Below, piece after piece: positions 1 through 64,000 of a stretch of DNA of 64,000 bases. Position 1 is the first letter of the stretch. Every line of letters begins with the position of its first letter. The stretch is from contig NZ_JAAOIR010000001.1 in assembly GCF_011440375.1 (NCBI RefSeq), forward strand, positions 1,612,001 to 1,676,000. The letters run 5' to 3'. Both the position numbers and the translations under genes were made by a program. This DNA comes from Halorubellus sp. JP-L1 (GTDB lineage Archaea; Halobacteriota; Halobacteria; Halobacteriales; Natrialbaceae). The notes under the pieces were generated by a model. The model did not search any database, was not told the origin of the DNA, and was given only the letters and a program-made list of their open reading frames with translations.

Positions 1-62
1 CCCCGCGTTTTAGTAGACTATCCGATACGAACCGATTTGGGAGTGGGACCGAGATTGGAGGT

Positions 63-1013
63 ATGGTCGCGGACGACGGAACGGAGACCGGGGAGCAGTC
101 GAACGCGGACGCGTTCGCGCTCGTCGGCAACGAGCACCGCGCCGCCATCCTGCGGGCGCTCCTTTCCGCGCACGCCGACCCGGAGACGCCGTACCCGACG
201 CCGTTCGCCGTACTCCGCGAGCGCGCGGGCGTTGCGGTCTCCTCGCAGTTCGCGTACCACCTCGACGAGCTCGTCGGTGCGTTCGTCGCGAAGACCGGCG
301 ACGGCTACCGGCTCAGGTACGCCGGGTGGAAGGCCGCCGCCGCGCTCGCCGCCGGCACCTACGCCGACCAGCCCGCGTTCGGCCCCACCGGCGTCGACGG
401 CGCGTGCCCGCACTGTCGAGCGAGCGCGCTGCACGCGAGCTACGGCGACGCCTGGCTCACCGTCGCGTGCCACGGCTGCGAGCGCGTCCTCGCGCGCTAC
501 CCGTTCCCGCCCGGTCCCGCCGCCGACCGCCTCCGCGACGACGGCGTCGACGGCCTCCTCTACGCGTTCGACCGGCGCGTCCGCTCGCACTTCGCGCTCG
601 CCGCCGACGGCGTCTGCCCCGAGTGCGCCGGACGGACGACGAGAGGGCTCGAGGTCGTCGCCGACCCCGACGAGACGGCGCCGACCGCGACCCGCGGCGA
701 CGGACACGCCCTGGAGGCGGTCGCGGACTGCGAGCAGTGCGGGAACCACCTCGCGTTCCCCGTCGGCCTCCTCGCGCTCGAGGACCCCGACGTCGCCGCG
801 GCGCTCGCCGACCGCGGCCTCGACCCCGGGACGACCCCGTTCTGGGAGCTCCCCGTCCTCGACGACGACGCCGTCACCGCGAGCGGCACCGACCCGCTCG
901 AAGCGACCGTCGCAGTACGCGGATTCGACGCGGCGGACATCAGCGACGCTCCCGACGTCGTCCACGTCGTCGTCACCGCCGACCTCGACGTCCGCGTCAC
1001 CGAGGACCACTGA
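63..1013 (+). CDS. winged-helix regulator with zinc-ribbon cysteine pairs
   Basis: Predicted cytoplasmic DNA-binding regulator of 316 residues. Residues 15-90 look like an ArsR-type winged helix, with FALVGNEHRAAILRAL at the start of the fold and a QFAYHLDEL recognition segment. Four CxxC pairs follow (C115/C118, C136/C139, C185/C188, C223/C226), which suggests two zinc ribbons. This N-terminal winged helix plus CxxC architecture is common among haloarchaeal proteins of unknown target. The ATG at 63 is taken because the helix-turn-helix begins shortly after it. It stands alone on the plus strand, facing the minus-strand OsmC gene. The target genes cannot be read from the sequence. Confidence 0.8.
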   Translation: MVADDGTETGEQSNADAFALVGNEHRAAILRALLSAHADPETPYPTPFAVLRERAGVAVSSQFAYHLDELVGAFVAKTGDGYRLRYAGWKAAAALAAGTYADQPAFGPTGVDGACPHCRASALHASYGDAWLTVACHGCERVLARYPFPPGPAADRLRDDGVDGLLYAFDRRVRSHFALAADGVCPECAGRTTRGLEVVADPDETAPTATRGDGHALEAVADCEQCGNHLAFPVGLLALEDPDVAAALADRGLDPGTTPFWELPVLDDDAVTASGTDPLEATVAVRGFDAADISDAPDVVHVVVTADLDVRVTEDH

Positions 1014-1110
1014 CCCCGAATTGGTTCGCAAGAGTCCGGATCCGTCGAAATAGTCCGCGAGAGCGCCGGCGAGCGCCCGTCGCCGAGTCGGGGTGGATTT
1101 CCGTCGACTC

Positions 1111-1674
1111 TCAGAGCGAGACCTGTTCGGTCTCGACGCTGACGCCGTTCCGGACGTTGTCCAGCAGCGGCGACGTTTCCTCCACCACCTCCCGGAGCTC
1201 CTCGAGTTCCTCCGGCGAGGCGTCTGACTCCACGTACACCGTGCAGTTCACGTGCTCGTACCCGGGGCGGACGTCCTCGGAGATGCCGAGGAACCCCTGG
1301 AGGTTGACGTCGCCGTCTAGCTCCAGCCTCAGCGAGTCCAGCTCGATCCCCATGCCGGCGGCGTGTGCCGCGTACCCGACGGTCAGGCACGACCCGATGG
1401 CCGAGAGCAGGAGCTCGACCGCATTCGGCCCCGTCCGGTCGCCGAGGATCTCTTCCGGTTCGTCGCCCTCGATCTCGAACGTCCGCGTGTGGATCGTCTC
1501 GCCCGCCTGGTCGAAGTCGTCGATCCGCGTCATGGACCGCAGGGCATCCGTCCACTCGGTCTCCGCCCGGAACTGGAACTGGCCGACTGTCGAGTCGTCC
1601 GTCACTGCCTCGACCGTCTGCTCGAGCTTCGATACGTCAACGCCGTTCATCGTCTTCGTGGTATGCTTCGGCAT
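1111..1674 (-). CDS. OsmC family protein
   Basis: An OsmC/Ohr-fold protein of 187 residues. OsmC proteins reduce organic hydroperoxides with a pair of cysteines. The first, C96, lies in the conserved AIGSCLTVGY segment at the start of the long central helix. The second, C144, lies in the HVNCTVYV strand, so both redox positions appear present. An upstream ATG would add 72 Arg-rich residues unlike the family; the start at 1674 gives a normal length. The next gene is on the same strand about 150 bp away, so co-transcription is uncertain. Confidence 0.85.
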   Translation of the reverse strand: MPKHTTKTMNGVDVSKLEQTVEAVTDDSTVGQFQFRAETEWTDALRSMTRIDDFDQAGETIHTRTFEIEGDEPEEILGDRTGPNAVELLLSAIGSCLTVGYAAHAAGMGIELDSLRLELDGDVNLQGFLGISEDVRPGYEHVNCTVYVESDASPEELEELREVVEETSPLLDNVRNGVSVETEQVSL

Positions 1675-1820
1675 GCAATACCGTCTACGGGCGACAGGAG
1701 CATCGAGGCGTCGCGTGATAGACTTGCATTCGGTGCGCGGGTTGCAGCCACTGCCCGGGTTGCAGTCGACGAAACGCCGTCGCCGCTGCAAGTACCCCCG
1801 ACGACTGGTAGCGACTCGGA

Positions 1821-2627
1821 CTACGCGGTCGGTTCGAGACCGATCGGCGTCGCTTCGCGTCGATAGGACTCGTACAGCGACGCCGCCCACGCTCGCGCCA
1901 CCGGGTCCTCGGTGTCGACGAGCACCGCGACCGCCCCGCTGTCGGGGTCGCAGCCGCTGATCGCGACCCTGGTATCGAGGATGCCGACGCCGAACGCGGG
2001 CAGAGCGTCGTGCACCGAGACGGTGAGGTCACCGCCCGACAGCCTGTCGGCGAACTGCTCGGGACACGTCTCGTGGATGCGCCCGACGACGCCAGGGGAT
2101 TCTATCAGCTCCGTCTCCATGCCCGCATCCAGCGCCCGGCAGAACTCGTCCACGCACGGCGCCAGGAGGGACACGTCGAACCCCACGAACCGCAACCGGT
2201 CCGTCTCCTCGAGCAGCGAGGCGAACCGATTCACCGGCCCGTAGGGGTCCGCCGCCCTCGCGACCGTCACGACCGCATCCGTGCACATCTCGATCCCGAA
2301 ACCGTCCGCTTCGTTCGGGAGGAGCCGCCAGACGTCGCGGAGTCGTCGCTCGGTCTCGACCCGGTCGAGCAGCTCCCGGACGCCGACCGCGACGAACGCG
2401 CCCGGTTTCGTCGCCTCGTAGTACTTGCCGTTCCTGCGGATCCAGTTCCGGTCCTCGAACGCGCGGAGCGTCCGCCCGATCGTGGACTGGGACACGCCCG
2501 TCAGCGACAGCAGGTCCGCTCGGGTCCGCGGTCGCGTGGCCAGCGCGCCGAGCGCATCGACCCGGTGCTCCGACCGCACGAGGAACTCGACGTCGTCGAG
2601 CGGTCCGGTCGAAGCACTCGAAAGCAT
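1821..2627 (-). CDS. helix-turn-helix transcriptional regulator (FilR1/DUF1724-like)
   Basis: A 268-residue predicted regulator. Residues 10-75 form a MarR/ArsR-like winged helix (VRSEHRVDALGALATRP, with GVSQSTIGRTLRAFEDR as the recognition region). The remaining ~190 residues resemble the C-terminal sensory domain found after archaeal winged helices in methanogenesis-regulator-like proteins (FilR1/DUF1724). The start at 2627 is the ATG closest to the HTH; an upstream extension is Arg-rich out-of-family sequence. No ligand or target can be inferred. Confidence 0.75.
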   Translation of the reverse strand: MLSSASTGPLDDVEFLVRSEHRVDALGALATRPRTRADLLSLTGVSQSTIGRTLRAFEDRNWIRRNGKYYEATKPGAFVAVGVRELLDRVETERRLRDVWRLLPNEADGFGIEMCTDAVVTVARAADPYGPVNRFASLLEETDRLRFVGFDVSLLAPCVDEFCRALDAGMETELIESPGVVGRIHETCPEQFADRLSGGDLTVSVHDALPAFGVGILDTRVAISGCDPDSGAVAVLVDTEDPVARAWAASLYESYRREATPIGLEPTA

Positions 2628-2769
2628 GGGAGACGTACGCACGGAGCCATCATAGCCATTCGGTCGAGTAAGATGGCGCTTTGTACCCACTTGCCGAGTC
2701 GCCGCCCGTCGAGGGAGCGGTCCGGGTGCGACCGCCAGTTTCTCAGATTCCACCCTCGAACGTCGCCGC

Positions 2770-3546
2770 ATGGACTCACCGCCGACCGTCGTCCTCACGA
2801 ACGACGACGGCATCGACGCCCCCGGCATCGCCGCGCTCCACGACGCCCTCCAAACCGTCGCCGACGTGACCGTCGTCGCACCCGTCGACAACCAGAGCGG
2901 CGTCGGGCGCGCCGCCGACCGCGAGTTCGCCGTCCGCGAGCACGACCGCGGGTACGCCGTCACCGGCACGCCCGCGGACTGCGTCGCGTACGGCCTGCAC
3001 GTCGTCGACGACCCCGACTTCGTCGTCGCCGGCGCCAACGACGGCCCGAACGTCGGCGCGGACAACGTCGGCCGCTCCGGGACCGTCGGCGCCGCCGCCG
3101 AAGCCGCGTTCCTCGGTCACGCCGGCATCGCCCTCTCCACGTACGACCCCGTCGAAGGCGGCCTCGTCGAGTTCGAGCGGAACGCGTTCGACGCCACCCA
3201 GGACGTCGCCCGACGCCTCGTCGACGCCATCGCTCCCGAGACGCTCACCGACGCGGACGCCTACCTCAGCGTGAACGTCCCCACCGAGACGACCGACGAC
3301 ACGCACCTGCGGCTCACCGAACCCGTCCACGACTACTCGCTCCGCGTCGACGAATCAGGCGACGGCTACGCCGTCACCAGCGCGTTCTACGACCCGCTCC
3401 GCCCCGACCGCGACGAACGAGTCACCGACCCCGTCGGCACCGACCGGCGCGCGCTCGCCGACGGCGACGTGAGCATCGCCCCGCTCTCGACCACCACGAA
3501 CACCGTCGACCACGAGCCGTTCCGGTCGCTCGAAGAACGATACTGA
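2770..3546 (+). CDS. surE: 5'/3'-nucleotidase SurE
   Basis: A SurE-type metal-dependent phosphatase of 258 residues, near the family's usual length. It removes phosphate from nucleoside monophosphates. The diagnostic N-terminal motif TNDDGIDAPG at residues 10-19 supplies the Asp-Asp metal ligands. Further family signatures are PVDNQSGVGR (~40), the GTPADCVAYGL segment (~70) and AGANDGPNVGADN (~90). The gene stands alone on the plus strand, with a ~140-bp gap to the divergent HTH regulator upstream, and converges on the next minus-strand gene. Confidence 0.93.
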   Translation: MDSPPTVVLTNDDGIDAPGIAALHDALQTVADVTVVAPVDNQSGVGRAADREFAVREHDRGYAVTGTPADCVAYGLHVVDDPDFVVAGANDGPNVGADNVGRSGTVGAAAEAAFLGHAGIALSTYDPVEGGLVEFERNAFDATQDVARRLVDAIAPETLTDADAYLSVNVPTETTDDTHLRLTEPVHDYSLRVDESGDGYAVTSAFYDPLRPDRDERVTDPVGTDRRALADGDVSIAPLSTTTNTVDHEPFRSLEERY

Positions 3547-3594
3547 CCTCCGGCCTCGCCACGGCCGAAACCGGGACCCGGCCTCGCAGGGGCG

Positions 3595-4044
3595 TTACTC
3601 CTCGTCCTCGTCCGCGTCGGCGTCCTCGCTCGCGCCACCGTCCTCGTCCGCGTCGGCGTGTGCGTCCTCCAGCGTACTCCGGAGTTCCGGCACCGTCGAC
3701 GCCAGGTCCCCGACCTGGTCGTGCGCGTCCTCGATCGTCGCGATCAGGTCCTCGACCGTCTCGATCTCCGCCTCCAGGTCGTCGGCGTCCTCGAACGCGT
3801 CCGCGCGCTTCCCCATCACGAATGCCTTCTTCGCGTCCCGGAGGTGGTCCTCGGCGTCGCCGACGTCGAGCGCCGATCGCAGCCCGTTCAGGACGCCGAG
3901 GACGTTGTCCGCGTCCGACTCCCAGACCTCGTCCGCCTCCGGGAGCGCCGCTCGCGCCTCGGCGAGCGCCGACTCCACGTCCTCGCGCATCTCCGACGCC
4001 ATCTCGCCGAACAGTTCGTCGTCGTCGAGACTGGTCTGACTCAT
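3595..4044 (-). CDS. DUF5790-type coiled-coil protein
   Basis: A 149-residue, very acidic haloarchaeal protein that I place by memory in the DUF5790 group. It is almost entirely helical heptad-like sequence (DLEAEIETVEDLIATIEDAHD) with a disordered Asp/Glu/Ala tail. No enzymatic motif, signal peptide or membrane segment is visible. The ATG at 4044 opens with MSQTSLDDDELFGEM. The upstream in-frame ATG adds basic, non-haloarchaeal-looking residues and is rejected. Function unknown. Confidence 0.75.
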   Translation of the reverse strand: MSQTSLDDDELFGEMASEMREDVESALAEARAALPEADEVWESDADNVLGVLNGLRSALDVGDAEDHLRDAKKAFVMGKRADAFEDADDLEAEIETVEDLIATIEDAHDQVGDLASTVPELRSTLEDAHADADEDGGASEDADADEDEE

Positions 4045-4218
4045 GCCGAGAACGACGCCCGCGAAGGGGTTAAGTACCCGCCTGAAAGTGAAAGTGAAAT
4101 CCCGGCCGAGAGCGCGCCACGACCGCATCTGTGCCGAGTGGACCGATAGAGACGACGCCCCCCGTCGCTCCTCGATCGAGCGCTCGCCGTCGACCCCGAC
4201 CCATCGCTCCGCGACCGG

Positions 4219-4575
4219 TCACTCGCGCTCGACGGAGTCGACCTGCATCAGCGGGTAGCCGTCCTGCATCGCCATGCTCGTGTACACCGTCACGCCCTCG
4301 TACTCGATCCGCATCGACACGTCCACGAGCGACCCCGTCAACTCCACGTAGTCCGCGCCTGCCTCGGCGATAGCCGCTGCCAGGGCGTCCTCGCGGATCG
4401 CGACCTGGACGTCCTCGCAATGGGGCTGGTTCTCGATAGATTCCTCCATCGCTCGCGCGAGGCTGGCCGCGCTCGTCGGCGACACCGGCGTCCCCGCGAA
4501 CTGGTGGTAGAGCGATCCGAACTTGATCCCCGCCTCGAACGCGGCTTCCTCGCCAGTCGTCGGCTCCTCGACCAT
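4219..4575 (-). CDS. mptD: archaeal dihydroneopterin aldolase (MptD-like)
   Basis: A 118-residue protein matching the length and sequence style of the archaeal dihydroneopterin aldolase family MptD (formerly DUF372). That family cleaves 7,8-dihydroneopterin to 6-hydroxymethyl-dihydropterin in pterin synthesis. The family-like segment AGIKFGSLYHQFAGTPVS lies at residues 15-32, and the C-terminal half (VSMRIEYEGVTVYTSMAM) is also typical. The start at 4575 is the first methionine giving a compact protein; longer forms add Arg-rich sequence. Assignment is by recalled similarity, since the family lacks a short unmistakable motif. Confidence 0.75.
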   Translation of the reverse strand: MVEEPTTGEEAAFEAGIKFGSLYHQFAGTPVSPTSAASLARAMEESIENQPHCEDVQVAIREDALAAAIAEAGADYVELTGSLVDVSMRIEYEGVTVYTSMAMQDGYPLMQVDSVERE

Positions 4576-4675
4576 ACCTCGAATCCGAGGGCGACGCCAA
4601 AGGGGATTCGGGTTCGAGCGCCGCGCCGACGCGAACCGCACGCTTCTTGTTCGCGGTCGTCCTGCCACCACACGA

Positions 4676-5428
4676 ATGGACGACCCCGTCCTCCTCACCG
4701 GCGCCCGCGGGCACGTCGGCACCGCACTCCTGGACTACGCGGGCGAGGAGTACGACTGGCGGCTGCTCGACCGCGACCCGCCCGCCGACGCCGACGAGTA
4801 CCCCGGCGAGTTCGTCGTCGCGGACATCACCGACGAGGACGCCGTCCGCGACGCCGTCGCGGGCTGCGGCGCCGTCGTCCACCTCGCGGGCGACCCGCGT
4901 AAGACCGCGCCCTGGTCGAGCGTCCTCTCGAACAACGTCGACGGCACCCACACCGTCCTCCAGGCCGCCGTCGACGAGGGCGTCGAGAAGGTCGCGTTCG
5001 CCTCCTCGAACCACGCCGTCAAGCACTACGAGACCGAGCGCAAACCCGACCTCTACCGCGAGCACGACGACTTCCTGCTGGACGGCTCGGAACTCCCTCG
5101 CCCCGGGAACCTCTACGGCGTCTCGAAGGCCGCCGGCGAGACCCTCGGCCGCTACTACCACGACGAACACGACCTCAGCTTCGTCGCCGTCCGCATCGGG
5201 AACCTCACCGAGGAACACCCCCCGAAGGACTACGAGCGCGGCCAGGCGATGTGGCTCTCCTACCGCGACTGCGGGCACCTCTTCCAGCGCACCATCGAAG
5301 CCGACTACGACTACGAGATCGTGTACGGCATCAGCAACAACGACCGAAAGTACTACTCGCTCGAGAACGCAAAGGACGTCCTCGGCTACGAACCGCGGGA
5401 CAACTCCGCGGAGTACGCGGGCGAGTAG
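4676..5428 (+). CDS. azf: NAD-dependent sugar dehydrogenase/epimerase, probable Azf (glucose-6-phosphate dehydrogenase)
   Basis: An extended short-chain dehydrogenase of 250 residues. The Rossmann glycine motif LLTGARGHVG is at the N terminus, DIT follows the second strand, VVHLAG is the cofactor-binding turn, and the catalytic Tyr-x3-Lys occurs as LYGVSKAAGE. The C terminus (NDRKYYSLENAKDVLGYEPRD) is like the NAD-dependent glucose-6-phosphate dehydrogenase Azf of Haloferax. From memory, the Haloferax azf locus also lies near rpa2 and histone, as here. The last 28 bp, including the stop, recur at 7110-7137 beyond an A+T-rich insertion, so this 3' end looks like an integration target. A general NAD-dependent epimerase is the alternative. 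Confidence 0.75.
   Translation: MDDPVLLTGARGHVGTALLDYAGEEYDWRLLDRDPPADADEYPGEFVVADITDEDAVRDAVAGCGAVVHLAGDPRKTAPWSSVLSNNVDGTHTVLQAAVDEGVEKVAFASSNHAVKHYETERKPDLYREHDDFLLDGSELPRPGNLYGVSKAAGETLGRYYHDEHDLSFVAVRIGNLTEEHPPKDYERGQAMWLSYRDCGHLFQRTIEADYDYEIVYGISNNDRKYYSLENAKDVLGYEPRDNSAEYAGE
5401..5428. repeat. left copy of a 28-bp direct repeat (att-like)
   Basis: The sequence from caactccgcgg to the stop codon of the Azf-like gene matches 7110-7137 at 27 of 28 positions; the difference is g versus t at position 19. The pair brackets about 1.7 kb of A+T-rich DNA. This is the arrangement left by site-specific integration into the 3' end of a gene, which keeps the gene intact. Confidence 0.8.
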
Positions 5429-7109
5429 GGTGCTTTTCGAGCGCTTTTACCCCGTTGAGAAAAGTCGGATTTCTCTGCATCATCCCGCCCTGTTCTTGTA
5501 GTCATACAGGACGGTTAGGTAGGCCACTGAAATGCGTCAGTTCTCTTGTAAGTAAACCGCAAGAGGCCTAGTTTTTACGGTAGAACGCAAGACTGCAGAA
5601 GGAAAATTGGAACAAAGGCTATCTTTGTCTTTTTATCGTCTTCTTATGGGTTCCTAAGAGAATCAACCCTGAGACCCGGTTCGAAGTTCAGAACCCCCGA
5701 CCATCTTAAATAGAAGAGCAGAGCAGGCTCTGGGATTTGAACCTGTTCCTCTTTGTTAGAAACGAAGTCAAAGATATAGTCATCAACATCTTCATCTTGT
5801 TTTACCCATTTATTCATCCTTTTTAGGTGCTTAGTTACGTTCCCGCTCTGGGGAGGTTTGCCTGCACATCCGATCCTTATTTTCTTCTTTAGCTCATTCA
5901 AGCTATAGCTTGTGCTAGGTTCATTCGCTGCAATCCCCCGTAGTATGGCATCATATCTGGTCCCTTTTGTGCCGTCAACAAATTCAAATTTATCTTCACT
6001 TCTCCCATGTGTCCGACCGCTGATAAGACCGAATTCCGTGGAATAGTTTTCATTCAAAGAGCTTGCAGCATTTTTGAGGATTTTTATTGCATCTTGTTCG
6101 CTCCCATAGATGTCCACCTCATCCTCTTGTTTATAGTATATGTCATTTGATACGCAAAAATGGTAGCAGAACTTTTGCATCAGCTGAGGGGATTCGAGTG
6201 CTTCAAAAGCAAGGGTTTCCACAAAGTCGTCGTTGACCTCGATATTTAGCTTATCAAATCCCTTGTTTGCGATCTGGACAAGGTCGTCCTCCGACCACTG
6301 GCGAAGAGAAATCGTATCGACTCGTGAATTTAAATCGGAGTCGGCAGAAGTGAGTGCATCACCTCGATAGTCGATATATCCCACGCAAATTAACGCGTCT
6401 CTGTCTATTGCCTCCTTAATTTCTTCAGCAATATCCTTATGAATATCATCGGGTATTTTGTGAGCGTCGTCGATGAAAATCACAAACCGTTCCTCCTGAA
6501 AAAGCTCAAGAACAGTATCTATCCCTAGATTCTTTTCTTCGATTATAGTCTCAAACTCTACTTCTGTATCGTCTTTCTTATATTGCCCAGTTATTGCTTT
6601 GATACTTGCCGCCAGTTTTTTGCTAGTTGTTTTTCTCTCTCCTTCCTTTGTTTCTTTAGTGTATTTCGTGGGTTCGTCTAATTTATTCAGCACTATCTTC
6701 CACAAGTCGTCCTTTGACTCGACTTTGTTTCCCCTTACAGGAACATGATTTGATGGCACCCTCTCAACCTCTTCTACGACATACTTCACTAATGCTGACT
6801 TACCCGTTTTTGAGGGTCCAGAGATAGAAACTGCGGCTGTTTCTTTGAATAAGTAATCTGCTAGTTCCTCCTCTTTATGTCCTTCTCGCCTCCGGATATA
6901 GGTGTGTTCGGGATAGCCGGTTTCCCGAAATACCTTCCCAACCCTTAAGTCATTCATTCTGGAAAAAAGACATGGTGGCGTGTATTAAACGTTAGCCATT
7001 CGCAGATTCCTATATGGAGTCCATCAGCGGCAAAATTAATACGGGAAGTCAAGAAAGGTTAGTTCTTCATGTGGAATTCTTACTGCTCTGTGCCCTCTGA
7101 TGCGTGCGG
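5429..7109. mobile_element. A+T-rich mini-island between direct repeats
   Basis: About 1.68 kb of clearly lower G+C sequence separates the two copies of the 28-bp repeat. It holds the ATPase gene at 5644-6957 plus two short non-coding flanks (5429-5643 and 6958-7109) in which I see no gene. The sharp composition change at both repeats supports a discrete insertion. Confidence 0.7.
5644..6957 (-). CDS. STAND/AAA-like P-loop ATPase on an A+T-rich island
   Basis: A 437-residue ATPase of unknown function. Residues 1-30 (VFRETGYPEHTYIRRR) precede a Walker A motif at residues 47-54 (GPSKTGKS). A Walker B follows at residues 158-165 (FVIFIDDA), then a helical region containing LESPQLMQKFCYHF. The C-terminal ~110 residues look like a winged helix (YDAILRGIAANEPSTSYSLNELKKKI). 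Its G+C content is far below that of its neighbours and it is rich in Lys, Ile and Asn, unlike the acidic host proteome, so it was probably acquired recently. It is the only sizeable gene inside the 28-bp repeats; no integrase or transposase accompanies it. Orc1/Cdc6-like ATPases are an alternative, but no initiator-specific signature is seen. Confidence 0.85.
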   Translation of the reverse strand: MNDLRVGKVFRETGYPEHTYIRRREGHKEEELADYLFKETAAVSISGPSKTGKSALVKYVVEEVERVPSNHVPVRGNKVESKDDLWKIVLNKLDEPTKYTKETKEGERKTTSKKLAASIKAITGQYKKDDTEVEFETIIEEKNLGIDTVLELFQEERFVIFIDDAHKIPDDIHKDIAEEIKEAIDRDALICVGYIDYRGDALTSADSDLNSRVDTISLRQWSEDDLVQIANKGFDKLNIEVNDDFVETLAFEALESPQLMQKFCYHFCVSNDIYYKQEDEVDIYGSEQDAIKILKNAASSLNENYSTEFGLISGRTHGRSEDKFEFVDGTKGTRYDAILRGIAANEPSTSYSLNELKKKIRIGCAGKPPQSGNVTKHLKRMNKWVKQDEDVDDYIFDFVSNKEEQVQIPEPALLFYLRWSGVLNFEPGLRVDSLRNP

Positions 7110-7137
7110 CAACTCCGCGGAGTACGCTGGCGAGTAG
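7110..7137. repeat. right copy of the 28-bp direct repeat (att-like)
   Basis: This copy repeats the last codons and stop of the Azf-like gene (5401-5428) with one mismatch. It is not preceded by any coding sequence in that frame, so it looks like the remnant of the original gene end or an att scar at the far boundary of the island. Confidence 0.8.
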
Positions 7138-7179
7138 CCGCGAGCGGCCGATCCACTGCGGCTGCGAGTGGGCGCGGCG

Positions 7180-7749
7180 CTACGATTGCTCGTCGACGTC
7201 CGCACCGGCGGCGTTGCGCTGCACGCTCTCGATGCCGTTCCTCGCGCCGGCCTTCCGGTCGTAGCCTTCGCCGCTGTCCGCGATCACGTTCCCGTTGTCG
7301 TGACGGAGCCGCCACCGCCACTCGTTCGCGCGGTCGCGATAGATCTCGAACGTCGCCTTGCTTCCCGCGGGGACGGTCTCGGCGACCTCCTCGGTCGCCT
7401 CCCGCTCGCCCGCTGCGTCTGCGTCGTCTCCTCCCGCACCCGCGTCGTCTGGCGACTCCGCGTCCGCGTCTACGGCGTCGCTCCCGATGCCGCTCGCCGC
7501 GACGTCGGCGTCGGTGTCGACGTCGCCGTCGGCCGCCGGCCACGCGAACTCGACCTCGTAACTCGACTCGTCGCCCTCGCGCTCCACGTCGACCTCCATC
7601 TCGACCTCGCCCGGCGGCGTGACCGTCACCGAGTCGGCGACCGGAACGGCGTCGCCGCTGTCGAACGCGTTCGCCACGTTGTGCAGGTACGACGCGATCG
7701 CTTTCCGGGTCGCAGTCTGAGTGGTCTTGTAGAGGGGTTCATCCGACAT
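7180..7749 (-). CDS. amphi-Trp domain protein with C-terminal YegP/HVO_2922-type domain
   Basis: A 189-residue two-domain protein. The N-terminal part (YKTTQTATRKAIASYLHNVANAFDSG, then EVEMEVDVEREG) matches the amphi-Trp domain, a short haloarchaeal domain of unknown role. A long acidic Asp/Ala linker follows. The C-terminal ~55 residues (FEIYRDRANEWRWRLRHDNG...IADSGEGY) match the YegP/DUF1508 fold also seen in HVO_2922, often linked with stress-related small proteins. The start ATG is at 7749. Function unknown; probably cytoplasmic. Confidence 0.85.
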   Translation of the reverse strand: MSDEPLYKTTQTATRKAIASYLHNVANAFDSGDAVPVADSVTVTPPGEVEMEVDVEREGDESSYEVEFAWPAADGDVDTDADVAASGIGSDAVDADAESPDDAGAGGDDADAAGEREATEEVAETVPAGSKATFEIYRDRANEWRWRLRHDNGNVIADSGEGYDRKAGARNGIESVQRNAAGADVDEQS

Positions 7750-7858
7750 GCTCTAATCGACGGCCGCCGCGCGGATAACTGTTGAGCCGTACTCGTCGGG
7801 CAGTCCCCGCGCTCTCTCAGGCCGCACGCGTATATCTCCTCGCGTGCTATCGTTTGGC

Positions 7859-8302
7859 ATGGGAGCCGAGGACCGGAACGACGACGAGTCCGCGGGCGAC
7901 GCAGACGACCTCACCGACGCGGAGGCGTCGGCGCTGCACGAGGTCGAACTCGGCATCGAGCACCTGCATCGCGCGCACGGACACCTCGTCGCGTTCCACC
8001 ACGCAACCGGCCGCGGTATGGACCACCTCGCCGACGCCGAAACGCGCCTGCGCGAGACCGGGCACGACGCGCTCGCCGACGCCATCCGCGACGAGTTCCT
8101 CCCCCGGGGCGTCGCCGAGAGCGGACACCCCGACGACCCCGGACGGTGGTCGTACGACCTCCTCGAGACCTACGAGGAATCGTTCCTCCGCGACATCGTC
8201 GCGTTCGGCGCAGACGCCACCGACGAGATCGCCGGCGGCCGCCGGCACGTGAAGGAACGACGCCAGGAACGCGAGTGGAAGGACCGCGCCGAGCGAGACT
8301 GA
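7859..8302 (+). CDS. conserved haloarchaeal protein of unknown function
   Basis: A 147-residue acidic protein. The central part reads as long helices with many His residues (EVELGIEHLHRAHGHLVAFHHATGRGMDHL), which could be a four-helix or metal-linked bundle, but no family motif is recognised. The C terminus is charged and helical. The ATG at 7859 is preferred over one five codons earlier because MGAEDRNDDESAG is a typical acidic haloarchaeal N terminus. It converges with the DUF309 gene; tandem repeats lie between the two stops. Confidence 0.65.
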   Translation: MGAEDRNDDESAGDADDLTDAEASALHEVELGIEHLHRAHGHLVAFHHATGRGMDHLADAETRLRETGHDALADAIRDEFLPRGVAESGHPDDPGRWSYDLLETYEESFLRDIVAFGADATDEIAGGRRHVKERRQEREWKDRAERD

Positions 8303-8346
8303 GCCAACAGGGCTGGTCGAGCCGACCGGCCCGGCTCGCTGGCGTC

Positions 8347-8488
8347 AGTCGAAGAGGCCGTCGACGTCGCTCGCACTGATAGTCACTCGAACAGGCCGTC
8401 GACGTCGCTCGCACTGATAGTCACTCGAACAGGCCGTCGACGTCGCTCGCACTGATAGTCACTCGAACAGGCCGTCGACGTCGCTCGC
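8347..8488. repeat. tandem 38-bp repeats built from a gene 3' end
   Basis: A degenerate 34-bp copy (8347-8380), two perfect 38-bp units (8381-8418 and 8419-8456) and a third partial unit from 8457 run directly into the DUF309 gene. Each unit carries the codons for the last residues (DVDGLFE) and the stop of that gene. Because 38 is not a multiple of three, the extra copies are not in one reading frame. No spacers are present, so this is not CRISPR. Confidence 0.9.
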
Positions 8489-9106
8489 GCGGTGGTCGCG
8501 GCGCTCGACGTGGTCGGCGAGGCGCTGGTAGACGATCGCGTAGTCGTCGTCGGCTGTCGCGAAGTCGACGAGGAACCGCTCCAGTTTCGCGGCCTCGTTC
8601 CGCGCGCTCGCGGCGCGGTCGTCGTCGGATTGGCGCTGGCGGTCCTCGCGAGCGTACGCGGCGGCGCGTTCGACGACGGACGCGTCGAGTCCGCGTTCCG
8701 CCGCGAGCGCTTCGGCGGCGAGCGCCGCGGCATCCGGCGCGAGTCGCTCGCGCGTCACGCGCTCGCCCTCGAACTCGAGGACGGGCATCGCGCGGCGTTC
8801 GACGACCTCGGGGTCGCTCGCGAGCGTCTCCAGCACGCGGCGGACGAGCGCGACGTCCACCCCACTGTAGTCGTCGGGGACGCCGTCGAGGTACTCGAGC
8901 GCGCTCTCGGCGAGCCCCACGCACCCCTCCCAGTTACGCCCGCGAGCGTGATGCACCGCCGCCGTCAACTGCACGAGCCCCTGGAGGAATCGACCGTCGG
9001 CGTCGTCGCGGTCGCTCTCCAGCCACGCCCCCTCCAGCGGGTCGTGGGCCGCGTGATAGAACCCGTCGTTGAACAACGCCAGCCCCGCACGAAGATTCGC
9101 TCGCAC
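8459..9106 (-). CDS. DUF309 domain protein
   Basis: A 215-residue DUF309 protein. The diagnostic N-terminal segment ALFNDGFYHAAHDPLEGAWL and the second motif FLQGLVQLTAAVHHARGRNWEG are both present. The family is small, all-helical and of unknown biochemical role. The start is a GTG at 9106, directly before RANLRAGLALFNDG; an in-frame ATG at 9328 would add 74 unrelated residues and overlap the divergent lipoprotein gene. The C-terminal codons are repeated downstream as a 38-bp tandem array. Confidence 0.8.
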   Translation of the reverse strand: MRANLRAGLALFNDGFYHAAHDPLEGAWLESDRDDADGRFLQGLVQLTAAVHHARGRNWEGCVGLAESALEYLDGVPDDYSGVDVALVRRVLETLASDPEVVERRAMPVLEFEGERVTRERLAPDAAALAAEALAAERGLDASVVERAAAYAREDRQRQSDDDRAASARNEAAKLERFLVDFATADDDYAIVYQRLADHVERRDHRASDVDGLFE

Positions 9107-9291
9107 ACCGACCCGTACGCACTCGCCGACCAACGGTCTTTCCGTCCACCGGCCTCGAACCGACTCGCGCGTCGCGCCGGTCGCCACGGCGACGTCGACG
9201 CTGGCTCGTCTCGTTTGGGAGGCATGCTCTCGGTCAACCAGCTCTTTCACGTAACACAAGGCTTGCAGTTCTTCGACGCGAACGATGACGC

Positions 9292-9816
9292 ATGCGACGT
9301 CGTGCTCTCCTTCGAACGACCGCCGCAACGACCGCGCTCGGCGCCATCGCCGGCTGCCTCGACGGATCCGGCGACGACGACTCCGAGACAGAGACCACCG
9401 CGACCGACGACGGAACCACGACGCCGGCGACCGAGTCGACCACGACGACGCCGGCGCTCGAGGTGACGTCCCGGGACATCCAGACCGAGTCGACCGACTG
9501 CGGGAGCGAGAACGCCGGCAGCATCGAGTTCACCGACAGCGGTGCGGATATCAGTGGCTCCGTCCCAGCGAACACGCCCTGTTACGAGGCGCAGTACGTG
9601 AACGAGCGCGTGCTCGGCGGCGTCGTCGAGGTCACCGTCGGCATCCAGGAGACCGACGCCGAGAACTGCCAGTCCTGCCTCGGACAGATCGAGTACGCGG
9701 GCACGCTCGAGACGAACCGCGACCCGCACTCGCTCGTCCTCATCCACGAGTTCACGCCCGAAGGCGAGGACGAACCCGTTACGCAAGTCGTTGCGGACAA
9801 GACTCGCGACGACTGA
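9292..9816 (+). CDS. Tat-exported lipoprotein with conserved cysteines, copy 1
   Basis: A 174-residue predicted lipoprotein. It starts with MRRRALLRTTAATTALGAIAGC: a twin-arginine signal followed by an AGC lipobox, so export by Tat and lipid anchoring at the cell surface are expected. A Thr/Asp-rich linker follows. The ~110-residue mature domain has two Cys near its start, a later CQSC pair, and the motifs ENAGSIEF and IEYAG. The protein at 10978-11508 shares this layout and is a paralogue. The ligand is unknown; the CxxC could bind metal or form disulphides. Confidence 0.8.
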   Translation: MRRRALLRTTAATTALGAIAGCLDGSGDDDSETETTATDDGTTTPATESTTTTPALEVTSRDIQTESTDCGSENAGSIEFTDSGADISGSVPANTPCYEAQYVNERVLGGVVEVTVGIQETDAENCQSCLGQIEYAGTLETNRDPHSLVLIHEFTPEGEDEPVTQVVADKTRDD

Positions 9817-9985
9817 CCGCTCGCGCGTCGACTCGATTACTGGCCGACTGGCACAGTCGGTCAGCCGGCCGACGACTCGCCCACCGATCCACCCCCGGTT
9901 CTATTCGCCCGTATACGGTATTCAAGATATAGAAGCAACCAATGGGTTTTTGATAAGTGAGTGAACTGTACATGATGTGGTTCCA

Positions 9986-10411
9986 ATGATGGACGTCACT
10001 GCGATACCGACCGTACCGCTACAGAGCGATGGCGCGGGGATAGTCATCCTCCTGGTGTACCTCGCGATCATCGTCGTTTCCATCGCCGGCATGTGGAAGA
10101 CGTTCGAGAAGGCAGGCCAGCCCGGCTGGGCCTCCATCATCCCGATCCTGAACATCTACTACATGCTCAAGATCGCGGACCGAGACGCCTGGTGGCTAAT
10201 CCTCTTTTTCATCCCGGTCATCAGCCTCATCCCCGCGATCATCGTCCCCATCGACATGGCGAAGAACTTCGGGAAGGGCACCGGATTCGGCCTCGGCCTC
10301 GCATTCCTCCCGTTCATCTTCTACCCGCTCCTCGGGTTCGGGGACGCGAACTACAACGGCCACGGGCCCGCCGGCGGCGCCGGCGCCGGCGCCAGCGGCA
10401 CCCAGTTCTAG
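9986..10411 (+). CDS. DUF5684-type membrane protein
   Basis: A 141-residue integral membrane protein with three or four hydrophobic segments (GIVILLVYLAIIVVSIAGM, WASIIPILNIYYML, WWLILFFIPVISLIPAIIV, GLAFLPFIFYPLLGFG). The motif FEKAGQPGWASIIPILNIYY is the hallmark of the DUF5684 family, which is widespread in archaea and bacteria with no known role. The start is at 9986 or the next methionine three bases later. It ends in a Gly/Ala-rich tail. Confidence 0.8.
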   Translation: MMDVTAIPTVPLQSDGAGIVILLVYLAIIVVSIAGMWKTFEKAGQPGWASIIPILNIYYMLKIADRDAWWLILFFIPVISLIPAIIVPIDMAKNFGKGTGFGLGLAFLPFIFYPLLGFGDANYNGHGPAGGAGAGASGTQF

Positions 10412-10750
10412 ACGGCACGACCCCGTTTTCTGCGAACACACCCTTACCCAGTCCCAACCACGAACGTCCGGACGAAGTTTGACGCTCCTGTCTCTCGGCG
10501 TCTTTGTCCGCTGAGAACGTCCGGACGGAGTCCCCGCGAGCAGGGCGAGACCTTCGGTCTCGCTGGCAGCCGGCGCGTAGCGCCGGCGACGAAGGCGAGC
10601 GGGGGCACGTCCGGACGGAGATTTGAACTGGGCGAGACGGTCGCGCTCACTGCGTTCGCGCGCTGCGACTCGCTTGCTCAAATCTCCGTGTCATCGTTTC
10701 TCCCGACGCAGACGCCTCGCTATCGCTCGGCGTTGTTGCGTCGGGAGAAA
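10412..10750. other. non-coding stretch with repeated tRNA-Arg 3'-end fragments and hairpins
   Basis: No gene is seen. The 10-bp palindrome cgtccggacg occurs at 10465, 10518 and 10608, and again at the 3' end of the tRNA-Arg (10751). The copy at 10608-10629 matches 22 bp of the tRNA 3' end exactly; the copy at 10518 matches 13 bp and the one at 10465 is more decayed. Two strong hairpins (gcgagac...gtctcgc near 10548, gccggcgc...gcgccggc near 10570) and a longer inverted repeat (cgtttctcccgacgca near 10697, with its complement before 10751) fill the rest. Confidence 0.75.
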
Positions 10751-10823
10751 CGTCCGGACGGAGATTTGAACTCCGGTCCCTGGCTCCGCAAGCCAAGAGG
10801 ATAGTCCACTACCCTACCCGGAC
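10751..10823 (-). tRNA. tRNA-Arg (GCG)
   Basis: On the minus strand the sequence folds as a full cloverleaf of 73 nt. The acceptor stem is GUCCGGG with UCCGGAC, the D arm has GGGU/AUCC, and the anticodon stem is UUGGC/GCCAG with loop UUGCGGA, giving anticodon GCG (Arg, codon CGC). The T arm is CGGAG-UUCAAAU-CUCCG and the discriminator is G. There is no intron and CCA is not encoded. Copies of its 3' end lie just downstream, suggesting past use as an integration site. Confidence 0.93.
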
Positions 10824-10977
10824 TCATCTCTACGTTTCGTGGTGGTACACAAGAGGGTTACGATGTGTAGGGGTGGAATCGCGGGGCGGCGCGTGGGGGC
10901 TGCTAGCGCGGGGGCTGGATGAAAACAATTTTTCAGCGTGGACAAGCCCTTTCAAAACACGGGTCGTTCGTGGTAGT

Positions 10978-11508
10978 ATGAAGCGACGGGCGCTATTGAA
11001 GCGGGCGAGTGCCGTGACGGGTATGGCCGCGTTCGCCGGGTGCCTCAGCGAGGGCGCTGGTTCCGGTGATGTGGAGACGACCGAGGAGACCGGCGGTGAC
11101 GAGTCGACGACGGGAGAGTCGTCGACGACCGACTCCACGACGACCGAGCCGACGACGACCGAGGCGCCGGTGGCGGTCGCGAAGCAGAGCCTGGAGACGA
11201 CGAACACGGGCTGTGGGACGGAGAACACAGCCGAGATCGCGTTCGGTAAGAGTGGTGCGTCCGTCGACGGGAAGATCTCGACGAGCGATCCGTGCCACGA
11301 GGCCGCGTTCGCGGACGTCTCCTTGAGCGACGGGGCGTTGACGGTGACGTTGGAGGCGATGGCGACGGACGCCGAGGCGTGCGAGCAGTGCCTCGCGGTC
11401 GTCGAGTACTCGGCTGGTGTCGAGACGGAGAACGGCGTGCCGGAGTCGGTGACGGTGAAGCATCGGGCGCAGGGGGAGACGTCGGTCGTCGCGGAGCAGT
11501 CCCGATAG
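10978..11508 (+). CDS. Tat-exported lipoprotein with conserved cysteines, copy 2
   Basis: A 176-residue lipoprotein paralogous to 9292-9816. MKRRALLKRASAVTGMAAFAGC gives a twin-arginine signal and an AGC lipobox, followed by a Glu/Thr-rich linker. The mature domain has the same order of features: a TGCGTEN start, a DPCHEA cysteine, a CEQC pair and VVEYSAG. The ATG at 10978 is chosen because it opens the signal peptide; the longer in-frame ORF from 10873 has no signal. The two copies lie on either side of the tRNA-Arg region. Confidence 0.8.
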   Translation: MKRRALLKRASAVTGMAAFAGCLSEGAGSGDVETTEETGGDESTTGESSTTDSTTTEPTTTEAPVAVAKQSLETTNTGCGTENTAEIAFGKSGASVDGKISTSDPCHEAAFADVSLSDGALTVTLEAMATDAEACEQCLAVVEYSAGVETENGVPESVTVKHRAQGETSVVAEQSR

Positions 11509-11684
11509 CTCCGAAACACGACGTTGACTCGCGCGCTCGTGGTGGTCCGAGGCTTCTTGTAGGGAGCCGCAGTAAGCCCGGCGATGATCGCGATTCGTCG
11601 ACGTCGGGAACCGCAAGCCGGGACCGCGCTCTCCGCGAGAAGACAACGCTTAAGCGGCGTCCAACCATGCGGAATCGTACGATT

Positions 11685-13127
11685 ATGGGCGCGATAGAGG
11701 ACGTCTACGAGGACCTCGACACCGACGTCGAGCTGGCGGAGTTCCGGGACGCCGTCGAGGCGAAGGTCGAGCAGATGGGTGGCCTCGCCGACGAGGAGTC
11801 CGCCGCGATGCTCGTCGCGCACGAACTCGAGGACGGCGAAGTCGAGGGCGTCGCGGACGTCGAGCCGGGGATGGAGGAGGTGAAGTTCGTCGCGAAGGTG
11901 ACCTCGGTCGGCGAGAAGCGCGGGTTCGAGCGCGACGGCGAGGACCAGCCGGACGGCCGCGTCATCAACGTCGAGGTGGCCGACGAGACGGGGAGTGTCA
12001 GGCTCGCGTTCTGGGACGAGAAAGCGGACGCCGCCGAGGAGGAACTGGAGGCAGGAATGGTCCTCAAGGTCGGTGGGCGACCGAAGGAGGGCTACAACGG
12101 CGTGGAGGTGAACGTCGACGACGTGGAGCCGGCGCCGGACACGGACGTGAACGTGGACGTCTCCGGGGAGAGCACGATCGACGGACTGAGTCTCGGGTTG
12201 TCGGACGTGAACGTGAAGGGGAAGGTGCTGGACACGGAGTCGGTGCGGACGTTCGACCGCGACGACGGCAGCGAGGGGAAGGTCGCGAACCTCGTGCTCG
12301 GCGACGAGACCGGGCGCGTTCGCGTGACGATGTGGGACGGGCAGGCCGAGACCGTCGACGACGTGAACGCTGGCGACAGCGTCGAGGTCGTGGACGGCTA
12401 CACTCGCGAGCGCGACGGCGACCTCGAGTTGCACGTCGGCGAGCGCGGCGCGATCGAGGACCTCGACGAGGAGGTCGCGTACGAGCCCGAGTCCGTGCCG
12501 ATCGACGACCTCGAGATCGATACGACGGTGGACATCGCTGGCGTGGTGCGGTCGGCGGACCCGAAGCGGACGTTCGACCGCGACGACGGCAGCGAGGGCC
12601 AGGTGCGGAACGTGCGCGTGCAGGACGACTCCGGCGACATCCGGGTCGCTTTGTGGGGCGACAAGGCGGACTACGACATCGGCCCCGGGGACCGCGTGGC
12701 GTTCGCGGACGTGGAGATACAGGACGGCTGGCAGGACGACCTCGAGGCGTCGGCGGGCTGGCGGTCCTCGGTGACGGTGCTCGACGGGAACGCCACGGAG
12801 GCCGACGCGGGGACCGACGGGAGCGGGGACGAAGGTGCGACTGGCCTGGACGCGTTCGCGGACGACGGAGGCGACGACGCCGGCGATGGCGCAAGCGCGT
12901 CCGATAGCGGGGGCGGCGGTGGCGTCGCCGCGACGACGCAAGCGCGCGAGGACGGGGAGCGCGTCGAGTTCACGGGCACGGTCGTGCAGGCCGGGAGTCC
13001 GGTCGTGCTCGACGACGGCGAGGAGACCATGTCGGTCGACACGGACGCGGACGTCCACCTCGGCCAGGAGGTCACCGTCCGTGGGGACCTCGTCGACGGA
13101 CGCGTCGACGCCGACGACGTCGTCTGA
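11685..13127 (+). CDS. rpa2: replication protein A, RPA2-type ssDNA-binding protein
   Basis: A 480-residue single-stranded DNA-binding protein with repeated OB folds. Three copies of the OB signature are visible at about residues 60-140, 160-255 and 270-350: VxxVGEKRGFERDGE...GSVRLAFWDEKAD, LDTESVRTFDRDDGSEGKVANLVLGDETGRVRVTMWD, and SADPKRTFDRDDGSEGQVRNVRVQDDSGDIRVALWGDKAD. A Gly/Asp-rich linker leads to a fourth short OB-like region at the C terminus. RPA protects ssDNA in replication and repair. The start at 11685 (MGAIEDVYEDLDTD) is favoured over 11667. The following genes are histone and histone deacetylase, a chromatin-and-DNA cluster. Confidence 0.9.
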   Translation: MGAIEDVYEDLDTDVELAEFRDAVEAKVEQMGGLADEESAAMLVAHELEDGEVEGVADVEPGMEEVKFVAKVTSVGEKRGFERDGEDQPDGRVINVEVADETGSVRLAFWDEKADAAEEELEAGMVLKVGGRPKEGYNGVEVNVDDVEPAPDTDVNVDVSGESTIDGLSLGLSDVNVKGKVLDTESVRTFDRDDGSEGKVANLVLGDETGRVRVTMWDGQAETVDDVNAGDSVEVVDGYTRERDGDLELHVGERGAIEDLDEEVAYEPESVPIDDLEIDTTVDIAGVVRSADPKRTFDRDDGSEGQVRNVRVQDDSGDIRVALWGDKADYDIGPGDRVAFADVEIQDGWQDDLEASAGWRSSVTVLDGNATEADAGTDGSGDEGATGLDAFADDGGDDAGDGASASDSGGGGGVAATTQAREDGERVEFTGTVVQAGSPVVLDDGEETMSVDTDADVHLGQEVTVRGDLVDGRVDADDVV

Positions 13128-13289
13128 CCCGACGAGAACGACCGCCGCCATCGTTCCCGCTATAGTCCTGATCACGTCGGCCGCGAGTGACGACCTCGTG
13201 TGACGTGTCGAGAATGTACGATGCGCGTTCTCCGTCGTCCTCGTTCCGTCACGGAAACTACTAAGGCGTGGCCGAACCCGGGTTGGTGT

Positions 13290-13721
13290 ATGAGCGTCGA
13301 GTTGCCGTTCGCGCCGGTGGATACGATCATTCGACGGAACGCTGGCGACCTTCGCGTGAGCGCGGGTGCTGCGGAGGAGCTCGCGCGCCGGATCCAGTCC
13401 CACGGCGCGGGCCTCGCCGTCGAAGCCGCCGACGTCGCAACCGAGGACGGCCGGAAGACGCTGATGGCGGAGGACTTCGGCGTGACGGCGAATCTCGACG
13501 GGGACGCGCTCGAACTCCCGGTCGCGCCAGTCGACCGGATCGCGCGCATCGACATCGACGACTCGTATCGCGTCTCGATGGACGCCCGCATCGCGCTCGC
13601 GGACATCCTCGAGGACTACGCGGACAACGTCGCGAGTGCCGCGGCGACGCTCGCGCGACACGCCGACAGACGCACCGTGAAGGCCGAAGACATCGAGACG
13701 TACTTCGCGCTCTTCGAGTGA
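13290..13721 (+). CDS. hstA: archaeal doublet histone
   Basis: A 143-residue protein consisting of two fused histone folds, the usual form in haloarchaea. Fold 1 (residues ~5-65) contains LPFAPVDTIIRRNAGDLRVS and later EDGRKTLMAEDF. Fold 2 (~75-140) has LPVAPVDRIARIDIDDSYRVS and ends ADRRTVKAEDIETYFALF. Both halves keep the xAPVDxI start and the (R/K)TxxAEDI-type end of the histone fold. The protein wraps DNA and/or acts as a transcription factor-like chromatin protein in haloarchaea. The gene lies 7 bp before a histone-deacetylase-family gene. Confidence 0.93.
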   Translation: MSVELPFAPVDTIIRRNAGDLRVSAGAAEELARRIQSHGAGLAVEAADVATEDGRKTLMAEDFGVTANLDGDALELPVAPVDRIARIDIDDSYRVSMDARIALADILEDYADNVASAAATLARHADRRTVKAEDIETYFALFE

Positions 13722-13728
13722 CCCCCAG

Positions 13729-14736
13729 ATGAACTTCGGTTACAGCGGTACGTGCCTCGACCACGACACCGGCCCCCGGCACCCGGAGACGGCGGACCGC
13801 TTGCGGGCGATCCGCGAGGGGTTGAAGCGCAAGCACGGCGTGGCGTACGTGGAACCCGACGCGGCGAGCGTGAGCGCGATCGAGCGCGTGCATGACCCCG
13901 ACTACGTCCGGGAGCTCCGGGAGTTCTGCGCTGACGGCGGCGGGGACTGGGACCCGGACACCGCCGCGGTCGAGGAGTCCTGGAACGCGATCCTGCAGAG
14001 CGCCGGGATCGCGCAGTGGGTCGCCGAGTCCGCGCTCGACGGCGACCAGGGGCGGGACACGCCGTTCTCGCTCGGCCGGCCGCCCGGGCATCACGCCGTC
14101 GCGGACGACGCGATGGGGTTCTGTTTCGTGAACAACGTCGCCGTCGCCGCGGACCACGCGCTCTCCGAGCGCGACGTCGACCGCGTCGCGATCGTCGACT
14201 GGGACGTCCATCACGGGAACGGCACGCAGGACATCTGGTACGACGACGACCGCGTGTTCTTCGCGAGCCTCCAGGAGTCCGGGCTCTACCCCGGGACGGG
14301 CGAACTTGACGAGACCGGCGAGGGCGACGGCGAAGGGACGACGTTGAACCTCCCGATGCCCGCCGGTGCCGGGGACGCGGACTACGCCGCCGCCATCGAG
14401 GACGTCGTCGCGCCCGCCGTCGAACGGTTCGACCCCGGCCTCCTCCTGGTGTCCGCGGGGTTCGACGCGCACCGCCACGACCCGATCTCGCGGATGCGCG
14501 TCTCCACCGAAGGGTACGCCATCATGACCGACCAGTTGCGTGCGCTCGCCGACGCCGTCGACGCCCCCATCGGGTTCGTGCTCGAGGGCGGCTACGGCCT
14601 GGACGTGCTCGCCGAGGGCGTCGCGATGGTTCACGAGACGTTCGACGGCCGCGACCCGATCCCGACCGACGAGGCCGTCGACGACGACGTCCGCGACCTC
14701 GTCGACGAAGCCCGAGCGATCCACGACCTCGACTGA
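13729..14736 (+). CDS. histone deacetylase family hydrolase
   Basis: A 335-residue zinc-dependent deacetylase of the arginase/HDAC fold, class II-like. Diagnostic motifs are GYSGTCLDHDTGPRHPE at the start, RPPGHHA (catalytic His pair), IVDWDVHHGNGTQ (metal-binding Asp and His), SAGFDAH (second metal Asp) and LEGGYGLD near the end. Members deacetylate lysine side chains or small acetylamines. The position 7 bp after the histone gene suggests co-transcription, but haloarchaeal histone acetylation is not demonstrated by this. Start MNFGYSG matches the family. Confidence 0.93.
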   Translation: MNFGYSGTCLDHDTGPRHPETADRLRAIREGLKRKHGVAYVEPDAASVSAIERVHDPDYVRELREFCADGGGDWDPDTAAVEESWNAILQSAGIAQWVAESALDGDQGRDTPFSLGRPPGHHAVADDAMGFCFVNNVAVAADHALSERDVDRVAIVDWDVHHGNGTQDIWYDDDRVFFASLQESGLYPGTGELDETGEGDGEGTTLNLPMPAGAGDADYAAAIEDVVAPAVERFDPGLLLVSAGFDAHRHDPISRMRVSTEGYAIMTDQLRALADAVDAPIGFVLEGGYGLDVLAEGVAMVHETFDGRDPIPTDEAVDDDVRDLVDEARAIHDLD

Positions 14737-14807
14737 CTCGCTTCTCGGTCTCCCCTGCTCCTTCCGACGGTCGACGCACGCTCGCGGTTCGATACCCGAT
14801 CTCGCGT

Positions 14808-16205
14808 TCAGGGTTCGGGGTGGAAGTACGCGGCGAGTTCGACGCCGAAGTCCTCGGCGAGCGTCGCGACCGCGTCGTCGACGAGGACGTCGTAGCCGGC
14901 TTCGAGCGCGCTCTCGACGTGCGTGCCGAGGCGGACGTCGAACACCGCGTCGCTCTCGAGGAACGCCTCGGCAGTGGTGTGCTCGCGCTCGCGCTCGACG
15001 ACGTACCGGCCGTCCGCGACGAACGGCCCGTACGCGTCCGGGTCGGCCGCGTACTTCTCGTAGAACCCGCGCGCGTGGTCCGCGACGTGCACGGGCGGGC
15101 CCTCGTGCCGGCGGACGCGCGGCCGCTCCGCGACCTCAAGTTCCACGAGGATCGCTGCCGCGGACCGGTCCTGCGTAGCGAACGTTGCCGACCGGAGGAC
15201 GTCGAACCCGCGGCGGTCGAGTTCGTCGACGAGCCCGGCCTCCGACCGGCGGAGCTGCGGCCAGAGCTGGTCGTCGACGAGGTCCGGCGGCGAGAACGCG
15301 ACCGCCATCGGCGTCGTCCCCCGCCGGTCGACGTGCTCGCGGACGTCCGCCGCCGACAGCGGTTCGGGGTCGGTCGCCTCGAAGCGCTCGACGGACGGAG
15401 CCGCGAGGAGCGCGCGAGCGTGATGCTGGAGGCGCGCGACGTTCCCCGCCGAACACACCGCCGCGACGTTCCGCTCCGGGTCCGTCGGGTCGACGACCAC
15501 GAGCGCGTCGTCGAACGACGCCGCCGCGTGCCCCTCCGGGTCGATCTCCACGGGCGGGTGCCAGTCCGCGACCGCCTCGACGAACTCGCGGAACCCGCCG
15601 TACTCGGCGACGAGCAGCTCCGTGACGTACCCCGAGAACCCACGCGTTCGGAGATCGCTTCCGTACACGCCGACGCCCTTCAGGAACTGCTTCGTCACGC
15701 GCACCTCGCCCGCGAGGTCGTCGTCGAGTCGCGCCTCGAGGTACTCGTTGTGGAACGGCGTCCGGTCGACCGCCGACCGGATCTCGCTCGCCGACTCGAC
15801 CGCGTAACACGGCACGCAGTCGACGTCGAACCCGCGATACTGGCCCTTGACGTACGGGTGCTCCGCGTACTCCTCGCGGCCCTCCGGCAGCACCGCGTGC
15901 CCGACCTCGAGTCCCCACGCCTCCAGGTCCTCGCGGTCGACCTCGGGCGGGAATCGCACGAACAGGTCCACGTCACGGTCGCCCGCGACCCACGTCCCCC
16001 TGGCAGTGGACCCGACCTGCATCACGTCCGCGCCAGGACACAGGTCCGCGACCGCGTCCTCGGCGCGCTCGGTCAACGCCGCCACTACCTCCCGCATCCG
16101 CGCCCACTCCTCCTCGCTCGGGTCCACGCGCTCTCGAACCCGCGACACCACCCGCTCGAACGCGTCCCCGTCGTCTCCGCCCTCGCCGGGCGACTCGTCG
16201 CTCAT
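14808..16205 (-). CDS. cca: CCA tRNA nucleotidyltransferase, archaeal class I
   Basis: A 465-residue enzyme that adds CCA to tRNA 3' ends, needed because the tRNAs here do not encode CCA. The nucleotidyltransferase signature GSTARGTWVAGDRDVDLFVRF lies at residues ~66-86, with the catalytic Asp pair in DVDLF and the third carboxylate in FDVDCVPCY. Later family segments include VRVTKQFLKGVGVYGSDLRTRGFSGYVTELL. The length is normal for archaeal CCA enzymes. The ATG at 16205 is chosen; an upstream extension is not family-like. It is divergent from tRNA-Asn. Confidence 0.93.
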   Translation of the reverse strand: MSDESPGEGGDDGDAFERVVSRVRERVDPSEEEWARMREVVAALTERAEDAVADLCPGADVMQVGSTARGTWVAGDRDVDLFVRFPPEVDREDLEAWGLEVGHAVLPEGREEYAEHPYVKGQYRGFDVDCVPCYAVESASEIRSAVDRTPFHNEYLEARLDDDLAGEVRVTKQFLKGVGVYGSDLRTRGFSGYVTELLVAEYGGFREFVEAVADWHPPVEIDPEGHAAASFDDALVVVDPTDPERNVAAVCSAGNVARLQHHARALLAAPSVERFEATDPEPLSAADVREHVDRRGTTPMAVAFSPPDLVDDQLWPQLRRSEAGLVDELDRRGFDVLRSATFATQDRSAAAILVELEVAERPRVRRHEGPPVHVADHARGFYEKYAADPDAYGPFVADGRYVVEREREHTTAEAFLESDAVFDVRLGTHVESALEAGYDVLVDDAVATLAEDFGVELAAYFHPEP

Positions 16206-16357
16206 ACCACAGCACTCGCCGCCTCGCACGGAAAACCCATCGAAACCACCACGCGACGCCCACCGAAACCCCCGCAAACCACACGACACGCCCCCGCACG
16301 CCCCACGCCGAAACGAAAGCCCTATACAGCGACCCGCGACAACACAGTATTGCAGAA

Positions 16358-16430
16358 GCCGTCGTAGCTCAGATGGTAGAGCACCACGCTGTTAACGTGG
16401 TTGTCCCAGGTTCGAGTCCTGGCGACGGCG
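16358..16430 (+). tRNA. tRNA-Asn (GTT)
   Basis: A complete cloverleaf: acceptor GCCGUCG/CGACGGC, D stem GCUC/GAGC, anticodon stem CCACG/CGUGG with loop CUGUUAA (anticodon GUU, Asn), T arm CCAGG-UUCGAGU-CCUGG, discriminator G. There is no intron and no encoded CCA. An A+T-rich promoter-like element (ccctatacag) lies about 30-35 bp upstream. Confidence 0.95.
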
Positions 16431-16562
16431 CTTCTCTCTCACCCACGTCGCCGTAGCGACCGCTCGGCCACCAGCGACGGAGAGACGTCGCTACGCGTGG
16501 AGACAGCACTCGTCCTCGCGACCTCGCTCAGAGTTATCGTGACGTCGCCCGAACCGACTAGA

Positions 16563-17351
16563 ATGGCTTCGAAAGACTACGTGAAGCACGTCTGGACGAT
16601 CGGGTCGTATCCGGACATCGGCGAGGACTTCCTCTCGATGGCCGCGCACCTCGTGGACGCCGCCGACGTCGGCCCGGACCAGGCGATCCTCGACGTCGCG
16701 TGCGGAACCGGAAACGTCGCCATCACGGCCGCACGACGCGGTGCACGCGTGACCGGCGTCGACATCACGCCAGCGATGCTCGAGGACGCCCGCGAGAACG
16801 CCGCGATCGCCGACGTCGACGCCGACTGGCACGAAGGCGACGCGGTCGACCTCCCGTTCGACGACGACGCGTTCGACGCCACGCTCTCGTGCGTCGGCCA
16901 CATGTTCGCGAACCCGCCCGACCTCGCAGCCTCGGAGCAGGTCCGGGTGACGCGCCCCGGCGGCCAGATCGCGTTCACGTCTTGGACGCCCAAGAGCGTC
17001 GTCCCCGCGATGGCGAACGTCATGAACGAGTACCTCCCGCCGAACCCCGACGCTCCCGAACCGCCGTTCCGTTGGGGCGACCCCGACGTCGTCCAGGACC
17101 GCCTCGGCGACGGCGTCGCCGACCTCGAATTCGAGACCGGGACCGTCGACCAGCGCTCGCTCTCCCCAGCGCACCTCTGGGAGAGCGCAAGAACCCAGTC
17201 CGGAATGTTCATCGTCGCCCTCGAAGACGTCGACGACGCCGACCACCCTGCCCTCCGCGCCGACGTGCTCGACGTCATCGACGACTACTTCGATGACACC
17301 ACGAACACCGTCCCCATTGAGTACCGACTCGCGAAAGCAACCGTCGCGTGA
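16563..17351 (+). CDS. class I SAM-dependent methyltransferase
   Basis: A 262-residue Rossmann-fold methyltransferase. Motif I is ILDVACGTGNVAI (residues ~43-55), followed by GVDITPAML, the acidic loop after strand 2, and the UbiE-like post-motif LPFDDDAFDATLSCVGHMF. The second half diverges (FTSWTPKSVVPAMANVMNEY), so the substrate is unknown. The ATG at 16563 gives a normal length. It is a single gene with no partner that would reveal its pathway. Confidence 0.85.
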   Translation: MASKDYVKHVWTIGSYPDIGEDFLSMAAHLVDAADVGPDQAILDVACGTGNVAITAARRGARVTGVDITPAMLEDARENAAIADVDADWHEGDAVDLPFDDDAFDATLSCVGHMFANPPDLAASEQVRVTRPGGQIAFTSWTPKSVVPAMANVMNEYLPPNPDAPEPPFRWGDPDVVQDRLGDGVADLEFETGTVDQRSLSPAHLWESARTQSGMFIVALEDVDDADHPALRADVLDVIDDYFDDTTNTVPIEYRLAKATVA

Positions 17352-17437
17352 GCGACCGCAACGACGACGCCCTGCAGCCATGCAGACAGATCGACCACGA
17401 CCATAGAGCCAACCTGCGTCCGGACGAGATACCCCAG

Positions 17438-17674
17438 CTACGTCTCACAGACTGCTTCGCGAAGTTCGTCGAGGAGCGTCGGATGATGCTCCGCAAGCAA
17501 CGCCACATCCTCCGGCAACTCGTCCCGGATGCGACTCCTGATACGCGAAGCCGCCTGATGCTTCCGCGTATCCCCGTGCTCCTCAGCAATCTGCTCGCGC
17601 TCCGTCTCCGTCAACAAGGCACGCGTCTTCGCCATACCGTCGCCTGCACGAGCGAGCCCATTAGCAGTACCCAT
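17438..17674 (-). CDS. small haloarchaeal protein with an LLTETEREQIA motif
   Basis: A 78-residue protein (65 if the internal methionine at 17635 is used). The core MAKTRALLTETEREQIAEEHG...ASRIRSRIRDELPEDVALLAEHHPTLLDELREAVC resembles a short helical domain found as a free protein or at the N terminus of many haloarchaeal proteins of unknown role. A TATA-like cttaaaatta lies about 30 bp upstream of the ATG at 17674, favouring a leaderless transcript from there. A 16-bp palindrome lies between that element and the start, so regulation by a dimeric factor, possibly this protein or its neighbour, is plausible. Divergent from the nuclease gene. Confidence 0.6.
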   Translation of the reverse strand: MGTANGLARAGDGMAKTRALLTETEREQIAEEHGDTRKHQAASRIRSRIRDELPEDVALLAEHHPTLLDELREAVCET

Positions 17675-17684
17675 CGACCCATAC

Positions 17685-17700
17685 TTAGCACATGTGCTAA
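17685..17700. promoter_or_regulatory. 16-bp perfect palindrome in a divergent promoter region
   Basis: ttagcacatgtgctaa is a perfect palindrome. It is nested in outer arms atactta (17681) and taagtat (17704). It lies between two divergent genes and overlaps the expected promoter elements of both, so it reads as an operator. The binding protein is unknown. Confidence 0.65.
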
Positions 17701-17770
17701 TTTTAAGTATTTTCAGCGTGTGATTTCGGGTGAAACGATAGGAGAGTTCTACGGGAACCAGCACACGAGT

Positions 17771-18460
17771 ATGAACGAGAAAATGGAGTATGCAGACTTA
17801 CGCGAGGCGGTGAAATCGTATGCGGTAGAGCACGGCGAGCCACCGACGACCGAGGAAGCAGCAAACGACGGAAGGTTTCCATCTCTCGCGACCATTTACA
17901 AGAGACTCGATGGATCCTGGAACGACCTGTTGGAGGACGCAGGCCTGAAGCGAGGACACGTGGGGGAGTACGGACCAGCCGAAGCAACTGATATGTTGCA
18001 GGACATGCGTGCCGTTCTGCATACTGTCGAGAGCAGTTACCTCACGACACGGCAGTACGCAGAGAATGGCTCGTACGCCGACGATACAATTAAGGAGACG
18101 TTCGGGTCGTGGCGTGAAGCGTGCGAACGAGCGAAGATCGACGCTGGTGAGAAGTACGGAGTGAGGTGTGAGGGACCGCGCGGTTCGACGCTTGAGAGTC
18201 GTCAGGAACTGAAAATCGCGGAGTTACTCCACGAGCGTGATATCGAGTACGAGGTCCATCCGGATCTGGATGGAACGTCCTGGGTTGGTGACTTTTACCT
18301 TTCGGCGTTCGAGCTGTGGGTCGAAGTGAACGGATTTGCCGATGGCGAACGACCGAACGCAGCCGATTTCGAGCAAAAACTCAAGCACTACGAGGAGCAG
18401 GGGCTAGATTGCGTCGTCCTCGAATCACCCGAAGAACTAGTGGCCGAGATTCGGGCTTGA
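17771..18460 (+). CDS. HEAR-repeat protein with PD-(D/E)XK/Vsr-like nuclease domain
   Basis: A 229-residue protein. The first ~115 residues contain two homing-endonuclease-associated repeats, DNA-binding helical units: SYAVEHGEPPTTEEAANDGRF...TIYKRLDGSWNDLLEDAGL and YLTTRQYAENGSYADDTIKETFGSWREACERAKI. The C-terminal ~85 residues look like a small restriction-type nuclease related to Vsr/DUF559: TLESRQELKIAELL (Glu), WVGDFYLSAFELWVEVNGF (core Asp ... Glu-x-Asn) and FEQKLKHYEEQGLDCVVL. The gene is less G+C-rich than its neighbours, suggesting transfer. The ATG at 17771 follows a ~45-70-nt leader from the palindromic promoter. Role unknown; defence or mobile-element function are inferences. Confidence 0.75.
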   Translation: MNEKMEYADLREAVKSYAVEHGEPPTTEEAANDGRFPSLATIYKRLDGSWNDLLEDAGLKRGHVGEYGPAEATDMLQDMRAVLHTVESSYLTTRQYAENGSYADDTIKETFGSWREACERAKIDAGEKYGVRCEGPRGSTLESRQELKIAELLHERDIEYEVHPDLDGTSWVGDFYLSAFELWVEVNGFADGERPNAADFEQKLKHYEEQGLDCVVLESPEELVAEIRA

Positions 18461-18541
18461 AGTGGAGGAATCTAACGGTCTCGCGTCGCTGTCGTACGTA
18501 TCCGGCAGACTCAAGGGGGATTGACCGCAAATCCCGGTAGA

Positions 18542-18661
18542 GGGCCCTTAGCTTAGTCTGGTTAGAGCACTCGGCTCATATCAGTTGCTTGACGCAGTCG
18601 CGGCGGGGTGTCAAGACTGTGGGACACCGAGTGGTCGGTGGTTCAAATCCGCCAGGGCCCA
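18542..18661 (+). tRNA. tRNA-Met (CAT), elongator, with 45-nt intron
   Basis: Exons give acceptor GGGCCCU/AGGGCCC, D stem GCUU/GAGC, anticodon stem CUCGG/CCGAG, loop CUCAUAA and T arm GGUGG-UUCAAAU-CCGCC with discriminator A. The intron lies between positions 37 and 38, at 18581-18625, the canonical archaeal site cut by the splicing endonuclease. Haloarchaeal elongator tRNA-Met is known to carry an intron. Mature length is 75 nt. Confidence 0.93.
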
Positions 18662-18869
18662 TCTAGAGTCGGTCCAAGAGACGTCTCGTTATCGATTCTG
18701 GCTCGTATTCCGGTATTCCGGACTGCGGTAAGTGATGGGGCAGAGCAGGTTCAGGAGTCTGGACACTTCGCTCTGCCGTTGCGCCGCCTCGTCGTTTCGG
18801 GGCGTCGCCGCTTGCAGTGGAAGGCCCAACTCGTAACCAACGGTGACTGCTAGAGGGAGCGATACTGCC

Positions 18870-19343
18870 ATGAAACGACGCACCTTCCTGGCGGTAACAG
18901 GAGCAACAGCAGCGAGCGTCGCGCTCGCCGGATGCGGCGAACCCGCCCAAGATAACGGCGACGGCGGCGGCAACGGTGGCGGCGACGACGACGTCGATTT
19001 CGACGCCGTCGAAGGGGAGACCGGCGAGACGGCGGACAACCTCGCGCTAACGAGTACCACCATGGTCGAAACCTCGCGCGGCGTGGCCGTGATGGGAACC
19101 GTCGAGAACACCGGTGAGACGGCCTACGACTTCGTCGAGGTCGAGGTGACGCTGAACGACGGTGACAGTACCATCGGTGAGGTGGCCGACACCAGCGATG
19201 ACGAACTCGACGGCCTCGGTGCCGGTGAGCTCTGGCGCTTCATGACCAGCTTCGACGGCGAAGAGATGTACGCGGCGACCGGGTACACGGTCAATATCGA
19301 CGGCGAGCTCGCGAACGGCGGGACCGAAACGACTAGCAGCTGA
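18870..19343 (+). CDS. lipoprotein with FxLYD domain
   Basis: A 157-residue lipoprotein with MKRRTFLAVTGATAASVALAGC (twin-arginine signal and AGC lipobox), a Gly/Asp-rich linker, then a ~100-residue beta domain. The segment GVAVMGTVENTGETAYDFVEVEVTLNDGDSTIGEVADTS matches the FxLYD domain, an immunoglobulin-like extracellular fold of unknown ligand. The start at 18870 opens the signal peptide. It is monocistronic and just downstream of tRNA-Met. Confidence 0.8.
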   Translation: MKRRTFLAVTGATAASVALAGCGEPAQDNGDGGGNGGGDDDVDFDAVEGETGETADNLALTSTTMVETSRGVAVMGTVENTGETAYDFVEVEVTLNDGDSTIGEVADTSDDELDGLGAGELWRFMTSFDGEEMYAATGYTVNIDGELANGGTETTSS

Positions 19344-19644
19344 GCGGCTTCGTCGGATGACCGGTCGACTTCTCGAGGGATGGAGTAGCCAGTCCGCTTT
19401 GCTGTCCTCGCCGCGTTTCCGCGTTCTCTCTCGGTAACCTCGCCGAAAGAACCCGAGTACGGTATCCGAGACGTGCAGAAGTCCCGCAGGGAATCCAACG
19501 ACGAGACCACCGAACCAGTACGCAAAGCGGACGATGTCGAGAGGAGGGGGGGATATGGTCATCGTTGAAACCCGCCGCTATGAGAGAGATCGCACCTGGC
19601 GAATTGCGTGAGACTCTTTGTCGTGCGCTGGATAGGGGGCGTCG
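19344..19644. other. intergenic, no gene seen
   Basis: About 300 bp between the FxLYD lipoprotein and the 44-residue protein. I see no convincing gene, RNA or repeat in it. Confidence 0.5.
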
Positions 19645-19779
19645 ATGAGTGGGTACTACGTCATGGTAGGCGATCGCGAGGTCGAGGGACCGTTCGAGTC
19701 GCGGAAGGAGGCCAAGCGGCGCGCGGACGAGTTGAACATGAACGAGGTCGGGACGAACTACACGGTGGCGAAGGCGTAG
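19645..19779 (+). CDS. 44-residue conserved-looking microprotein
   Basis: A short ORF starting MSGYYVMVGDREVEGPFESR and continuing KEAKRRADELNMNEVGTNYTVAKA. The pattern of a beta hairpin (YYVMVGDREVEGPF) followed by a helix and a final strand looks like a real folded miniature domain, and the codon use is typical of the host. Similar tiny proteins occur in haloarchaea, recalled from memory only. No function is known. It precedes the aminopeptidase gene by 88 bp on the same strand. Confidence 0.65.
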   Translation: MSGYYVMVGDREVEGPFESRKEAKRRADELNMNEVGTNYTVAKA

Positions 19780-19867
19780 CGCCGGCCGTTCGCGCTGGCC
19801 GTCCGACACAGGGTTCGAGAGTTCTGGATGCGGACTGGTTTTGTGGGCGGCGGCGTTGGGTGGGGGT

Positions 19868-20965
19868 ATGGACGACCGTGTTCGAGAGCACGCCGAGGTG
19901 CTCGTGGATTGGAGTGCGCGCGTGGAGGAGGGCGACGACGTGATCGTGAGCGTGAGCGAGGGCTGTCACGACCTGGCGGTGGCGGTGTCCGAGGCGCTCG
20001 GGGAGCGTGGGGCGAACGTGGTGACGCTTTACTCGTCGGCGGAGGCGAACCGCGCGTACTTGCGGGCGCACGACGACGAGTTCGGGCTGGGCGAGCACGA
20101 GCTGGCGCTCGTCGAGAGCGCGGACGTGGGGATCCGGATCGGTGGGGGTCGGAACACGAGCGCGATGGTGGACGTGGACGCGGCGACGCGCGCGGCGAGT
20201 TCGAAGGCGTCGGAGGCGGTTCGGGAGGCGTGGATGGACCTGGATTACGTGTCGACGCTGCATCCGACGCGGTCGCTCGCGCAGCAGGCGGAGATGTCCT
20301 ACGAGGCGTACCAGGAGTTCGTGTACGACGCGATTCTCCGGGATTGGCAGGCGCTCGCGGACGAGATGGCGCAGCTGAAGGAGATCCTCGACGCGGGCAG
20401 CGAGGTCCGACTGGTGATCGGCGACCACACGGACGTCTCGATGTCGATCGAGGGGCGGACGGCGGTGAACTCGGCGGCGAGCGTCGCCTACAATTCGAGT
20501 AACCTCCCGAGTGGGGAGGTGTTCACAGCGCCGTACGACACGGAGGGCGAGGTGTGCTTCGACGTGCCGATGACGTTCCGCGGGAAGACCGTGCGGGACG
20601 TCCGGCTCGCGTTCGAGGACGGCGAGGTCGTGGAGTACTCGGCGGGGCACAACGAGGACGTCCTGGGGGAGATTCTCGACACGGACGATGGCGCGCGGCG
20701 ACTGGGCGAACTCGGGATCGGGATGAATCCGGGCATCGATCGGTTCACGGACAACATCCTGTTCGACGAGAAGATGCGTGACACCGTCCACCTCGCGGTC
20801 GGGCGGGCGTACGACGCGAACCTCCCCGAGGGCGAAGACGGGAACCATTCGGCGGTGCACGTGGACATGATCGCGGACGTGAGCGAGGACTCGCGCCTGG
20901 AGGTCGACGGCGAGGTCGTCCAGCGCGACGGCGTGTTCAGGTGGGAGGACAAATTTACGGCGTAG
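19868..20965 (+). CDS. M29 family aminopeptidase
   Basis: A 365-residue thermophilic-type aminopeptidase of family M29, which uses two metal ions to release N-terminal amino acids. Signature segments are SEANRAYLR, FTAPYDTEGEVCFDVP, AGHNEDVLGEIL, ELGIGMNPGIDRFTDNILFDEKM, HLAVGRAYD and HSAVHVDMIAD; the last three hold the His/Tyr/Asp metal ligands. The ATG at 19868 is preferred to 19841, which adds a Gly-rich stretch. Length is near the family norm. Predicted cytoplasmic. Confidence 0.9.
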   Translation: MDDRVREHAEVLVDWSARVEEGDDVIVSVSEGCHDLAVAVSEALGERGANVVTLYSSAEANRAYLRAHDDEFGLGEHELALVESADVGIRIGGGRNTSAMVDVDAATRAASSKASEAVREAWMDLDYVSTLHPTRSLAQQAEMSYEAYQEFVYDAILRDWQALADEMAQLKEILDAGSEVRLVIGDHTDVSMSIEGRTAVNSAASVAYNSSNLPSGEVFTAPYDTEGEVCFDVPMTFRGKTVRDVRLAFEDGEVVEYSAGHNEDVLGEILDTDDGARRLGELGIGMNPGIDRFTDNILFDEKMRDTVHLAVGRAYDANLPEGEDGNHSAVHVDMIADVSEDSRLEVDGEVVQRDGVFRWEDKFTA

Positions 20966-21178
20966 CGCGGCGCTCGCTTCGCTCGCGCAGTAGACGAACA
21001 GCGACTACCTCGACGGGACCGACGCCTCGCGGGTCGCTACGCTCCCCCCTCGGCGGTCGCGCGGCGCTCGCTTCGCTCGCGCAGTAGTACGAACAGCGAC
21101 TACCTGGACGGTACCGACGCCTCGCGGCTCGCTACGCTCCCCGCTCGGCGGTCGCGCGGCGCTCGCTTCGCTCGCGCC
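20966..21178. repeat. tandem ~95-bp repeats between convergent genes
   Basis: Two near-identical units (20966-21059, 94 bp; 21060-21154, 95 bp) and the first 24 bp of a third follow the aminopeptidase stop directly. Each contains a short inverted element (gcgctcgcttcgctcgcgc). The array fills the space to the converging methyltransferase gene. Confidence 0.9.
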
Positions 21179-21181
21179 GCG

Positions 21182-21760
21182 TCAGGCGTCGATGCGTGCG
21201 GTGAGTTCGAGCCAGCGGTCGCCGCTGGCTGTGACGGTGACGTCGTCGTAGTCGGCGTCGGTTGCGAGCGCGCGGAGTTCCGCTGGGGTGTAGCGTTCGA
21301 AGTGGCGGTCGTCGTCGCTGTGGCGGTCTGTCCCCTGGCGTTTGAGGGTGGCGACGAGCGTTCCGGGGGCGTCGAGGACGCGACGGAACTCGCGGAGGGT
21401 CCCAGGGACGTCGTCGCGGGGGACGTGGAGGAGGCTCGCGCACGCCCAGACGCCGTCGAACGCGTTCGACTGGAAGGGGAGGGTGCGCATGTCGCCGCGG
21501 ACGAACGGTGCGTCGACGGTGTCGCGAGCGCGCTGGAGGAAGGCGGTGGTGAGGTCGAAGCCGACGACGTCGTACCCGTGGTCTGTGAACGTCGCGGTGT
21601 CGGGTCCGGGCCCGCAGCCGACGTCGAGGAGGCGGGGGCCTGGGAACTTCGGGTCGACGTCGTCCCAGAAGCGAGCGGCGATCGATTCGGTCTCGTACTT
21701 CTCGACGTACGCTCCGGCGTCGGTCTCGTACGCTCGGGTCGTGCGTGCGAGTTCGTCCAT
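21182..21760 (-). CDS. class I SAM-dependent methyltransferase
   Basis: A 192-residue small-molecule-type methyltransferase. Motif I is RLLDVGCGPGPDTATF (residues ~43-58) with GFDLTTAFLQRAR after strand 2 and MRTLPFQSNAFDGVWACASLLHVPRDD as motifs II-III. The C-terminal part contains RYTPAELRAL, common in this family. The substrate cannot be deduced. The ATG at 21760 gives the compact family length; the longer ORF start at 21913 adds a basic, unrelated region. Confidence 0.85.
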   Translation of the reverse strand: MDELARTTRAYETDAGAYVEKYETESIAARFWDDVDPKFPGPRLLDVGCGPGPDTATFTDHGYDVVGFDLTTAFLQRARDTVDAPFVRGDMRTLPFQSNAFDGVWACASLLHVPRDDVPGTLREFRRVLDAPGTLVATLKRQGTDRHSDDDRHFERYTPAELRALATDADYDDVTVTASGDRWLELTARIDA

Positions 21761-22233
21761 ACGGCCGCAGTCTCGGACGACGGAGAGGTATCTTTCGGGT
21801 CCTGTCGAGGAATCGGTCCGCGTCACCGAGCCCGCATCGTAGCCTCGCCCTCTCCCAACCGACGCTGCGCTCGCTACGCTCGCGCAGCGACCTGTGTGAG
21901 AGCAAGCTCTCACATGCTCCCGCTCGTTTCACTCGCGGAAACCTCGCACGGTACGACGCAGCCGCGCTCCCCGCCGGATCACGGCTACGATACCGCGCGC
22001 CAGCCGGTCCTCGAACGCTCGATTCGACTAGCGCCCGGGCCGGTCGAAGCGCGCGCGGAACGGCGCGCGCTTCGAGCAGGGGGAGGGCGGGGCGCGGTGC
22101 GGTGCGGTCGCGGTGGCGGCGGTGCGGTCGCGGTGGCGGTGCGGTCGCGGTGGCGGCGGTGCGGTCGTCGCTCCCCGCCACCGTCCACCGTTCGATGGTC
22201 ACCTGCACGGTCACCTTTTCATCAACGTTTTGC
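21761..22233. other. repeat- and hairpin-rich non-coding region
   Basis: No gene is seen. The region contains a perfect 9-bp-arm hairpin (tgtgagagcaagctctcaca, 21895-21914), a 13-bp-arm inverted repeat (22044-22075, arms tcgaagcgcgcgc) and an irregular tandem array of ~17-20-bp units based on ggtgcggtcgcggtggc from 22101 to about 22170. Confidence 0.7.
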
Positions 22234-22282
22234 GAGCGACGGCCGCGACCCGCGCTCCGCGCGGGTCGCACAGCCGTCGCTC
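22234..22282 (-). terminator. strong hairpin after rnpB
   Basis: Arms gagcgacggc (22234) and gccgtcgctc (22273) enclose a second stem gcgacccgcg/cgcgggtcgc. It lies just beyond the 3' end of RNase P RNA on its strand and is followed there by an A-rich tract. It probably stabilises or terminates the transcript; archaeal terminators are usually U tracts, so the role is uncertain. Confidence 0.45.
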
Positions 22283-22296
22283 GACAAAAGGTTGTG

Positions 22297-22618
22297 GGTT
22301 GAGAGGAGTAAGCCCCCTTCTGTTCGGCCCGGCATTCGGCTGAGCGTCCACGTCCGTGTCCGGGCTACCTTGTGGCGTGGACTTGCACCGGCGAGGATTC
22401 GCCGTTCCATCCGTTCTCACCGGTCAGCGCTCTGCGGGTTAACTCCCTTCCCTCGCGGGTCGGTTCGCGCGCGTCCTTGCTCGCGGTGAGGGGTGTCGTT
22501 TCTGTTCCAGCGCCAGCGGTCTCCCGCTCTGGACTTGCGTCCAGTCGCCTGCCCGGACGGTGGGGGGACTTTCCTCGCTCGCCCCGCGAGGGGCAGCGGT
22601 GGCCGGGCTCTCTCTACC
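22297..22618 (-). ncRNA. rnpB: RNase P RNA
   Basis: The minus strand carries the conserved core of archaeal RNase P RNA, the ribozyme that trims tRNA 5' leaders. The CR-I block is gaggaaagtcc (about 22563-22574) and the CR-V block near the 3' end is acagaagggggcttac. The ends pair as P1: GGUAGAGAG at 22610-22618 with CUCUCAACC at 22297-22305, with one A-A mismatch. A TATA-like cttaac about 26-30 bp before 22618 agrees with this 5' end. Other family blocks seen are the loop tggcgctggaacagaaacgac and ggtgcaagtccacgcc. Ends are inferred from the P1 pairing. Confidence 0.9.
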
Positions 22619-22712
22619 GATTCCCCCTAGGGAGGTACGGGGGTTAAGTCCGGCGGTGCGGGCTCGTGGCGAAACGAAAGCGTTCAAGAGCGTTCCTGCC
22701 CGTAATAGGTGT

Positions 22713-23324
22713 ATGTCGAAGGCGACCACCGCCAGTTTCTCGTATGATGACGGTGCGCGAGCGGTCGAACTCGCTCGCGAATCCGTCGAGTCGTTCGTCG
22801 TCAACGGACAGCGCGAACAGCCGGGGAGTATGCGGGACGCCTTCTACGAGCGAACCGGTGCGTTCGTTCGACTCGAGTCGACGCGAGGACGCGGGAGTCT
22901 CCGCGGTTGCGCGGGCGGATACGAGAGCGACGAGCGCGTCGGGCACGTCATCGTGGACGCCGCCATCGAAGCGGCGAGCGAAGATTCCTGTGGCTCCGAG
23001 ATCACGCCCTCGGAGCTGGACAACCTCACGGTGTCGCTGTGTTACGTGAACAACGTCGTGTTGACGGACGACCCCGTGGCGGACATCGAGATCGGTCGGC
23101 ACGGCGCGGCGATCGACACCGGCGCCGAGTCGGGGTGGCTCTACCCGACGGTTCCCCTCGAGCACGGATGGAGCGCGGAGGAGTACTTGGCGCGCGTCTG
23201 CCGGAAGGCGGGGCTGGCACCGAACGCGTACGAGCGCGAGGACGTGATGGTGACGCTGTTCGACGGACAGGTGTTCCGCGAGCGAAAGCCTCACGGGAGC
23301 ATCCAGGAACTGGGATCGCCGTAA
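22713..23324 (+). CDS. AMMECR1-domain protein
   Basis: A 203-residue AMMECR1 (TIGR00296-type) protein. Diagnostic segments are AFVRLESTRGRGSLRGCAGGYES, close to the family's LRGCIG motif, then VSLCYVNNV and IEIGRHGAAIDTGAESGWLYPTVPLEHGWSAEEYLARVCRKAGL. The fold is conserved across archaea, bacteria and eukaryotes; biochemical function is unsettled. The start at 22713 is leaderless-like and begins a typical N terminus. Divergent from rnpB. Confidence 0.9.
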   Translation: MSKATTASFSYDDGARAVELARESVESFVVNGQREQPGSMRDAFYERTGAFVRLESTRGRGSLRGCAGGYESDERVGHVIVDAAIEAASEDSCGSEITPSELDNLTVSLCYVNNVVLTDDPVADIEIGRHGAAIDTGAESGWLYPTVPLEHGWSAEEYLARVCRKAGLAPNAYEREDVMVTLFDGQVFRERKPHGSIQELGSP

Positions 23325-23548
23325 CGGGGTCGAGTCTCCTTCTATCGGTCGCCACGTCGACGAGTCCCGACCGTAGTCGACCGACCGGTGCTTGAAGTAC
23401 GATGCGGCGGCGACGGTCGGCGTGCCCGAGACGAGGGTGCGTCGGCGTCAAGGCGGGTGCGTGACTCGCGTCGACGCGAGCGGCCGCGACGAGTCACCTG
23501 CTCGCCATCTGACGTTCGACCCAGCGTAGCGTGTCGCGACGTTCGATC

Positions 23549-24694
23549 TCAGAAGTCGACGCGCTTCGCGTCGGCGAGACAGCGGTCGGTGGCATCCTCG
23601 AGGTCGAACTCGCGAACGATCTCGCCGTCGTCGACGAGCGGCTCGAGGAGTGGCGTGCCGTCCGTGGGGCCGGGGCGGTCGGCGAGCGCGACGTGATGCT
23701 CGCCGTCGTCGGTCCGATAGACTTGCTTCACGCCGGCGAGCTTCCCGCGCTTGGCGACTGGGTCGCCGTCGACCGCGACGATGTCGAGCGCGAAGTCGAC
23801 GGGGTCGGCGTCCGTGATCGCGCTCCCGACGCCGAAGCCGTCGGCGACCGACCGGAGCGCGCGGAGTTCCTCGGGGCCGAGGCCGCCGCTGACGAAGACG
23901 TCGACTTCGTCGTGCCCGCGGACGTCTAGCTCCCACTGGACCTCGCGGACGATGTGCGCGAAGTCGCCGCGGCGACTGCCGGTGGTGTCGAGGCGGACGC
24001 CGTCGAGGCGGTCACCGAGCGCCTCGATCGCTCGCAGCACCTCGTCCTTCTCGTCGGTGAACGTGTCACAGAGCGCGATCCGGGGGACGTCCTCGGGCGC
24101 GGCGTCGTCGAACGCCCGCCAGGCGTCCTCCTGGTTGCCGCGGCCGAAGCACAGCATGAGCGCGTGCGGCATCGTCCCGCTGGCTTCGCGGCCGAGGACG
24201 TCGCCAGCGGCGACGTGACTGAATCCGTCGAGACCGGCGACGAGCGCTGCGCGTTCGACGACCGCGGCGATGCTCGGGTGGACGTGACGCGCACCGAACG
24301 AGAGGACGTTCGAGTCCGGGGCGGCGCGGCGCGCACGCAGTGCGCCGGTCGCGAACCCGCTGGCGTGCGAGAGGAATCCCAGGAGCGACGTCTCCAGGCG
24401 TGCGAACTCGCGGTACGCGCCCTCGATCCGGAGTACGGGGCCGCCGTCGAACAGGCGACCTTCGCGAATGGCGTGGGCGTCGACGTCCCGGCCTTCGAGG
24501 AGCACCGCGGCGTCCTTCACGCCCGCGAGCACCTCGAACTCGCCGTCCGGGAACTGGTCGGCTGTCACTTCCGCGACGACGTGCGGGTTCCGGTCCGCGG
24601 CCTCGAGCGCTTCGACGGTCCGGTCGAAGTACGCGTCCGTCGCACGCCCCGAGCGGACGTCGCCCTCGGCGATCGTGTCGAACGACTCGGTCAT
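23549..24694 (-). CDS. pncB: nicotinate phosphoribosyltransferase
   Basis: A 381-residue type II phosphoribosyltransferase of the archaeal nicotinate branch, converting nicotinate plus PRPP to nicotinate mononucleotide for NAD salvage. Signatures are the early ATDAYF (with Tyr), the VLSFGARHVHPSIA core, DTFTDEKDEVLRA, the substrate loop GVRLDTTGSRRGDF, VFVSGGLGPEELRAL and FGVGSAITDADPVDFALDIVAVDG. Length fits the archaeal form. A nicotinamidase-like gene lies about 3.3 kb away and would supply its substrate. Confidence 0.9.
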   Translation of the reverse strand: MTESFDTIAEGDVRSGRATDAYFDRTVEALEAADRNPHVVAEVTADQFPDGEFEVLAGVKDAAVLLEGRDVDAHAIREGRLFDGGPVLRIEGAYREFARLETSLLGFLSHASGFATGALRARRAAPDSNVLSFGARHVHPSIAAVVERAALVAGLDGFSHVAAGDVLGREASGTMPHALMLCFGRGNQEDAWRAFDDAAPEDVPRIALCDTFTDEKDEVLRAIEALGDRLDGVRLDTTGSRRGDFAHIVREVQWELDVRGHDEVDVFVSGGLGPEELRALRSVADGFGVGSAITDADPVDFALDIVAVDGDPVAKRGKLAGVKQVYRTDDGEHHVALADRPGPTDGTPLLEPLVDDGEIVREFDLEDATDRCLADAKRVDF

Positions 24695-24732
24695 ACCACG
24701 GGCTTGGACCGGGCACGCGAAAAGAGGGCCGG

Positions 24733-26181
24733 TTACGGCACGCCGCCCGCGACGGACGCGTTCGCGGTTCGTTGATGGCGGTCGTGGGCGCCGTCGAGTG
24801 CGCCGACCGTCGGCGCCCTGGCACCCTGCTGCTCGCGGTCGCGGACGCCGTCGAGTGCGCCGACCGTCGGTGCGTTCACGACGACGACCGTCTCGTCGGT
24901 GCGGACGACGCGGAACGCGTCCGCGAACGCACCGTCCTCGATCACGTACACGCCGTCGCCGCGTGCGGTCGCGTCCTTCGATTCGAGGAGGTCGCGGTAC
25001 GCGGTCGCGAACTCGCGAGCGTCCCCGGTCGAGTCCCACGTCGTCTTCCAGACGTACCCGTGCTGGCCGTCGTTCTCGTACGCGACCAGTCGGTCGCCGC
25101 CCCAGCCGGCCGTGATCGGGTGGTCGTACGTGTACCGCCCATCCTCGGTGCTCGTGAGGTGGTCGCGAGGGACGACGTCGTTGTACCAGAGCGCCGCGTA
25201 CGCGGTCGCCTCGCCGACGACTTCGCCGTCGCCGACGCGGTTCCACGGCGCGTTCGAGCGGTCCCGGACGGTGACGCGCTCGGGGCGTTCGTCCGGGTAC
25301 GCGTCGGGGTGGATTACCTGTTCGGTGCTCGCCGGCTGCGTCTCGAACCCGTCGTCGACGGCCGCCCAGCCGCCGCGTTCGCGGAGCGCGGCGACGAACT
25401 CGGCGCCTTCGGCGTACGGGACGAACGTGGACACGAACAGGCCGCGATTGTACGCGAGACGCTCCCCGCCGCCGTCGGTGTTGCCTTCGCCGTCGCCGTC
25501 GGGGACGGACACGCAGTCGAACCGGCCGTCCTCGCAGCGCGCCTCGTACAGCGATTCGACGTAGTTCGCGTCCCCTTCGGTGATGCCGCGGCCGGCGAGC
25601 GTTCCGTCTCGCGTGCTCGCGTTCACGCGGAGCGTCAGCTGCTGGTCCTGAAGTGCGTGCTCGAGTTCGTGGACGAGCGTCGCCCGCGAGATCCGGAGGT
25701 CGCCGCCGTCGCCGCTCCCGATGACGACGATGCGGCCGTTCGAGTAGTATCCCTGGACGGCAGACCCGTAGAGGGCGTCGAAGGACTCGGCGACGCCGTC
25801 GTCCTCGCCGACGACGAACGTCGCCTCCCAGAACTGCTCCTCGGTGGGCGTCCCCTCGGGGTCGTCGCTCCCACCGGACCGGTACTCGTCGTGCGAGATG
25901 ACTCGCACGCGAACGTCCTCGGTGAACTCGTGGCCGCGGATGCGTTCGATGCGCGCCATCATGCGAGCGGTCACGACCTCGAGTTCCGCCTTCGACAGGC
26001 CGTCGCTCGCGTCGACGGCCACCGAGTCGTTCCACCAGTAGCCGTCCTCCCACCCGAGGACGTCCGCGTCGGGGTCGGGACGGTTCGAGTCCGGTTCCGC
26101 GATGCCGCCGACGTCGAGGAACGCACACCCAGAGAGGACGACGGCGGCGACGACGGCGACTGCGAGGAGGGAACGACCCAT
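24733..26181 (-). CDS. Hvo_1808-family surface lipoprotein with HExxH motif
   Basis: A 482-residue predicted lipoprotein. MGRSLLAVAVVAAVVLSGCAF is a Sec-type signal with a lipobox. The mature part starts DADVLGWEDGYWWNDSVAVDASDGL, typical of the Hvo_1808 surface protein family. A zinc-metallopeptidase motif occurs in LVHELEHALQDQ (HExxH, about residue 170), with a downstream EGDANYVE that could supply the third ligand. The gene at 26272-27879 is a paralogue and presumably arose by duplication. The C terminus holds an in-frame 19-residue duplication (PTVGALDG twice) absent from the paralogue. Peptidase activity is inferred. Confidence 0.8.
   Translation of the reverse strand: MGRSLLAVAVVAAVVLSGCAFLDVGGIAEPDSNRPDPDADVLGWEDGYWWNDSVAVDASDGLSKAELEVVTARMMARIERIRGHEFTEDVRVRVISHDEYRSGGSDDPEGTPTEEQFWEATFVVGEDDGVAESFDALYGSAVQGYYSNGRIVVIGSGDGGDLRISRATLVHELEHALQDQQLTLRVNASTRDGTLAGRGITEGDANYVESLYEARCEDGRFDCVSVPDGDGEGNTDGGGERLAYNRGLFVSTFVPYAEGAEFVAALRERGGWAAVDDGFETQPASTEQVIHPDAYPDERPERVTVRDRSNAPWNRVGDGEVVGEATAYAALWYNDVVPRDHLTSTEDGRYTYDHPITAGWGGDRLVAYENDGQHGYVWKTTWDSTGDAREFATAYRDLLESKDATARGDGVYVIEDGAFADAFRVVRTDETVVVVNAPTVGALDGVRDREQQGARAPTVGALDGAHDRHQRTANASVAGGVP
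24789..24870. repeat. 57-bp-period duplication inside a gene 3' end
   Basis: A 25-bp sequence starting cgccgtcgagtgcgccgacc occurs at 24789-24813 and 24846-24870, 57 bp apart (19 codons). It duplicates the PTVGALDG segment of the surface lipoprotein in frame, close to its C terminus. Confidence 0.85.
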
Positions 26182-26271
26182 CGCTCGCCCCTTGGTGGTC
26201 GACGCCTAAAAAGAGAGGCCGTGTGCGAAGACGGGTCGCGCGGCGTGGCTCGTCGCGAGCCGTCGGCGGAG

Positions 26272-27879
26272 TTACGCGACGACTGCGACGGACGGAGCCG
26301 CGACGGTGGCAGTCGTGCTGGCGACGACGCCGGGCGTCCCGGTGATTGCAGTGGCTGTGCCGGCGACGCTCGTGTTCGTCCCGTTCGGTGCGTACTCGGG
26401 CTTGAGGGCGTCGACCGCGTCGACGGTCGGGCCGTTCACGACGACGACGCGTTTGCCGTCGATGACGACGCGGAACGCGTCCGCGTACTCGTTCCCGGAC
26501 ACCCGGTACGTGTTCTCGCCGACCTGTTCGGCGCCGAGGCCGTCGAGGATCTGCTGGTAGGCGTCGCGGAACTCCTGGGCGTCCTGCTCGCTATCCCACG
26601 TCGTCACCCACACGTAGCCGTCCTCGTCGCTGTCGGGCGACGTGTAGGGGTAGACGCGGTCGTTCGCCCAGCCGGCCGACGCTTCGCTCTCGTAGTCGTA
26701 GAGGTCGAACTCGCCGTCCGCGCTGAGGAGCGCTCGCCAGTCGACGATGTCCAGACCGAGTCCACCGGCGCTCTCGGGGTACGACGCGTACCAGAGCATC
26801 GAGTAGATCGACACCTCGCCGACAGTGTCGTAGCCGTCGACGCCCTGGTTCTCGAACGTCGTCCAGCCGTCGGTCGCGGTGTCCTCGTACTCGATTGGTG
26901 CCGGTTCCTCTGCTTCGTCGGGCGTCCGTGCGTGGATGACAGTCTCCGTGGACTGCGGCGGGTTCCGCATCACGTCGTCGACGAGGTCCCAGCCGCCGGC
27001 CTGCTTGAGTTCCGAGACGTAATTCGGGCCGTCCGCGTACGGGTTGAAGATCGTGACGTAGATGCCGAAGTTGAACTCGCCACCGGCGCCGCCGTCGGAG
27101 GCGGGCGTGGCGACGCAGTCCCACGTCCCGTTCGTGCAGTAGTCCCGGTACACGTACTCGACGTAGTTCGCGTCGCCTTCGACGATGCCGTCCCCGGCGA
27201 GACTCCCGTCCTGGGTCGGTGCGTTGTACTTGTCCTGGCTCAGGTCGAAGTACTGGTCCTGGAGGGCGTGCTGGAGTTCGTGGACGAGCGTCGCGTTACT
27301 GATGACGGGCGTGTCCGGGTCGTCCGAGATGATGACGATCGCGTCCTCGGTCGGACTGTAGTAGCCGCCGACGCCCGTCGAGTAGAACGTCGAGAGCTCC
27401 TCGCTGACGTTCCTCGATTCGCTGGAGATGAACAGCGCTTCCCAGACCTGGTTGTTCCAGTCGGACTGGGCCTTCGGCGTGCTCGAGTTCGCGCTCTGGT
27501 TCGCGTACTCGCTTCGCGGGACGACCTCGACGGGGACGCGTTCCTTGAACTCCTTCTCTCGGATGTGTTCGACGCGCGCCATCGCTCGGGAGACGAACGC
27601 CTCGATCTCCTCGTCGGTGAGGCCGTCGGACTGGTCGACGTCGATCGATTCGTTGTGCCAGACGCCGTCCTCCCACCCGATGACGTCCTCCTCGGGGTCT
27701 GGGGGTGCGCCGTCGCTCTCGTCGGTGGTCGACGATTCGCTCGTGGTCGCGTCGGTCGCTGCCGTCGTGTCCGACGGCGTGGTCGTGTCGGCCGTCGCGT
27801 CCGCGCCGATGTCGACTGGGGCGTTGCAGCCGGCGAGGACGACCGAGAGGACCACCAGGGCGATTGCGAGTCGCTTCAT
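26272..27879 (-). CDS. Hvo_1808-family surface lipoprotein with HExxH motif, paralogue
   Basis: A 535-residue lipoprotein with MKRLAIALVVLSVVLAGCNA (signal and LAGC lipobox) and a Thr/Asp/Ser-rich linker that looks glycosylatable. The core shares DVIGWEDGVWHNESIDVDQSDGL, LVHELQHALQDQYFDLSQ (HExxH about residue 200), IVEGDANYVEYVY and the terminal VVVNGPTVDAV with the protein at 24733-26181. It ends in an Ala/Thr/Val-rich tail. Both are separate minus-strand genes 90 bp apart and may be co-transcribed. Predicted cell-surface zinc metallopeptidase-like protein. Confidence 0.8.
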   Translation of the reverse strand: MKRLAIALVVLSVVLAGCNAPVDIGADATADTTTPSDTTAATDATTSESSTTDESDGAPPDPEEDVIGWEDGVWHNESIDVDQSDGLTDEEIEAFVSRAMARVEHIREKEFKERVPVEVVPRSEYANQSANSSTPKAQSDWNNQVWEALFISSESRNVSEELSTFYSTGVGGYYSPTEDAIVIISDDPDTPVISNATLVHELQHALQDQYFDLSQDKYNAPTQDGSLAGDGIVEGDANYVEYVYRDYCTNGTWDCVATPASDGGAGGEFNFGIYVTIFNPYADGPNYVSELKQAGGWDLVDDVMRNPPQSTETVIHARTPDEAEEPAPIEYEDTATDGWTTFENQGVDGYDTVGEVSIYSMLWYASYPESAGGLGLDIVDWRALLSADGEFDLYDYESEASAGWANDRVYPYTSPDSDEDGYVWVTTWDSEQDAQEFRDAYQQILDGLGAEQVGENTYRVSGNEYADAFRVVIDGKRVVVVNGPTVDAVDALKPEYAPNGTNTSVAGTATAITGTPGVVASTTATVAAPSVAVVA

Positions 27880-28005
27880 ACATGCACTCGCGGGCTACGA
27901 ATAAAAGAAACGCCCGGTTGCGGTACGCTCTCACACCACATGGTGCGCGGCGGTATCGCGTTCCGGAGCCGAAGGATTACGGGGCTTGCGGGCGAATCTG
28001 GACGC

Positions 28006-28575
28006 ATGAACGTCGATTCCGAGTCCACGGCGCTCGTCGTCGTCGACATGCAGAACGGGTTCTGTCACCCGGACGGGAGCCTGTACGCGCCCGGGAGCGA
28101 GGCGGCCGTCGAACCGGTGGCCGAACTCGTCGACCGCGCTCGCGACGCGGGCGTTCGCGTCGTCTTCACCCGCGATGTCCATCCGCCCGAGCAGTTCGAC
28201 GACGCCCATTACTACGACGAGTTCGAGCAGTGGGGCGAGCACGTCCTCGAGGACTCCTGGGACGCCGAACTCGTCGACGAGCTCGACGTCACGGAGAACG
28301 ATCACGTCGTCCAGAAGCACACGTACGACGCGTTCCACCAGACCGAACTCGACGGCTGGCTGTCCGCCAGGGGCGTCGACGACCTGCTGTTCTGTGGGAC
28401 GCTCGCGAACGTCTGCGTCCTCCACACCGCCGGGTCTGCGGGCCTCCGGGACTACCGGCCGGTGCTCGTCGAGGACGCCATAGGCGCTATCGAGGACGAC
28501 CACAGGGAGTACGCGCTCGAGCACGCGGACTGGCTGTTCGGCGAGGTCGTCGCGAGCGACGACGTCTCCTTCTAG
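28006..28575 (+). CDS. isochorismatase/nicotinamidase family cysteine hydrolase
   Basis: A 189-residue cysteine hydrolase. The catalytic triad is readable: Asp in VVVDMQNGFCHPDGSL (residue ~14), Lys in VVQKHTYDAFHQTEL, and Cys in LLFCGTLANVCVLHTAGS. The metal-site-like FTRDVHPPEQFDDAH favours nicotinamidase over isochorismatase. Such an enzyme makes nicotinate, the substrate of the phosphoribosyltransferase at 23549-24694, so both could serve NAD salvage. The ATG at 28006 is where homology begins; the very long upstream ORF is a shadow of the minus-strand genes. Confidence 0.85.
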   Translation: MNVDSESTALVVVDMQNGFCHPDGSLYAPGSEAAVEPVAELVDRARDAGVRVVFTRDVHPPEQFDDAHYYDEFEQWGEHVLEDSWDAELVDELDVTENDHVVQKHTYDAFHQTELDGWLSARGVDDLLFCGTLANVCVLHTAGSAGLRDYRPVLVEDAIGAIEDDHREYALEHADWLFGEVVASDDVSF

Positions 28576-28620
28576 CGCGTCGTCGACCGACCGCGGCGGG
28601 CGGTCGGGTCAGTCAGTGAG

Positions 28621-29073
28621 TCAGTCGCGCTCGGCGAGCCACTTGTCCGAGTAGGAGGCGCCGCACGTGCAGTGCGCGTACGCGTGGACGACGTCGCCCT
28701 CGGTGTAGAGGCCGTCGAACTCGTCGCCGTCCTTCTCGTCCTCGCTGAACGCGAACACGAACTCGACGACGTGCTCGGCGTCCGGCTCGTCGTCGACGGC
28801 GGGGCAGTCGCCGGACGTGAGGTCGTGCCCGATCGGGCCCGCCTCGCTCATCGCGCCCTGCGCGAAGTTCATCGCGTCCATGCCGGTGGCGGCGTGGAAC
28901 GCGTTCCGACCGCTCTCGCCGTCGACGACGATGACGATGCCGTCGTCGGTGCGGACGCCGTACTTCTCGAGGCGCCCGAGGTCGTCCACGTAGTCGTCCG
29001 CGAGGTAGATCGCCACGTCGTCCGGTCGGTCCCCCGCGAGGAACGCCTCGCGACGGGCTTGCACGTCCGTCAT
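28621..29073 (-). CDS. DUF5807-type protein
   Basis: A 150-residue acidic protein that I place by memory in the haloarchaeal DUF5807 family. The sequence mixes alpha/beta segments (DGIVIVVDGESGRNAFHAATGMDAMNFAQGAMSEAG) with a Cys pair near the end (HCTCGASYSDKWLAERD) that could bind metal. No membrane segment or signal is present. The ATG at 29073 starts MTDVQARREAFLAGDRPDDVAIYLADDY. Function unknown. Confidence 0.75.
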   Translation of the reverse strand: MTDVQARREAFLAGDRPDDVAIYLADDYVDDLGRLEKYGVRTDDGIVIVVDGESGRNAFHAATGMDAMNFAQGAMSEAGPIGHDLTSGDCPAVDDEPDAEHVVEFVFAFSEDEKDGDEFDGLYTEGDVVHAYAHCTCGASYSDKWLAERD

Positions 29074-29645
29074 GGCACGTACTCGACCGTCGAACCTGAA
29101 AAACTCCGCGTGTTCCGGCGCTCGCGTTCGTCCGCCGCGACCACCGTCGTGCGGCGGTCGTGTCGGAGCCGTCGCTACCGGCGTGGGCTTCGAAAGAAAG
29201 CCGCGAGTGGTCCGTGATCGCGTCGTCACCCGACCGTGGACCGCGCGTTGTGGTGAACTCGGCGCCGTCGGGCGCCGACATTGGTTGCCTACCGATGTGG
29301 GATACGCCGAAGCGTATCGTTCGTTCGCGATTCCTCGATACCGTCCGTGATTCCGCGTCCGTGCGGCTGCGTATCGGACCGATGTCGCGTGAGCCTCCTG
29401 GGATCACGCTCCGTCACGTGCGTGCGTGACGGCGTCGGTACCGTCGTGCCTCGTTCTGGGATCGCCACTATCGTTCCGTGCGTCGGTTCGTGGACGGGTC
29501 CTCGAGCGCATCCGGCCGGCGCCAGACGCGCTGCCAGCGGCGCACACATCGTTCGCGTGCCACCGGCGCATCCCCGGCGTCAACGCCGGAGCGGGATGCG
29601 CCCGGGGACGTGTGTGCCCGGGTCAGTCCGGGATAGATGCGTGCC
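29074..29645. other. intergenic, no gene seen
   Basis: About 570 bp between the DUF5807-type gene start and the last archaellin. It must hold the promoter of the former. I see no convincing gene, RNA or clear repeat; short ORFs here lack any recognisable coding signature. Confidence 0.5.
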
Positions 29646-30251
29646 TCAGACCGCCACGTAGTTCTCGTCGCTGATCGTGTCCGGGACGTTCACGCCGTAA
29701 ATCGTCGCCGCACCGGACTGGTCGACGAACCGGACGGTTGCCTCTCCGCCCTCCTGCAGTTCGTCACCGACGTCGGTGAGGTTGACGCGGATGACCGCGC
29801 GCTCGTCCTGGGCGCTCAGGGTGAGGGCGTCGTTCGTCGCGGACGCGATCGGCGCGCTGTTTCCGACCTCGTAGACGACGAAGTCAGTCGCGCTCATGGT
29901 GGTGTTCCACGATAGCGTCTGCGCCGCGTCGTCGCTCTGGTACTCGACGGTCGCGTTCGCGAGGTCGATGTCGTCAGAGCCGGCCGACTTCATGACCGTG
30001 AAGTTCAGGTCCGTCACGTTCTCCGTCCCGGAGTTGACGTTCCCGGCAGCGTGCACGACCGTGAGCTGGTTGGAGACCTGTGCCTGCGAGTCCGCGCTCG
30101 TGTCGGACGCGGTGGACTCGAGCAGTCCGGCCGTGTTGATGAGGACGCCCGCCGCCACCGCGGCGACCAGCACCATCGCGATGAAGATGATGAGCGTGCC
30201 GATACCGACCTGACCGCGGTCGCCGTCGTCTGCGTTGGGTAGAGTCAGCAT
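29646..30251 (-). CDS. arlA: archaellin, distal copy
   Basis: A 201-residue archaellin, a filament subunit of the archaellum. The class III signal reads [29 protein letters not shown]: prepilin-type peptidase cleaves after RG, and the hydrophobic helix forms the filament core. The outer domain is polar, Thr/Ser/Asn-rich, with N-glycosylation sequons (NVT, NFT, NTT). The C terminus [16 protein letters not shown] is nearly identical in the upstream archaellin. It starts 4 bp after that gene's stop, so the two are co-transcribed. Confidence 0.93.
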
Positions 30252-30255
30252 CCGT

Positions 30256-30867
30256 TTACACCGCCACGTAGTTCTCGTCGCTGATCGTGTCCGGGACGTT
30301 CACGCCGTAGATCGTGCTCGCGCCGGACTGGTCGACGACCTTCAGAGTCGCTTCCTCGCCCTCCTGGAGCGCGTCGTCGATCGCAGCGGCGCTGAGGTCG
30401 ACCTCGATGACCTTGCGCTCGTCCGTCTCGCTCAGGACGAGGTCGTCGGCCTGCTCGTTGGAGAGCACCGAGCCGGACGTGTCGTACACGAGGAAGTTCG
30501 TGCCGTCGCTGGCGGTTGACTCGTTCGTCCACGTCAGCGTCGTCGAGTTGTCGTCGCTCTGGTAGTTGACGGTCGCGTTCGCGAGGTCGATGTCGCCCGA
30601 GCCCGCGGACTTCATGACCGTGAGGTTGACCTGTCGGACTTCACCGTTTTCGACGTCACCGACCGCGCTGATTACCGAGATCTGGTTGGAAACCTGTGCT
30701 TGCGAGTCCTGGCTCGTGTCGGAGGCCGTGGACTCGAGCAGTCCGGCAGTGTTGATGAGCACGCCGGCTGCGACCGCGGCGACCAGCACCATGGCAATGA
30801 AGATGATCAGGGTGCCGATGCCGACCTGACCGCGTTCGTCGTCGTTCGTAGGGAGTTCCACTATCAT
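30256..30867 (-). CDS. arlA: archaellin, middle copy
   Basis: A 203-residue archaellin with the same [28 protein letters not shown] core helix and ending [16 protein letters not shown]. Its outer domain has sequons (NLT, NST, NES). A purine-rich Shine-Dalgarno (gaggaaag) lies just before the ATG at 30867, which decides this start against the longer ORF. The gene after it begins 4 bp downstream. A ~220-bp gap separates it from the uncharacterised gene at 31090-31557, which leaves room for its own promoter. Confidence 0.93.
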
Positions 30868-31089
30868 TCTTTCCTCTGTGTGGGGATGCGCCCCGAATAG
30901 TGCATAGCCCCGGGTTACTATCAAGGGATGTATCAGTTCGTTCGCCGTATCGAGACGCGACTCAGGACTCGAAACGAGGGCGAGAACGGACTGCCTGTCG
31001 TCGCGCTTGCTATCAGTTCCGTGCGCGCACCGCTACTGGTGTCAGTCGAGTTCGAAGTTCCGAACGAACGCGTACGTATCAGAAGTGAG

Positions 31090-31557
31090 TTAGAAATCCA
31101 GTTCGGACGCTGCACGGAGTACGGCGAGCGTCTCCGCCGGCTCGCTCTCCGAATCGAGCTCGAGCGCGTACCAGCGTAGCATCTCGGTGAACACCTCCCG
31201 AATGTCGTTCGACGTCACCCGACGTCGTGAAACACCGTCCTCGGTCTTGACGGCCAGATCGACTCCGAACCCAGCGGACGACTGCGCTAATGCGTCGGTG
31301 GGCGACGGCGACCCGTCGGTCACCACTCGACCCCCATCGGAGCGGGTCGGGCGTGGACGCCCACCACTCGACGGCGGCGACGCGGTCCCGTCGGTCGTGA
31401 CGAGGAACCGGTCGTCGCCGAGCTGCCGAACATTCTCGTCGTCGTCGAGCGCGAGCTCGTCGGCGGACAGCACCTCCCCGGATTCCTCCGCGGAAGCGCG
31501 GTCGCTACGAGACCGGTCGGCCGTCGCGTCGTTCGTGTCGGGTTCGTTCGTAGTCAT
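31090..31557 (-). CDS. uncharacterised haloarchaeal protein inside the archaellin cluster (DUF7500-like)
   Basis: A 155-residue hydrophilic protein without signal or membrane segment. The N-terminal half is acidic and disordered (DRASAEESGEVLSADELALDDDENVRQLGDDRFLV). The C-terminal ~55 residues look folded (VSRRRVTSNDIREVFTEMLRWYALELDSESEPAETLAVLRAASELDF). From memory similar proteins (DUF7500) occur in haloarchaea. It lies between archaellin genes on the same strand, so a role in motility or its control is possible but not shown. Confidence 0.6.
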   Translation of the reverse strand: MTTNEPDTNDATADRSRSDRASAEESGEVLSADELALDDDENVRQLGDDRFLVTTDGTASPPSSGGRPRPTRSDGGRVVTDGSPSPTDALAQSSAGFGVDLAVKTEDGVSRRRVTSNDIREVFTEMLRWYALELDSESEPAETLAVLRAASELDF

Positions 31558-31603
31558 ACGTTGTTTGTTATCGTGTGCCCGCGTGGGGCACGGCCAGCAT
31601 CCA

Positions 31604-32179
31604 TCACACCTTCACGTACTTCTCGTCGCTGATCGTCTGCGGGACGTTGACGCCGTAGAGCGACTTCGCCCCGGAAGCCGTGACCATCGTGATCATCGCT
31701 TTCTGGCCTGACTGCAGTCCACCTGGCCCTTCGAGGGCGGTGTCGTTGACGCGAATCGTCAGTACGATGCGGTCGTCTCTGCTGTTCAGGACGTACGAAC
31801 CACTGCCGTCGGTGGCCGTCAGGTCCACCGCGGAGTGGCTCTCCTTCAGCGAGACCGCGGCGTCGTCCGAGATGTACTCGAACGACGCCTTCTCCAGGTC
31901 CATGTCGCCGGCGCCCGCGGCCTTCATCAACGTCAAGTTGAGCGTGCCGACCGAGTCGTTCGCCTGGTCGACTTCGCCGACCGCGCTGACGACGACGATG
32001 TGATTGGAGACCTGTGCTTGCGAGTCCTGACTGGTATCGGACGCCTTCGCTTCGAGCATCCCCGCCGTGTTGATGAGGACACCTGCTGCGACGGCTGCGA
32101 CCAGGACCATCGCTATGAAGATGATCAGGGTCCCGATACCGACTTGACCGCGACTGTCGTGTGCTTCGGGTACGTTCAT
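31604..32179 (-). CDS. arlA: archaellin, proximal copy
   Basis: A 191-residue archaellin, the most divergent of the three. The core helix [28 protein letters not shown] is unchanged, but the outer domain is Lys-richer and the end reads [16 protein letters not shown]. The ATG at 32179 gives [12 protein letters not shown], a proper class III signal; the upstream Arg-rich extension is rejected. Divergent from arlCE across ~390 bp. A hairpin (gtgccc...gggcac) separates it from the next gene and may limit read-through. Confidence 0.92.
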
Positions 32180-32571
32180 CGGTAGTTCACCATCCGTGGT
32201 GGACCGTACCCGACTCGCGTACGCTCTCGCGAGAGAGCGCACTGCCCCCGACTCTGCCGTCCGACGGCTGCGAGGCTGGGCAGCGCCCTGGTCGTCGGTC
32301 GACCGGGTGCGGCCGCGAGCCCCGTGCCGGGGCGAGTCGGGAAGGTTCATCACGAGATACGGGGGGAGTGCCCCCGAGTCCGAGAACGGACCTGTTCGTA
32401 TTCAAGACGTGTACGCGCTCGGACACCGATTCGAGTCTCGACTCACGCCTCGAAACGCGGACCGAGGACGTGCTCGCTTCTTTAGTCGTCTGTCCGGTAC
32501 TGTCGGGTGGCGTATCCGGTATCGCTCGGGCGGACTCGCTCGAACCACGACGACGAGAACCACACGATACA
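32180..32571. other. divergent promoter region of the archaellum locus
   Basis: About 390 bp between the first archaellin and arlCE. No gene is seen. It must hold promoters for both directions, but I cannot point to a convincing TATA box for either start. Confidence 0.5.
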
Positions 32572-33705
32572 ATGGGAATCCGAGACGTCCTCGCCGACTT
32601 CCTGAGTTCGGAGGGGAGCCACGATCGCGCTGGCCGCGACGACGCGGAAAGCGGTGGCTCCGATTCGAGTTCGGGCGACGCGCAGGGTGGCGAGGACGAC
32701 GCGGGCCCGCCCGAGTCGAGCTTCGACGTCGAGTTGGAGGAGCTCGATCAGGAGGAGCAGGTCGAGGCGCTGGAAGGACGCCTCGACGAGATGGAAGGCA
32801 GCATGCAGCAGAACCGGTCCGAGCTGGAGACGATCAAGGGCTCCCAGCAGGACGTCGCCGAGCAACTGAACGAGGTGAACGACACGGTCAGGCAGTTGCT
32901 CGGGATCTACGACCAGTTGACGGCGGACGTGAACCCGTTCATGGACGGGCCGACGCGCGACGCGGACCCGGACGCGGAGGGGTTCGGTGTCGTCGGCGGC
33001 GAGGAACCCGATCCAGAGAGCGAGGTCGTCGAGGCGGTCGTGGAGGGCGACGCGGACCCAGGCGAGGACGCGGAGGCGGCGGATGGAGACGAGGCGGACG
33101 AAGGTGAGGAAGACGAAGAGGCGACGACGATCGGCCTGGAGGACCTGCGAGCGGAGTACGAGGCGGAGGCAGCCGACGAAGGCGAGGAAGCGGTGATTGG
33201 CGACGACGCGGCCGAGGCCGCGGTTGGACAGGAAGATGAACCGGCTGACAACGAGATCGAAGTCGAACCGACGACGGTCGAGGAATCGATGAGTCGGACC
33301 GGCCGACCGAACGACTCGCGCGGCGACGCGAGCGCGTGGCGCGAGGGGATCGACGGGTCGGACGACGCCGACCGGACGGCTGCCGGGGAGTCGACCGTCG
33401 CCCTCGTCGGCCTCGCGGACACGTACGCGACGGAGATAATCGTCTTCGAGTGGGTGACGAGCCTGGTGTCGACGGCGGGGCCGGCGGCGACGCTCCGCGC
33501 CATCGCGTACTACGAGGAGATCGGGTGGATCGGGTCGGACGTGAAGACGTACCTCGAGGACGTCCTCTCGGGACCGGACCTCGACGTGAACGTCGACCCG
33601 AGCCGCGACCCGAACGAACTCACCGCGGAGGACCACGCCGAGAGCTACGAGTACATCATGAAGCTGGACGCGGTCCAGCGCACGATCGACGACACGGAGT
33701 TATAA
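32572..33705 (+). CDS. arlCE: archaellum protein ArlCE (fused ArlC/ArlE-type)
   Basis: A 377-residue haloarchaeal fusion. The N-terminal ~125 residues are the ArlC coiled-coil part (LEELDQEEQVEALEGRLDEMEGSMQQNRSELETIKGSQQDVAEQLNEVNDTVRQLLGIYDQLT...NPFMD). A very acidic linker follows. The C-terminal ~120 residues are the FlaD/FlaE-type domain (DTYATEIIVFEWVTSLVSTAGPAATLRAIAYYEEIGWIGSDVKTYLEDVL). These proteins form the cytoplasmic ring that links the motor to chemotaxis through CheF. The ATG at 32572 follows an A-rich stretch. First gene of the rightward arl operon. Confidence 0.92.
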   Translation: MGIRDVLADFLSSEGSHDRAGRDDAESGGSDSSSGDAQGGEDDAGPPESSFDVELEELDQEEQVEALEGRLDEMEGSMQQNRSELETIKGSQQDVAEQLNEVNDTVRQLLGIYDQLTADVNPFMDGPTRDADPDAEGFGVVGGEEPDPESEVVEAVVEGDADPGEDAEAADGDEADEGEEDEEATTIGLEDLRAEYEAEAADEGEEAVIGDDAAEAAVGQEDEPADNEIEVEPTTVEESMSRTGRPNDSRGDASAWREGIDGSDDADRTAAGESTVALVGLADTYATEIIVFEWVTSLVSTAGPAATLRAIAYYEEIGWIGSDVKTYLEDVLSGPDLDVNVDPSRDPNELTAEDHAESYEYIMKLDAVQRTIDDTEL

Positions 33706-33706
33706 C

Positions 33707-34138
33707 ATGGGTTTCAGTACGAGCGGTTCGATGGCGATCGTGTTCGTCGGCGTCCTGATAGCGGTCAGTACCGCGTACCCCGTGATGAGTACGGCGAACG
33801 AGCGCGTGCAGACGGCGATGGACGAGGAACGCGATCGGACGGTGGACCAGCGGAACTCTGACATCGCCCTCTGGAACGTGACGTACGACGCGGGCAACGA
33901 CACGCTCGTCGTGCGCGTGAACAACACGGGGTCGCGGACGTTGTCCGTGACCGACACGGACCTCGTCGTCGACGGCGAGTACACGACGGGGTACGCGTCG
34001 AGCGTCGCGGGCGAGACGAGCCGATCGATCTGGGTGCCGGGGGAGACCCTGCGTTTCGAACTGTCGACGACGACGCGACCGGACCGCGTTCGCGTCGTGA
34101 CCGAGTTCGGCATCGCGGAGACGGAGACCGACATATGA
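33707..34138 (+). CDS. arlF: archaellum stator protein ArlF
   Basis: A 143-residue protein with one N-terminal membrane helix (MAIVFVGVLIAVSTAYPVMS) and a beta-sandwich domain (NDTLVVRVNNTGSRTLSVTDTDLVVDGEYTTGY...WVPGETLRFEL). ArlF and ArlG form the pseudoperiplasmic stator that binds the S-layer. The start lies one base after the arlCE stop. Confidence 0.92.
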   Translation: MGFSTSGSMAIVFVGVLIAVSTAYPVMSTANERVQTAMDEERDRTVDQRNSDIALWNVTYDAGNDTLVVRVNNTGSRTLSVTDTDLVVDGEYTTGYASSVAGETSRSIWVPGETLRFELSTTTRPDRVRVVTEFGIAETETDI

Positions 34139-34171
34139 ACGCGCTACCGAGTCAGCACGGAGGGCAGCGCG

Positions 34172-34624
34172 ATGGCGAGTAGTTCCGTGTCCAGCCTGAT
34201 ACTGTTCATCGCGGCGATGATCATCGCGGCGAGCGTCGCCGGGACGATGGTGACGAACGTCGCGCAGGTCAGCGACGCGATAGACTCCCGGAGCGTGGAC
34301 GCGGAGCAACGCATCGACACGGAGATCGAGATCATCTCCGACCCCGGGTCGTCGGCGGTGTACGACGACGGAAGCACCACCGTCTCGCTGCTCGTGAAGA
34401 ACACGGGCGCGAACACGCTACCGGCCGAACCCGGGAAGGTGGACGTGATCGTCGACGGCGAGTACGTCTCGGCGTCCGCGCAGACGTTCTTCGTCCTAGA
34501 CGAGACGAGCTGGCGGACGGGCACGGTCGTCCGCCTGGAGATCGATCGGTCACTGGACCCCGGCGAGCATCGCGTGGTGCTCGTCGTGAACGGCGACCGG
34601 GAGGAGTTCACCTTCTACGTATGA
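34172..34624 (+). CDS. arlG: archaellum stator protein ArlG
   Basis: A 150-residue protein with an archaellin-like N-terminal helix (SSLILFIAAMIIAASVAGTMV) and a C-terminal beta domain (TTVSLLVKNTGANTLPAEPGKVDVIVDGEYVS...LDPGEHRVVLVVNGDREEFTFYV). ArlG forms the filamentous part capped by ArlF in the stator. It overlaps the arlH start by 4 bp, consistent with coupled translation. Confidence 0.92.
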   Translation: MASSSVSSLILFIAAMIIAASVAGTMVTNVAQVSDAIDSRSVDAEQRIDTEIEIISDPGSSAVYDDGSTTVSLLVKNTGANTLPAEPGKVDVIVDGEYVSASAQTFFVLDETSWRTGTVVRLEIDRSLDPGEHRVVLVVNGDREEFTFYV

Positions 34625-35355
34625 ACGTGAACGGTCACTACTCGCTCGGCCTGGAGGACACGGACCGCGTGAATCACGCGGTCGGCGGCGGCATCCCCGA
34701 GGGCAGCCTCGTGCTCGTCGAGGGCGTCGACGGTGCGGGGAAGTCGGTGTGGACCCAGCGGATGTGTTACGGGATGGCCGAGGAGGGGACGTACGTCGCG
34801 TACGTCTCCACCGAGCTCTCGGCGGCGGACTTCATGCAGCAGATGCACTCGCTCTCGTACGACGTCGTCGACCACATGCTCTCCGGGCAAGTGCTGTTCC
34901 TGAACGCCGACGTGGACACGCACCGGGACGGCGACCGCCGCGAGCTCCTGTCGCGGCTGACGGAGCCGAGTACGCTCTGGCAGGGCGACGTCGTCGTCGT
35001 CGACGCGTTCTCGGCGTTCCTCCGGAACGACCCGCGGTTCGACGCGATCGCGGACGCCGGCGACGAGGACCACGAGATGGAGTCGCTACTGACGTTCCTG
35101 GAGGGAATGACGGGCCGCGGGAAGACCGTGATCCTGACCGTCGACCCGGAGGCGACGACCGAGCGCGCGCTCCGCCCGATCCGGAGCGTCGCGGACGTCT
35201 TCCTCCAGATCGAGACGGAAGAGGTCGGGCAGGACATCCGGCGGAACGTCCGTGTCCGCCGGTTCGCGAACATGAAGCAGCCGGTCGACGACGGCATCGC
35301 GTTCAACGTCCAGCAGGGGCGTGGCCTGACCATCGTGAACCGGACGATCGCATGA
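34621..35355 (+). CDS. arlH: archaellum ATPase regulator ArlH
   Basis: A 244-residue KaiC-like RecA-fold protein. Walker A is EGVDGAGKSVW (residues ~34-44) and Walker B is GDVVVVDAFSAF. ArlH binds ATP, partners ArlI in the motor and is regulated by nucleotide and phosphorylation. Length is typical. It overlaps arlG and is followed closely by arlI. Confidence 0.93.
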   Translation: MNVNGHYSLGLEDTDRVNHAVGGGIPEGSLVLVEGVDGAGKSVWTQRMCYGMAEEGTYVAYVSTELSAADFMQQMHSLSYDVVDHMLSGQVLFLNADVDTHRDGDRRELLSRLTEPSTLWQGDVVVVDAFSAFLRNDPRFDAIADAGDEDHEMESLLTFLEGMTGRGKTVILTVDPEATTERALRPIRSVADVFLQIETEEVGQDIRRNVRVRRFANMKQPVDDGIAFNVQQGRGLTIVNRTIA

Positions 35356-35365
35356 GGTAACAACT

Positions 35366-37033
35366 ATGTCAGAACACGGCACCCAGCGAATGACGACGCA
35401 GTTGCGCGAGCACGCGGAGGACTACCCGCACCTCCAGAACCACCTGGAGGAGTTCCACGCGGAGTTCGGCGAGTACCCGCTGTTCGTGGAGAACGTCGGG
35501 GACTACGAGGCCGACCGACCGAACGTCTGCTATCGCATCAGCGACGACGTGTTCGTGCAGGTGTACGGCGACCTCGGCGTGAGCAAGACGTACTACTGCA
35601 TCGAACCGCAGCTCGACGACGAGCAGCGCGACGTGTACGCGCAGATCCGCCAGCGCATCCTCGACCGGAGCGTGTCGCGGCCGGCACCCAGCGACGACGA
35701 CGAGTTCGAGACCCACCTAGACGTGCTCTTGGACGAAGTCGTCTCCGTCGGGTCCGCCATCGGGAGTCTCTCGGGCGGCCTCGGCGGGTCCGTGACCGTC
35801 GACCAGCGGACGTACGAGTCGCTTCGATACCACCTCCAGCGCGACATCGTCGGCCTCGGCCCGCTCGACCCCGTGATGACGGACACGCAGAACGAGGACA
35901 TCCACGTCATCGGCCCCCACCAGTGCAACATCGACCACGGGACGTTCGGGATGGTGGAGACGAACGTCGACTTCGGGGACCCGGACGCGTTCAACACGTG
36001 GCTGCGGAACATGGGCGAACGCATGGACTCGCCGATCAGCGACTCGAACCCGATCGTCGACGCGACGCTCCCGGACGGGTCCCGTATCAACATCATCTAC
36101 TCGGACGACGTCTCCGTGAAGGGGCCGTCGCTCACGATCCGCCAGGGCGACGAGATTCCCCTGTCGATCTTCCAGATCACGAAGTGGGGGACGCTCTCCC
36201 CGGAACTCGCGGCGTACCTCTGGCTCTGCCTGGAGAACGAGCAGACGGTGTTCGTCGTCGGCGAGACCGCCTCGGGGAAGACGACGACGCTCAACGCGAG
36301 CCTGTCGTTCATCCCGCGGGACTCGAAGATATACACCGCCGAGGACACCGCCGAGGTCATCCCGCCCCACGACACCTGGCAGCAACTCCTCACGCGCGAG
36401 GGCCAGGGCGACGACGAGTCCAGCGACGTCGACATGTTCGACCTGGTCGCGGCCGCGCTGCGCTCGCGCCCGGACTACATCATCGTCGGGGAGGTCCGGG
36501 GGGCGGAAGGCCAGATGGCGTTCCAGGCCGCCCAGACCGGGCACCCCGTGATGTTGACGTTCCACGCGAGCGACATCGTCTCGATGATCCAGCGCTTTAC
36601 CGGCGCGCCCATCAACGTCCCGGAGACGTTCATGGACAACTGCGACGTCGCGCTCTTCCAGAACCGCGTGAAGCAGGGCGACGACGTCCTCCGCCGAGTC
36701 ACCTCCGTACAGGAGATCGAGGGGTACAGCGACTACGAGGACGGCGTCATCACGCGCCAGGCGTTCAACTGGGACCCCCGCGAGGACGACGTCGAGTTCA
36801 CGGGGCGGAACAACTCGTACGTCCTCGAAGAACAGATCGCGACCCTGCTCGGTTACCAGGACACGCGGAAGATCTACGACGAACTCGATCGGCGCGCGGA
36901 GATCATCCGCCAGCTCATCGACGCGGACGTCCTCGGCTATCACGAGGTGAACGACGCCATCCAGAGCTACCAGCGCGACGGCCTGGAGGGCCTCCCGATC
37001 GACGTCGCGAACCTCCAGAGCGTGACGATGTAG
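35366..37033 (+). CDS. arlI: archaellum motor ATPase ArlI
   Basis: A 555-residue type II/IV secretion-type hexameric ATPase that powers assembly and rotation. Walker A is VVGETASGKTTTLNASL, the Asp box is IYTAEDTAEVIPPHDTWQQLLTRE, Walker B is RPDYIIVGEVRGAE and the His box is AAQTGHPVMLTFHASD. The N-terminal ~220 residues are the mobile domain (YYCIEPQLDDEQRDVYAQIRQRIL). A Shine-Dalgarno-like gaggt lies a few bases upstream of the ATG at 35366. Confidence 0.95.
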   Translation: MSEHGTQRMTTQLREHAEDYPHLQNHLEEFHAEFGEYPLFVENVGDYEADRPNVCYRISDDVFVQVYGDLGVSKTYYCIEPQLDDEQRDVYAQIRQRILDRSVSRPAPSDDDEFETHLDVLLDEVVSVGSAIGSLSGGLGGSVTVDQRTYESLRYHLQRDIVGLGPLDPVMTDTQNEDIHVIGPHQCNIDHGTFGMVETNVDFGDPDAFNTWLRNMGERMDSPISDSNPIVDATLPDGSRINIIYSDDVSVKGPSLTIRQGDEIPLSIFQITKWGTLSPELAAYLWLCLENEQTVFVVGETASGKTTTLNASLSFIPRDSKIYTAEDTAEVIPPHDTWQQLLTREGQGDDESSDVDMFDLVAAALRSRPDYIIVGEVRGAEGQMAFQAAQTGHPVMLTFHASDIVSMIQRFTGAPINVPETFMDNCDVALFQNRVKQGDDVLRRVTSVQEIEGYSDYEDGVITRQAFNWDPREDDVEFTGRNNSYVLEEQIATLLGYQDTRKIYDELDRRAEIIRQLIDADVLGYHEVNDAIQSYQRDGLEGLPIDVANLQSVTM

Positions 37034-37037
37034 GGCC

Positions 37038-38756
37038 ATGTCGACGGCACAGCAACCCGACGGCGAGGTGTCGGTCCGGTCGGTCCTCGAGGACCTCCAG
37101 CAGTCCTATCGGCGGATGGAGATGCCGATGCGGACGTACCTCCTCGCGGTCGTCCTGCCGGCGGTGCTGTTCGCGGTCGGCTCCGTCGCCGCCGCGCTCC
37201 TCGTCTCGCTCCCCATCACGGTCGCGGGGCCGCTCGTCGGCCTCGGCGCGTTCTCCGTGTTCGCGGCGCTCCTGTACCCGAAGGCCGTCCAGGACCGCAG
37301 CCGCAAGCAGATCCGGCAGCGCTTCCACCTCTTCTTGACCCACATCACGGTGCTGTCGATGACGAACATCAACCGCGTCGAGATCTTCCGCACCCTGGCG
37401 GGCGAGGACGAGTACCAGGCGCTCGCCGACGAGATGGGGCATCTGGTCGCGCTCGTCGACACGTGGAATCAGAGCCTCGACGACGCGTGCCGGATGCGCG
37501 CGAACCAGGTGAACTCGGACTTGCTGTCCGACTTCCTGGAGCGACTCGCGTACACCGTCGGGAGCGGCCAGCAGATAAGCGAGTTCCTGATGGACGAACA
37601 GGACTCCATCATCCAGCAGTTCGTCATCCGGTACGAGGCGGACCTGAACAAGCTCGACGTGATGAAGGAACTGTACCTGTCGATGATGCTGTCGACGGCG
37701 TTCGTGCTCGTGTTCGCGATCGTCATCCCCGTCATCGTCGGCATCGACCCGACGCTCGCGGTCGGCGCCGTCATCGGGCTGTTCGTCATCGTCCAGGCTG
37801 GGTTCGTGTACGCGGTCCACACGATCTCGCCGCACGACCCGCTCTGGTACCGCGAGCCCGAGTCGCTGACGTATCCGCTCGCGCACGTGAAGGCCCGGCT
37901 CGCCCTCGGGATCGGGCTGTCGGTCGTGACGTCCGCGGCGGTCGCGGTCGTCCTCCTCGGGTACGCGCCCGTCGCGACGGACGTCCTCCCGCTGCCGGTG
38001 ATGGTCGCACTCCCGGTGACGCCACTCATCATCCCCGGGTGGAGCGTGCGGAAGGAGGAACGACGCGTACAGGTGCGCGACGAGGAGTTCCCGAGCTTCG
38101 TGCGGGCACTGGGTGCCGTCGAGTCCGTCAAGCAGTCCTCGACGGGGAGCGTCCTCGAGAGTCTCCGGAAGAAGGACTTCGGGGCGCTCACGAAGAACAT
38201 CGACAACCTCTACAAGCGACTGCACATGCGCATCGACACGAACAGGTCGTGGCACCTGTTCGCGGCCGAGACTGGATCCTTCCTCATCCAGAAGTTCGGC
38301 GACATGTACGTCGAGGGCCGCCGGATGGGCGGGGAACCGAAGGTCCTCGGGCAGGTGATCTCGCGGAACCACAGTCAAGTGATGAAAGTCCGCGAGCAAC
38401 GCAAGCAGGCGACGACGACCCTCATCGGCGTCCTCTACGGGCTGACGGCGGCGTCCGTGTTCGCGTTCTTCGTCGGCCTGGAGACCGTCGAGATGATGAT
38501 CGACATCATGGACGACATGGGCGACCTCGGGCGGATGAGTTTCCTCATCAGCACGGAGGGGTACGACCTCCAGGTCATCGAGTTCCTCCTGCTCCTCACC
38601 GTGCTCCTGAACGCGCTGCTGTCGTCGGTGATGGTGCGCGTGAGCGACCGCGGCCACCAGGTCAGCGGGTACGTGCACTTCGTCGCGTTGACGTGGACGG
38701 GCGCGCTCACCGCAGTCGTGACGCGGATGGTCGTCGACGCACTCATCACGGTGTGA
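37038..38756 (+). CDS. arlJ: archaellum platform membrane protein ArlJ
   Basis: A 572-residue membrane protein with two T2SF-type modules. Membrane segments are visible at residues ~35-80, ~225-275, ~295-335 and ~460-570, with cytoplasmic regions containing RFHLFLTHITVLSMTNINRVEIFRTLA and FPSFVRALGAVESVKQSSTGSVLESL. It anchors the motor and receives ArlI. It starts 4 bases after arlI. Confidence 0.93.
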   Translation: MSTAQQPDGEVSVRSVLEDLQQSYRRMEMPMRTYLLAVVLPAVLFAVGSVAAALLVSLPITVAGPLVGLGAFSVFAALLYPKAVQDRSRKQIRQRFHLFLTHITVLSMTNINRVEIFRTLAGEDEYQALADEMGHLVALVDTWNQSLDDACRMRANQVNSDLLSDFLERLAYTVGSGQQISEFLMDEQDSIIQQFVIRYEADLNKLDVMKELYLSMMLSTAFVLVFAIVIPVIVGIDPTLAVGAVIGLFVIVQAGFVYAVHTISPHDPLWYREPESLTYPLAHVKARLALGIGLSVVTSAAVAVVLLGYAPVATDVLPLPVMVALPVTPLIIPGWSVRKEERRVQVRDEEFPSFVRALGAVESVKQSSTGSVLESLRKKDFGALTKNIDNLYKRLHMRIDTNRSWHLFAAETGSFLIQKFGDMYVEGRRMGGEPKVLGQVISRNHSQVMKVREQRKQATTTLIGVLYGLTAASVFAFFVGLETVEMMIDIMDDMGDLGRMSFLISTEGYDLQVIEFLLLLTVLLNALLSSVMVRVSDRGHQVSGYVHFVALTWTGALTAVVTRMVVDALITV

Positions 38757-38846
38757 TCGACCGCGGGCGGCGGGGTTGCGGGCGACGACTCAGTTCTCGA
38801 TTTCGCGCGACGATTTATGGGGACGGCGTGGCGAGTACTCGCAAGG

Positions 38847-39284
38847 ATGGAGCGCGAGAAACCGTACCTGGACTCGCTGGCGCAGACGCCAGACCAGATG
38901 GAGGCGACGATGCAGTGGGCGCGGTATCTCGGCGAGACGTTCGGGACGAGTGGCGCGCTGAACTGTCTCCGGTACTACGAGCGCATGGGCTGGATCTCCG
39001 GCGGGGTCCGCGAGGAGATGATCCGGTACATCCGCGGACTGTCGCTCGCGGAGATCCACAACAAGAAGTACGACGAGCCGGCGACCCTGGAGTACCCACT
39101 GGAGACGCTGTCGGGGACGCCGTTCGGGACGCACGCGCGGTCGCTGAAGTACGTCGCGAAGATCGCCGGCGACGACCTCGAGGAGCACCTGATGCTCGCC
39201 CGACTCGCGGAGCGCCGCGTCGACAAGCAACTCGGCGACCGCCCGGCGCGCAGCGAGGTCGTCGAGGCCATCGGCGACGACTGA
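38847..39284 (+). CDS. arlD: archaellum protein ArlD/ArlE-type domain
   Basis: A 145-residue protein with a single FlaD/FlaE domain (YLDSLAQTPDQMEATMQWARYLGETFGTSGALNCLRYYERMGWISGGVREEMIRYIRGLS), paralogous to the C-terminal domain of ArlCE. Haloarchaea often have such a separate ArlD beside arlJ. The start at 38847 (MEREKPYLDS) fits a TATA-like tttatg about 33 bp upstream, giving a leaderless transcript; an ATG at 38817 would add ten residues. It sits 90 bp after arlJ and may have its own promoter. Confidence 0.85.
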   Translation: MEREKPYLDSLAQTPDQMEATMQWARYLGETFGTSGALNCLRYYERMGWISGGVREEMIRYIRGLSLAEIHNKKYDEPATLEYPLETLSGTPFGTHARSLKYVAKIAGDDLEEHLMLARLAERRVDKQLGDRPARSEVVEAIGDD

Positions 39285-39577
39285 CTCCGAGACGGTCGGT
39301 TCCGACCGATCCCGTTCCGGCAGCCGGTTGCGTCGCCACCACGGTTCCTGCGCGTGATTCTCACGCACGCCCCAGCGGTATTCATTATGGTATTCTTATA
39401 CACTTTACCGTCGTTTTTAGTTTCTGTATCGAGTTTCGATTCACCAGAACACCATATATACGACTTCTTTCGCAGGAATTCGACGATCCCTCCATTCTTC
39501 GTGCAGCCAATAATTCCTCCGAAATTAACCTGTCACGTATCATATAACGGCCACACCACTTATGTGGGATAGCTACA
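39285..39577. other. A+T-rich regulatory region upstream of the PadR-type gene
   Basis: No gene is seen. The segment is unusually A+T-rich for this genome and holds several TATA-like stretches (ttcttatacac near 39394, catatatacg near 39453, tatcatataacgg near 39536). It also contains the end of the arl transcript. Confidence 0.6.
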
Positions 39578-39682
39578 ATGAACGAGTACACTCTGGAACG
39601 GTCTCTTGGCACGCTACGTGGGTACGTGGGTCGTGTCTCAGGGGGAGGCCGGTACGGAGGGAAGGTGACGACTGATGTATGA
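39578..39682 (+). CDS. possible 34-residue small ORF overlapping the PadR-type gene
   Basis: ATG at 39578 opens MNEYTLERSLGTLRGYVGRV and runs to a stop at 39682, ending inside the first codons of the next gene in another frame. The TATA-like catataacgg at 39541 sits about 30 bp before it, so it would be near the 5' end of the transcript. It could be a true small protein, a leader ORF or chance. Confidence 0.3.
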   Translation: MNEYTLERSLGTLRGYVGRVSGGGRYGGKVTTDV

Positions 39683-40178
39683 GGATTCCAACGCACAAAG
39701 CGTGTTCGACGAACTGACCGCATCGGCATCAAACGACGGAGACGAGGACAACGAGGTGGAGTTGCTCATCGGATCCACGCCGAAGGCCGACGACAAGACC
39801 GTCGAGCGGGAGCTCGACGAGATGCTCCAGGACGTCCGGGCGGCACTCCCGACCGACGACGTCGACTTCGAGGAGGACATCGTCAAGGAGAACCTCGACG
39901 AGATCCTGCTCATGCTCATCTCGCTCCGCGGCGAGACTCACGGCAAGGAGCTCATCTCCGACCTCACCCGGCTGTTCGACGCACAGCTCAGCCCCGGGAC
40001 CGTCTACCCGAGCCTCCACCAGCTCGAGGAGGAAGACGTCCTCAAGATGCACAAGAAGGTGCGCACGAAGGAGTACTCGATCGACGACGAACGCGAGGTC
40101 CGCGAGACCGTCGAACGAACGATGGTCCAGCACCTCGCCTTCGGCTTCCTGCTGTACTCCTTCCTCCCGCGCCTCTAG
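39675..40178 (+). CDS. PadR-type transcriptional regulator next to the arl operon
   Basis: A 167-residue regulator. After an acidic N-terminal stretch, residues ~70-140 form a PadR-type winged helix: LDEILLMLISLRGETHGKELISDLTRLFDAQLSPGTVYPSLHQLEEEDVLKMHKKVRTKEYSI. The end is hydrophobic (LAFGFLLYSFLPRL). Its place at the end of the archaellum locus suggests control of motility genes. The ATG at 39675 is the first in frame. Confidence 0.8.
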   Translation: MYEDSNAQSVFDELTASASNDGDEDNEVELLIGSTPKADDKTVERELDEMLQDVRAALPTDDVDFEEDIVKENLDEILLMLISLRGETHGKELISDLTRLFDAQLSPGTVYPSLHQLEEEDVLKMHKKVRTKEYSIDDEREVRETVERTMVQHLAFGFLLYSFLPRL

Positions 40179-40288
40179 CGCCCCGATACCCCCGCGAACC
40201 CGACGACCGCGCCGCGACGACTCCCGCTCCGACACCTCACAGCGACCGCTTCACTCCCCCGCAGCCGCCCGAGCCCGTCCCGACCGCT

Positions 40289-40726
40289 TCACTCGCCGCC
40301 GTCGATGGACTCCGCGATGTCCGCGAGGCTCTCGTCCGGCGACTCCACCGACGTGTAGAACTCCTTCTGCCCGGGCGCACGCAGCCCGTAGAGGAACCCC
40401 TCCTCGACGACGTCGACGAGCACGGACCCGCCAGGCTGTCGGTTCGCCGCCTCGCACCACGGCCCGAGACGGTCCTCGCCCGACCGCTCGCGCGCCGCCT
40501 CGGGCGTATCGAACGCGCCCGCGAGCAGGTACGTGTCGTCAGTGAGGTGGCGCTTGACCTCCGCGTGTCGGGTGTCGCCGTCGAGGACGACCCGCACCAC
40601 GTCGCCCGCCGGGAAGCGCTCCATCTCCGCTTCCGGGATCTCCACTCGCAACCGATCCATCGCACCGTGCTTCACGAGCGTCGCTCGCACCGTGGGCACG
40701 GCGTCCGAAGAAACGCGGTCGACCAT
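40289..40726 (-). CDS. DUF7112-type haloarchaeal protein
   Basis: A 145-residue protein of a conserved haloarchaeal family (DUF7112, recalled). Sequence such as RLRVEIPEAEMERFPAGDVVRVVLDGDTRHAEVKRHLTDDTYLLAGAFDTPEAAR suggests a beta-rich domain. No catalytic motif is seen. The ATG at 40726 is chosen because upstream sequence is Arg-rich. It precedes, and may be transcribed with, nothing obvious downstream. Confidence 0.75.
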   Translation of the reverse strand: MVDRVSSDAVPTVRATLVKHGAMDRLRVEIPEAEMERFPAGDVVRVVLDGDTRHAEVKRHLTDDTYLLAGAFDTPEAARERSGEDRLGPWCEAANRQPGGSVLVDVVEEGFLYGLRAPGQKEFYTSVESPDESLADIAESIDGGE

Positions 40727-40901
40727 GCCCCCCCGTCGGGGACGCCGACGCCTAAACCCGTCGCTCCCGGAACGAGTCAGCGAGCGCGGTGCGCGCCGAG
40801 GGCGAAGGCCCTCAGGAAACCTACGACGCACCCCGCTCGAGAAGCGGGACCGCTGTACCATCGTCGACTGCGCTTCGTCGTCGACCGTACGTCGTCGTCG
40901 A

Positions 40902-41327
40902 CTACTCCTCGTCGTCGCCGTCGCCGTCGCCGTCGTCGCCGTCGTCGAGTCCGAGGAGGGACTCGACGGACTCGTCGCCGCGCTCGGTGACGGTCGCGTT
41001 CACCTGGACGACCGCGTCGCTGATCTCCGCGCCGCGGACGGTCACGCGCTTGCGCTTGCCCTCGCGGTCCTGACGGTAGCCGACGCCGTCCTCCTTCATC
41101 AGGACCTCCTTGAGGTTCGGGCCGGAGACGTCGCCGCGCATCGGGCGACCGGCCTCGTCGCTCCCGCCGGTGATCTCGAGCGTGTACCCGTCGAGGCCGA
41201 CGGCAGCGCCGTCGACGTCGTCGCCGATCTCCTTCCCGACGAATCGGTTCGCGTCCTGTCCATCGACCTCGAGCTGGTGTGCGAGCCCGGACTCGGGGTC
41301 TCCAACTACGACGTTGAAACTGGGCAT
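40902..41327 (-). CDS. rps6e: 30S ribosomal protein S6e
   Basis: A 141-residue small-subunit protein. The N terminus [21 protein letters not shown], the segment [12 protein letters not shown] and the motif [53 protein letters not shown] are typical of archaeal S6e. It lacks the long C-terminal phosphorylated tail of the eukaryotic protein and ends in an Asp-rich tail. The start at 41327 is conserved. Confidence 0.95.
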
Positions 41328-41458
41328 GGAGGGAAAGAGACGGAGCGCGTAAAAAACACCATCGAAACCCGCTTCGCGCCGACCGCGAGCGGGCGTCGGG
41401 TTCGGTCCGGAGTGCGACTCCGACGATGGTGCGACCGATCCGGGGTCGATGCGGCCGG

Positions 41459-41529
41459 GTTGCCGACGCACGTATGGGGGTCGACCGCGAACCGAGTTGC
41501 CGACGCACGTATGGGGGTCGACCGCGAAC
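41459..41529. repeat. 37-bp-period tandem duplication upstream of a short gene
   Basis: A 34-bp sequence starting gttgccgacgcacgtatggg occurs at 41459-41492 and again at 41496-41529. It lies between S6e and the 97-residue gene and may affect the latter's leader. Confidence 0.85.
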
Positions 41530-41537
41530 GGTGACGC

Positions 41538-41831
41538 GTGCAACCGGGTCGCCTGGAGCTGGAACTGGAGCGCGAGTTCGGCGGGGAGGCGAAGGTCGTC
41601 GTCAGGCAGGCCGTCGACCTCCGCGACAGCGGCTACTACCGCGAGGACGTCGGCGCGACGCTCGACGTCGACGTCGTCGTCGAGAACCTCCGGGACGCAC
41701 CCGACGAGTGCACGAACGCGGTCGAGCGCTGGAACTGGTGGGTGGGCGCGCTCGCCATCGCGTACGGCGATCACTACGCGCAGTTCACCGTCCGGCGGCC
41801 GCCGGACGTCGGGAAGGACCCGTACCGGTAG
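41538..41831 (+). CDS. uncharacterised 97-residue protein
   Basis: A 97-residue protein starting with GTG at 41538. The sequence ([80 protein letters not shown]) has plausible amphipathic helix and strand patterns and host codon use. I recognise no family. It has no partner on the strand. Confidence 0.55.
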
Positions 41832-44290
<2,459 letters not shown>

Positions 44291-44433
44291 AACGCCACAC
44301 CCCTCGCCGCGGGCCGTCGAGCGAGTCGAACCGGACGGTTTCGACGCGAACGACCGAGCAGCAGTATTTTACACCCCATAACTCTCGTTTTTTACCAGTA
44401 CTTCTTAACGGTGCCAGCGAGACACTCGCTCGT

Positions 44434-45006
44434 ATGGCAACACGTGACACGCTAGACACGGAGATCTTCGGTCGCGGCGTCTCGTTCGAGTACTCCGAGC
44501 ACTGGGTCGGCTACTCGCTGTTCCTGCTTCGGATCGTCATGGGTTGGACGCTCCTCCAGGGCGGACTCACGAAGCTCGTGACGTACCTCGACGGCAACCC
44601 CGATAACAACTGGACGGCCGCAGGCTACCTCCAGAACGCCGTCCCCGAGGGGAACCCGTTCATGGGACTCTGGATGGACATGGCTGGAAGCCCCCTCGTC
44701 GACATGCTCAACATGTGGGGGCTCACGCTCGCCGGGCTCGCGCTCATCGTCGGCGCGTTCGTCCGCTTCAGCGCGTTCTGGGGCGCCATCATGATGCTGT
44801 TCTACTGGGCGGCAGCCCTCACCGGCGGCCTCATGGAGGGCCTCCCCGTCGCGCACGGCTGGGTCGTCGACGATCACATCGTCTACGCGCTGCTCCTGTT
44901 CGGCCTCGGTGCTCTCGGCGCCGGCCGCATCCTCGGCGTCGACAGCTACCTCGAGGACACCGGCGTCGTCAGGAACAACCCCTGGCTGAAGTACCTCCTC
45001 GGCTGA
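44434..45006 (+). CDS. DoxX family membrane protein
   Basis: A 190-residue membrane protein of the DoxX/DoxD family. Four hydrophobic helices are visible: YSLFLLRIVMGWTLLQGGLTKLV, MWGLTLAGLALIVGAFVRFSAFWGAIMMLFYWAAAL, and HIVYALLLFGLGALGAGRIL. Family members are linked to quinone or thiosulphate oxidation, but many are uncharacterised. The start at 44434 is the first ATG after an A+T-rich promoter region. It may respond to the same oxidative signals as katG upstream, which is only inference. Confidence 0.85.
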   Translation: MATRDTLDTEIFGRGVSFEYSEHWVGYSLFLLRIVMGWTLLQGGLTKLVTYLDGNPDNNWTAAGYLQNAVPEGNPFMGLWMDMAGSPLVDMLNMWGLTLAGLALIVGAFVRFSAFWGAIMMLFYWAAALTGGLMEGLPVAHGWVVDDHIVYALLLFGLGALGAGRILGVDSYLEDTGVVRNNPWLKYLLG

Positions 45007-45066
45007 AGGACCGTCTCGCTGACGGCGACGCGTCGACGTTTCCGCGCCGCCGCTGTCGGCCCCGTC

Positions 45067-45975
45067 CTACCCCGGGTCGGGGTCGTAGCCGTCGCCGACG
45101 CGGAGGTCGAGCGCGCCCGGCTTTACGGAGAGGTCGAGACCGTCGTGTTCGGCGAGTTCGCCGTCGCGACTGAACCGGATCGGGTGGTCGGCGGTGACGT
45201 GGAGCTCGCTCGCCTGGAGGTGCGTGACGCCCGGCGTGTCCTGGCCGAGCAGTCGCTGGCCGATGGCTTCGGCGACGACGTTCGGCGCGGGCATCTGTTC
45301 GACGACGGCGACGTCGAACACGCCGTCCTCCACGTCGCCCTGGCCGCCCTCGGCGACGAACCGGCGGGCGTTCCCGACGAGCAAGCAGAGGGCCTCGCCC
45401 GTCCACGTCTCCGTCCCCGACTCGGTGACGGCCTCCAGTTCGATGTCGAGGCCGTTCCACTCGATCGCCTCCTGTGCGCCCGTGACGACGAACGCGAGCG
45501 GCCCGAGGCGCGCCTTCAGGTCGCCGCTCGCGGAGAGGCTCGCGTCCGCCGGGAACCCCGCGATGGTGGAGACGAGGAACGGTTCGCCGTCCGCGAACCC
45601 GACGTCGACGCTCCTGACGTCGCCGGTGTCCGCGACCTCGACGCCCGCGCGGACGCCGTCGACGCCGACGTTCCCCGCGAGCAGGTTCGCGGTGCCGACG
45701 GGAACGACCGAGAACGTGACGTCGCCGAGCGCGTCCGCGGCCGCGAGCCCGCGAACGACCTCGTTGACGGTGCCGTCGCCGCCGCAGACGCAGAGTTCGC
45801 TGACGCCGTCGGCGGCGGCGTCGCGCGCCAACGCGACCGCGTCGCCCTCGCCCGCGGTTCGCTCGACCTCGAACCCACGCCCCGAGAGCAGGCGCTCGAC
45901 GTAGTCGGCGTGGTCGCCGCTCCCGCTCGCGGGGTTGACGATCGCTCGACGCGACCCCTGGTACACGGCCGCCAC
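45067..45975 (-). CDS. diacylglycerol/lipid kinase family protein
   Basis: A 302-residue DAGK-catalytic-type kinase. The glycine-rich ATP motif is CVCGGDGTVNEVVRGL, preceded by AIVNPASGSGDH and followed by SVVPVGTANLLAG. It probably phosphorylates a lipid alcohol or a related compound. No in-frame ATG precedes the domain, so a GTG start at 45975 (or 45966) is chosen. It is divergent from tspO. Confidence 0.85.
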   Translation of the reverse strand: MAAVYQGSRRAIVNPASGSGDHADYVERLLSGRGFEVERTAGEGDAVALARDAAADGVSELCVCGGDGTVNEVVRGLAAADALGDVTFSVVPVGTANLLAGNVGVDGVRAGVEVADTGDVRSVDVGFADGEPFLVSTIAGFPADASLSASGDLKARLGPLAFVVTGAQEAIEWNGLDIELEAVTESGTETWTGEALCLLVGNARRFVAEGGQGDVEDGVFDVAVVEQMPAPNVVAEAIGQRLLGQDTPGVTHLQASELHVTADHPIRFSRDGELAEHDGLDLSVKPGALDLRVGDGYDPDPG

Positions 45976-46080
45976 GACGCCCCCGGCGGGCGTAATTCCA
46001 TCGACTCGCTGCGGTGGGACGTCGGACTGCCGGCGCTGGTACGCACCCGTTATTTCTGCGACGAACCCGTATGCCGCTTC

Positions 46081-46587
46081 ATGAGCGCGCAGACAGGCGA
46101 CGCCGCGGACGGCCTCGGTCGCGACGACGTCCCGGGATTGCTCGTCGCCGTCGTCGCCGTCGAACTCGTCGGCAGCGCCCCCGCGGTGGTCACCGCGAGC
46201 GACGTCGCGACCTGGTACCCGACGCTCGCCGCGCCGCCGCTCACGCCCCCGTCGTGGGTGTTCGGGCCGGTGTGGACGGTGCTGTTCGCCGCGATCGGCA
46301 CCGCCGCGTACCTCGTCTACCGCGACCGAGCACACTCGTGGCGGTCACGAGCACTCGGCCTCTTCGGCGCGCAGATGGCGTTCAACGTGGCGTGGTCGTT
46401 CGCGTTCTTCGGCGCGCAGTCGCCCGCGTTGGGGCTCGTCGTCATTCTCGTGCTGGACGTGCTCGTCGTCGCCACCGTCGTCGCGTTCCGGCGCGTCGAC
46501 CGTCGCGCTGCGGTCCTCCTCGTGCCGTACCTCGCGTGGGTGCTGTTCGCGACGTACCTCACCGCCGGGTTCTGGTACCTGAACTGA
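46081..46587 (+). CDS. tspO: TspO/MBR family protein
   Basis: A 168-residue five-helix membrane protein of the TspO/MBR family, which binds porphyrins and related ligands. The signature is the loop WYPTLAAPPLTPPSWVFGPVWTVLFAAIGTAAYLVY, followed by AFNVAWSFAFFGAQSPALGL. The C terminus AWVLFATYLTAGFWYLN is also typical. The start at 46081 is the first residue of a hydrophilic leader; a role with the tetrapyrrole genes nearby is suggestive only. Confidence 0.9.
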   Translation: MSAQTGDAADGLGRDDVPGLLVAVVAVELVGSAPAVVTASDVATWYPTLAAPPLTPPSWVFGPVWTVLFAAIGTAAYLVYRDRAHSWRSRALGLFGAQMAFNVAWSFAFFGAQSPALGLVVILVLDVLVVATVVAFRRVDRRAAVLLVPYLAWVLFATYLTAGFWYLN

Positions 46588-46622
46588 CGACGCGATCGCC
46601 CCGGGAGGAGTCCCTTCCGGCG

Positions 46623-47153
46623 TCAGTTCTCGTTTTCGTCGAGGTACGGCTCCTCGATGCCCTGGTCGCCGCCGACGAGTGCCGTCAGCCGGCGGGTGCT
46701 GGCGTCGAAGACGCCGACGACGGGGCCGAGCGCGCGCTCGACGTACGAGAGCGGGCGGGCGACGCGAAGGCTCCACGTCTCGGCGTGTCCGAGACCGTAG
46801 GACTTCGGGACGATCTCGCCGAAGACGAGGACGAGGATCGTCACGGCGAGCGTCGCGAGGACGACGGCGACGCCGGAGGGGACGAACTCGGCGACGAGGA
46901 GCGTGACGATGCTGGAGATGGCGACGTTCACGAGGTTGTTGCCGACGAGGATCGTCACCAGGAGGCGGTGCGGGTCGTCGCGGAGCGACCTGAGCGCGCG
47001 TTCGTCGGTGCTCTCGCCGTCGCTCGCGGTGGCGGTCAGCCACTCATCGGAGAGCGAGAAGATGGCTGATTCGCTGCTCGAGAAGAACGCACTGAAGAGG
47101 ACGAGGACGACGACGACGGCGAGCGCCGGGACGAGCGTCGCAGTAGATGTCAT
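46623..47153 (-). CDS. DUF21/CNNM transmembrane-domain protein
   Basis: A 176-residue protein consisting of only the DUF21 (CNNM) membrane domain. It has an N-terminal helix followed by FFSSSESAIFSLSDEWL, the motif LVTILVGNNLVNVAISSI, and AVTILVLVFGEIVPKSYGLGHAE. The CBS pair and CorC_HlyC domains found in most relatives are missing, and it ends shortly after. Such proteins are linked to magnesium or other cation export. The ATG at 47153 follows the family start. Confidence 0.85.
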   Translation of the reverse strand: MTSTATLVPALAVVVVLVLFSAFFSSSESAIFSLSDEWLTATASDGESTDERALRSLRDDPHRLLVTILVGNNLVNVAISSIVTLLVAEFVPSGVAVVLATLAVTILVLVFGEIVPKSYGLGHAETWSLRVARPLSYVERALGPVVGVFDASTRRLTALVGGDQGIEEPYLDENEN

Positions 47154-47261
47154 ACGGGTCCGTCGCACGACGGCCCAATGAAGGTAAGGTGACCGCGGCG
47201 GCCACCCGGGCCACGACGCACGGTCGAAGCCCCCACCCCGACCCAAAACAAACCGAGTTTT

Positions 47262-47287
47262 CCTAAAACAACCAAAATTGTTTTAGG
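47262..47287. promoter_or_regulatory. inverted repeat upstream of the cobalamin operon
   Basis: cctaaaacaa and ttgttttagg form perfect 10-bp arms around a 6-bp spacer. The element ends 23 bp before the cbiT ATG, overlapping the place expected for a haloarchaeal TATA box. It reads as an operator for a repressor of the cob operon; the factor is unknown. No B12 riboswitch is evident. Confidence 0.65.
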
Positions 47288-47310
47288 GGCGACGGCGGTT
47301 GTCTCCGTCG

Positions 47311-47934
47311 ATGGCGAACGTATCGCTCCCCCACGACGCGAAGGCCGGCCCGACGAAGCGAGAAGTCAGGGCCGTCCTCCTCGACGCGCTCGAGCTCGAC
47401 GAGACCGACCACTTCGTCGAAGTCGGCTCCTGCACCGGTGCCGTCACCGTCCAGGCCGCGCGCCGCGCCGGCCGAGTCACCGCGCTCGAACGCAAGCCCG
47501 AGCGCCTCGAGATCACCCGGAAGAACCTCGCCGCGAACGACACGACCGCGGACGTCGCCCTCCGGAACGCCGAAGCCCCCACGGGCCTCCCCGAGGACGC
47601 GGACGCGCTGTTCCTCGGCGGCAGCCGGAACTACGACGCCGTCCTCGAGTACGCCGTCGACGCCGGGGTCGACCGCGTCGTCATGAACGTCTCCCGGCTC
47701 GAGGTCGCCGGCGCCGCAACGCGGGCGTTTCGCGACCGCGACCTCCTCGAGGACGTCCGCCAGTTCCAGGTGAGCCGCGGCTACGAGCTCGCCGGCGCGA
47801 CGAGCTTCGATGCGGACAACCCCGTCTACATGCTCGTCGGCGGCACCGACGACGCCGCGACCGACGGCGGCAACCCGCGAGCCGCGACCGACGACGGGCG
47901 ACGGCCCGGGGCGACCGGAGGCGGGTCGCGATGA
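47311..47934 (+). CDS. cbiT: cobalt-precorrin-6B C15-methyltransferase/decarboxylase CbiT
   Basis: A 207-residue class I methyltransferase. Motif I is HFVEVGSCTGAVTVQAAR, followed by VTALERKPERLEITRKNL and the LFLGGS segment conserved in CbiT. It methylates C15 and decarboxylates the corrin precursor. The C-terminal ~25 residues are a Gly/Asp-rich tail. It is the first gene of the cob operon and overlaps the next gene by 4 bp. The start at 47311 is favoured over an ATG four codons upstream. No cbiE partner lies in the window. Confidence 0.9.
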   Translation: MANVSLPHDAKAGPTKREVRAVLLDALELDETDHFVEVGSCTGAVTVQAARRAGRVTALERKPERLEITRKNLAANDTTADVALRNAEAPTGLPEDADALFLGGSRNYDAVLEYAVDAGVDRVVMNVSRLEVAGAATRAFRDRDLLEDVRQFQVSRGYELAGATSFDADNPVYMLVGGTDDAATDGGNPRAATDDGRRPGATGGGSR

Positions 47935-48761
47935 CGCTCTACGGCGTCGGCCTCGGCCCCGGCGACGCGGACCTCCTCACGGTCCGCGGCCAGGCGGTGC
48001 TGGAGGACGCCGACGTGGTGTACTCGCCGGGGCGGCTCTCGCGGTCGGTCGCCAGCGAGCACGTCCCCGAGGCCCGCATCGGCGACCTCGACTTCCCGAT
48101 GACGCGCGACGAGGACGAACTCCGGCGCGCGTGGCGGGCCGCCGCCGACGAGATCGCGCCGCGAGCGCGCGACGGCGACGTCGCGTTCGTCACGCTCGGC
48201 GACCCGAACGTCTACTCGACGTTCGGGCACCTCAGGCGGACCCTCGACGCGTTCCACCCCGACGTCGACCTCGAGGTCGTCCCCGGCGTGAGCGCCGTCA
48301 CCGCGTTCGCGACCGCGCTCGGCGTCGAGGTCGCCGCCGGCGCGAGCCTCGCACTCCGGGAGGCCGCCGGCGGCGCGGCACCGACCGGCCCCGACCGCAT
48401 GCTCCTGTTCAAGGTCACGGACGCGCCCGCGACCCACGAGGGCCTCGTCGACGCCGGCTACGACGTCACGTACGGCCGCCGGCTCTTCATGGAACAGGGC
48501 GACGCCGTCGTCACCGCGGACCCGAGCGACCTCGCGGACCGGGACTACTACACGCTCGCGTACGCCGAGCAGCGCGGGCTCGACGACGAACCCGCGACCG
48601 CGACGTTCGACGTCGACCACGCGACCACCGACGCCGACGACCGCGCGACGACCGACGGCGGACGCACGGCCGCGGCGCGCATCCCAGACGAGCGCACCGC
48701 GGTCGAGCGCGCCGTCGCGGAGTCCTGCGGCGACGAACTCCCGGAGGGGGTCGACGGATGA
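47931..48761 (+). CDS. cbiL: cobalt-factor II C20-methyltransferase CbiL
   Basis: A 276-residue tetrapyrrole (CobA-like) methyltransferase. Motifs are YGVGLGPGDADLLTVRG at the start, GDVAFVTLGDPNVYSTFGHL and VVPGVSAVTAFATALG, which place it with CbiL/CobI. It adds a methyl group at C20 before ring contraction. It overlaps cbiT and cbiF by 4 bp each, indicating translational coupling. The C-terminal tail contains an extra Cys. Confidence 0.9.
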   Translation: MTLYGVGLGPGDADLLTVRGQAVLEDADVVYSPGRLSRSVASEHVPEARIGDLDFPMTRDEDELRRAWRAAADEIAPRARDGDVAFVTLGDPNVYSTFGHLRRTLDAFHPDVDLEVVPGVSAVTAFATALGVEVAAGASLALREAAGGAAPTGPDRMLLFKVTDAPATHEGLVDAGYDVTYGRRLFMEQGDAVVTADPSDLADRDYYTLAYAEQRGLDDEPATATFDVDHATTDADDRATTDGGRTAAARIPDERTAVERAVAESCGDELPEGVDG

Positions 48762-49654
48762 CCGACGGCGAAGGCGACCCGGCGGTCGACCCGCAGGACG
48801 CCATCGACGCCGAGACCGCACGGCGCGCGACCGAGCGCGACCCGCGGATCGCCGAGCGGACCGCCGGCGAGGTCCAGGAGGGCGTCCCGTTCATCGGGGC
48901 GGGCCCCGGCGACCCCGGCCTCCTCACCGTGACTGGCCGTGAACTCGTCGAGGACGCGGACCTCGTCGTGCACGCCGGGTCGCTCGTGAACAGCGAACTC
49001 CTCGAGGCGTACGGCGACGACGCCGAGCAGGTCAACAGCGTCGGGAAGGACCTCGAGGAACTCGTCCCGCTGATGCAGGACGCGTACGAGGACGGCCGCG
49101 AGGTCGTGCGCCTGCACAGCGGCGACCCCGCGATCTACGGCGCGGCCGTCGAGCAGATGGACGCGCTCGAACACGAGGGCGTCCCCACGTACGTCGTTCC
49201 GGGCGTCACCTCGGCGTTCGCCGCGAGTGCGACGCTACGCACCCAGTTGACGCTGAACGGCGTCGCGAATCACGTCGCGTTCACGCGCCCGCAGGGGAAG
49301 ACCCTCGACCCCGAAGACGACCACATCTCCGACTTCGTGCAGAAGGGCGACGTCACGGTCTGCATCTACCTCGGCACGCACGCCGTCGCCGAGACCATGC
49401 AGCGACTGCTCGACGACGGCGCGGACCCCGACACGCCGGTCGCGGTCGTCTATCACGCCTCGTGGCCGGACGAGGACGTCGTCGAGGGTACCGTCGCGAC
49501 CATCGGCGACCGACTGGACGAGGCCGGCTACCGCGCGTCCGCGATGGTCGTCGTCGGACCGGCGGCGCAGAAGGCGGGGTACGAGCGCTCGTACCTCTAC
49601 GGCGACTGGGCGAACGGTTCGGAGACGGACGACGCGAGCGAAGCAGACGACTGA
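48758..49654 (+). CDS. cbiF: cobalt-precorrin-4 C11-methyltransferase CbiF
   Basis: A 298-residue CobA-like methyltransferase. Signature segments are VPFIGAGPGDPGLLTVTG, DLVVHAGSLVN, VVRLHSGDPAIYGA and VPGVTSAFAASATLRTQLT; the last two are characteristic of CbiF/CobM. It methylates C11. The N-terminal ~40 residues form an acidic extension. It starts in the last codons of cbiL. Confidence 0.92.
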   Translation: MTDGEGDPAVDPQDAIDAETARRATERDPRIAERTAGEVQEGVPFIGAGPGDPGLLTVTGRELVEDADLVVHAGSLVNSELLEAYGDDAEQVNSVGKDLEELVPLMQDAYEDGREVVRLHSGDPAIYGAAVEQMDALEHEGVPTYVVPGVTSAFAASATLRTQLTLNGVANHVAFTRPQGKTLDPEDDHISDFVQKGDVTVCIYLGTHAVAETMQRLLDDGADPDTPVAVVYHASWPDEDVVEGTVATIGDRLDEAGYRASAMVVVGPAAQKAGYERSYLYGDWANGSETDDASEADD

Positions 49655-49660
49655 GAACGC

Positions 49661-50713
49661 ATGAGCACTGACGACGAGACCACAGCGAACGACGGAGGCG
49701 AAGCGACCGGTTCGAACGACGAGACCGCAGCGAACGGCGGAGACGAAGCGACCGATTCGAACGACGACGCTGGCGGCCACTGCTCGACGCCGGACTCCGA
49801 CGGCGAGGTCGCCGAGGAGATCGCGATAATCAGTTTCGAGCGCAAGTGGGAGACCGCCGAAGCGATCGAGGCCGAACTCGCGGACCGCTACGAGCGCATC
49901 GACCTCCTCGAGTACGAGGGCGACGTGTTCGCGGAGCACTGGGGCGAGTACGACTGCTTCCTCGCGCTGATGGCGAGCGGCATCGCGATGCGCAAGACCG
50001 CGGGCCTGCTGGACGACAAGTGGGAGGACCCCGCGGTCGTGGTCGTCGACGAGGAACTGACGTGGGCGATCCCGCTCACGGGCGGGCATCACGGCGCGAA
50101 CCAGGTCGCGGACGACCTCGCGGCGATGGGCGCGGTGCCGGCGATGACGACGGCGAGCGAGGCCGCGGGCAAGCAGGGCGTCGAGAGCCAGGCGAAGGCA
50201 CTGGACGCGCACGTCGTGAACGGCGACTCGACGGTCGCGACGAACCTCGCGGTCCTCGACGACGAACTCGGACCCGTCGAGCGCCTCGACGGCCCGAAGG
50301 CCGTGCTGGTCGGCGACGACGTCACGGTCCTGAAGCGCAACGGCGACGCCGGCGTCGTCCTCGGCACCGGCACCGTCTCCGGCGTCGACGCGGACCAGGT
50401 CGTCGACGCCTGGACGCGAGCGCTCGACGCCGAGGGATTGGCGGTCGAGGACGTCGACTTCGTCGCCACCGGTACGCGCAAGGACGACGAGGACGGCCTC
50501 CTGGAGGCGGCCGCGCGACTCGACCTCGGCGTCGTCGCGTTCGAGAAGGAAGACCTCGAAGAATTCGAGGGGCCGACGCCGTCGCGGTCGAAGGAACTCA
50601 TCGGCTGGCCGGGGATCGCGGAGGCGAGCGCCATCGCCGGCGGCCGCGAGCACGAACTCCGCCGGGCGAAGGAGCGGTACGACGAGGCGGTGACCGTCGC
50701 GGTGGGGCGATAG
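49661..50713 (+). CDS. cbiG: cobalamin synthesis protein CbiG
   Basis: A 350-residue CbiG, which opens the lactone ring of cobalt-precorrin-5A. The recognisable core begins EEIAIISFERKWETAEAIEAEL and includes YDCFLALMASGIAMRKTAGLL, LTGGHHGANQVADDLAAMG and, at the end, SKELIGWPGIAEASAIAGG. The first ~45 residues are a disordered tail holding a 15-residue duplication (45-bp DNA repeat at 49676-49765). It follows cbiF closely. Confidence 0.9.
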   Translation: MSTDDETTANDGGEATGSNDETAANGGDEATDSNDDAGGHCSTPDSDGEVAEEIAIISFERKWETAEAIEAELADRYERIDLLEYEGDVFAEHWGEYDCFLALMASGIAMRKTAGLLDDKWEDPAVVVVDEELTWAIPLTGGHHGANQVADDLAAMGAVPAMTTASEAAGKQGVESQAKALDAHVVNGDSTVATNLAVLDDELGPVERLDGPKAVLVGDDVTVLKRNGDAGVVLGTGTVSGVDADQVVDAWTRALDAEGLAVEDVDFVATGTRKDDEDGLLEAAARLDLGVVAFEKEDLEEFEGPTPSRSKELIGWPGIAEASAIAGGREHELRRAKERYDEAVTVAVGR

Positions 50714-51565
50714 ATGCCCGAGTACGACCCCGACGAGTACGGGCGGCTCTACGTCGTCGGCATCGGTCCCGGCCTGCCGCACGCGATGACCCAGCGCGCG
50801 AAGGAGGTCGTCGCGACCGCGGACTGCGTCGTCGCCTCGAACCTCTACCAGGAGTTCCTGCGCCGGGACGGGACGCTCCCGTCCGAGGACGCGTTCACCG
50901 ACGGCGTCGCAACCAGGAACGACGGCTCCCGGCAGGAGCTCGTCCGGTCGTCGATGGGGCGACAGGTCGAACTCGCCAGGGAGGCGTTCGAGCGCGTTCG
51001 CGACGGTCAGACGGTCGCGCACGTCTCCGGCGGCGACCCGAACGTGTACGGGAAGAGCGACCTCATCTACAAGATGGCCGACGCGGAGGACGCGACCGAC
51101 GTCCCCATCGAGGTCGTCCCGGGCGTCACCGCCGCGCTCGGCGGTGCCGCGAACCTCGGCGCGCCGCTCTCGAACGACTTCTGCACGATCTCGCTCTCGG
51201 ACAAGTGGCGCGGCTGGGCGGAGATCGAGGAGAAGCTACGCGCCGCCGCCATCAGCGGGTTCGTGATCGTCCTCTACAACTGCTGGCGGGACTACGAGCG
51301 CGCGATCGACGTCGTTCGCGAGGAGCGCAGCGACGACGTCCCGGTCGGCATCGTCAACGACGCCGGTCGCGGCGACGCCGGCCGGAACCGCGAGGACGAG
51401 ACGCACACCATCACGACGCTCGGTGCGGCGACCGAGCACGACGACGAGGTCGGCGGCATGGGGACGTCGATCCTCGTCGGCACGCACGAGACCGAGGTCT
51501 GGGAGAACGACCACGGCGAGCACCTCGTCACGCCCCGCGGCGGGCGCGACGTGGAGGACTTCTGA
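50714..51565 (+). CDS. cbiH: precorrin-3B C17-methyltransferase CbiH, copy 1
   Basis: A 283-residue ring-contracting methyltransferase. Motifs are LYVVGIGPGLPHAMTQRAKEV, VAHVSGGDPNVYGKSDLIYKM and EVVPGVTAALGGAANLGAPLSNDFCTISLSDKW, which is the CbiH/CobJ signature. It starts one base after cbiG, and a second CbiH follows directly. Which of the two performs ring contraction cannot be told from the sequence. Confidence 0.88.
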   Translation: MPEYDPDEYGRLYVVGIGPGLPHAMTQRAKEVVATADCVVASNLYQEFLRRDGTLPSEDAFTDGVATRNDGSRQELVRSSMGRQVELAREAFERVRDGQTVAHVSGGDPNVYGKSDLIYKMADAEDATDVPIEVVPGVTAALGGAANLGAPLSNDFCTISLSDKWRGWAEIEEKLRAAAISGFVIVLYNCWRDYERAIDVVREERSDDVPVGIVNDAGRGDAGRNREDETHTITTLGAATEHDDEVGGMGTSILVGTHETEVWENDHGEHLVTPRGGRDVEDF

Positions 51566-51567
51566 CA

Positions 51568-52602
51568 ATGAGCACGGACGACACCACCGACACGACCGCG
51601 GACGCGAGTACAGACGCCGAATCGAACTGCGGCGCGAATACGGACACGGAGTCGAGTTGCGGTGTCTCCCCGAGCGAGGACGGCGACGACGCGGCGAGCG
51701 AATCGAAGTGCGGGGCGTCCTCGGACTCGTCGAGTTCGGCCACCAGCTCCTCGGGGTCGAGTTGCGGCGCGTCGAAGGCCGAGACGACCGAGAAGAAGGT
51801 CGCGGCGACCGTCGACGACTTCGACGGCGACCCCGGGAGCCTGCTGGCGGTCGGCCTGGGGCCCGGCCAGCCCGAGGGGATGACCGGGCGCGCCCGGGAG
51901 GCGCTCCTTTCCGCCGAACACGTCGTCGGGTACACGACGTACGTCGAACTGCTCCCTGACGAGATCACGGAGTCCGCCGACGAACTCTACGACACGCCGA
52001 TGTGCGGCGAGGTGTCGCGCACGGAGGAGGCGATCGACCGCGCGCTCGCGGGCCACGACGTCGCGATAATCGGGAGCGGCGACCCGAACGTGTACGCACT
52101 CGCAGGGCTCGCGCTCGAGATACTGGAGTCGAAGGGCGCGACCGCGAGCATGGTCGACTTCGAGGTGGTGCCGGGCGTGCCCGCCGCGCAGTCCTGCGGC
52201 GCGCGACTCGGTGCGCCGCTCGTGAACGACAGCGTCAGCATCTCGCTGTCTGACCACCTCACGGACATGCCCACCATCGAGTCGCGCCTGCACGCCGCCG
52301 CCAAGGAGGGATTCACGATCTCCATCTACAACCCGTGGAGTCGGAAGCGCCGCGAGAACTACCGGAAGTGCTGCGAGATACTCTTAGAGCACCGCGACCC
52401 GGACACGCCCGTCGGCGTCGTCCACGGCGCCGGCCGCGACGACGAGCGCGTCGAGATCGTCGAGTTGCGAGAGCTCTCCGAACTCGGCGAGACCGACCTC
52501 GTTGACATGACGACGACGCTCGTCGTCGGCAACGAGGAGACGTACGTCTGGGACGACCGCATGGTGACGCCGCGCGGCTACGAGTCCAAGTATGACTACT
52601 GA
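51568..52602 (+). CDS. cbiH: precorrin-3B C17-methyltransferase CbiH, copy 2, with cysteine-rich tail
   Basis: A 344-residue CbiH. The catalytic core starts at residue ~85 (SLLAVGLGPGQPEGMTGRARE) and keeps VAIIGSGDPNVYALAG, FEVVPGVPAAQSCGARLGAPLVNDSVSISLSDHLT and FTISIYNPWSRKR. The N-terminal ~75 residues are a Ser/Asp/Thr-rich extension with four Ser-x-Cys-Gly motifs at C21, C31, C48 and C66. This tail is unusual for the family and could bind metal or a cluster. The gene starts 2 bp after the first cbiH; its end overlaps the ferredoxin-like gene. Confidence 0.88.
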   Translation: MSTDDTTDTTADASTDAESNCGANTDTESSCGVSPSEDGDDAASESKCGASSDSSSSATSSSGSSCGASKAETTEKKVAATVDDFDGDPGSLLAVGLGPGQPEGMTGRAREALLSAEHVVGYTTYVELLPDEITESADELYDTPMCGEVSRTEEAIDRALAGHDVAIIGSGDPNVYALAGLALEILESKGATASMVDFEVVPGVPAAQSCGARLGAPLVNDSVSISLSDHLTDMPTIESRLHAAAKEGFTISIYNPWSRKRRENYRKCCEILLEHRDPDTPVGVVHGAGRDDERVEIVELRELSELGETDLVDMTTTLVVGNEETYVWDDRMVTPRGYESKYDY

Positions 52603-52873
52603 GTACGCCATCGAGCTCGACCGCGAGGCGTGCGACGGCGTGTTCGCGTGCCTCGTCCGCGACGACCGGTTCGTCGAGGGCGACGACGGTCTCGCGACTG
52701 TCGAAGACGGAGGCGACGCGGCGGCGGTCGCTACGGACGGCGCGGACGACGCGGGCGACGACGAGACGCTCGTCGTCGCGTTCGACGACGACCGCGTCGA
52801 GGACGCCCGGCAGGCCGCTCGCGCCTGTCCCGTGGACGCCATCGAGGTCACCGTGGAGGGCGACGATGCCTGA
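52592..52873 (+). CDS. ferredoxin-like protein of the cob operon
   Basis: A 93-residue protein with a degenerate ferredoxin layout. Cysteines occur in DREACDGVFACLVRDDRF and ARACPVDAIEVTVEG; the latter CPVDAI matches a [4Fe-4S] ferredoxin half. Two of the usual Cys positions in the first cluster motif are missing. An acidic insert splits the protein. It overlaps the upstream cbiH by 11 bp and the downstream gene by 8 bp, so it is part of the operon and may supply electrons for a corrin step. Confidence 0.75.
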   Translation: MTTEYAIELDREACDGVFACLVRDDRFVEGDDGLATVEDGGDAAAVATDGADDAGDDETLVVAFDDDRVEDARQAARACPVDAIEVTVEGDDA

Positions 52874-53597
52874 GGACGACGCGAACTCGGACTCGCGCGA
52901 CGGTGGAGCCGTCACTCCAGACGCGGTCGACGACCTCCTCGCCGCGACTCCGGAGACGGCGTACTTCTGGGGGCGCGTCGCGGGCGACGGCGGCCTCGAG
53001 ACTGACTGCGTGACGGTACGCGCGGGCGACGAGCGGGCGGCGGACGCGCTCGCGGCCATCGCGGGCGCCGACCGGCCCACCCGCGAGGTCGCGGCCCGCG
53101 AGTCCGCGCACGACGCCTCAGTCGTCCGGTTCGAGGACGAGTACGAGCTCCAGGTCGTCGGGTCGGTCGCCGACCGCGCCGCGGCCGCGCTCGGCCTGCC
53201 CGTCGACGGCCGCCCCGGCGGCTACCGACTGGACGCGCTCACCGACCACCGCCCGCAGCTCGTCCGCGGGCTGCTGGAGGCCTGCGGGACCGTCTGCTTC
53301 CGGGAGTCCGCGAACGCGGTCGGCGTGTCGTTCGTCCACGACGACGACGCGCTGCTCGAGACCGTCCGGTCGCTGCTCGACGCCGCCGACCCCCACGTCC
53401 CGACCGAGGACCTGAAGGAGACGTCCTCGGGCGGGTACTGGTTCGGGCTCGCGGACGGCGCCGACGTCCCCGCGTTCGCCGAGTGGGCGTACGCGGGGAG
53501 CGACGAGTCGGGACTGTTCGCCGCGGACCGCCGGCGGAAGCTCGCGCGGAGCGTCGAGCGCGCGACCGACCGACCCGTCGGGGAACTGTCGCCGTGA
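52866..53597 (+). CDS. cob-operon protein with LAGLIDADG-like fold (degenerate)
   Basis: A 243-residue protein of unknown function, embedded in the cob operon with overlaps on both sides. It shows two LAGLIDADG-like motifs: TAYFWGRVAGDGGLET (residues ~31-46, like the LxGxIxGDGxL motif, Asp 41 kept) and QLVRGLLEACGTVCFRES (residues ~131-148, like LxRGLFDxDGTV, but Cys 140 replaces the catalytic acid). The spacing between them is near that of a two-motif homing endonuclease. Loss of one active-site acid argues against cutting DNA, so a recruited binding or structural role in cobalamin synthesis is possible. It is not an inserted intein, because the ORF has no host-gene flanks. Confidence 0.65.
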   Translation: MPEDDANSDSRDGGAVTPDAVDDLLAATPETAYFWGRVAGDGGLETDCVTVRAGDERAADALAAIAGADRPTREVAARESAHDASVVRFEDEYELQVVGSVADRAAAALGLPVDGRPGGYRLDALTDHRPQLVRGLLEACGTVCFRESANAVGVSFVHDDDALLETVRSLLDAADPHVPTEDLKETSSGGYWFGLADGADVPAFAEWAYAGSDESGLFAADRRRKLARSVERATDRPVGELSP

Positions 53598-54820
53598 CCG
53601 CGAGCGGAACGGCGACGCCCGCCGCGCTCGACGACGAGGCCGTCCTGCTCGTCGGGCACGGCTCGCGTCGCGAGAAGTCAAACGAGCAGGTTCGCGCGCT
53701 CGCGGCCGACCTCGAGGGGCGCCTCGGCGTCCCCGTCGACGCCGGATTCCTCGAACTCGCCGAGCCGGACATCGCCGACGCCATCGACGCGCTCGCGGCG
53801 AGCGTCTCCCGCGTGACGCTCGTCCAGCTGTCGCTGTTCGCCGCGAGCCACGTCAAGAACGACGTCCCGCTCGCCGTCCAGCAAGCGCGGACCGCGCACC
53901 CGGACCTGACGGTGCACAGCGGCGCGCACCTCGGCGTCCACCCGGCGCTCGTCGACCTGCTCGACGACCGCGCCGCCGCGGTCGAAGCCGACCTCGGCGT
54001 CGACCGAGAGGCCGACGACGTCGCAGTCGTCCTCTGCGCGCGTGGGTCCAGCGACCCGGACGCGAACGCCGACGCGCACAAGCTCGCCCGCCTGCTCTAC
54101 GAAGGCCGGGCGTTCGCGAGCGTCGACACCGCGTTCGTCGGCGTCACCGACCCGCTCCTCGACGAGGCGCTCCACGACGTCGCGAAGCGTCGGCCGGACG
54201 CCGTCGTCGTCCTGCCCTACATGCTCGGCGACGGCGTCCTCACCGGCCGGGTCCGCGACGGCGCCGACGCGTTCGACGACGAGTACCCCTACGTCGACGC
54301 CGCCGCCGGCGACCCCCTGGGTACGGACCCCCGCATCCTCGACGTCCTCGGCGACCGCTGGCAGGAAGCCCGCACCGACTCGGTCGACATGTCCTGTGAC
54401 ACGTGCAAGTACAAGGTCGAACTCGACGGCTACGAGGCGGACGTCGGCGGCGCTCGCGCAATGCTCCGCGCACTCACCCACCAGAGCGAGCACGCCGACC
54501 GGGACGACGTCGACGACGACCCGCACGTCCACGACGCGCCCGAGAAGCACGTCGCCGTCTGCACGAATCAGACGTGCGCCGCCGACGGCGCACCCGCCGT
54601 CCTCGAAGGCCTCCGGCAGGCCGCCAGGGACTCCGAGGAATGCGACGCTCGCATCACGCGGTCGTCGTGCCTCGGTCGCTGCGGCGACGGCCCGATGGTC
54701 GCCGTCTACCCCGACGGCGTCTGGTACGGCGACGTCGATGGCGACGACGCAGACCGCATCGTCTCCTCGCACCTCGACCGCGAGCGCATCGTCTCCGACC
54801 TCGTCGACCAAACGCTATAA
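53594..54820 (+). CDS. cbiX: sirohydrochlorin cobaltochelatase CbiX fused to a ferredoxin domain
   Basis: A 408-residue fusion. Residues ~15-260 are two CbiX-type chelatase halves: AVLLVGHGSRREKSNEQVRAL and later VVLCARGSSDPDANADAHKLAR, with FLELAEPDIADAI and AFVGVTDPLLDEAL. They insert cobalt into sirohydrochlorin. A Cys-rich linker follows (MSCDTCKYKVELDGYEADVGGARAML). The end is a thioredoxin-like [2Fe-2S] ferredoxin domain (VAVCTNQTCAADG ... RSSCLGRCGDGPMVAVYPDGVWYGDV). The start is GTG at 53594, overlapping the previous stop (gtga). Function of the fused cluster domain is not known. Confidence 0.9.
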   Translation: MTASGTATPAALDDEAVLLVGHGSRREKSNEQVRALAADLEGRLGVPVDAGFLELAEPDIADAIDALAASVSRVTLVQLSLFAASHVKNDVPLAVQQARTAHPDLTVHSGAHLGVHPALVDLLDDRAAAVEADLGVDREADDVAVVLCARGSSDPDANADAHKLARLLYEGRAFASVDTAFVGVTDPLLDEALHDVAKRRPDAVVVLPYMLGDGVLTGRVRDGADAFDDEYPYVDAAAGDPLGTDPRILDVLGDRWQEARTDSVDMSCDTCKYKVELDGYEADVGGARAMLRALTHQSEHADRDDVDDDPHVHDAPEKHVAVCTNQTCAADGAPAVLEGLRQAARDSEECDARITRSSCLGRCGDGPMVAVYPDGVWYGDVDGDDADRIVSSHLDRERIVSDLVDQTL

Positions 54821-54827
54821 TCCACCA

Positions 54828-55199
54828 ATGAGCTGCTACGAACTCGAAGCCCTACGACTCGGCCTGATGAACGTCCTCGGCACCGACGACCGCGCCGCGC
54901 GCGAGCACGCCGAGAAAGAACTCGACGGGCACCTCGACGGTCCCGTCGAGGCGCTCGCGAACGCGGAGAGCCTCGCCGCCATCGAACGCCACCTCGACGC
55001 CGCGCTCGTCGACCTCGAAGCGGAGATCGCGGCGACGGACGCCGACGACCCCGAGTACGATTACCTGCGCGGGCGGCTCGTCGCCGTCCGCGACGCCGAA
55101 CGCGCCGTCGCCCGTCTCACGACCCAGGGCGAGAGCGTCCTCGACGGGCTCGGGGACGCCCACGACGTCCTGCACGAGGCGTTCCCCGTCGATGAGTGA
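54828..55199 (+). CDS. DUF3209 family protein
   Basis: A 123-residue protein of the DUF3209 family, commonly found beside cobalamin genes. It starts MSCYELEALRLGLMNVLG and is mainly helical (HAEKELDGHLDGPVEALANAESLAAIERHLDAALVDLEAEIA). The MSCYE start resembles the Cys region of the CbiX linker. Role unknown. It follows cbiX by 7 bp and overlaps the next gene by 8 bp. Confidence 0.85.
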   Translation: MSCYELEALRLGLMNVLGTDDRAAREHAEKELDGHLDGPVEALANAESLAAIERHLDAALVDLEAEIAATDADDPEYDYLRGRLVAVRDAERAVARLTTQGESVLDGLGDAHDVLHEAFPVDE

Positions 55200-56445
55200 G
55201 CGCGATGCGTGGACGAACGCGAGCCCGGACGAACGCGCCGCCGTCTCGCTCGGAGACGTCGACCCGGCGCGGTCGCACCACGCCGGCCGCCGGTCCGCGG
55301 TCGCGTTCACCGGGGACGTCGTCGTCGCCGGCAGCGCGGACGGCGACGTCGTCGCGTTCGATCGCGAGACGCTCGCCGAACGCTGGCGCACATCGCCCGC
55401 GGCCGGCGACGACCCGTCGGTCGTCTCGATAGCGGTCTACGACGGCGGGCTCCTGGCCGGGGAGCGCTCCGCCCGCGGTGGCGTTCGCTGCCTCGACCCG
55501 TCCAACGGCAGCGTCCGCTTCCGCATCGAGACGCGCGAGGACGTCGGTCGCCCGCAGCGCCGGACGCGGTTCTTCCTGCCGTTCGTCGTCGACGTCGTCG
55601 GCGACGGCGAGCGCGCGTACGTCGCGTCGCGGCGCTACGAGCGCGACGGCGACGACCGCGTCTTCCGCAGCGTCGTGTTCGCGCTCGACGCCGACGGGGC
55701 GCGCACGTGGACGTACGAGACCGACGCCTCGGTGATCGCGCTCGACGCGCGCGACGACCGACTGGCGGTCGCGCACAACCGCTGTCCGGGCGCGGACCAG
55801 CACGGCCTCGTCGTGCTCGACGCCGACGCCGGCCGCCGCCGCTACGACTGGGACCCCGGCACCGACGGCCAGCGGCGCGTCGGCGACGTCTCCCTGCTCG
55901 CCGATGGCGCGGTCGTCGCGAGCCACGGCGACTACTGCGGCTACCGGCTCGCCGACGGCGGCCGCGTCCGCTGGCGCGTCGACCTCGCCACGTCGACCGA
56001 GGTGGGCGACGAGACGCTGTACGCGTACCCGAACCACGTCCACGCGACCGAGGACGGCGTCGTCTTCGTCACCGGGAACACGTACCCCGAGGACGGCCGC
56101 GAGACCGACGGCCTGCACCCCGACGAACACACCGCGTTCGGCGTGTCGCCCGGCGGCGACCGGCGCTGGCGCGCCGACGTCGGCGGGTTCGCGACCGAGG
56201 TCGCGACCGACGGCGACCGCGTGGTCGTCCCCGGCGCCCAGCACTTCCGAGCGCGAGACGCCGACGGCCACGGCCTCCGCACGTTCGACGTCGCCGACGG
56301 CCCGCTCGAAGACCGCGCGACCGACGGCGTCGTCACCGCCGTCGCGCTCGACGGGGACGCCGTCGCCGCCGTCGAGGAACCCGTCGTCTACCACGACGAC
56401 GGCATCGAGCGCGGCGCGTCCCGACTGCACCGCCACTCCGCGTAG
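55192..56445 (+). CDS. PQQ-binding-like beta-propeller protein at the end of the cob operon
   Basis: A 417-residue beta-propeller. Repeats such as AVAFTGDVVVAGSADGDVVAFDRETLAERWRT and RTWTYETDASVIALDARDDRLAVAHN have the W/A-x-x-D pattern of PQQ/WD-like blades. No signal peptide is present, so it is cytoplasmic. It overlaps the DUF3209 gene by 8 bp, so it probably belongs to the operon, perhaps as a scaffold. Its last 31 bp, with the stop, are repeated four times downstream. Confidence 0.75.
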   Translation: MSERDAWTNASPDERAAVSLGDVDPARSHHAGRRSAVAFTGDVVVAGSADGDVVAFDRETLAERWRTSPAAGDDPSVVSIAVYDGGLLAGERSARGGVRCLDPSNGSVRFRIETREDVGRPQRRTRFFLPFVVDVVGDGERAYVASRRYERDGDDRVFRSVVFALDADGARTWTYETDASVIALDARDDRLAVAHNRCPGADQHGLVVLDADAGRRRYDWDPGTDGQRRVGDVSLLADGAVVASHGDYCGYRLADGGRVRWRVDLATSTEVGDETLYAYPNHVHATEDGVVFVTGNTYPEDGRETDGLHPDEHTAFGVSPGGDRRWRADVGGFATEVATDGDRVVVPGAQHFRARDADGHGLRTFDVADGPLEDRATDGVVTAVALDGDAVAAVEEPVVYHDDGIERGASRLHRHSA

Positions 56446-56538
56446 CGCGTCCCGACTGCACCGCCACTCCGCGTAGCGCATCCTGACTGCACCGCCACTC
56501 CGCGTAGCGCGTCCCGACTGCACCGCCACTCCGCGTAG
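56415..56538. repeat. four tandem 31-bp repeats starting in a gene 3' end
   Basis: Units at 56415-56445, 56446-56476, 56477-56507 (two mismatches) and 56508-56538. The first ends exactly at the stop codon of the propeller gene, and each later unit repeats the final codons and stop. No spacers are present. Confidence 0.92.
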
Positions 56539-56645
56539 CGCGCGTCGTCCAGGCTCCTGTTCTCTCTTTCCGCATCGAGCAGTGGCGATGCGTCTCGACG
56601 GTTCGCTGGTCGGTCGCCAGGAGCAGGTCCGGGGTCGGGTGGCGA

Positions 56646-57023
56646 TCAGTCGGCGGTCGCGTCGTCGACTCCGAGCGGTGGTTCGTCGTCGGGGCCGAGG
56701 CCGAGTTCGTCGGCGTCGTGGCCGAACTCGGCGCGCATGAGTTCGGGGACGTCCTCTGGCGTGACGTCGCTGTACCAGCGGCTCCGTGGGTGGATGGCGA
56801 TGGCAGTACCGTCTGCGCTGCAAAGTCCGAGGCACGTCGTCTCGGCGAGCTGGACGGGCGACCAGAAGACGCCGCGGTCGCGGAGCCAGTCCGCGACTGC
56901 GTCGTAGACGGCGTCGCCGTGGGCGTCCGCGCAGGCGGCGTAGTCGCTGTCGCGGGCGTTCGTGCAGACGAGGACGTGGTCGGTGAACCCGCTGTCTTCG
57001 ATCTCTCGAGTGCGGTCGCGCAT
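56646..57023 (-). CDS. (2Fe-2S) ferredoxin-domain protein
   Basis: A 125-residue protein with a thioredoxin-like [2Fe-2S] fold. Cluster cysteines are in HVLVCTNARDSDYAAC and AETTCLGLCSADGTAIAIHPRSRWYSDVTPEDV. The same domain is fused to CbiX in this window. It is coupled to cbtA by a stop/start overlap (57023), so a role in cobalamin synthesis or cobalt uptake is likely; an electron-transfer partner for a chelatase is one option. Confidence 0.85.
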   Translation of the reverse strand: MRDRTREIEDSGFTDHVLVCTNARDSDYAACADAHGDAVYDAVADWLRDRGVFWSPVQLAETTCLGLCSADGTAIAIHPRSRWYSDVTPEDVPELMRAEFGHDADELGLGPDDEPPLGVDDATAD

Positions 57024-57808
57024 CAGTCCGCGCTCGCCGCCGCCGGGGCGTGGTCGTCGCCGAGTCCGGGAGTATTCGTCGCGCCGCCCGGCGCTGGCTG
57101 GAGGTGGGCGTGCGTCGCCGCGAGGACGAGCCAGAGGACGAGCTGTCCGAAGGCGACGGCACCGACGTAGCCCGCGGCGAGCCCGTCTGGCAGGGCTGCG
57201 CTCGCGGCTGCAGGGGCAGTCGGTACTGGAGCGATGACGCCGACGGTCGCGAGTACGAGCAGCGGTACGCTCGCAGCGAGCGCGCCTACCGGTCGGCTCG
57301 CTGCGGCGCGACCGCGCCGGTACCCGACCACGGCGAGCGCGCACGCGAGTGCGCCGGCGAGCATCGTCGCGGCGTAGACGCCGAGTCGCGTCTCGACGGA
57401 GAGTGCGGCCTCGACGCCCGGCGGCGTGGGCGGGAGGACGAGCCACGGCGCGCCCGAGACGGTGACGAACCCGGCAGCCCCGAGCACGTAGCTCCGCGCG
57501 CCGCCGGTGCCGGGGATGGCGGGTTCGAGCAGGTAGAACGCGCCGCCGAAGGCGACGACGCCGAGGAGCAGTCCCCAGAGCACGCCGCCGGCGACGCTCG
57601 CCGCGGTCGTCGTCGCAGCCGACACCGCGCTCGCCGCGTGCTCGTGGCCGTCGCCCTCGTGCGCGCCGCCGCCGGCGTGGTGGTCGCCGTGGCCGAGTTC
57701 CTCGGCGACGCCGACGAGCGGGGTCCCGACGAGCGCGACGAACAGGCCGAAGACGAGGCCAGCGACGACGCCGGCCTTCGCGCCGCGGACGAGGTGGGCG
57801 ACGAGCAT
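57023..57808 (-). CDS. cbtA: cobalt transporter CbtA
   Basis: A 261-residue membrane protein of the CbtA family, predicted cobalt uptake. Five to six membrane helices are visible (AGVVAGLVFGLFVALVGTPLV; VAGGVLWGLLLGVVAFGGAFYLL; YVLGAAGFVTVSG; YAATMLAGALACALAVVGY; VPLLVLATVGVIAPV; GYVGAVAFGQLVLWLVLAA). An externally placed His-rich loop (HGDHHAGGGAHEGDGHEH) could bind the metal. It overlaps cbtB and the ferredoxin gene by one codon, so the three are one transcript. Confidence 0.88.
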   Translation of the reverse strand: MLVAHLVRGAKAGVVAGLVFGLFVALVGTPLVGVAEELGHGDHHAGGGAHEGDGHEHAASAVSAATTTAASVAGGVLWGLLLGVVAFGGAFYLLEPAIPGTGGARSYVLGAAGFVTVSGAPWLVLPPTPPGVEAALSVETRLGVYAATMLAGALACALAVVGYRRGRAAASRPVGALAASVPLLVLATVGVIAPVPTAPAAASAALPDGLAAGYVGAVAFGQLVLWLVLAATHAHLQPAPGGATNTPGLGDDHAPAAASAD

Positions 57809-57996
57809 CAGTGACAGACGACGCCGGCGGCGTGCCGGAAGTTGTGCAGGGAGTCGTGCGCTGCGGGGTCCTGGAGGACCAGCAAGGTGAACGCGATCGC
57901 TGCGACGAGCCCGAGCCCGGTCGCGATCTGGCCTGCGGTGAGGGTGGTGCGTGCGCGGTCGAAGCGGTCGTGGACGGTGTCCTGTGCGGCCGACAT
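57808..57996 (-). CDS. cbtB: cobalt transporter subunit CbtB
   Basis: A 62-residue protein with a single membrane helix (IATGLGLVAAIAFTLLVLQ) and the characteristic C-terminal His motif HDSLHNFRHAAGVVCH, thought to bind cobalt. It overlaps cbtA by one base. The size and motif match CbtB. Confidence 0.9.
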   Translation of the reverse strand: MSAAQDTVHDRFDRARTTLTAGQIATGLGLVAAIAFTLLVLQDPAAHDSLHNFRHAAGVVCH

Positions 57997-58057
57997 ACTA
58001 AATCTGGATTGGACAAGAACAAGTGAGATTGTAAAAGTTTCGTGTCTGTTCGACTGT

Positions 58058-58158
58058 CGGCCGACCGCGTCGTTGAGGCGAGCTACGACCGGCGGCCGAC
58101 CGCGTCGTTGAGGCGAGCTACGACCGGCGGCCGACCGCGTCGTTGAGGCGAGCTACGG
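58058..58158. repeat. three tandem 35-bp repeats at a gene 3' end
   Basis: Units at 58058-58092, 58093-58127 and 58128-58158 (partial). The third runs into the stop codon of the chelatase gene, and the repeat resembles that gene's last codons. No spacers are present. Confidence 0.9.
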
Positions 58159-60441
58159 CCCTCGACCGGCCGCGTCGGCGACCGTCGCGTCCACGCGCTC
58201 CGCCGTGAGCGCCGAGAGCGGTACGCGCTCGCCGTCGCTCGCCGCCACGAGCGCATCCGTCACCGTCGCGCGCTCGTCGCCGCCGGCGTCCACGACCACG
58301 ACGGCCGCGTCCCGCTCGGCGAGCCCGCGGGCCGCCCGCCGCGTCGCCGCCACCGGGCTTCCGTCGGCGACGTTCGCCCGGCCGTCGGTCACGACGACCA
58401 CGACGCTCGCGGCCGGGTCCGCACGGTCCAGCACGCGACCGGCCGTCCGCAGGCCCGCCGGCAGCGGCGTCCGATCGCCGGTCGGCAGCGACTTCAGGTG
58501 CCGAGCGGCGAGCGTGACGCTGTCCGTCGGCGGCAGCAACACCTCGGCGTCCTCGCCCGCGAACGCGACGAACCCGACGGCGTCCCGGTGCTGGTACGCG
58601 TCCTCCAGCAGGTCGAGCACGGTGCCCTTCGCCGCGCGCATCGCCGGCCGCATCGACGCGCTCGCGTCCACGACGAACAGCACGAGCGCCGACGCCTCGC
58701 CCGCCCTGACCGACGCGCGCAGGTCCCGGGACTCGACGGCGTCCGCGCCGCGAGCGCTCGCCGCGCGCACCGACGCCGCAGCGTCCACGCTCGAACTGGA
58801 CGCGTCCGCCCGCTCGGTCCGCACCCGCGGCCCCGTCGCGTCCACGCTCGGCGACCTCGCGGCCCGCGACCCGCTCCCGGACCCGACGTCGCCGACCGGG
58901 TCCGGCGGTTCGAGGTCCGGTGCGGTCGCCTCGCCGACGCCTGCGCGCTCCTGGCCCGCCACCAGCGGCGTCCCGGACTCCTCGTCGTCCGCGTCCGCAT
59001 CCGGCCGCTCCGCGTCGGCGTCCTCGAACCCGCCGTCTTCGCGCCCATCACCGCCCGCTTGCCGCGGTCGCGGACTCGCGTCCTGCGAGGCGTCCCCGTC
59101 GGTATCGTCCCCCGGCTTCTCGCCGTCGCCGGCCGCATCGTCGGTGTTTTCGCCGTCGTCGGCCGCATCGTCGGTGTTTTCGCCGTCGTCGGCCGTCGGC
59201 GTCGCCGCGCCGGCCGTCCCCTCGCCCTCGTCCGAACCGTCCGGCTCCGGGGCCGCGTCGCCGGCGGTCGTCCCTCCTTCGTCGCCGCCGGGGTCCGCGG
59301 CGTCGTCGGTGGTCTCGCGTCCGTCGCCGTCTGCCGAGGCGTCGCCGTCTCCCGTCTCCTCGCCACCGTTCGCCCCGTCGTCGCCGTCCCCTGCGTCCCC
59401 GTCACCGTCCTCGAAGTGCTCGTCGATCACGTCCGCGGCGTCGGGGGCGTCCTCGAACGGTTGGGTGCGGAGGCGGTGCGGGAGCGCGTACCGGGCGGCC
59501 GCCTCGACGTCCTCCCGTTCGACGACGTCGCGGCCGTCGAGTGCGGCGAGGGCGCGTGCGGTCCGGGCGGTCGCGATGTCGCCGCGGTGGCCGTCGACGC
59601 CGGCGTCCCGGCAGAGTTCCGCGACCTCGGCGCGCAGGTCGCCGGAGAGCGAGACGTCGTCGATGCGGGTCCTGGCGTCGAGCAGTCGCTCGCGGGAGTC
59701 GTCGCCGTTGCCGTCGTCGTCGGGTTCTACGGCCGCCGTATCGTCGTCGAGCGCCTGGTCGATGATGGCGACGCGGTCGTCGACGGCGTCGCAGCCGGTG
59801 ACCGTCGCCTGGAGCGCGAAGCGGTCGCGGAGTTGGGGGCGGAGGTCGCCCTCCTCGGGGTTCATCGTGCCGACGAGCGCGAACGCGGCGGGATGGGTGA
59901 CGCTGACGCCGTCGCGCTCCACGCGGTTGACCCCGCTGGCGGCGGCGGACAGCAGGACGTCGACGAGGTGGTCGTCGAGGAGGTTCACCTCGTCGACGTA
60001 GAGGATGCCACGGTGGGCGCGCGCGAGCAGGCCGGGGTCGAACGTGTGCTCGCCGTCGAGCGCGTCGGAGACGGAGAGCGTGCCGACGACGCGCTCGCGG
60101 GTCGCACCGAGCGGGAGCGTGACGAGCGGCACGGGTCGCGTCGTCATCGGCGGGTCCGCGCGAGACTGGCAGTCCGCGCACTGGAGCGCCGGGTCCTCGG
60201 GGTGACAGCCGAACTCGCAGTCGGCGACGGCGCGCTGGTCGGGGAGCAGGTCGGCCAGTCCCTGGACGGCGGTGGACTTCGCCGTGCCCTTCTCGCCCTG
60301 AACGAGGAGACCGTCGAGGTCGTCGTCGACGGCGACCGCGAGCAGCGCCTCCTTGAGTTCGCGCTGGCCGACGACGTCGTCGAACGCCGGCCGGTCGCGG
60401 CGGGCGTGCGAGGGTTTTTTGTGACCACCGTAATCAATCAT
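58153..60441 (-). CDS. ChlI/ChlD-type chelatase subunit (AAA+ and VWA fused)
   Basis: A 762-residue chelatase subunit. The AAA+ part has Walker A GEKGTAKST (residues ~49-57), a Cys-rich insert (CEFGCHPEDPALQCADC), Walker B ILYVDEVNLL (~146-155) and ALVGTMNPEEGDLRPQLRDRFAL. A very acidic, repetitive linker (a 30-bp DNA repeat at 59131-59190 encodes ten-residue repeats) leads to a VWA domain with MIDAS DASASM near residue 590. It would drive metal insertion by CobN, encoded divergently 34 bp away. The ATG at 60441 is the first in-family start. Confidence 0.9.
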   Translation of the reverse strand: MIDYGGHKKPSHARRDRPAFDDVVGQRELKEALLAVAVDDDLDGLLVQGEKGTAKSTAVQGLADLLPDQRAVADCEFGCHPEDPALQCADCQSRADPPMTTRPVPLVTLPLGATRERVVGTLSVSDALDGEHTFDPGLLARAHRGILYVDEVNLLDDHLVDVLLSAAASGVNRVERDGVSVTHPAAFALVGTMNPEEGDLRPQLRDRFALQATVTGCDAVDDRVAIIDQALDDDTAAVEPDDDGNGDDSRERLLDARTRIDDVSLSGDLRAEVAELCRDAGVDGHRGDIATARTARALAALDGRDVVEREDVEAAARYALPHRLRTQPFEDAPDAADVIDEHFEDGDGDAGDGDDGANGGEETGDGDASADGDGRETTDDAADPGGDEGGTTAGDAAPEPDGSDEGEGTAGAATPTADDGENTDDAADDGENTDDAAGDGEKPGDDTDGDASQDASPRPRQAGGDGREDGGFEDADAERPDADADDEESGTPLVAGQERAGVGEATAPDLEPPDPVGDVGSGSGSRAARSPSVDATGPRVRTERADASSSSVDAAASVRAASARGADAVESRDLRASVRAGEASALVLFVVDASASMRPAMRAAKGTVLDLLEDAYQHRDAVGFVAFAGEDAEVLLPPTDSVTLAARHLKSLPTGDRTPLPAGLRTAGRVLDRADPAASVVVVVTDGRANVADGSPVAATRRAARGLAERDAAVVVVDAGGDERATVTDALVAASDGERVPLSALTAERVDATVADAAGRGP

Positions 60442-60475
60442 GGTTGTAGTAGAACAATAGAGGTTTAACAACGTT

Positions 60476-63400
60476 ATGCCACAGATCGGCCTGTACACAG
60501 CGACCGAGAACGAACTGGGCGCCGTCCAGCGCGCGGCCGGGCGCGTCGACACCGACCTCGTCGCTCGCTCCGAGAGCGACCTCGACGGCCAGGACGACGT
60601 CGCCGACTTCCTCGACGAACTCGAGGACGCCACCGCCGTCGTGCTCTGGCTGCACGGCGCCGAGGACAGCATGCCCGGCTACGAGCACGTCGTCGAGACG
60701 CTCCGCGACGCCGGCGTCCCGCTCGTCGTCAAGTCCACCGGCGACGCCTACGCGCACGAGGACACCACCGTCGACGCCGAGACGCGCGAGACCGTCTACG
60801 AGTACTTAGAACGGGGCGGCACCGCGAACGTCGCGAACTGCCTGCGCTTCCTCGTCGACGAGACGAGCGCCGACGGGGAGACCGACGACGACGCCGGCCG
60901 CGAGTACGACGCACCGGTCGCGCTCCCGACCGAGGGCGTCTACCACCCCGACCACCCGGGTGCGAGCTACGACGAGCTCGTCGCGACGTTCGACCCCGAC
61001 CGACCGACGGTCGCGGTGTGGTTCTACGAGTCCCACTGGACCCACGAGAACACGCGGTACGTCGACGCGCAGGTCCGCGCACTCGAAGCCGAGGGCGCGA
61101 ACGCCCTCCCGATCTTCTGCAACCCGGCGACCGATAGCGACGAGCAGGAAGACGCCGAGTGGGTGACCGACGAGTGGCTCGTCGACGACGACGGGAATCC
61201 GGTCGTCGACGCCGTGCTCTCGTCGTTCATGTTCTCGCTCTCCATGGACGAACGCGGCCGGTCGGCCAGCGACGAGGGCGAGGGCGCCCAGGAGGTGTTC
61301 CTCGACCGCCTCGGCGTTCCCGTCCTCCAGACGGTGACGACGATGCGCTCGCGCTCCCGGTACGAAGCCAGCGACACCGGCGTCATGGGGTTCGAACTCG
61401 CGCTCTCCGTCGCCCTCCCCGAGTTCGACGGGAACGTGATCACGCACCCCATCAGCGGGAAGGAACGCACCGACGACGACGCCGGCATCGGCACCGCGCC
61501 CAAACAGCACTTCCCGATCGAGGACCGCGTCGACCACGCCGCCCGCCTCGCCACGAACTGGGCGCGCCTCGGCTACCTCGAGAACGACGAGAAGCGCGTC
61601 GCGGTCGTTCTCCACAACTACCCGCCGAGCGACGACGGCATCGGCACCGCGTTCGGCCTCGACACCCCCGAGAGCACCGTCAACCTGCTCGACGAACTCG
61701 GGGCGCGTGGATACGACCTCGACGGGAAGACGCCGCCGAGCGGGCAGGCGCTCGTCGACGACCTCACGAGCCAGTTGACGCTCGACGACCGGTGGGTCGC
61801 GCCCGAGGACGTCCGCGACCTGAGCGTCGACGTCGTCGACTCCGGGCAGTATCGAGACTGGTTCGACGACCTCGACGACCGGTTCCAGGAGCACGTGGTC
61901 GACGAGTGGGGCGACCCGCCCGATCGCCCGTTCGCGATTCCCGGCGTCGAGTTCGGGAACGTCCTCGTGACCGTGCAGCCGCCGCGCGGGTTCGGGATGG
62001 ACCCGTCGAAGGTGTACCACGATTCGGCGCTCCAGCCGCCCCACGACTACGTCGCGTTCTACGCGTGGCTCCGTGAGCGGTTCGCGGCGGACGCGGTCGT
62101 CCACCTCGGCACGCACGGGAGCCTGGAGTGGCTCCCCGGGAAGACCGTCGGCCTCGACGGCGAGAGCGCGCCCGACCAGCTCGTCGACGACCTCCCGAAC
62201 GTCTACCCCTACATCGTGAACAACCCCGGGGAGGGCACGCAGGCCAAGCGCCGGTCGTACGCCGCCGTCGTCGACTACCTGACGCCGGTGATGCGCAACG
62301 CCGGCGCGTACGACGAACTCGCCGAACTCGAGGAGCTCGCCTCCCGGTACCGCGAGGCCGGCATGGAGGACGCCCGCAGCGACGACGGCGAGGCGCTCGC
62401 CGACCGCCTCCGCGAACTCGTCCACGAACTCGACCTCGCACTCGAACTCGGCATCGAGGGCGACGTCGAGGAGAAGGTGGACGTCCGCGGTCCCGAGGAG
62501 GCTGGAACGACGCTCGCGGAAGGCGAAGTTGCGGGCGATAGCGTCGACGTCGAGGAGCTCGTCGAGCGCGTCCACGAGTACGTCACGGACGTGAAGACGA
62601 CGCAGATCCGGATGGGGCTGCACACGCTGAGCGAGCCCCCCGAGGGCGAGCGCCTCGTCGAGTACCTCGTCGCGCTCACGAGGCTGGAGAACCCGGGCGC
62701 GCCGAGTCTCCGGGAGAGCGTCGCTGGCGTGCTCGGCGTCGACCACGAGCGGATGCTCGACGAACCCGGCACCTACGCAGACGACCTCGGGATGACGTAC
62801 GCCGAGGCCGCCGACGAGGTGTACGAGACGTGTCTCGAACTCGTCGAGCACCTCGCCGCGAGCGGCTTCGACGCCGAGGCGATCAACTGGAACCTCCTCG
62901 TCGTCGACCTCGACCCGCTCGGCGACGGCCGAGCCGAGAGCGGTGCGCACGGCGCCCTGCGGGAGGTCCTCCGGTTCGTCTGCGAGGAGGCGCAGCCGCG
63001 CGTCGACGGGGCGAGCGCCGAGGTCCCGCGTACCGCGGACGCGCTCGACGGGGAGTACGTCCCGCCGGGCGGGAGCGGCGCGCCGACGCGCGGCGGCGTC
63101 GACCTGCTACCCACGGCGCGGAACTTCTACACGCTCGACCCCCGGAAGGTGCCCGCGCGCTCGGCGTGGCACGTCGGCAAGCAGGTCGCCGACGGCGTGG
63201 CCGAACGCCACATGGAGGACGAGGGAGAGTACCCCGAGGAGGTCGGCGTGGTCGCGTGGGGGACGCCGACGGTGCGCACCCGCGGGGAGACCATCGCGCA
63301 GGTACTGGCGCTGATGGGCGTCGAACCCGAGTGGACCGACGCCGGGCGCGTCGACGACGTCGAACCTATCCCGCTCGAGGAACTCGACCGGCCCCGGATC

Positions 63401-64000
63401 GACGTGACGACGCGGGTCTCCGGGCTGTTCCGGGACGCGTTCCCGCAGGCCGCGAGCGTCGTGCACGATGCCGTCGACGCCGTCGTCGCCCTCGACGAGC
63501 CGCACGAGCTGAACTACGTGAAGAAGCACGTCGAGGAGGACGAGGCGGAGCTCGAAGCGCAGGGCGTCGAGGACGCCGCGGCCGCAGCGCGCCATCGCGT
63601 GTTCACGACGCGCCCCGGCGGCTACGGCGCGGGCACGAACAAGGCCGTCGACGAGGGGAACTGGGACGACCGGAGCGACCTCGCCGAGGTGTACGTGCAG
63701 TGGGGCGGCTACGCGATGGGGTCGCGCGGAAAGGTCACCGAGGCGCACGACGCGTTCGAGCGTCGGCTCGGGAACGTCGACGCCACGGTGAAGATAGAGG
63801 ACACCGCCGAGCAGGACGAGTTCGACTCCTCGGACTGGTACGCGTTCCACGGCGGGTTCATCACCGCCGTCGCGGAGACGGCGGGCGAGGAGCCCGCGAG
63901 CTACGTCGGGGACTCGAGCGACCCCGAGCGCGTCGACGTGTACACGAACGAGGAGAAGGTCCGGAAGGCGATGCGCGCTCGCGTCCTCAACCCCGAGTGG
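60476..64000 (+). CDS. cobN: cobaltochelatase subunit CobN (cut by window end)
   Basis: The first 1175 codons of a CobN/BchH-type large subunit; the reading frame is open to the window edge and the 3' end lies beyond it. It begins MPQIGLYTATENELGAVQRA. The CobN/BchH core motif HLGTHGSLEWLPGKTVGL is present around residue 545, and the visible end VRKAMRARVLNPEW is typical of the last ~100 residues. CobN with the ChlI/ChlD-type subunit inserts cobalt late. Divergent from that subunit with a 34-bp gap that must contain both promoters. Confidence 0.95.
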   Translation, partial: MPQIGLYTATENELGAVQRAAGRVDTDLVARSESDLDGQDDVADFLDELEDATAVVLWLHGAEDSMPGYEHVVETLRDAGVPLVVKSTGDAYAHEDTTVDAETRETVYEYLERGGTANVANCLRFLVDETSADGETDDDAGREYDAPVALPTEGVYHPDHPGASYDELVATFDPDRPTVAVWFYESHWTHENTRYVDAQVRALEAEGANALPIFCNPATDSDEQEDAEWVTDEWLVDDDGNPVVDAVLSSFMFSLSMDERGRSASDEGEGAQEVFLDRLGVPVLQTVTTMRSRSRYEASDTGVMGFELALSVALPEFDGNVITHPISGKERTDDDAGIGTAPKQHFPIEDRVDHAARLATNWARLGYLENDEKRVAVVLHNYPPSDDGIGTAFGLDTPESTVNLLDELGARGYDLDGKTPPSGQALVDDLTSQLTLDDRWVAPEDVRDLSVDVVDSGQYRDWFDDLDDRFQEHVVDEWGDPPDRPFAIPGVEFGNVLVTVQPPRGFGMDPSKVYHDSALQPPHDYVAFYAWLRERFAADAVVHLGTHGSLEWLPGKTVGLDGESAPDQLVDDLPNVYPYIVNNPGEGTQAKRRSYAAVVDYLTPVMRNAGAYDELAELEELASRYREAGMEDARSDDGEALADRLRELVHELDLALELGIEGDVEEKVDVRGPEEAGTTLAEGEVAGDSVDVEELVERVHEYVTDVKTTQIRMGLHTLSEPPEGERLVEYLVALTRLENPGAPSLRESVAGVLGVDHERMLDEPGTYADDLGMTYAEAADEVYETCLELVEHLAASGFDAEAINWNLLVVDLDPLGDGRAESGAHGALREVLRFVCEEAQPRVDGASAEVPRTADALDGEYVPPGGSGAPTRGGVDLLPTARNFYTLDPRKVPARSAWHVGKQVADGVAERHMEDEGEYPEEVGVVAWGTPTVRTRGETIAQVLALMGVEPEWTDAGRVDDVEPIPLEELDRPRIDVTTRVSGLFRDAFPQAASVVHDAVDAVVALDEPHELNYVKKHVEEDEAELEAQGVEDAAAAARHRVFTTRPGGYGAGTNKAVDEGNWDDRSDLAEVYVQWGGYAMGSRGKVTEAHDAFERRLGNVDATVKIEDTAEQDEFDSSDWYAFHGGFITAVAETAGEEPASYVGDSSDPERVDVYTNEEKVRKAMRARVLNPEW

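Follow-up and report, generated by a model that had tools for sequence, protein, structure and literature searches.

An integrase-less block behind azf in Halorubellus sp. JP-L1 as a probable member of a haloarchaeal family of integrative elements that use the azf 3′ end

We analysed a stretch of 64,000 nucleotides from the genome of Halorubellus sp. JP-L1 (contig NZ_JAAOIR010000001.1, positions 1,612,001 to 1,676,000), hereafter referred to as the window, in which all coordinates are counted from its first letter. The azf gene for NAD-dependent glucose-6-phosphate dehydrogenase lies on the plus strand at 4679–5428 and was identified by a match to the NCBIfam equivalog model NF041293 (G6PDh_Azf) of 447.8 bits, with a cut-off of 400; its 3′ end is intact. 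Directly behind it, two direct repeats of 28 bp at 5401–5428 and 7110–7137, with the sequence CAACTCCGCGGAGTACGC[G/T]GGCGAGTAG, enclose a block of low G+C content. The two copies differ by one mismatch (27/28 identical), and the left copy ends exactly at the azf stop codon. By dinucleotide shuffles of the window, no chance matches of the repeat are expected, and a 26-base stretch of it had no third site in the 3.76-Mb genome when up to three mismatches were allowed. The 1,681 bp between the copies have a G+C content of 43.1%, as against 68.2% on the azf side, and hold one convincing gene in the list of open reading frames, a minus-strand P-loop ATPase of 437 amino acids at 5644–6957. An HVO_2922-type gene on the minus strand (7180–7749) starts 46 bp past the right copy. 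The nearest tRNA gene, at 10751, is not close to the block, and a search of the region against Rfam found no family near its gathering score. Further downstream, a 38-bp tandem repeat of about four units occupies 8344–8488, at the 3′ end of a DUF309-like gene. An earlier note on this DNA had described the repeat pair, its position at the stop of an Azf-like gene, the A+T-rich block with a single minus-strand ATPase and the lack of a recombinase in it; our analysis bore out all of these observations, including the last, as the list of open reading frames for the window contains no integrase-like entry.

The closest genome is that of the congener Halorubellus salinus (G013, loci L037 and L079; G numbers denote the genomes compared, L numbers their loci and f numbers host families), whose azf is 93% identical. 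There, the HVO_2922-type gene comes about 55 bp after azf, with no low-G+C block. It follows that the block in the window was inserted between azf and the gene that natively adjoins it. The earlier note had proposed a search of related haloarchaea for empty sites and for different cargo at the same place; H. salinus provides the former, and the latter is present in many genera.

The sequence that follows azf in the window is similar to that in Haloarchaeobius (G003) and in Halobacterium salinarum. A search with this left-end motif, which is 57 bp long and has a consensus of approximately TTTCGTAGTCATACACGGCGTGTCGGTGGGTCGTCGCCATCNGTCGGTTCACTCGTAGT, gave matches in 4 of 125 genomes of the family and then in 12 of 392 genomes of the order. 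Ten of the matches in the order lay shortly 3′ of the azf stop on the same strand, while the remainder were two 21-base matches. A profile built without the window matched the window at model positions 3–57 (E = 0.0011) and also matched G329. In total, the motif occurs in 12 genomes of five families (f1, f4, f5, f12 and f17), including G329 and the window, and starts 42–117 bp past the azf stop. The copy in the window (5494–5550, plus strand) is found at the expected distance and is identical to the consensus at 38 of 57 positions, the next best place in the 64 kb reaching 30; it is the most diverged of the 12. A possible hairpin around the first part of the motif (CCGCCCTGTTCTTGTAGTCATACAGGACGG, 5485–5514, plus strand) has arms in common with Haloarchaeobius G003, and the window copy folds with an unremarkable energy (z −0.26). 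At three other loci (L063, L084 and L101), low-G+C inserts of 0.7–4.5 kb lie directly 3′ of azf with neither the motif nor the repeat of the family, and these were not counted.

In eight of the motif-bearing islands, the far boundary is formed by another copy of the azf 3′ end, 79–124 bp in length. This copy was found at 0.8 kb in G395 (96 bp), 1.1 kb in G067 (79 bp), 3.1 kb in G240 (80 bp), 3.2 kb in G297 (87 bp), 7.0 kb in G360 (116 bp), 11.2 kb in G329 (124 bp), 13.9 kb in G048 (87 bp) and 23.0 kb in G093 (98 bp, identical). Eroded copies were recognised in G184 and G003, and no right azf repeat was found in Halobacterium salinarum. In Haloarchaeobius iranensis, an insert of 0.42 kb has a 96-bp azf repeat and lacks the left motif. 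The better-preserved repeats extend from the codons ..NDRKYYS.. to the azf stop, and where the right junction is preserved, its start lies at or ahead of AAGTACTAC, the azf codons K-Y-Y. Judging from these junctions, crossover probably takes place near the K-Y-Y(-S) codons, with AAGTACTACTC, common to the preserved right junctions, as its probable core.

In the window, this core is present on the left side only (5348–5358, plus strand), and the right junction, which has lost it, keeps just the distal 28 bp. The right copy probably represents what is left of the distal part of the original azf 3′ end. Where the earlier note took the 28-bp repeat as the boundary of the element, the repeat pair itself held up, whereas its role as attachment core probably does not, given the 79–124 bp of the relatives. 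We set aside the 28 bp as crossover core because the longer repeats of the relatives share a different left part. CAACT, where the right repeat of the window begins, is also the point of azf at which the repeat in G003 is broken up by a second insert, and because of this shared position a different crossover point in a diverged subfamily, represented by the window element, is possible. The second insert in G003 (L041, about 918–1880 after azf) is likewise low in G+C, measures about 0.96 kb, encodes a membrane-like protein of 293 amino acids and interrupts the eroded azf repeat between GGA and CAACT. At three Halobacterium loci (L085, L097 and L254), copies of the azf 3′ end follow azf directly in tandem, hardly separated from one another, and the second copy is interrupted after GGCATC by a palindromic insert; these tandem ends are possibly scars of lost elements.

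In five islands, a tyrosine integrase gene begins beside the right repeat and is oriented towards azf; in G048 it is split by inserted DNA. A sixth integrase of this type, in G362, adjoins an azf fragment near a contig end. Across 387 genomes, these azf-type integrases are 68–74% identical to the G093 protein, and the next integrases reach at most 57%. An azf fragment adjoins all six azf-type integrases and none of 24 other integrase loci (6/6 versus 0/24). The five full-length proteins form a single clade (support 98/96) with hosts in families f1, f4 and f5. In the window genome, the best match is 43% identical, so no azf-type helper integrase is present there, and the matches in the other integrase-less carriers are likewise integrases of the general kind only. 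Integrases of the azf type (at least 60% identity) were not found on plasmids or phages, and no relative was confirmed in viral contigs; the left-end motif was likewise not found in plasmids, nor either end motif in viral contigs. Sister integrases in G264 and G294 (56–57%) are accompanied by repeats of 65–67 bp formed by the 3′ terminus of a different small protein gene (..FYDAENPLAWLQTDTALTLQEIA*), at 8725–8880 and 15492–15689 of L252 and at 10039 and 3354 of L253. The wider integrase clade may specialise in the 3′ ends of protein genes.

We then compared the right ends of the islands. In G048, G093, G360 and G329, GAACCGACNGA, an inverted copy of TCNGTCGGTTC in the left motif, lies close inside the right repeat on the integrase side. 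Four integrase-less islands (the first insert of G003, G184, G240 and G395) instead have GTATGACTTCACRC followed by the azf core, and this right end corresponds, in inverted orientation, to the AGTCATACA part of the left motif. The conserved right end of the integrase-less class can be written as GTATGACTTCACRCGAAAGTAC, and its hosts belong to families f1, f4, f5 and f17. With at most one mismatch, the pattern occurs five times in 387 genomes, each time in an azf island, and was never found in the reversed control. Matches with two mismatches in G254 and G115, on a contig other than that of azf or its listed place, were rejected as chance. Since deletions that arose independently would not produce one and the same right end in several families, a coherent class of non-autonomous cassettes seems to exist, and we infer that it is moved in trans. 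One right-end pattern lies inside the 7-kb island of G360 and a degraded one inside that of G329, as if a cassette had been stacked on an integrase-bearing element; these inner junctions are without a second left motif and azf tail. The right end GTATGACTTCACRCGAAAGTAC is absent from the window and from its genome.

The ATPase in the window matches the PADLOC candidate defence family PDC-S59 (E = 7.1e-25; residues 16–419, profile positions 16–402 of 428) and Pfam AAA_22. It resembles PDC-S59 in this whole-length match and in its single-gene organisation; relatives from Haloterrigena salina, a Clostridioides phage and bacterial plasmids are likewise encoded by stand-alone genes. The relatives found are, in contrast, only 22–29% identical, with Walker A, Walker B and a C-terminal DPxxLFYLRW-like motif retained, and the family is a defence candidate by name. 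The Selenomonas relative sits amid restriction-modification, toxin-antitoxin and Fic genes. No close relatives were found in the collections of genome contigs or viral contigs, and no relative was found in the PDB by sequence. Three other genomes of the host family have a relative of 26–39% identity, partly over short stretches, none of them directly at azf. On the strength of the family name, the ATPase probably serves in defence against viruses or plasmids.

Other islands carry different cargo. That of G048 encodes an SRA and nuclease-like protein, a thymidylate-synthase-like protein and an LmuB-like SMC ATPase, and close copies of the latter two are present in G093. The G360 island encodes an HsdR N-terminal domain and the G240 island HEAT repeats, while several further island proteins belong to no family. 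Judged from these similarities, defence is a likely theme of the cargo of azf islands. The LmuB-like SMC ATPase of G048 (L161, L165) and G093 (L162, L168) also has two small neighbours in common, with which it possibly forms a Lamassu-like defence unit, and each of the two islands has a serine-recombinase-like gene.

These results show that a family of elements exists at the azf 3′ end, that the window has its left motif and its place, that intact members have long azf 3′ repeats, that an integrase clade is linked to the autonomous members, and that the corresponding site in the congener is empty. We consider it highly probable that the window block is an integrase-less member of this haloarchaeal family of site-specific integrative elements, probably no longer mobile, and most likely an immobilised relic of such an element. 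An integrase supplied in trans, or since lost, would have crossed the element in at the azf codons ..KYYS.., whereby the element's own copy of the azf 3′ end would replace the native one and the old 3′ end would be pushed to the far side of the cargo. In archaeal integrative elements with tyrosine recombinases that use protein-coding genes, a copy borne by the element keeps the target gene intact, and azf would remain intact in the same way. Later, the right end would have lost its conserved arm and all but 28 bp of the repeat, which probably rendered the element immobile, while its single-gene ATPase may protect the host from viruses or plasmids. The suggestion in the earlier note, namely that a decayed or trans-mobilised unit had entered the 3′ end of a gene and restored that gene, was right in kind, with integrase-bearing relatives using the same azf 3′ end. 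Two observations sit less easily with this reading: the identity of 27/28 is high for a decayed, old right end, and the left motif of the window is the most diverged one beside a right end that has neither the right-end motif nor the crossover core.

As to its history, the window element may always have been without an integrase, that is, it may be a cassette of a coherent non-autonomous class, whose members have one or two cargo genes between two conserved ends and depend on a helper element for the azf-type integrase that mobilises them in trans. This account differs from the preferred one in history only, and we regard it as a serious possibility, if somewhat short of probable. It draws on the common right end of the four integrase-less islands beside the azf core, the restriction of that pattern to azf islands, the left motif that integrase-bearing relatives have too, and the small size and single cargo gene of the window element. 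Without the right end of the class, however, the window element cannot be placed in the cassette class by this test, and its genome now has no azf-type integrase. Alternatively, the element could be a deletion derivative of an integrase-bearing azf element, a relic, similar to a cis-mobilizable element (CIME), that has lost the integrase, the right arm and most of the repeat. The truncated right repeat with its missing core fits such a course, as does decay in relatives (the split integrase of G048 and the eroded repeats of G184 and G003), but no integrase remnant is seen in the window and the other integrase-less islands are not random deletions; we hold this origin to be plausible and give it tentative credence.

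The 57-bp motif could also be a structured RNA or regulatory element of azf that has nothing to do with mobility, the cargo having arrived by chance recombination. Its position behind azf on the same strand and the hairpin that its first part can form would suit this idea. The motif, however, occurs only here and there (10 of 392 genomes), is missing from H. salinus and from most azf loci, and goes together with low-G+C inserts and azf repeats; parts of it recur inverted at right ends, and none of the Rfam families scores up to its gathering threshold in this region. We therefore regard this explanation as very improbable. That the 28-bp direct repeat flanking the insert is a target-site duplication by a transposon or casposon is less credible still, as the block ends show no terminal inverted repeats when compared by eye, the block contains no transposase or Cas1 gene (an enzyme acting in trans would still be possible), and the relatives have a linked tyrosine integrase and repeats of variable length (79–124 bp) made of coding sequence up to the azf stop.

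Attachment sites within protein-coding genes are known in archaea, for example that of virus BJ1 in the HMG-CoA reductase gene (PMC8371274). Such elements combine a tyrosine integrase with an attachment site inside a gene, as does the azf family, which differs in its target, its dedicated integrase clade, its many carriers without an integrase and, in the window, its single cargo gene. CIMEs, and accretion at one site, have been described in bacteria for conjugative elements (PMC5704250). The azf islands resemble them in the loss of integration genes, the retention of attachment sites and the stacking with integrase-bearing elements. A CIME by definition keeps both attL and attR and has lost its integration and transfer genes. 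The window element has lost most of one attachment site (the left is kept, the right truncated, and there is no azf-type integrase), and the special right end shared by four integrase-less azf islands is not explained by random decay. Integron gene cassettes are small, mostly single-gene units, and the tyrosine recombinase that inserts them at their fixed site is encoded outside the cassette. The azf elements are similar in their small, mostly single-gene cargo, their fixed site and, for those without an integrase, a recombinase that would be encoded elsewhere, but their ends consist of the 57-bp left motif and a 22-bp right end, no attC or IntI was identified, and they insert into a gene 3′ end and form at most short stacks.

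We found no report of azf as an attachment site in the open-access (PMC) literature, which is no proof of novelty, and the family of elements at this site is apparently undescribed. What is new is the azf target, an integrase clade of its own and an integrase-less class with conserved ends. These constitute a defined system in which one housekeeping gene, one integrase clade and two conserved ends are combined with changing small cargo in five or more families of haloarchaea. Scanning this site in any genome of the haloarchaea would lead to small unknown, often defence-like genes. The integrase-less class also makes trans-mobilisation by an archaeal tyrosine integrase directly testable in Haloferax volcanii. 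More speculatively, and in our estimate rather unlikely, the azf 3′ end could be an integron-like archaeal landing site, where a clade of azf-specific tyrosine integrases would act in trans to insert small, mostly single-gene and often defence-like cassettes that have two conserved ends and can stack beside the integrase element, azf itself staying intact. If so, an integron-like cassette system would shuffle immunity genes among haloarchaea.
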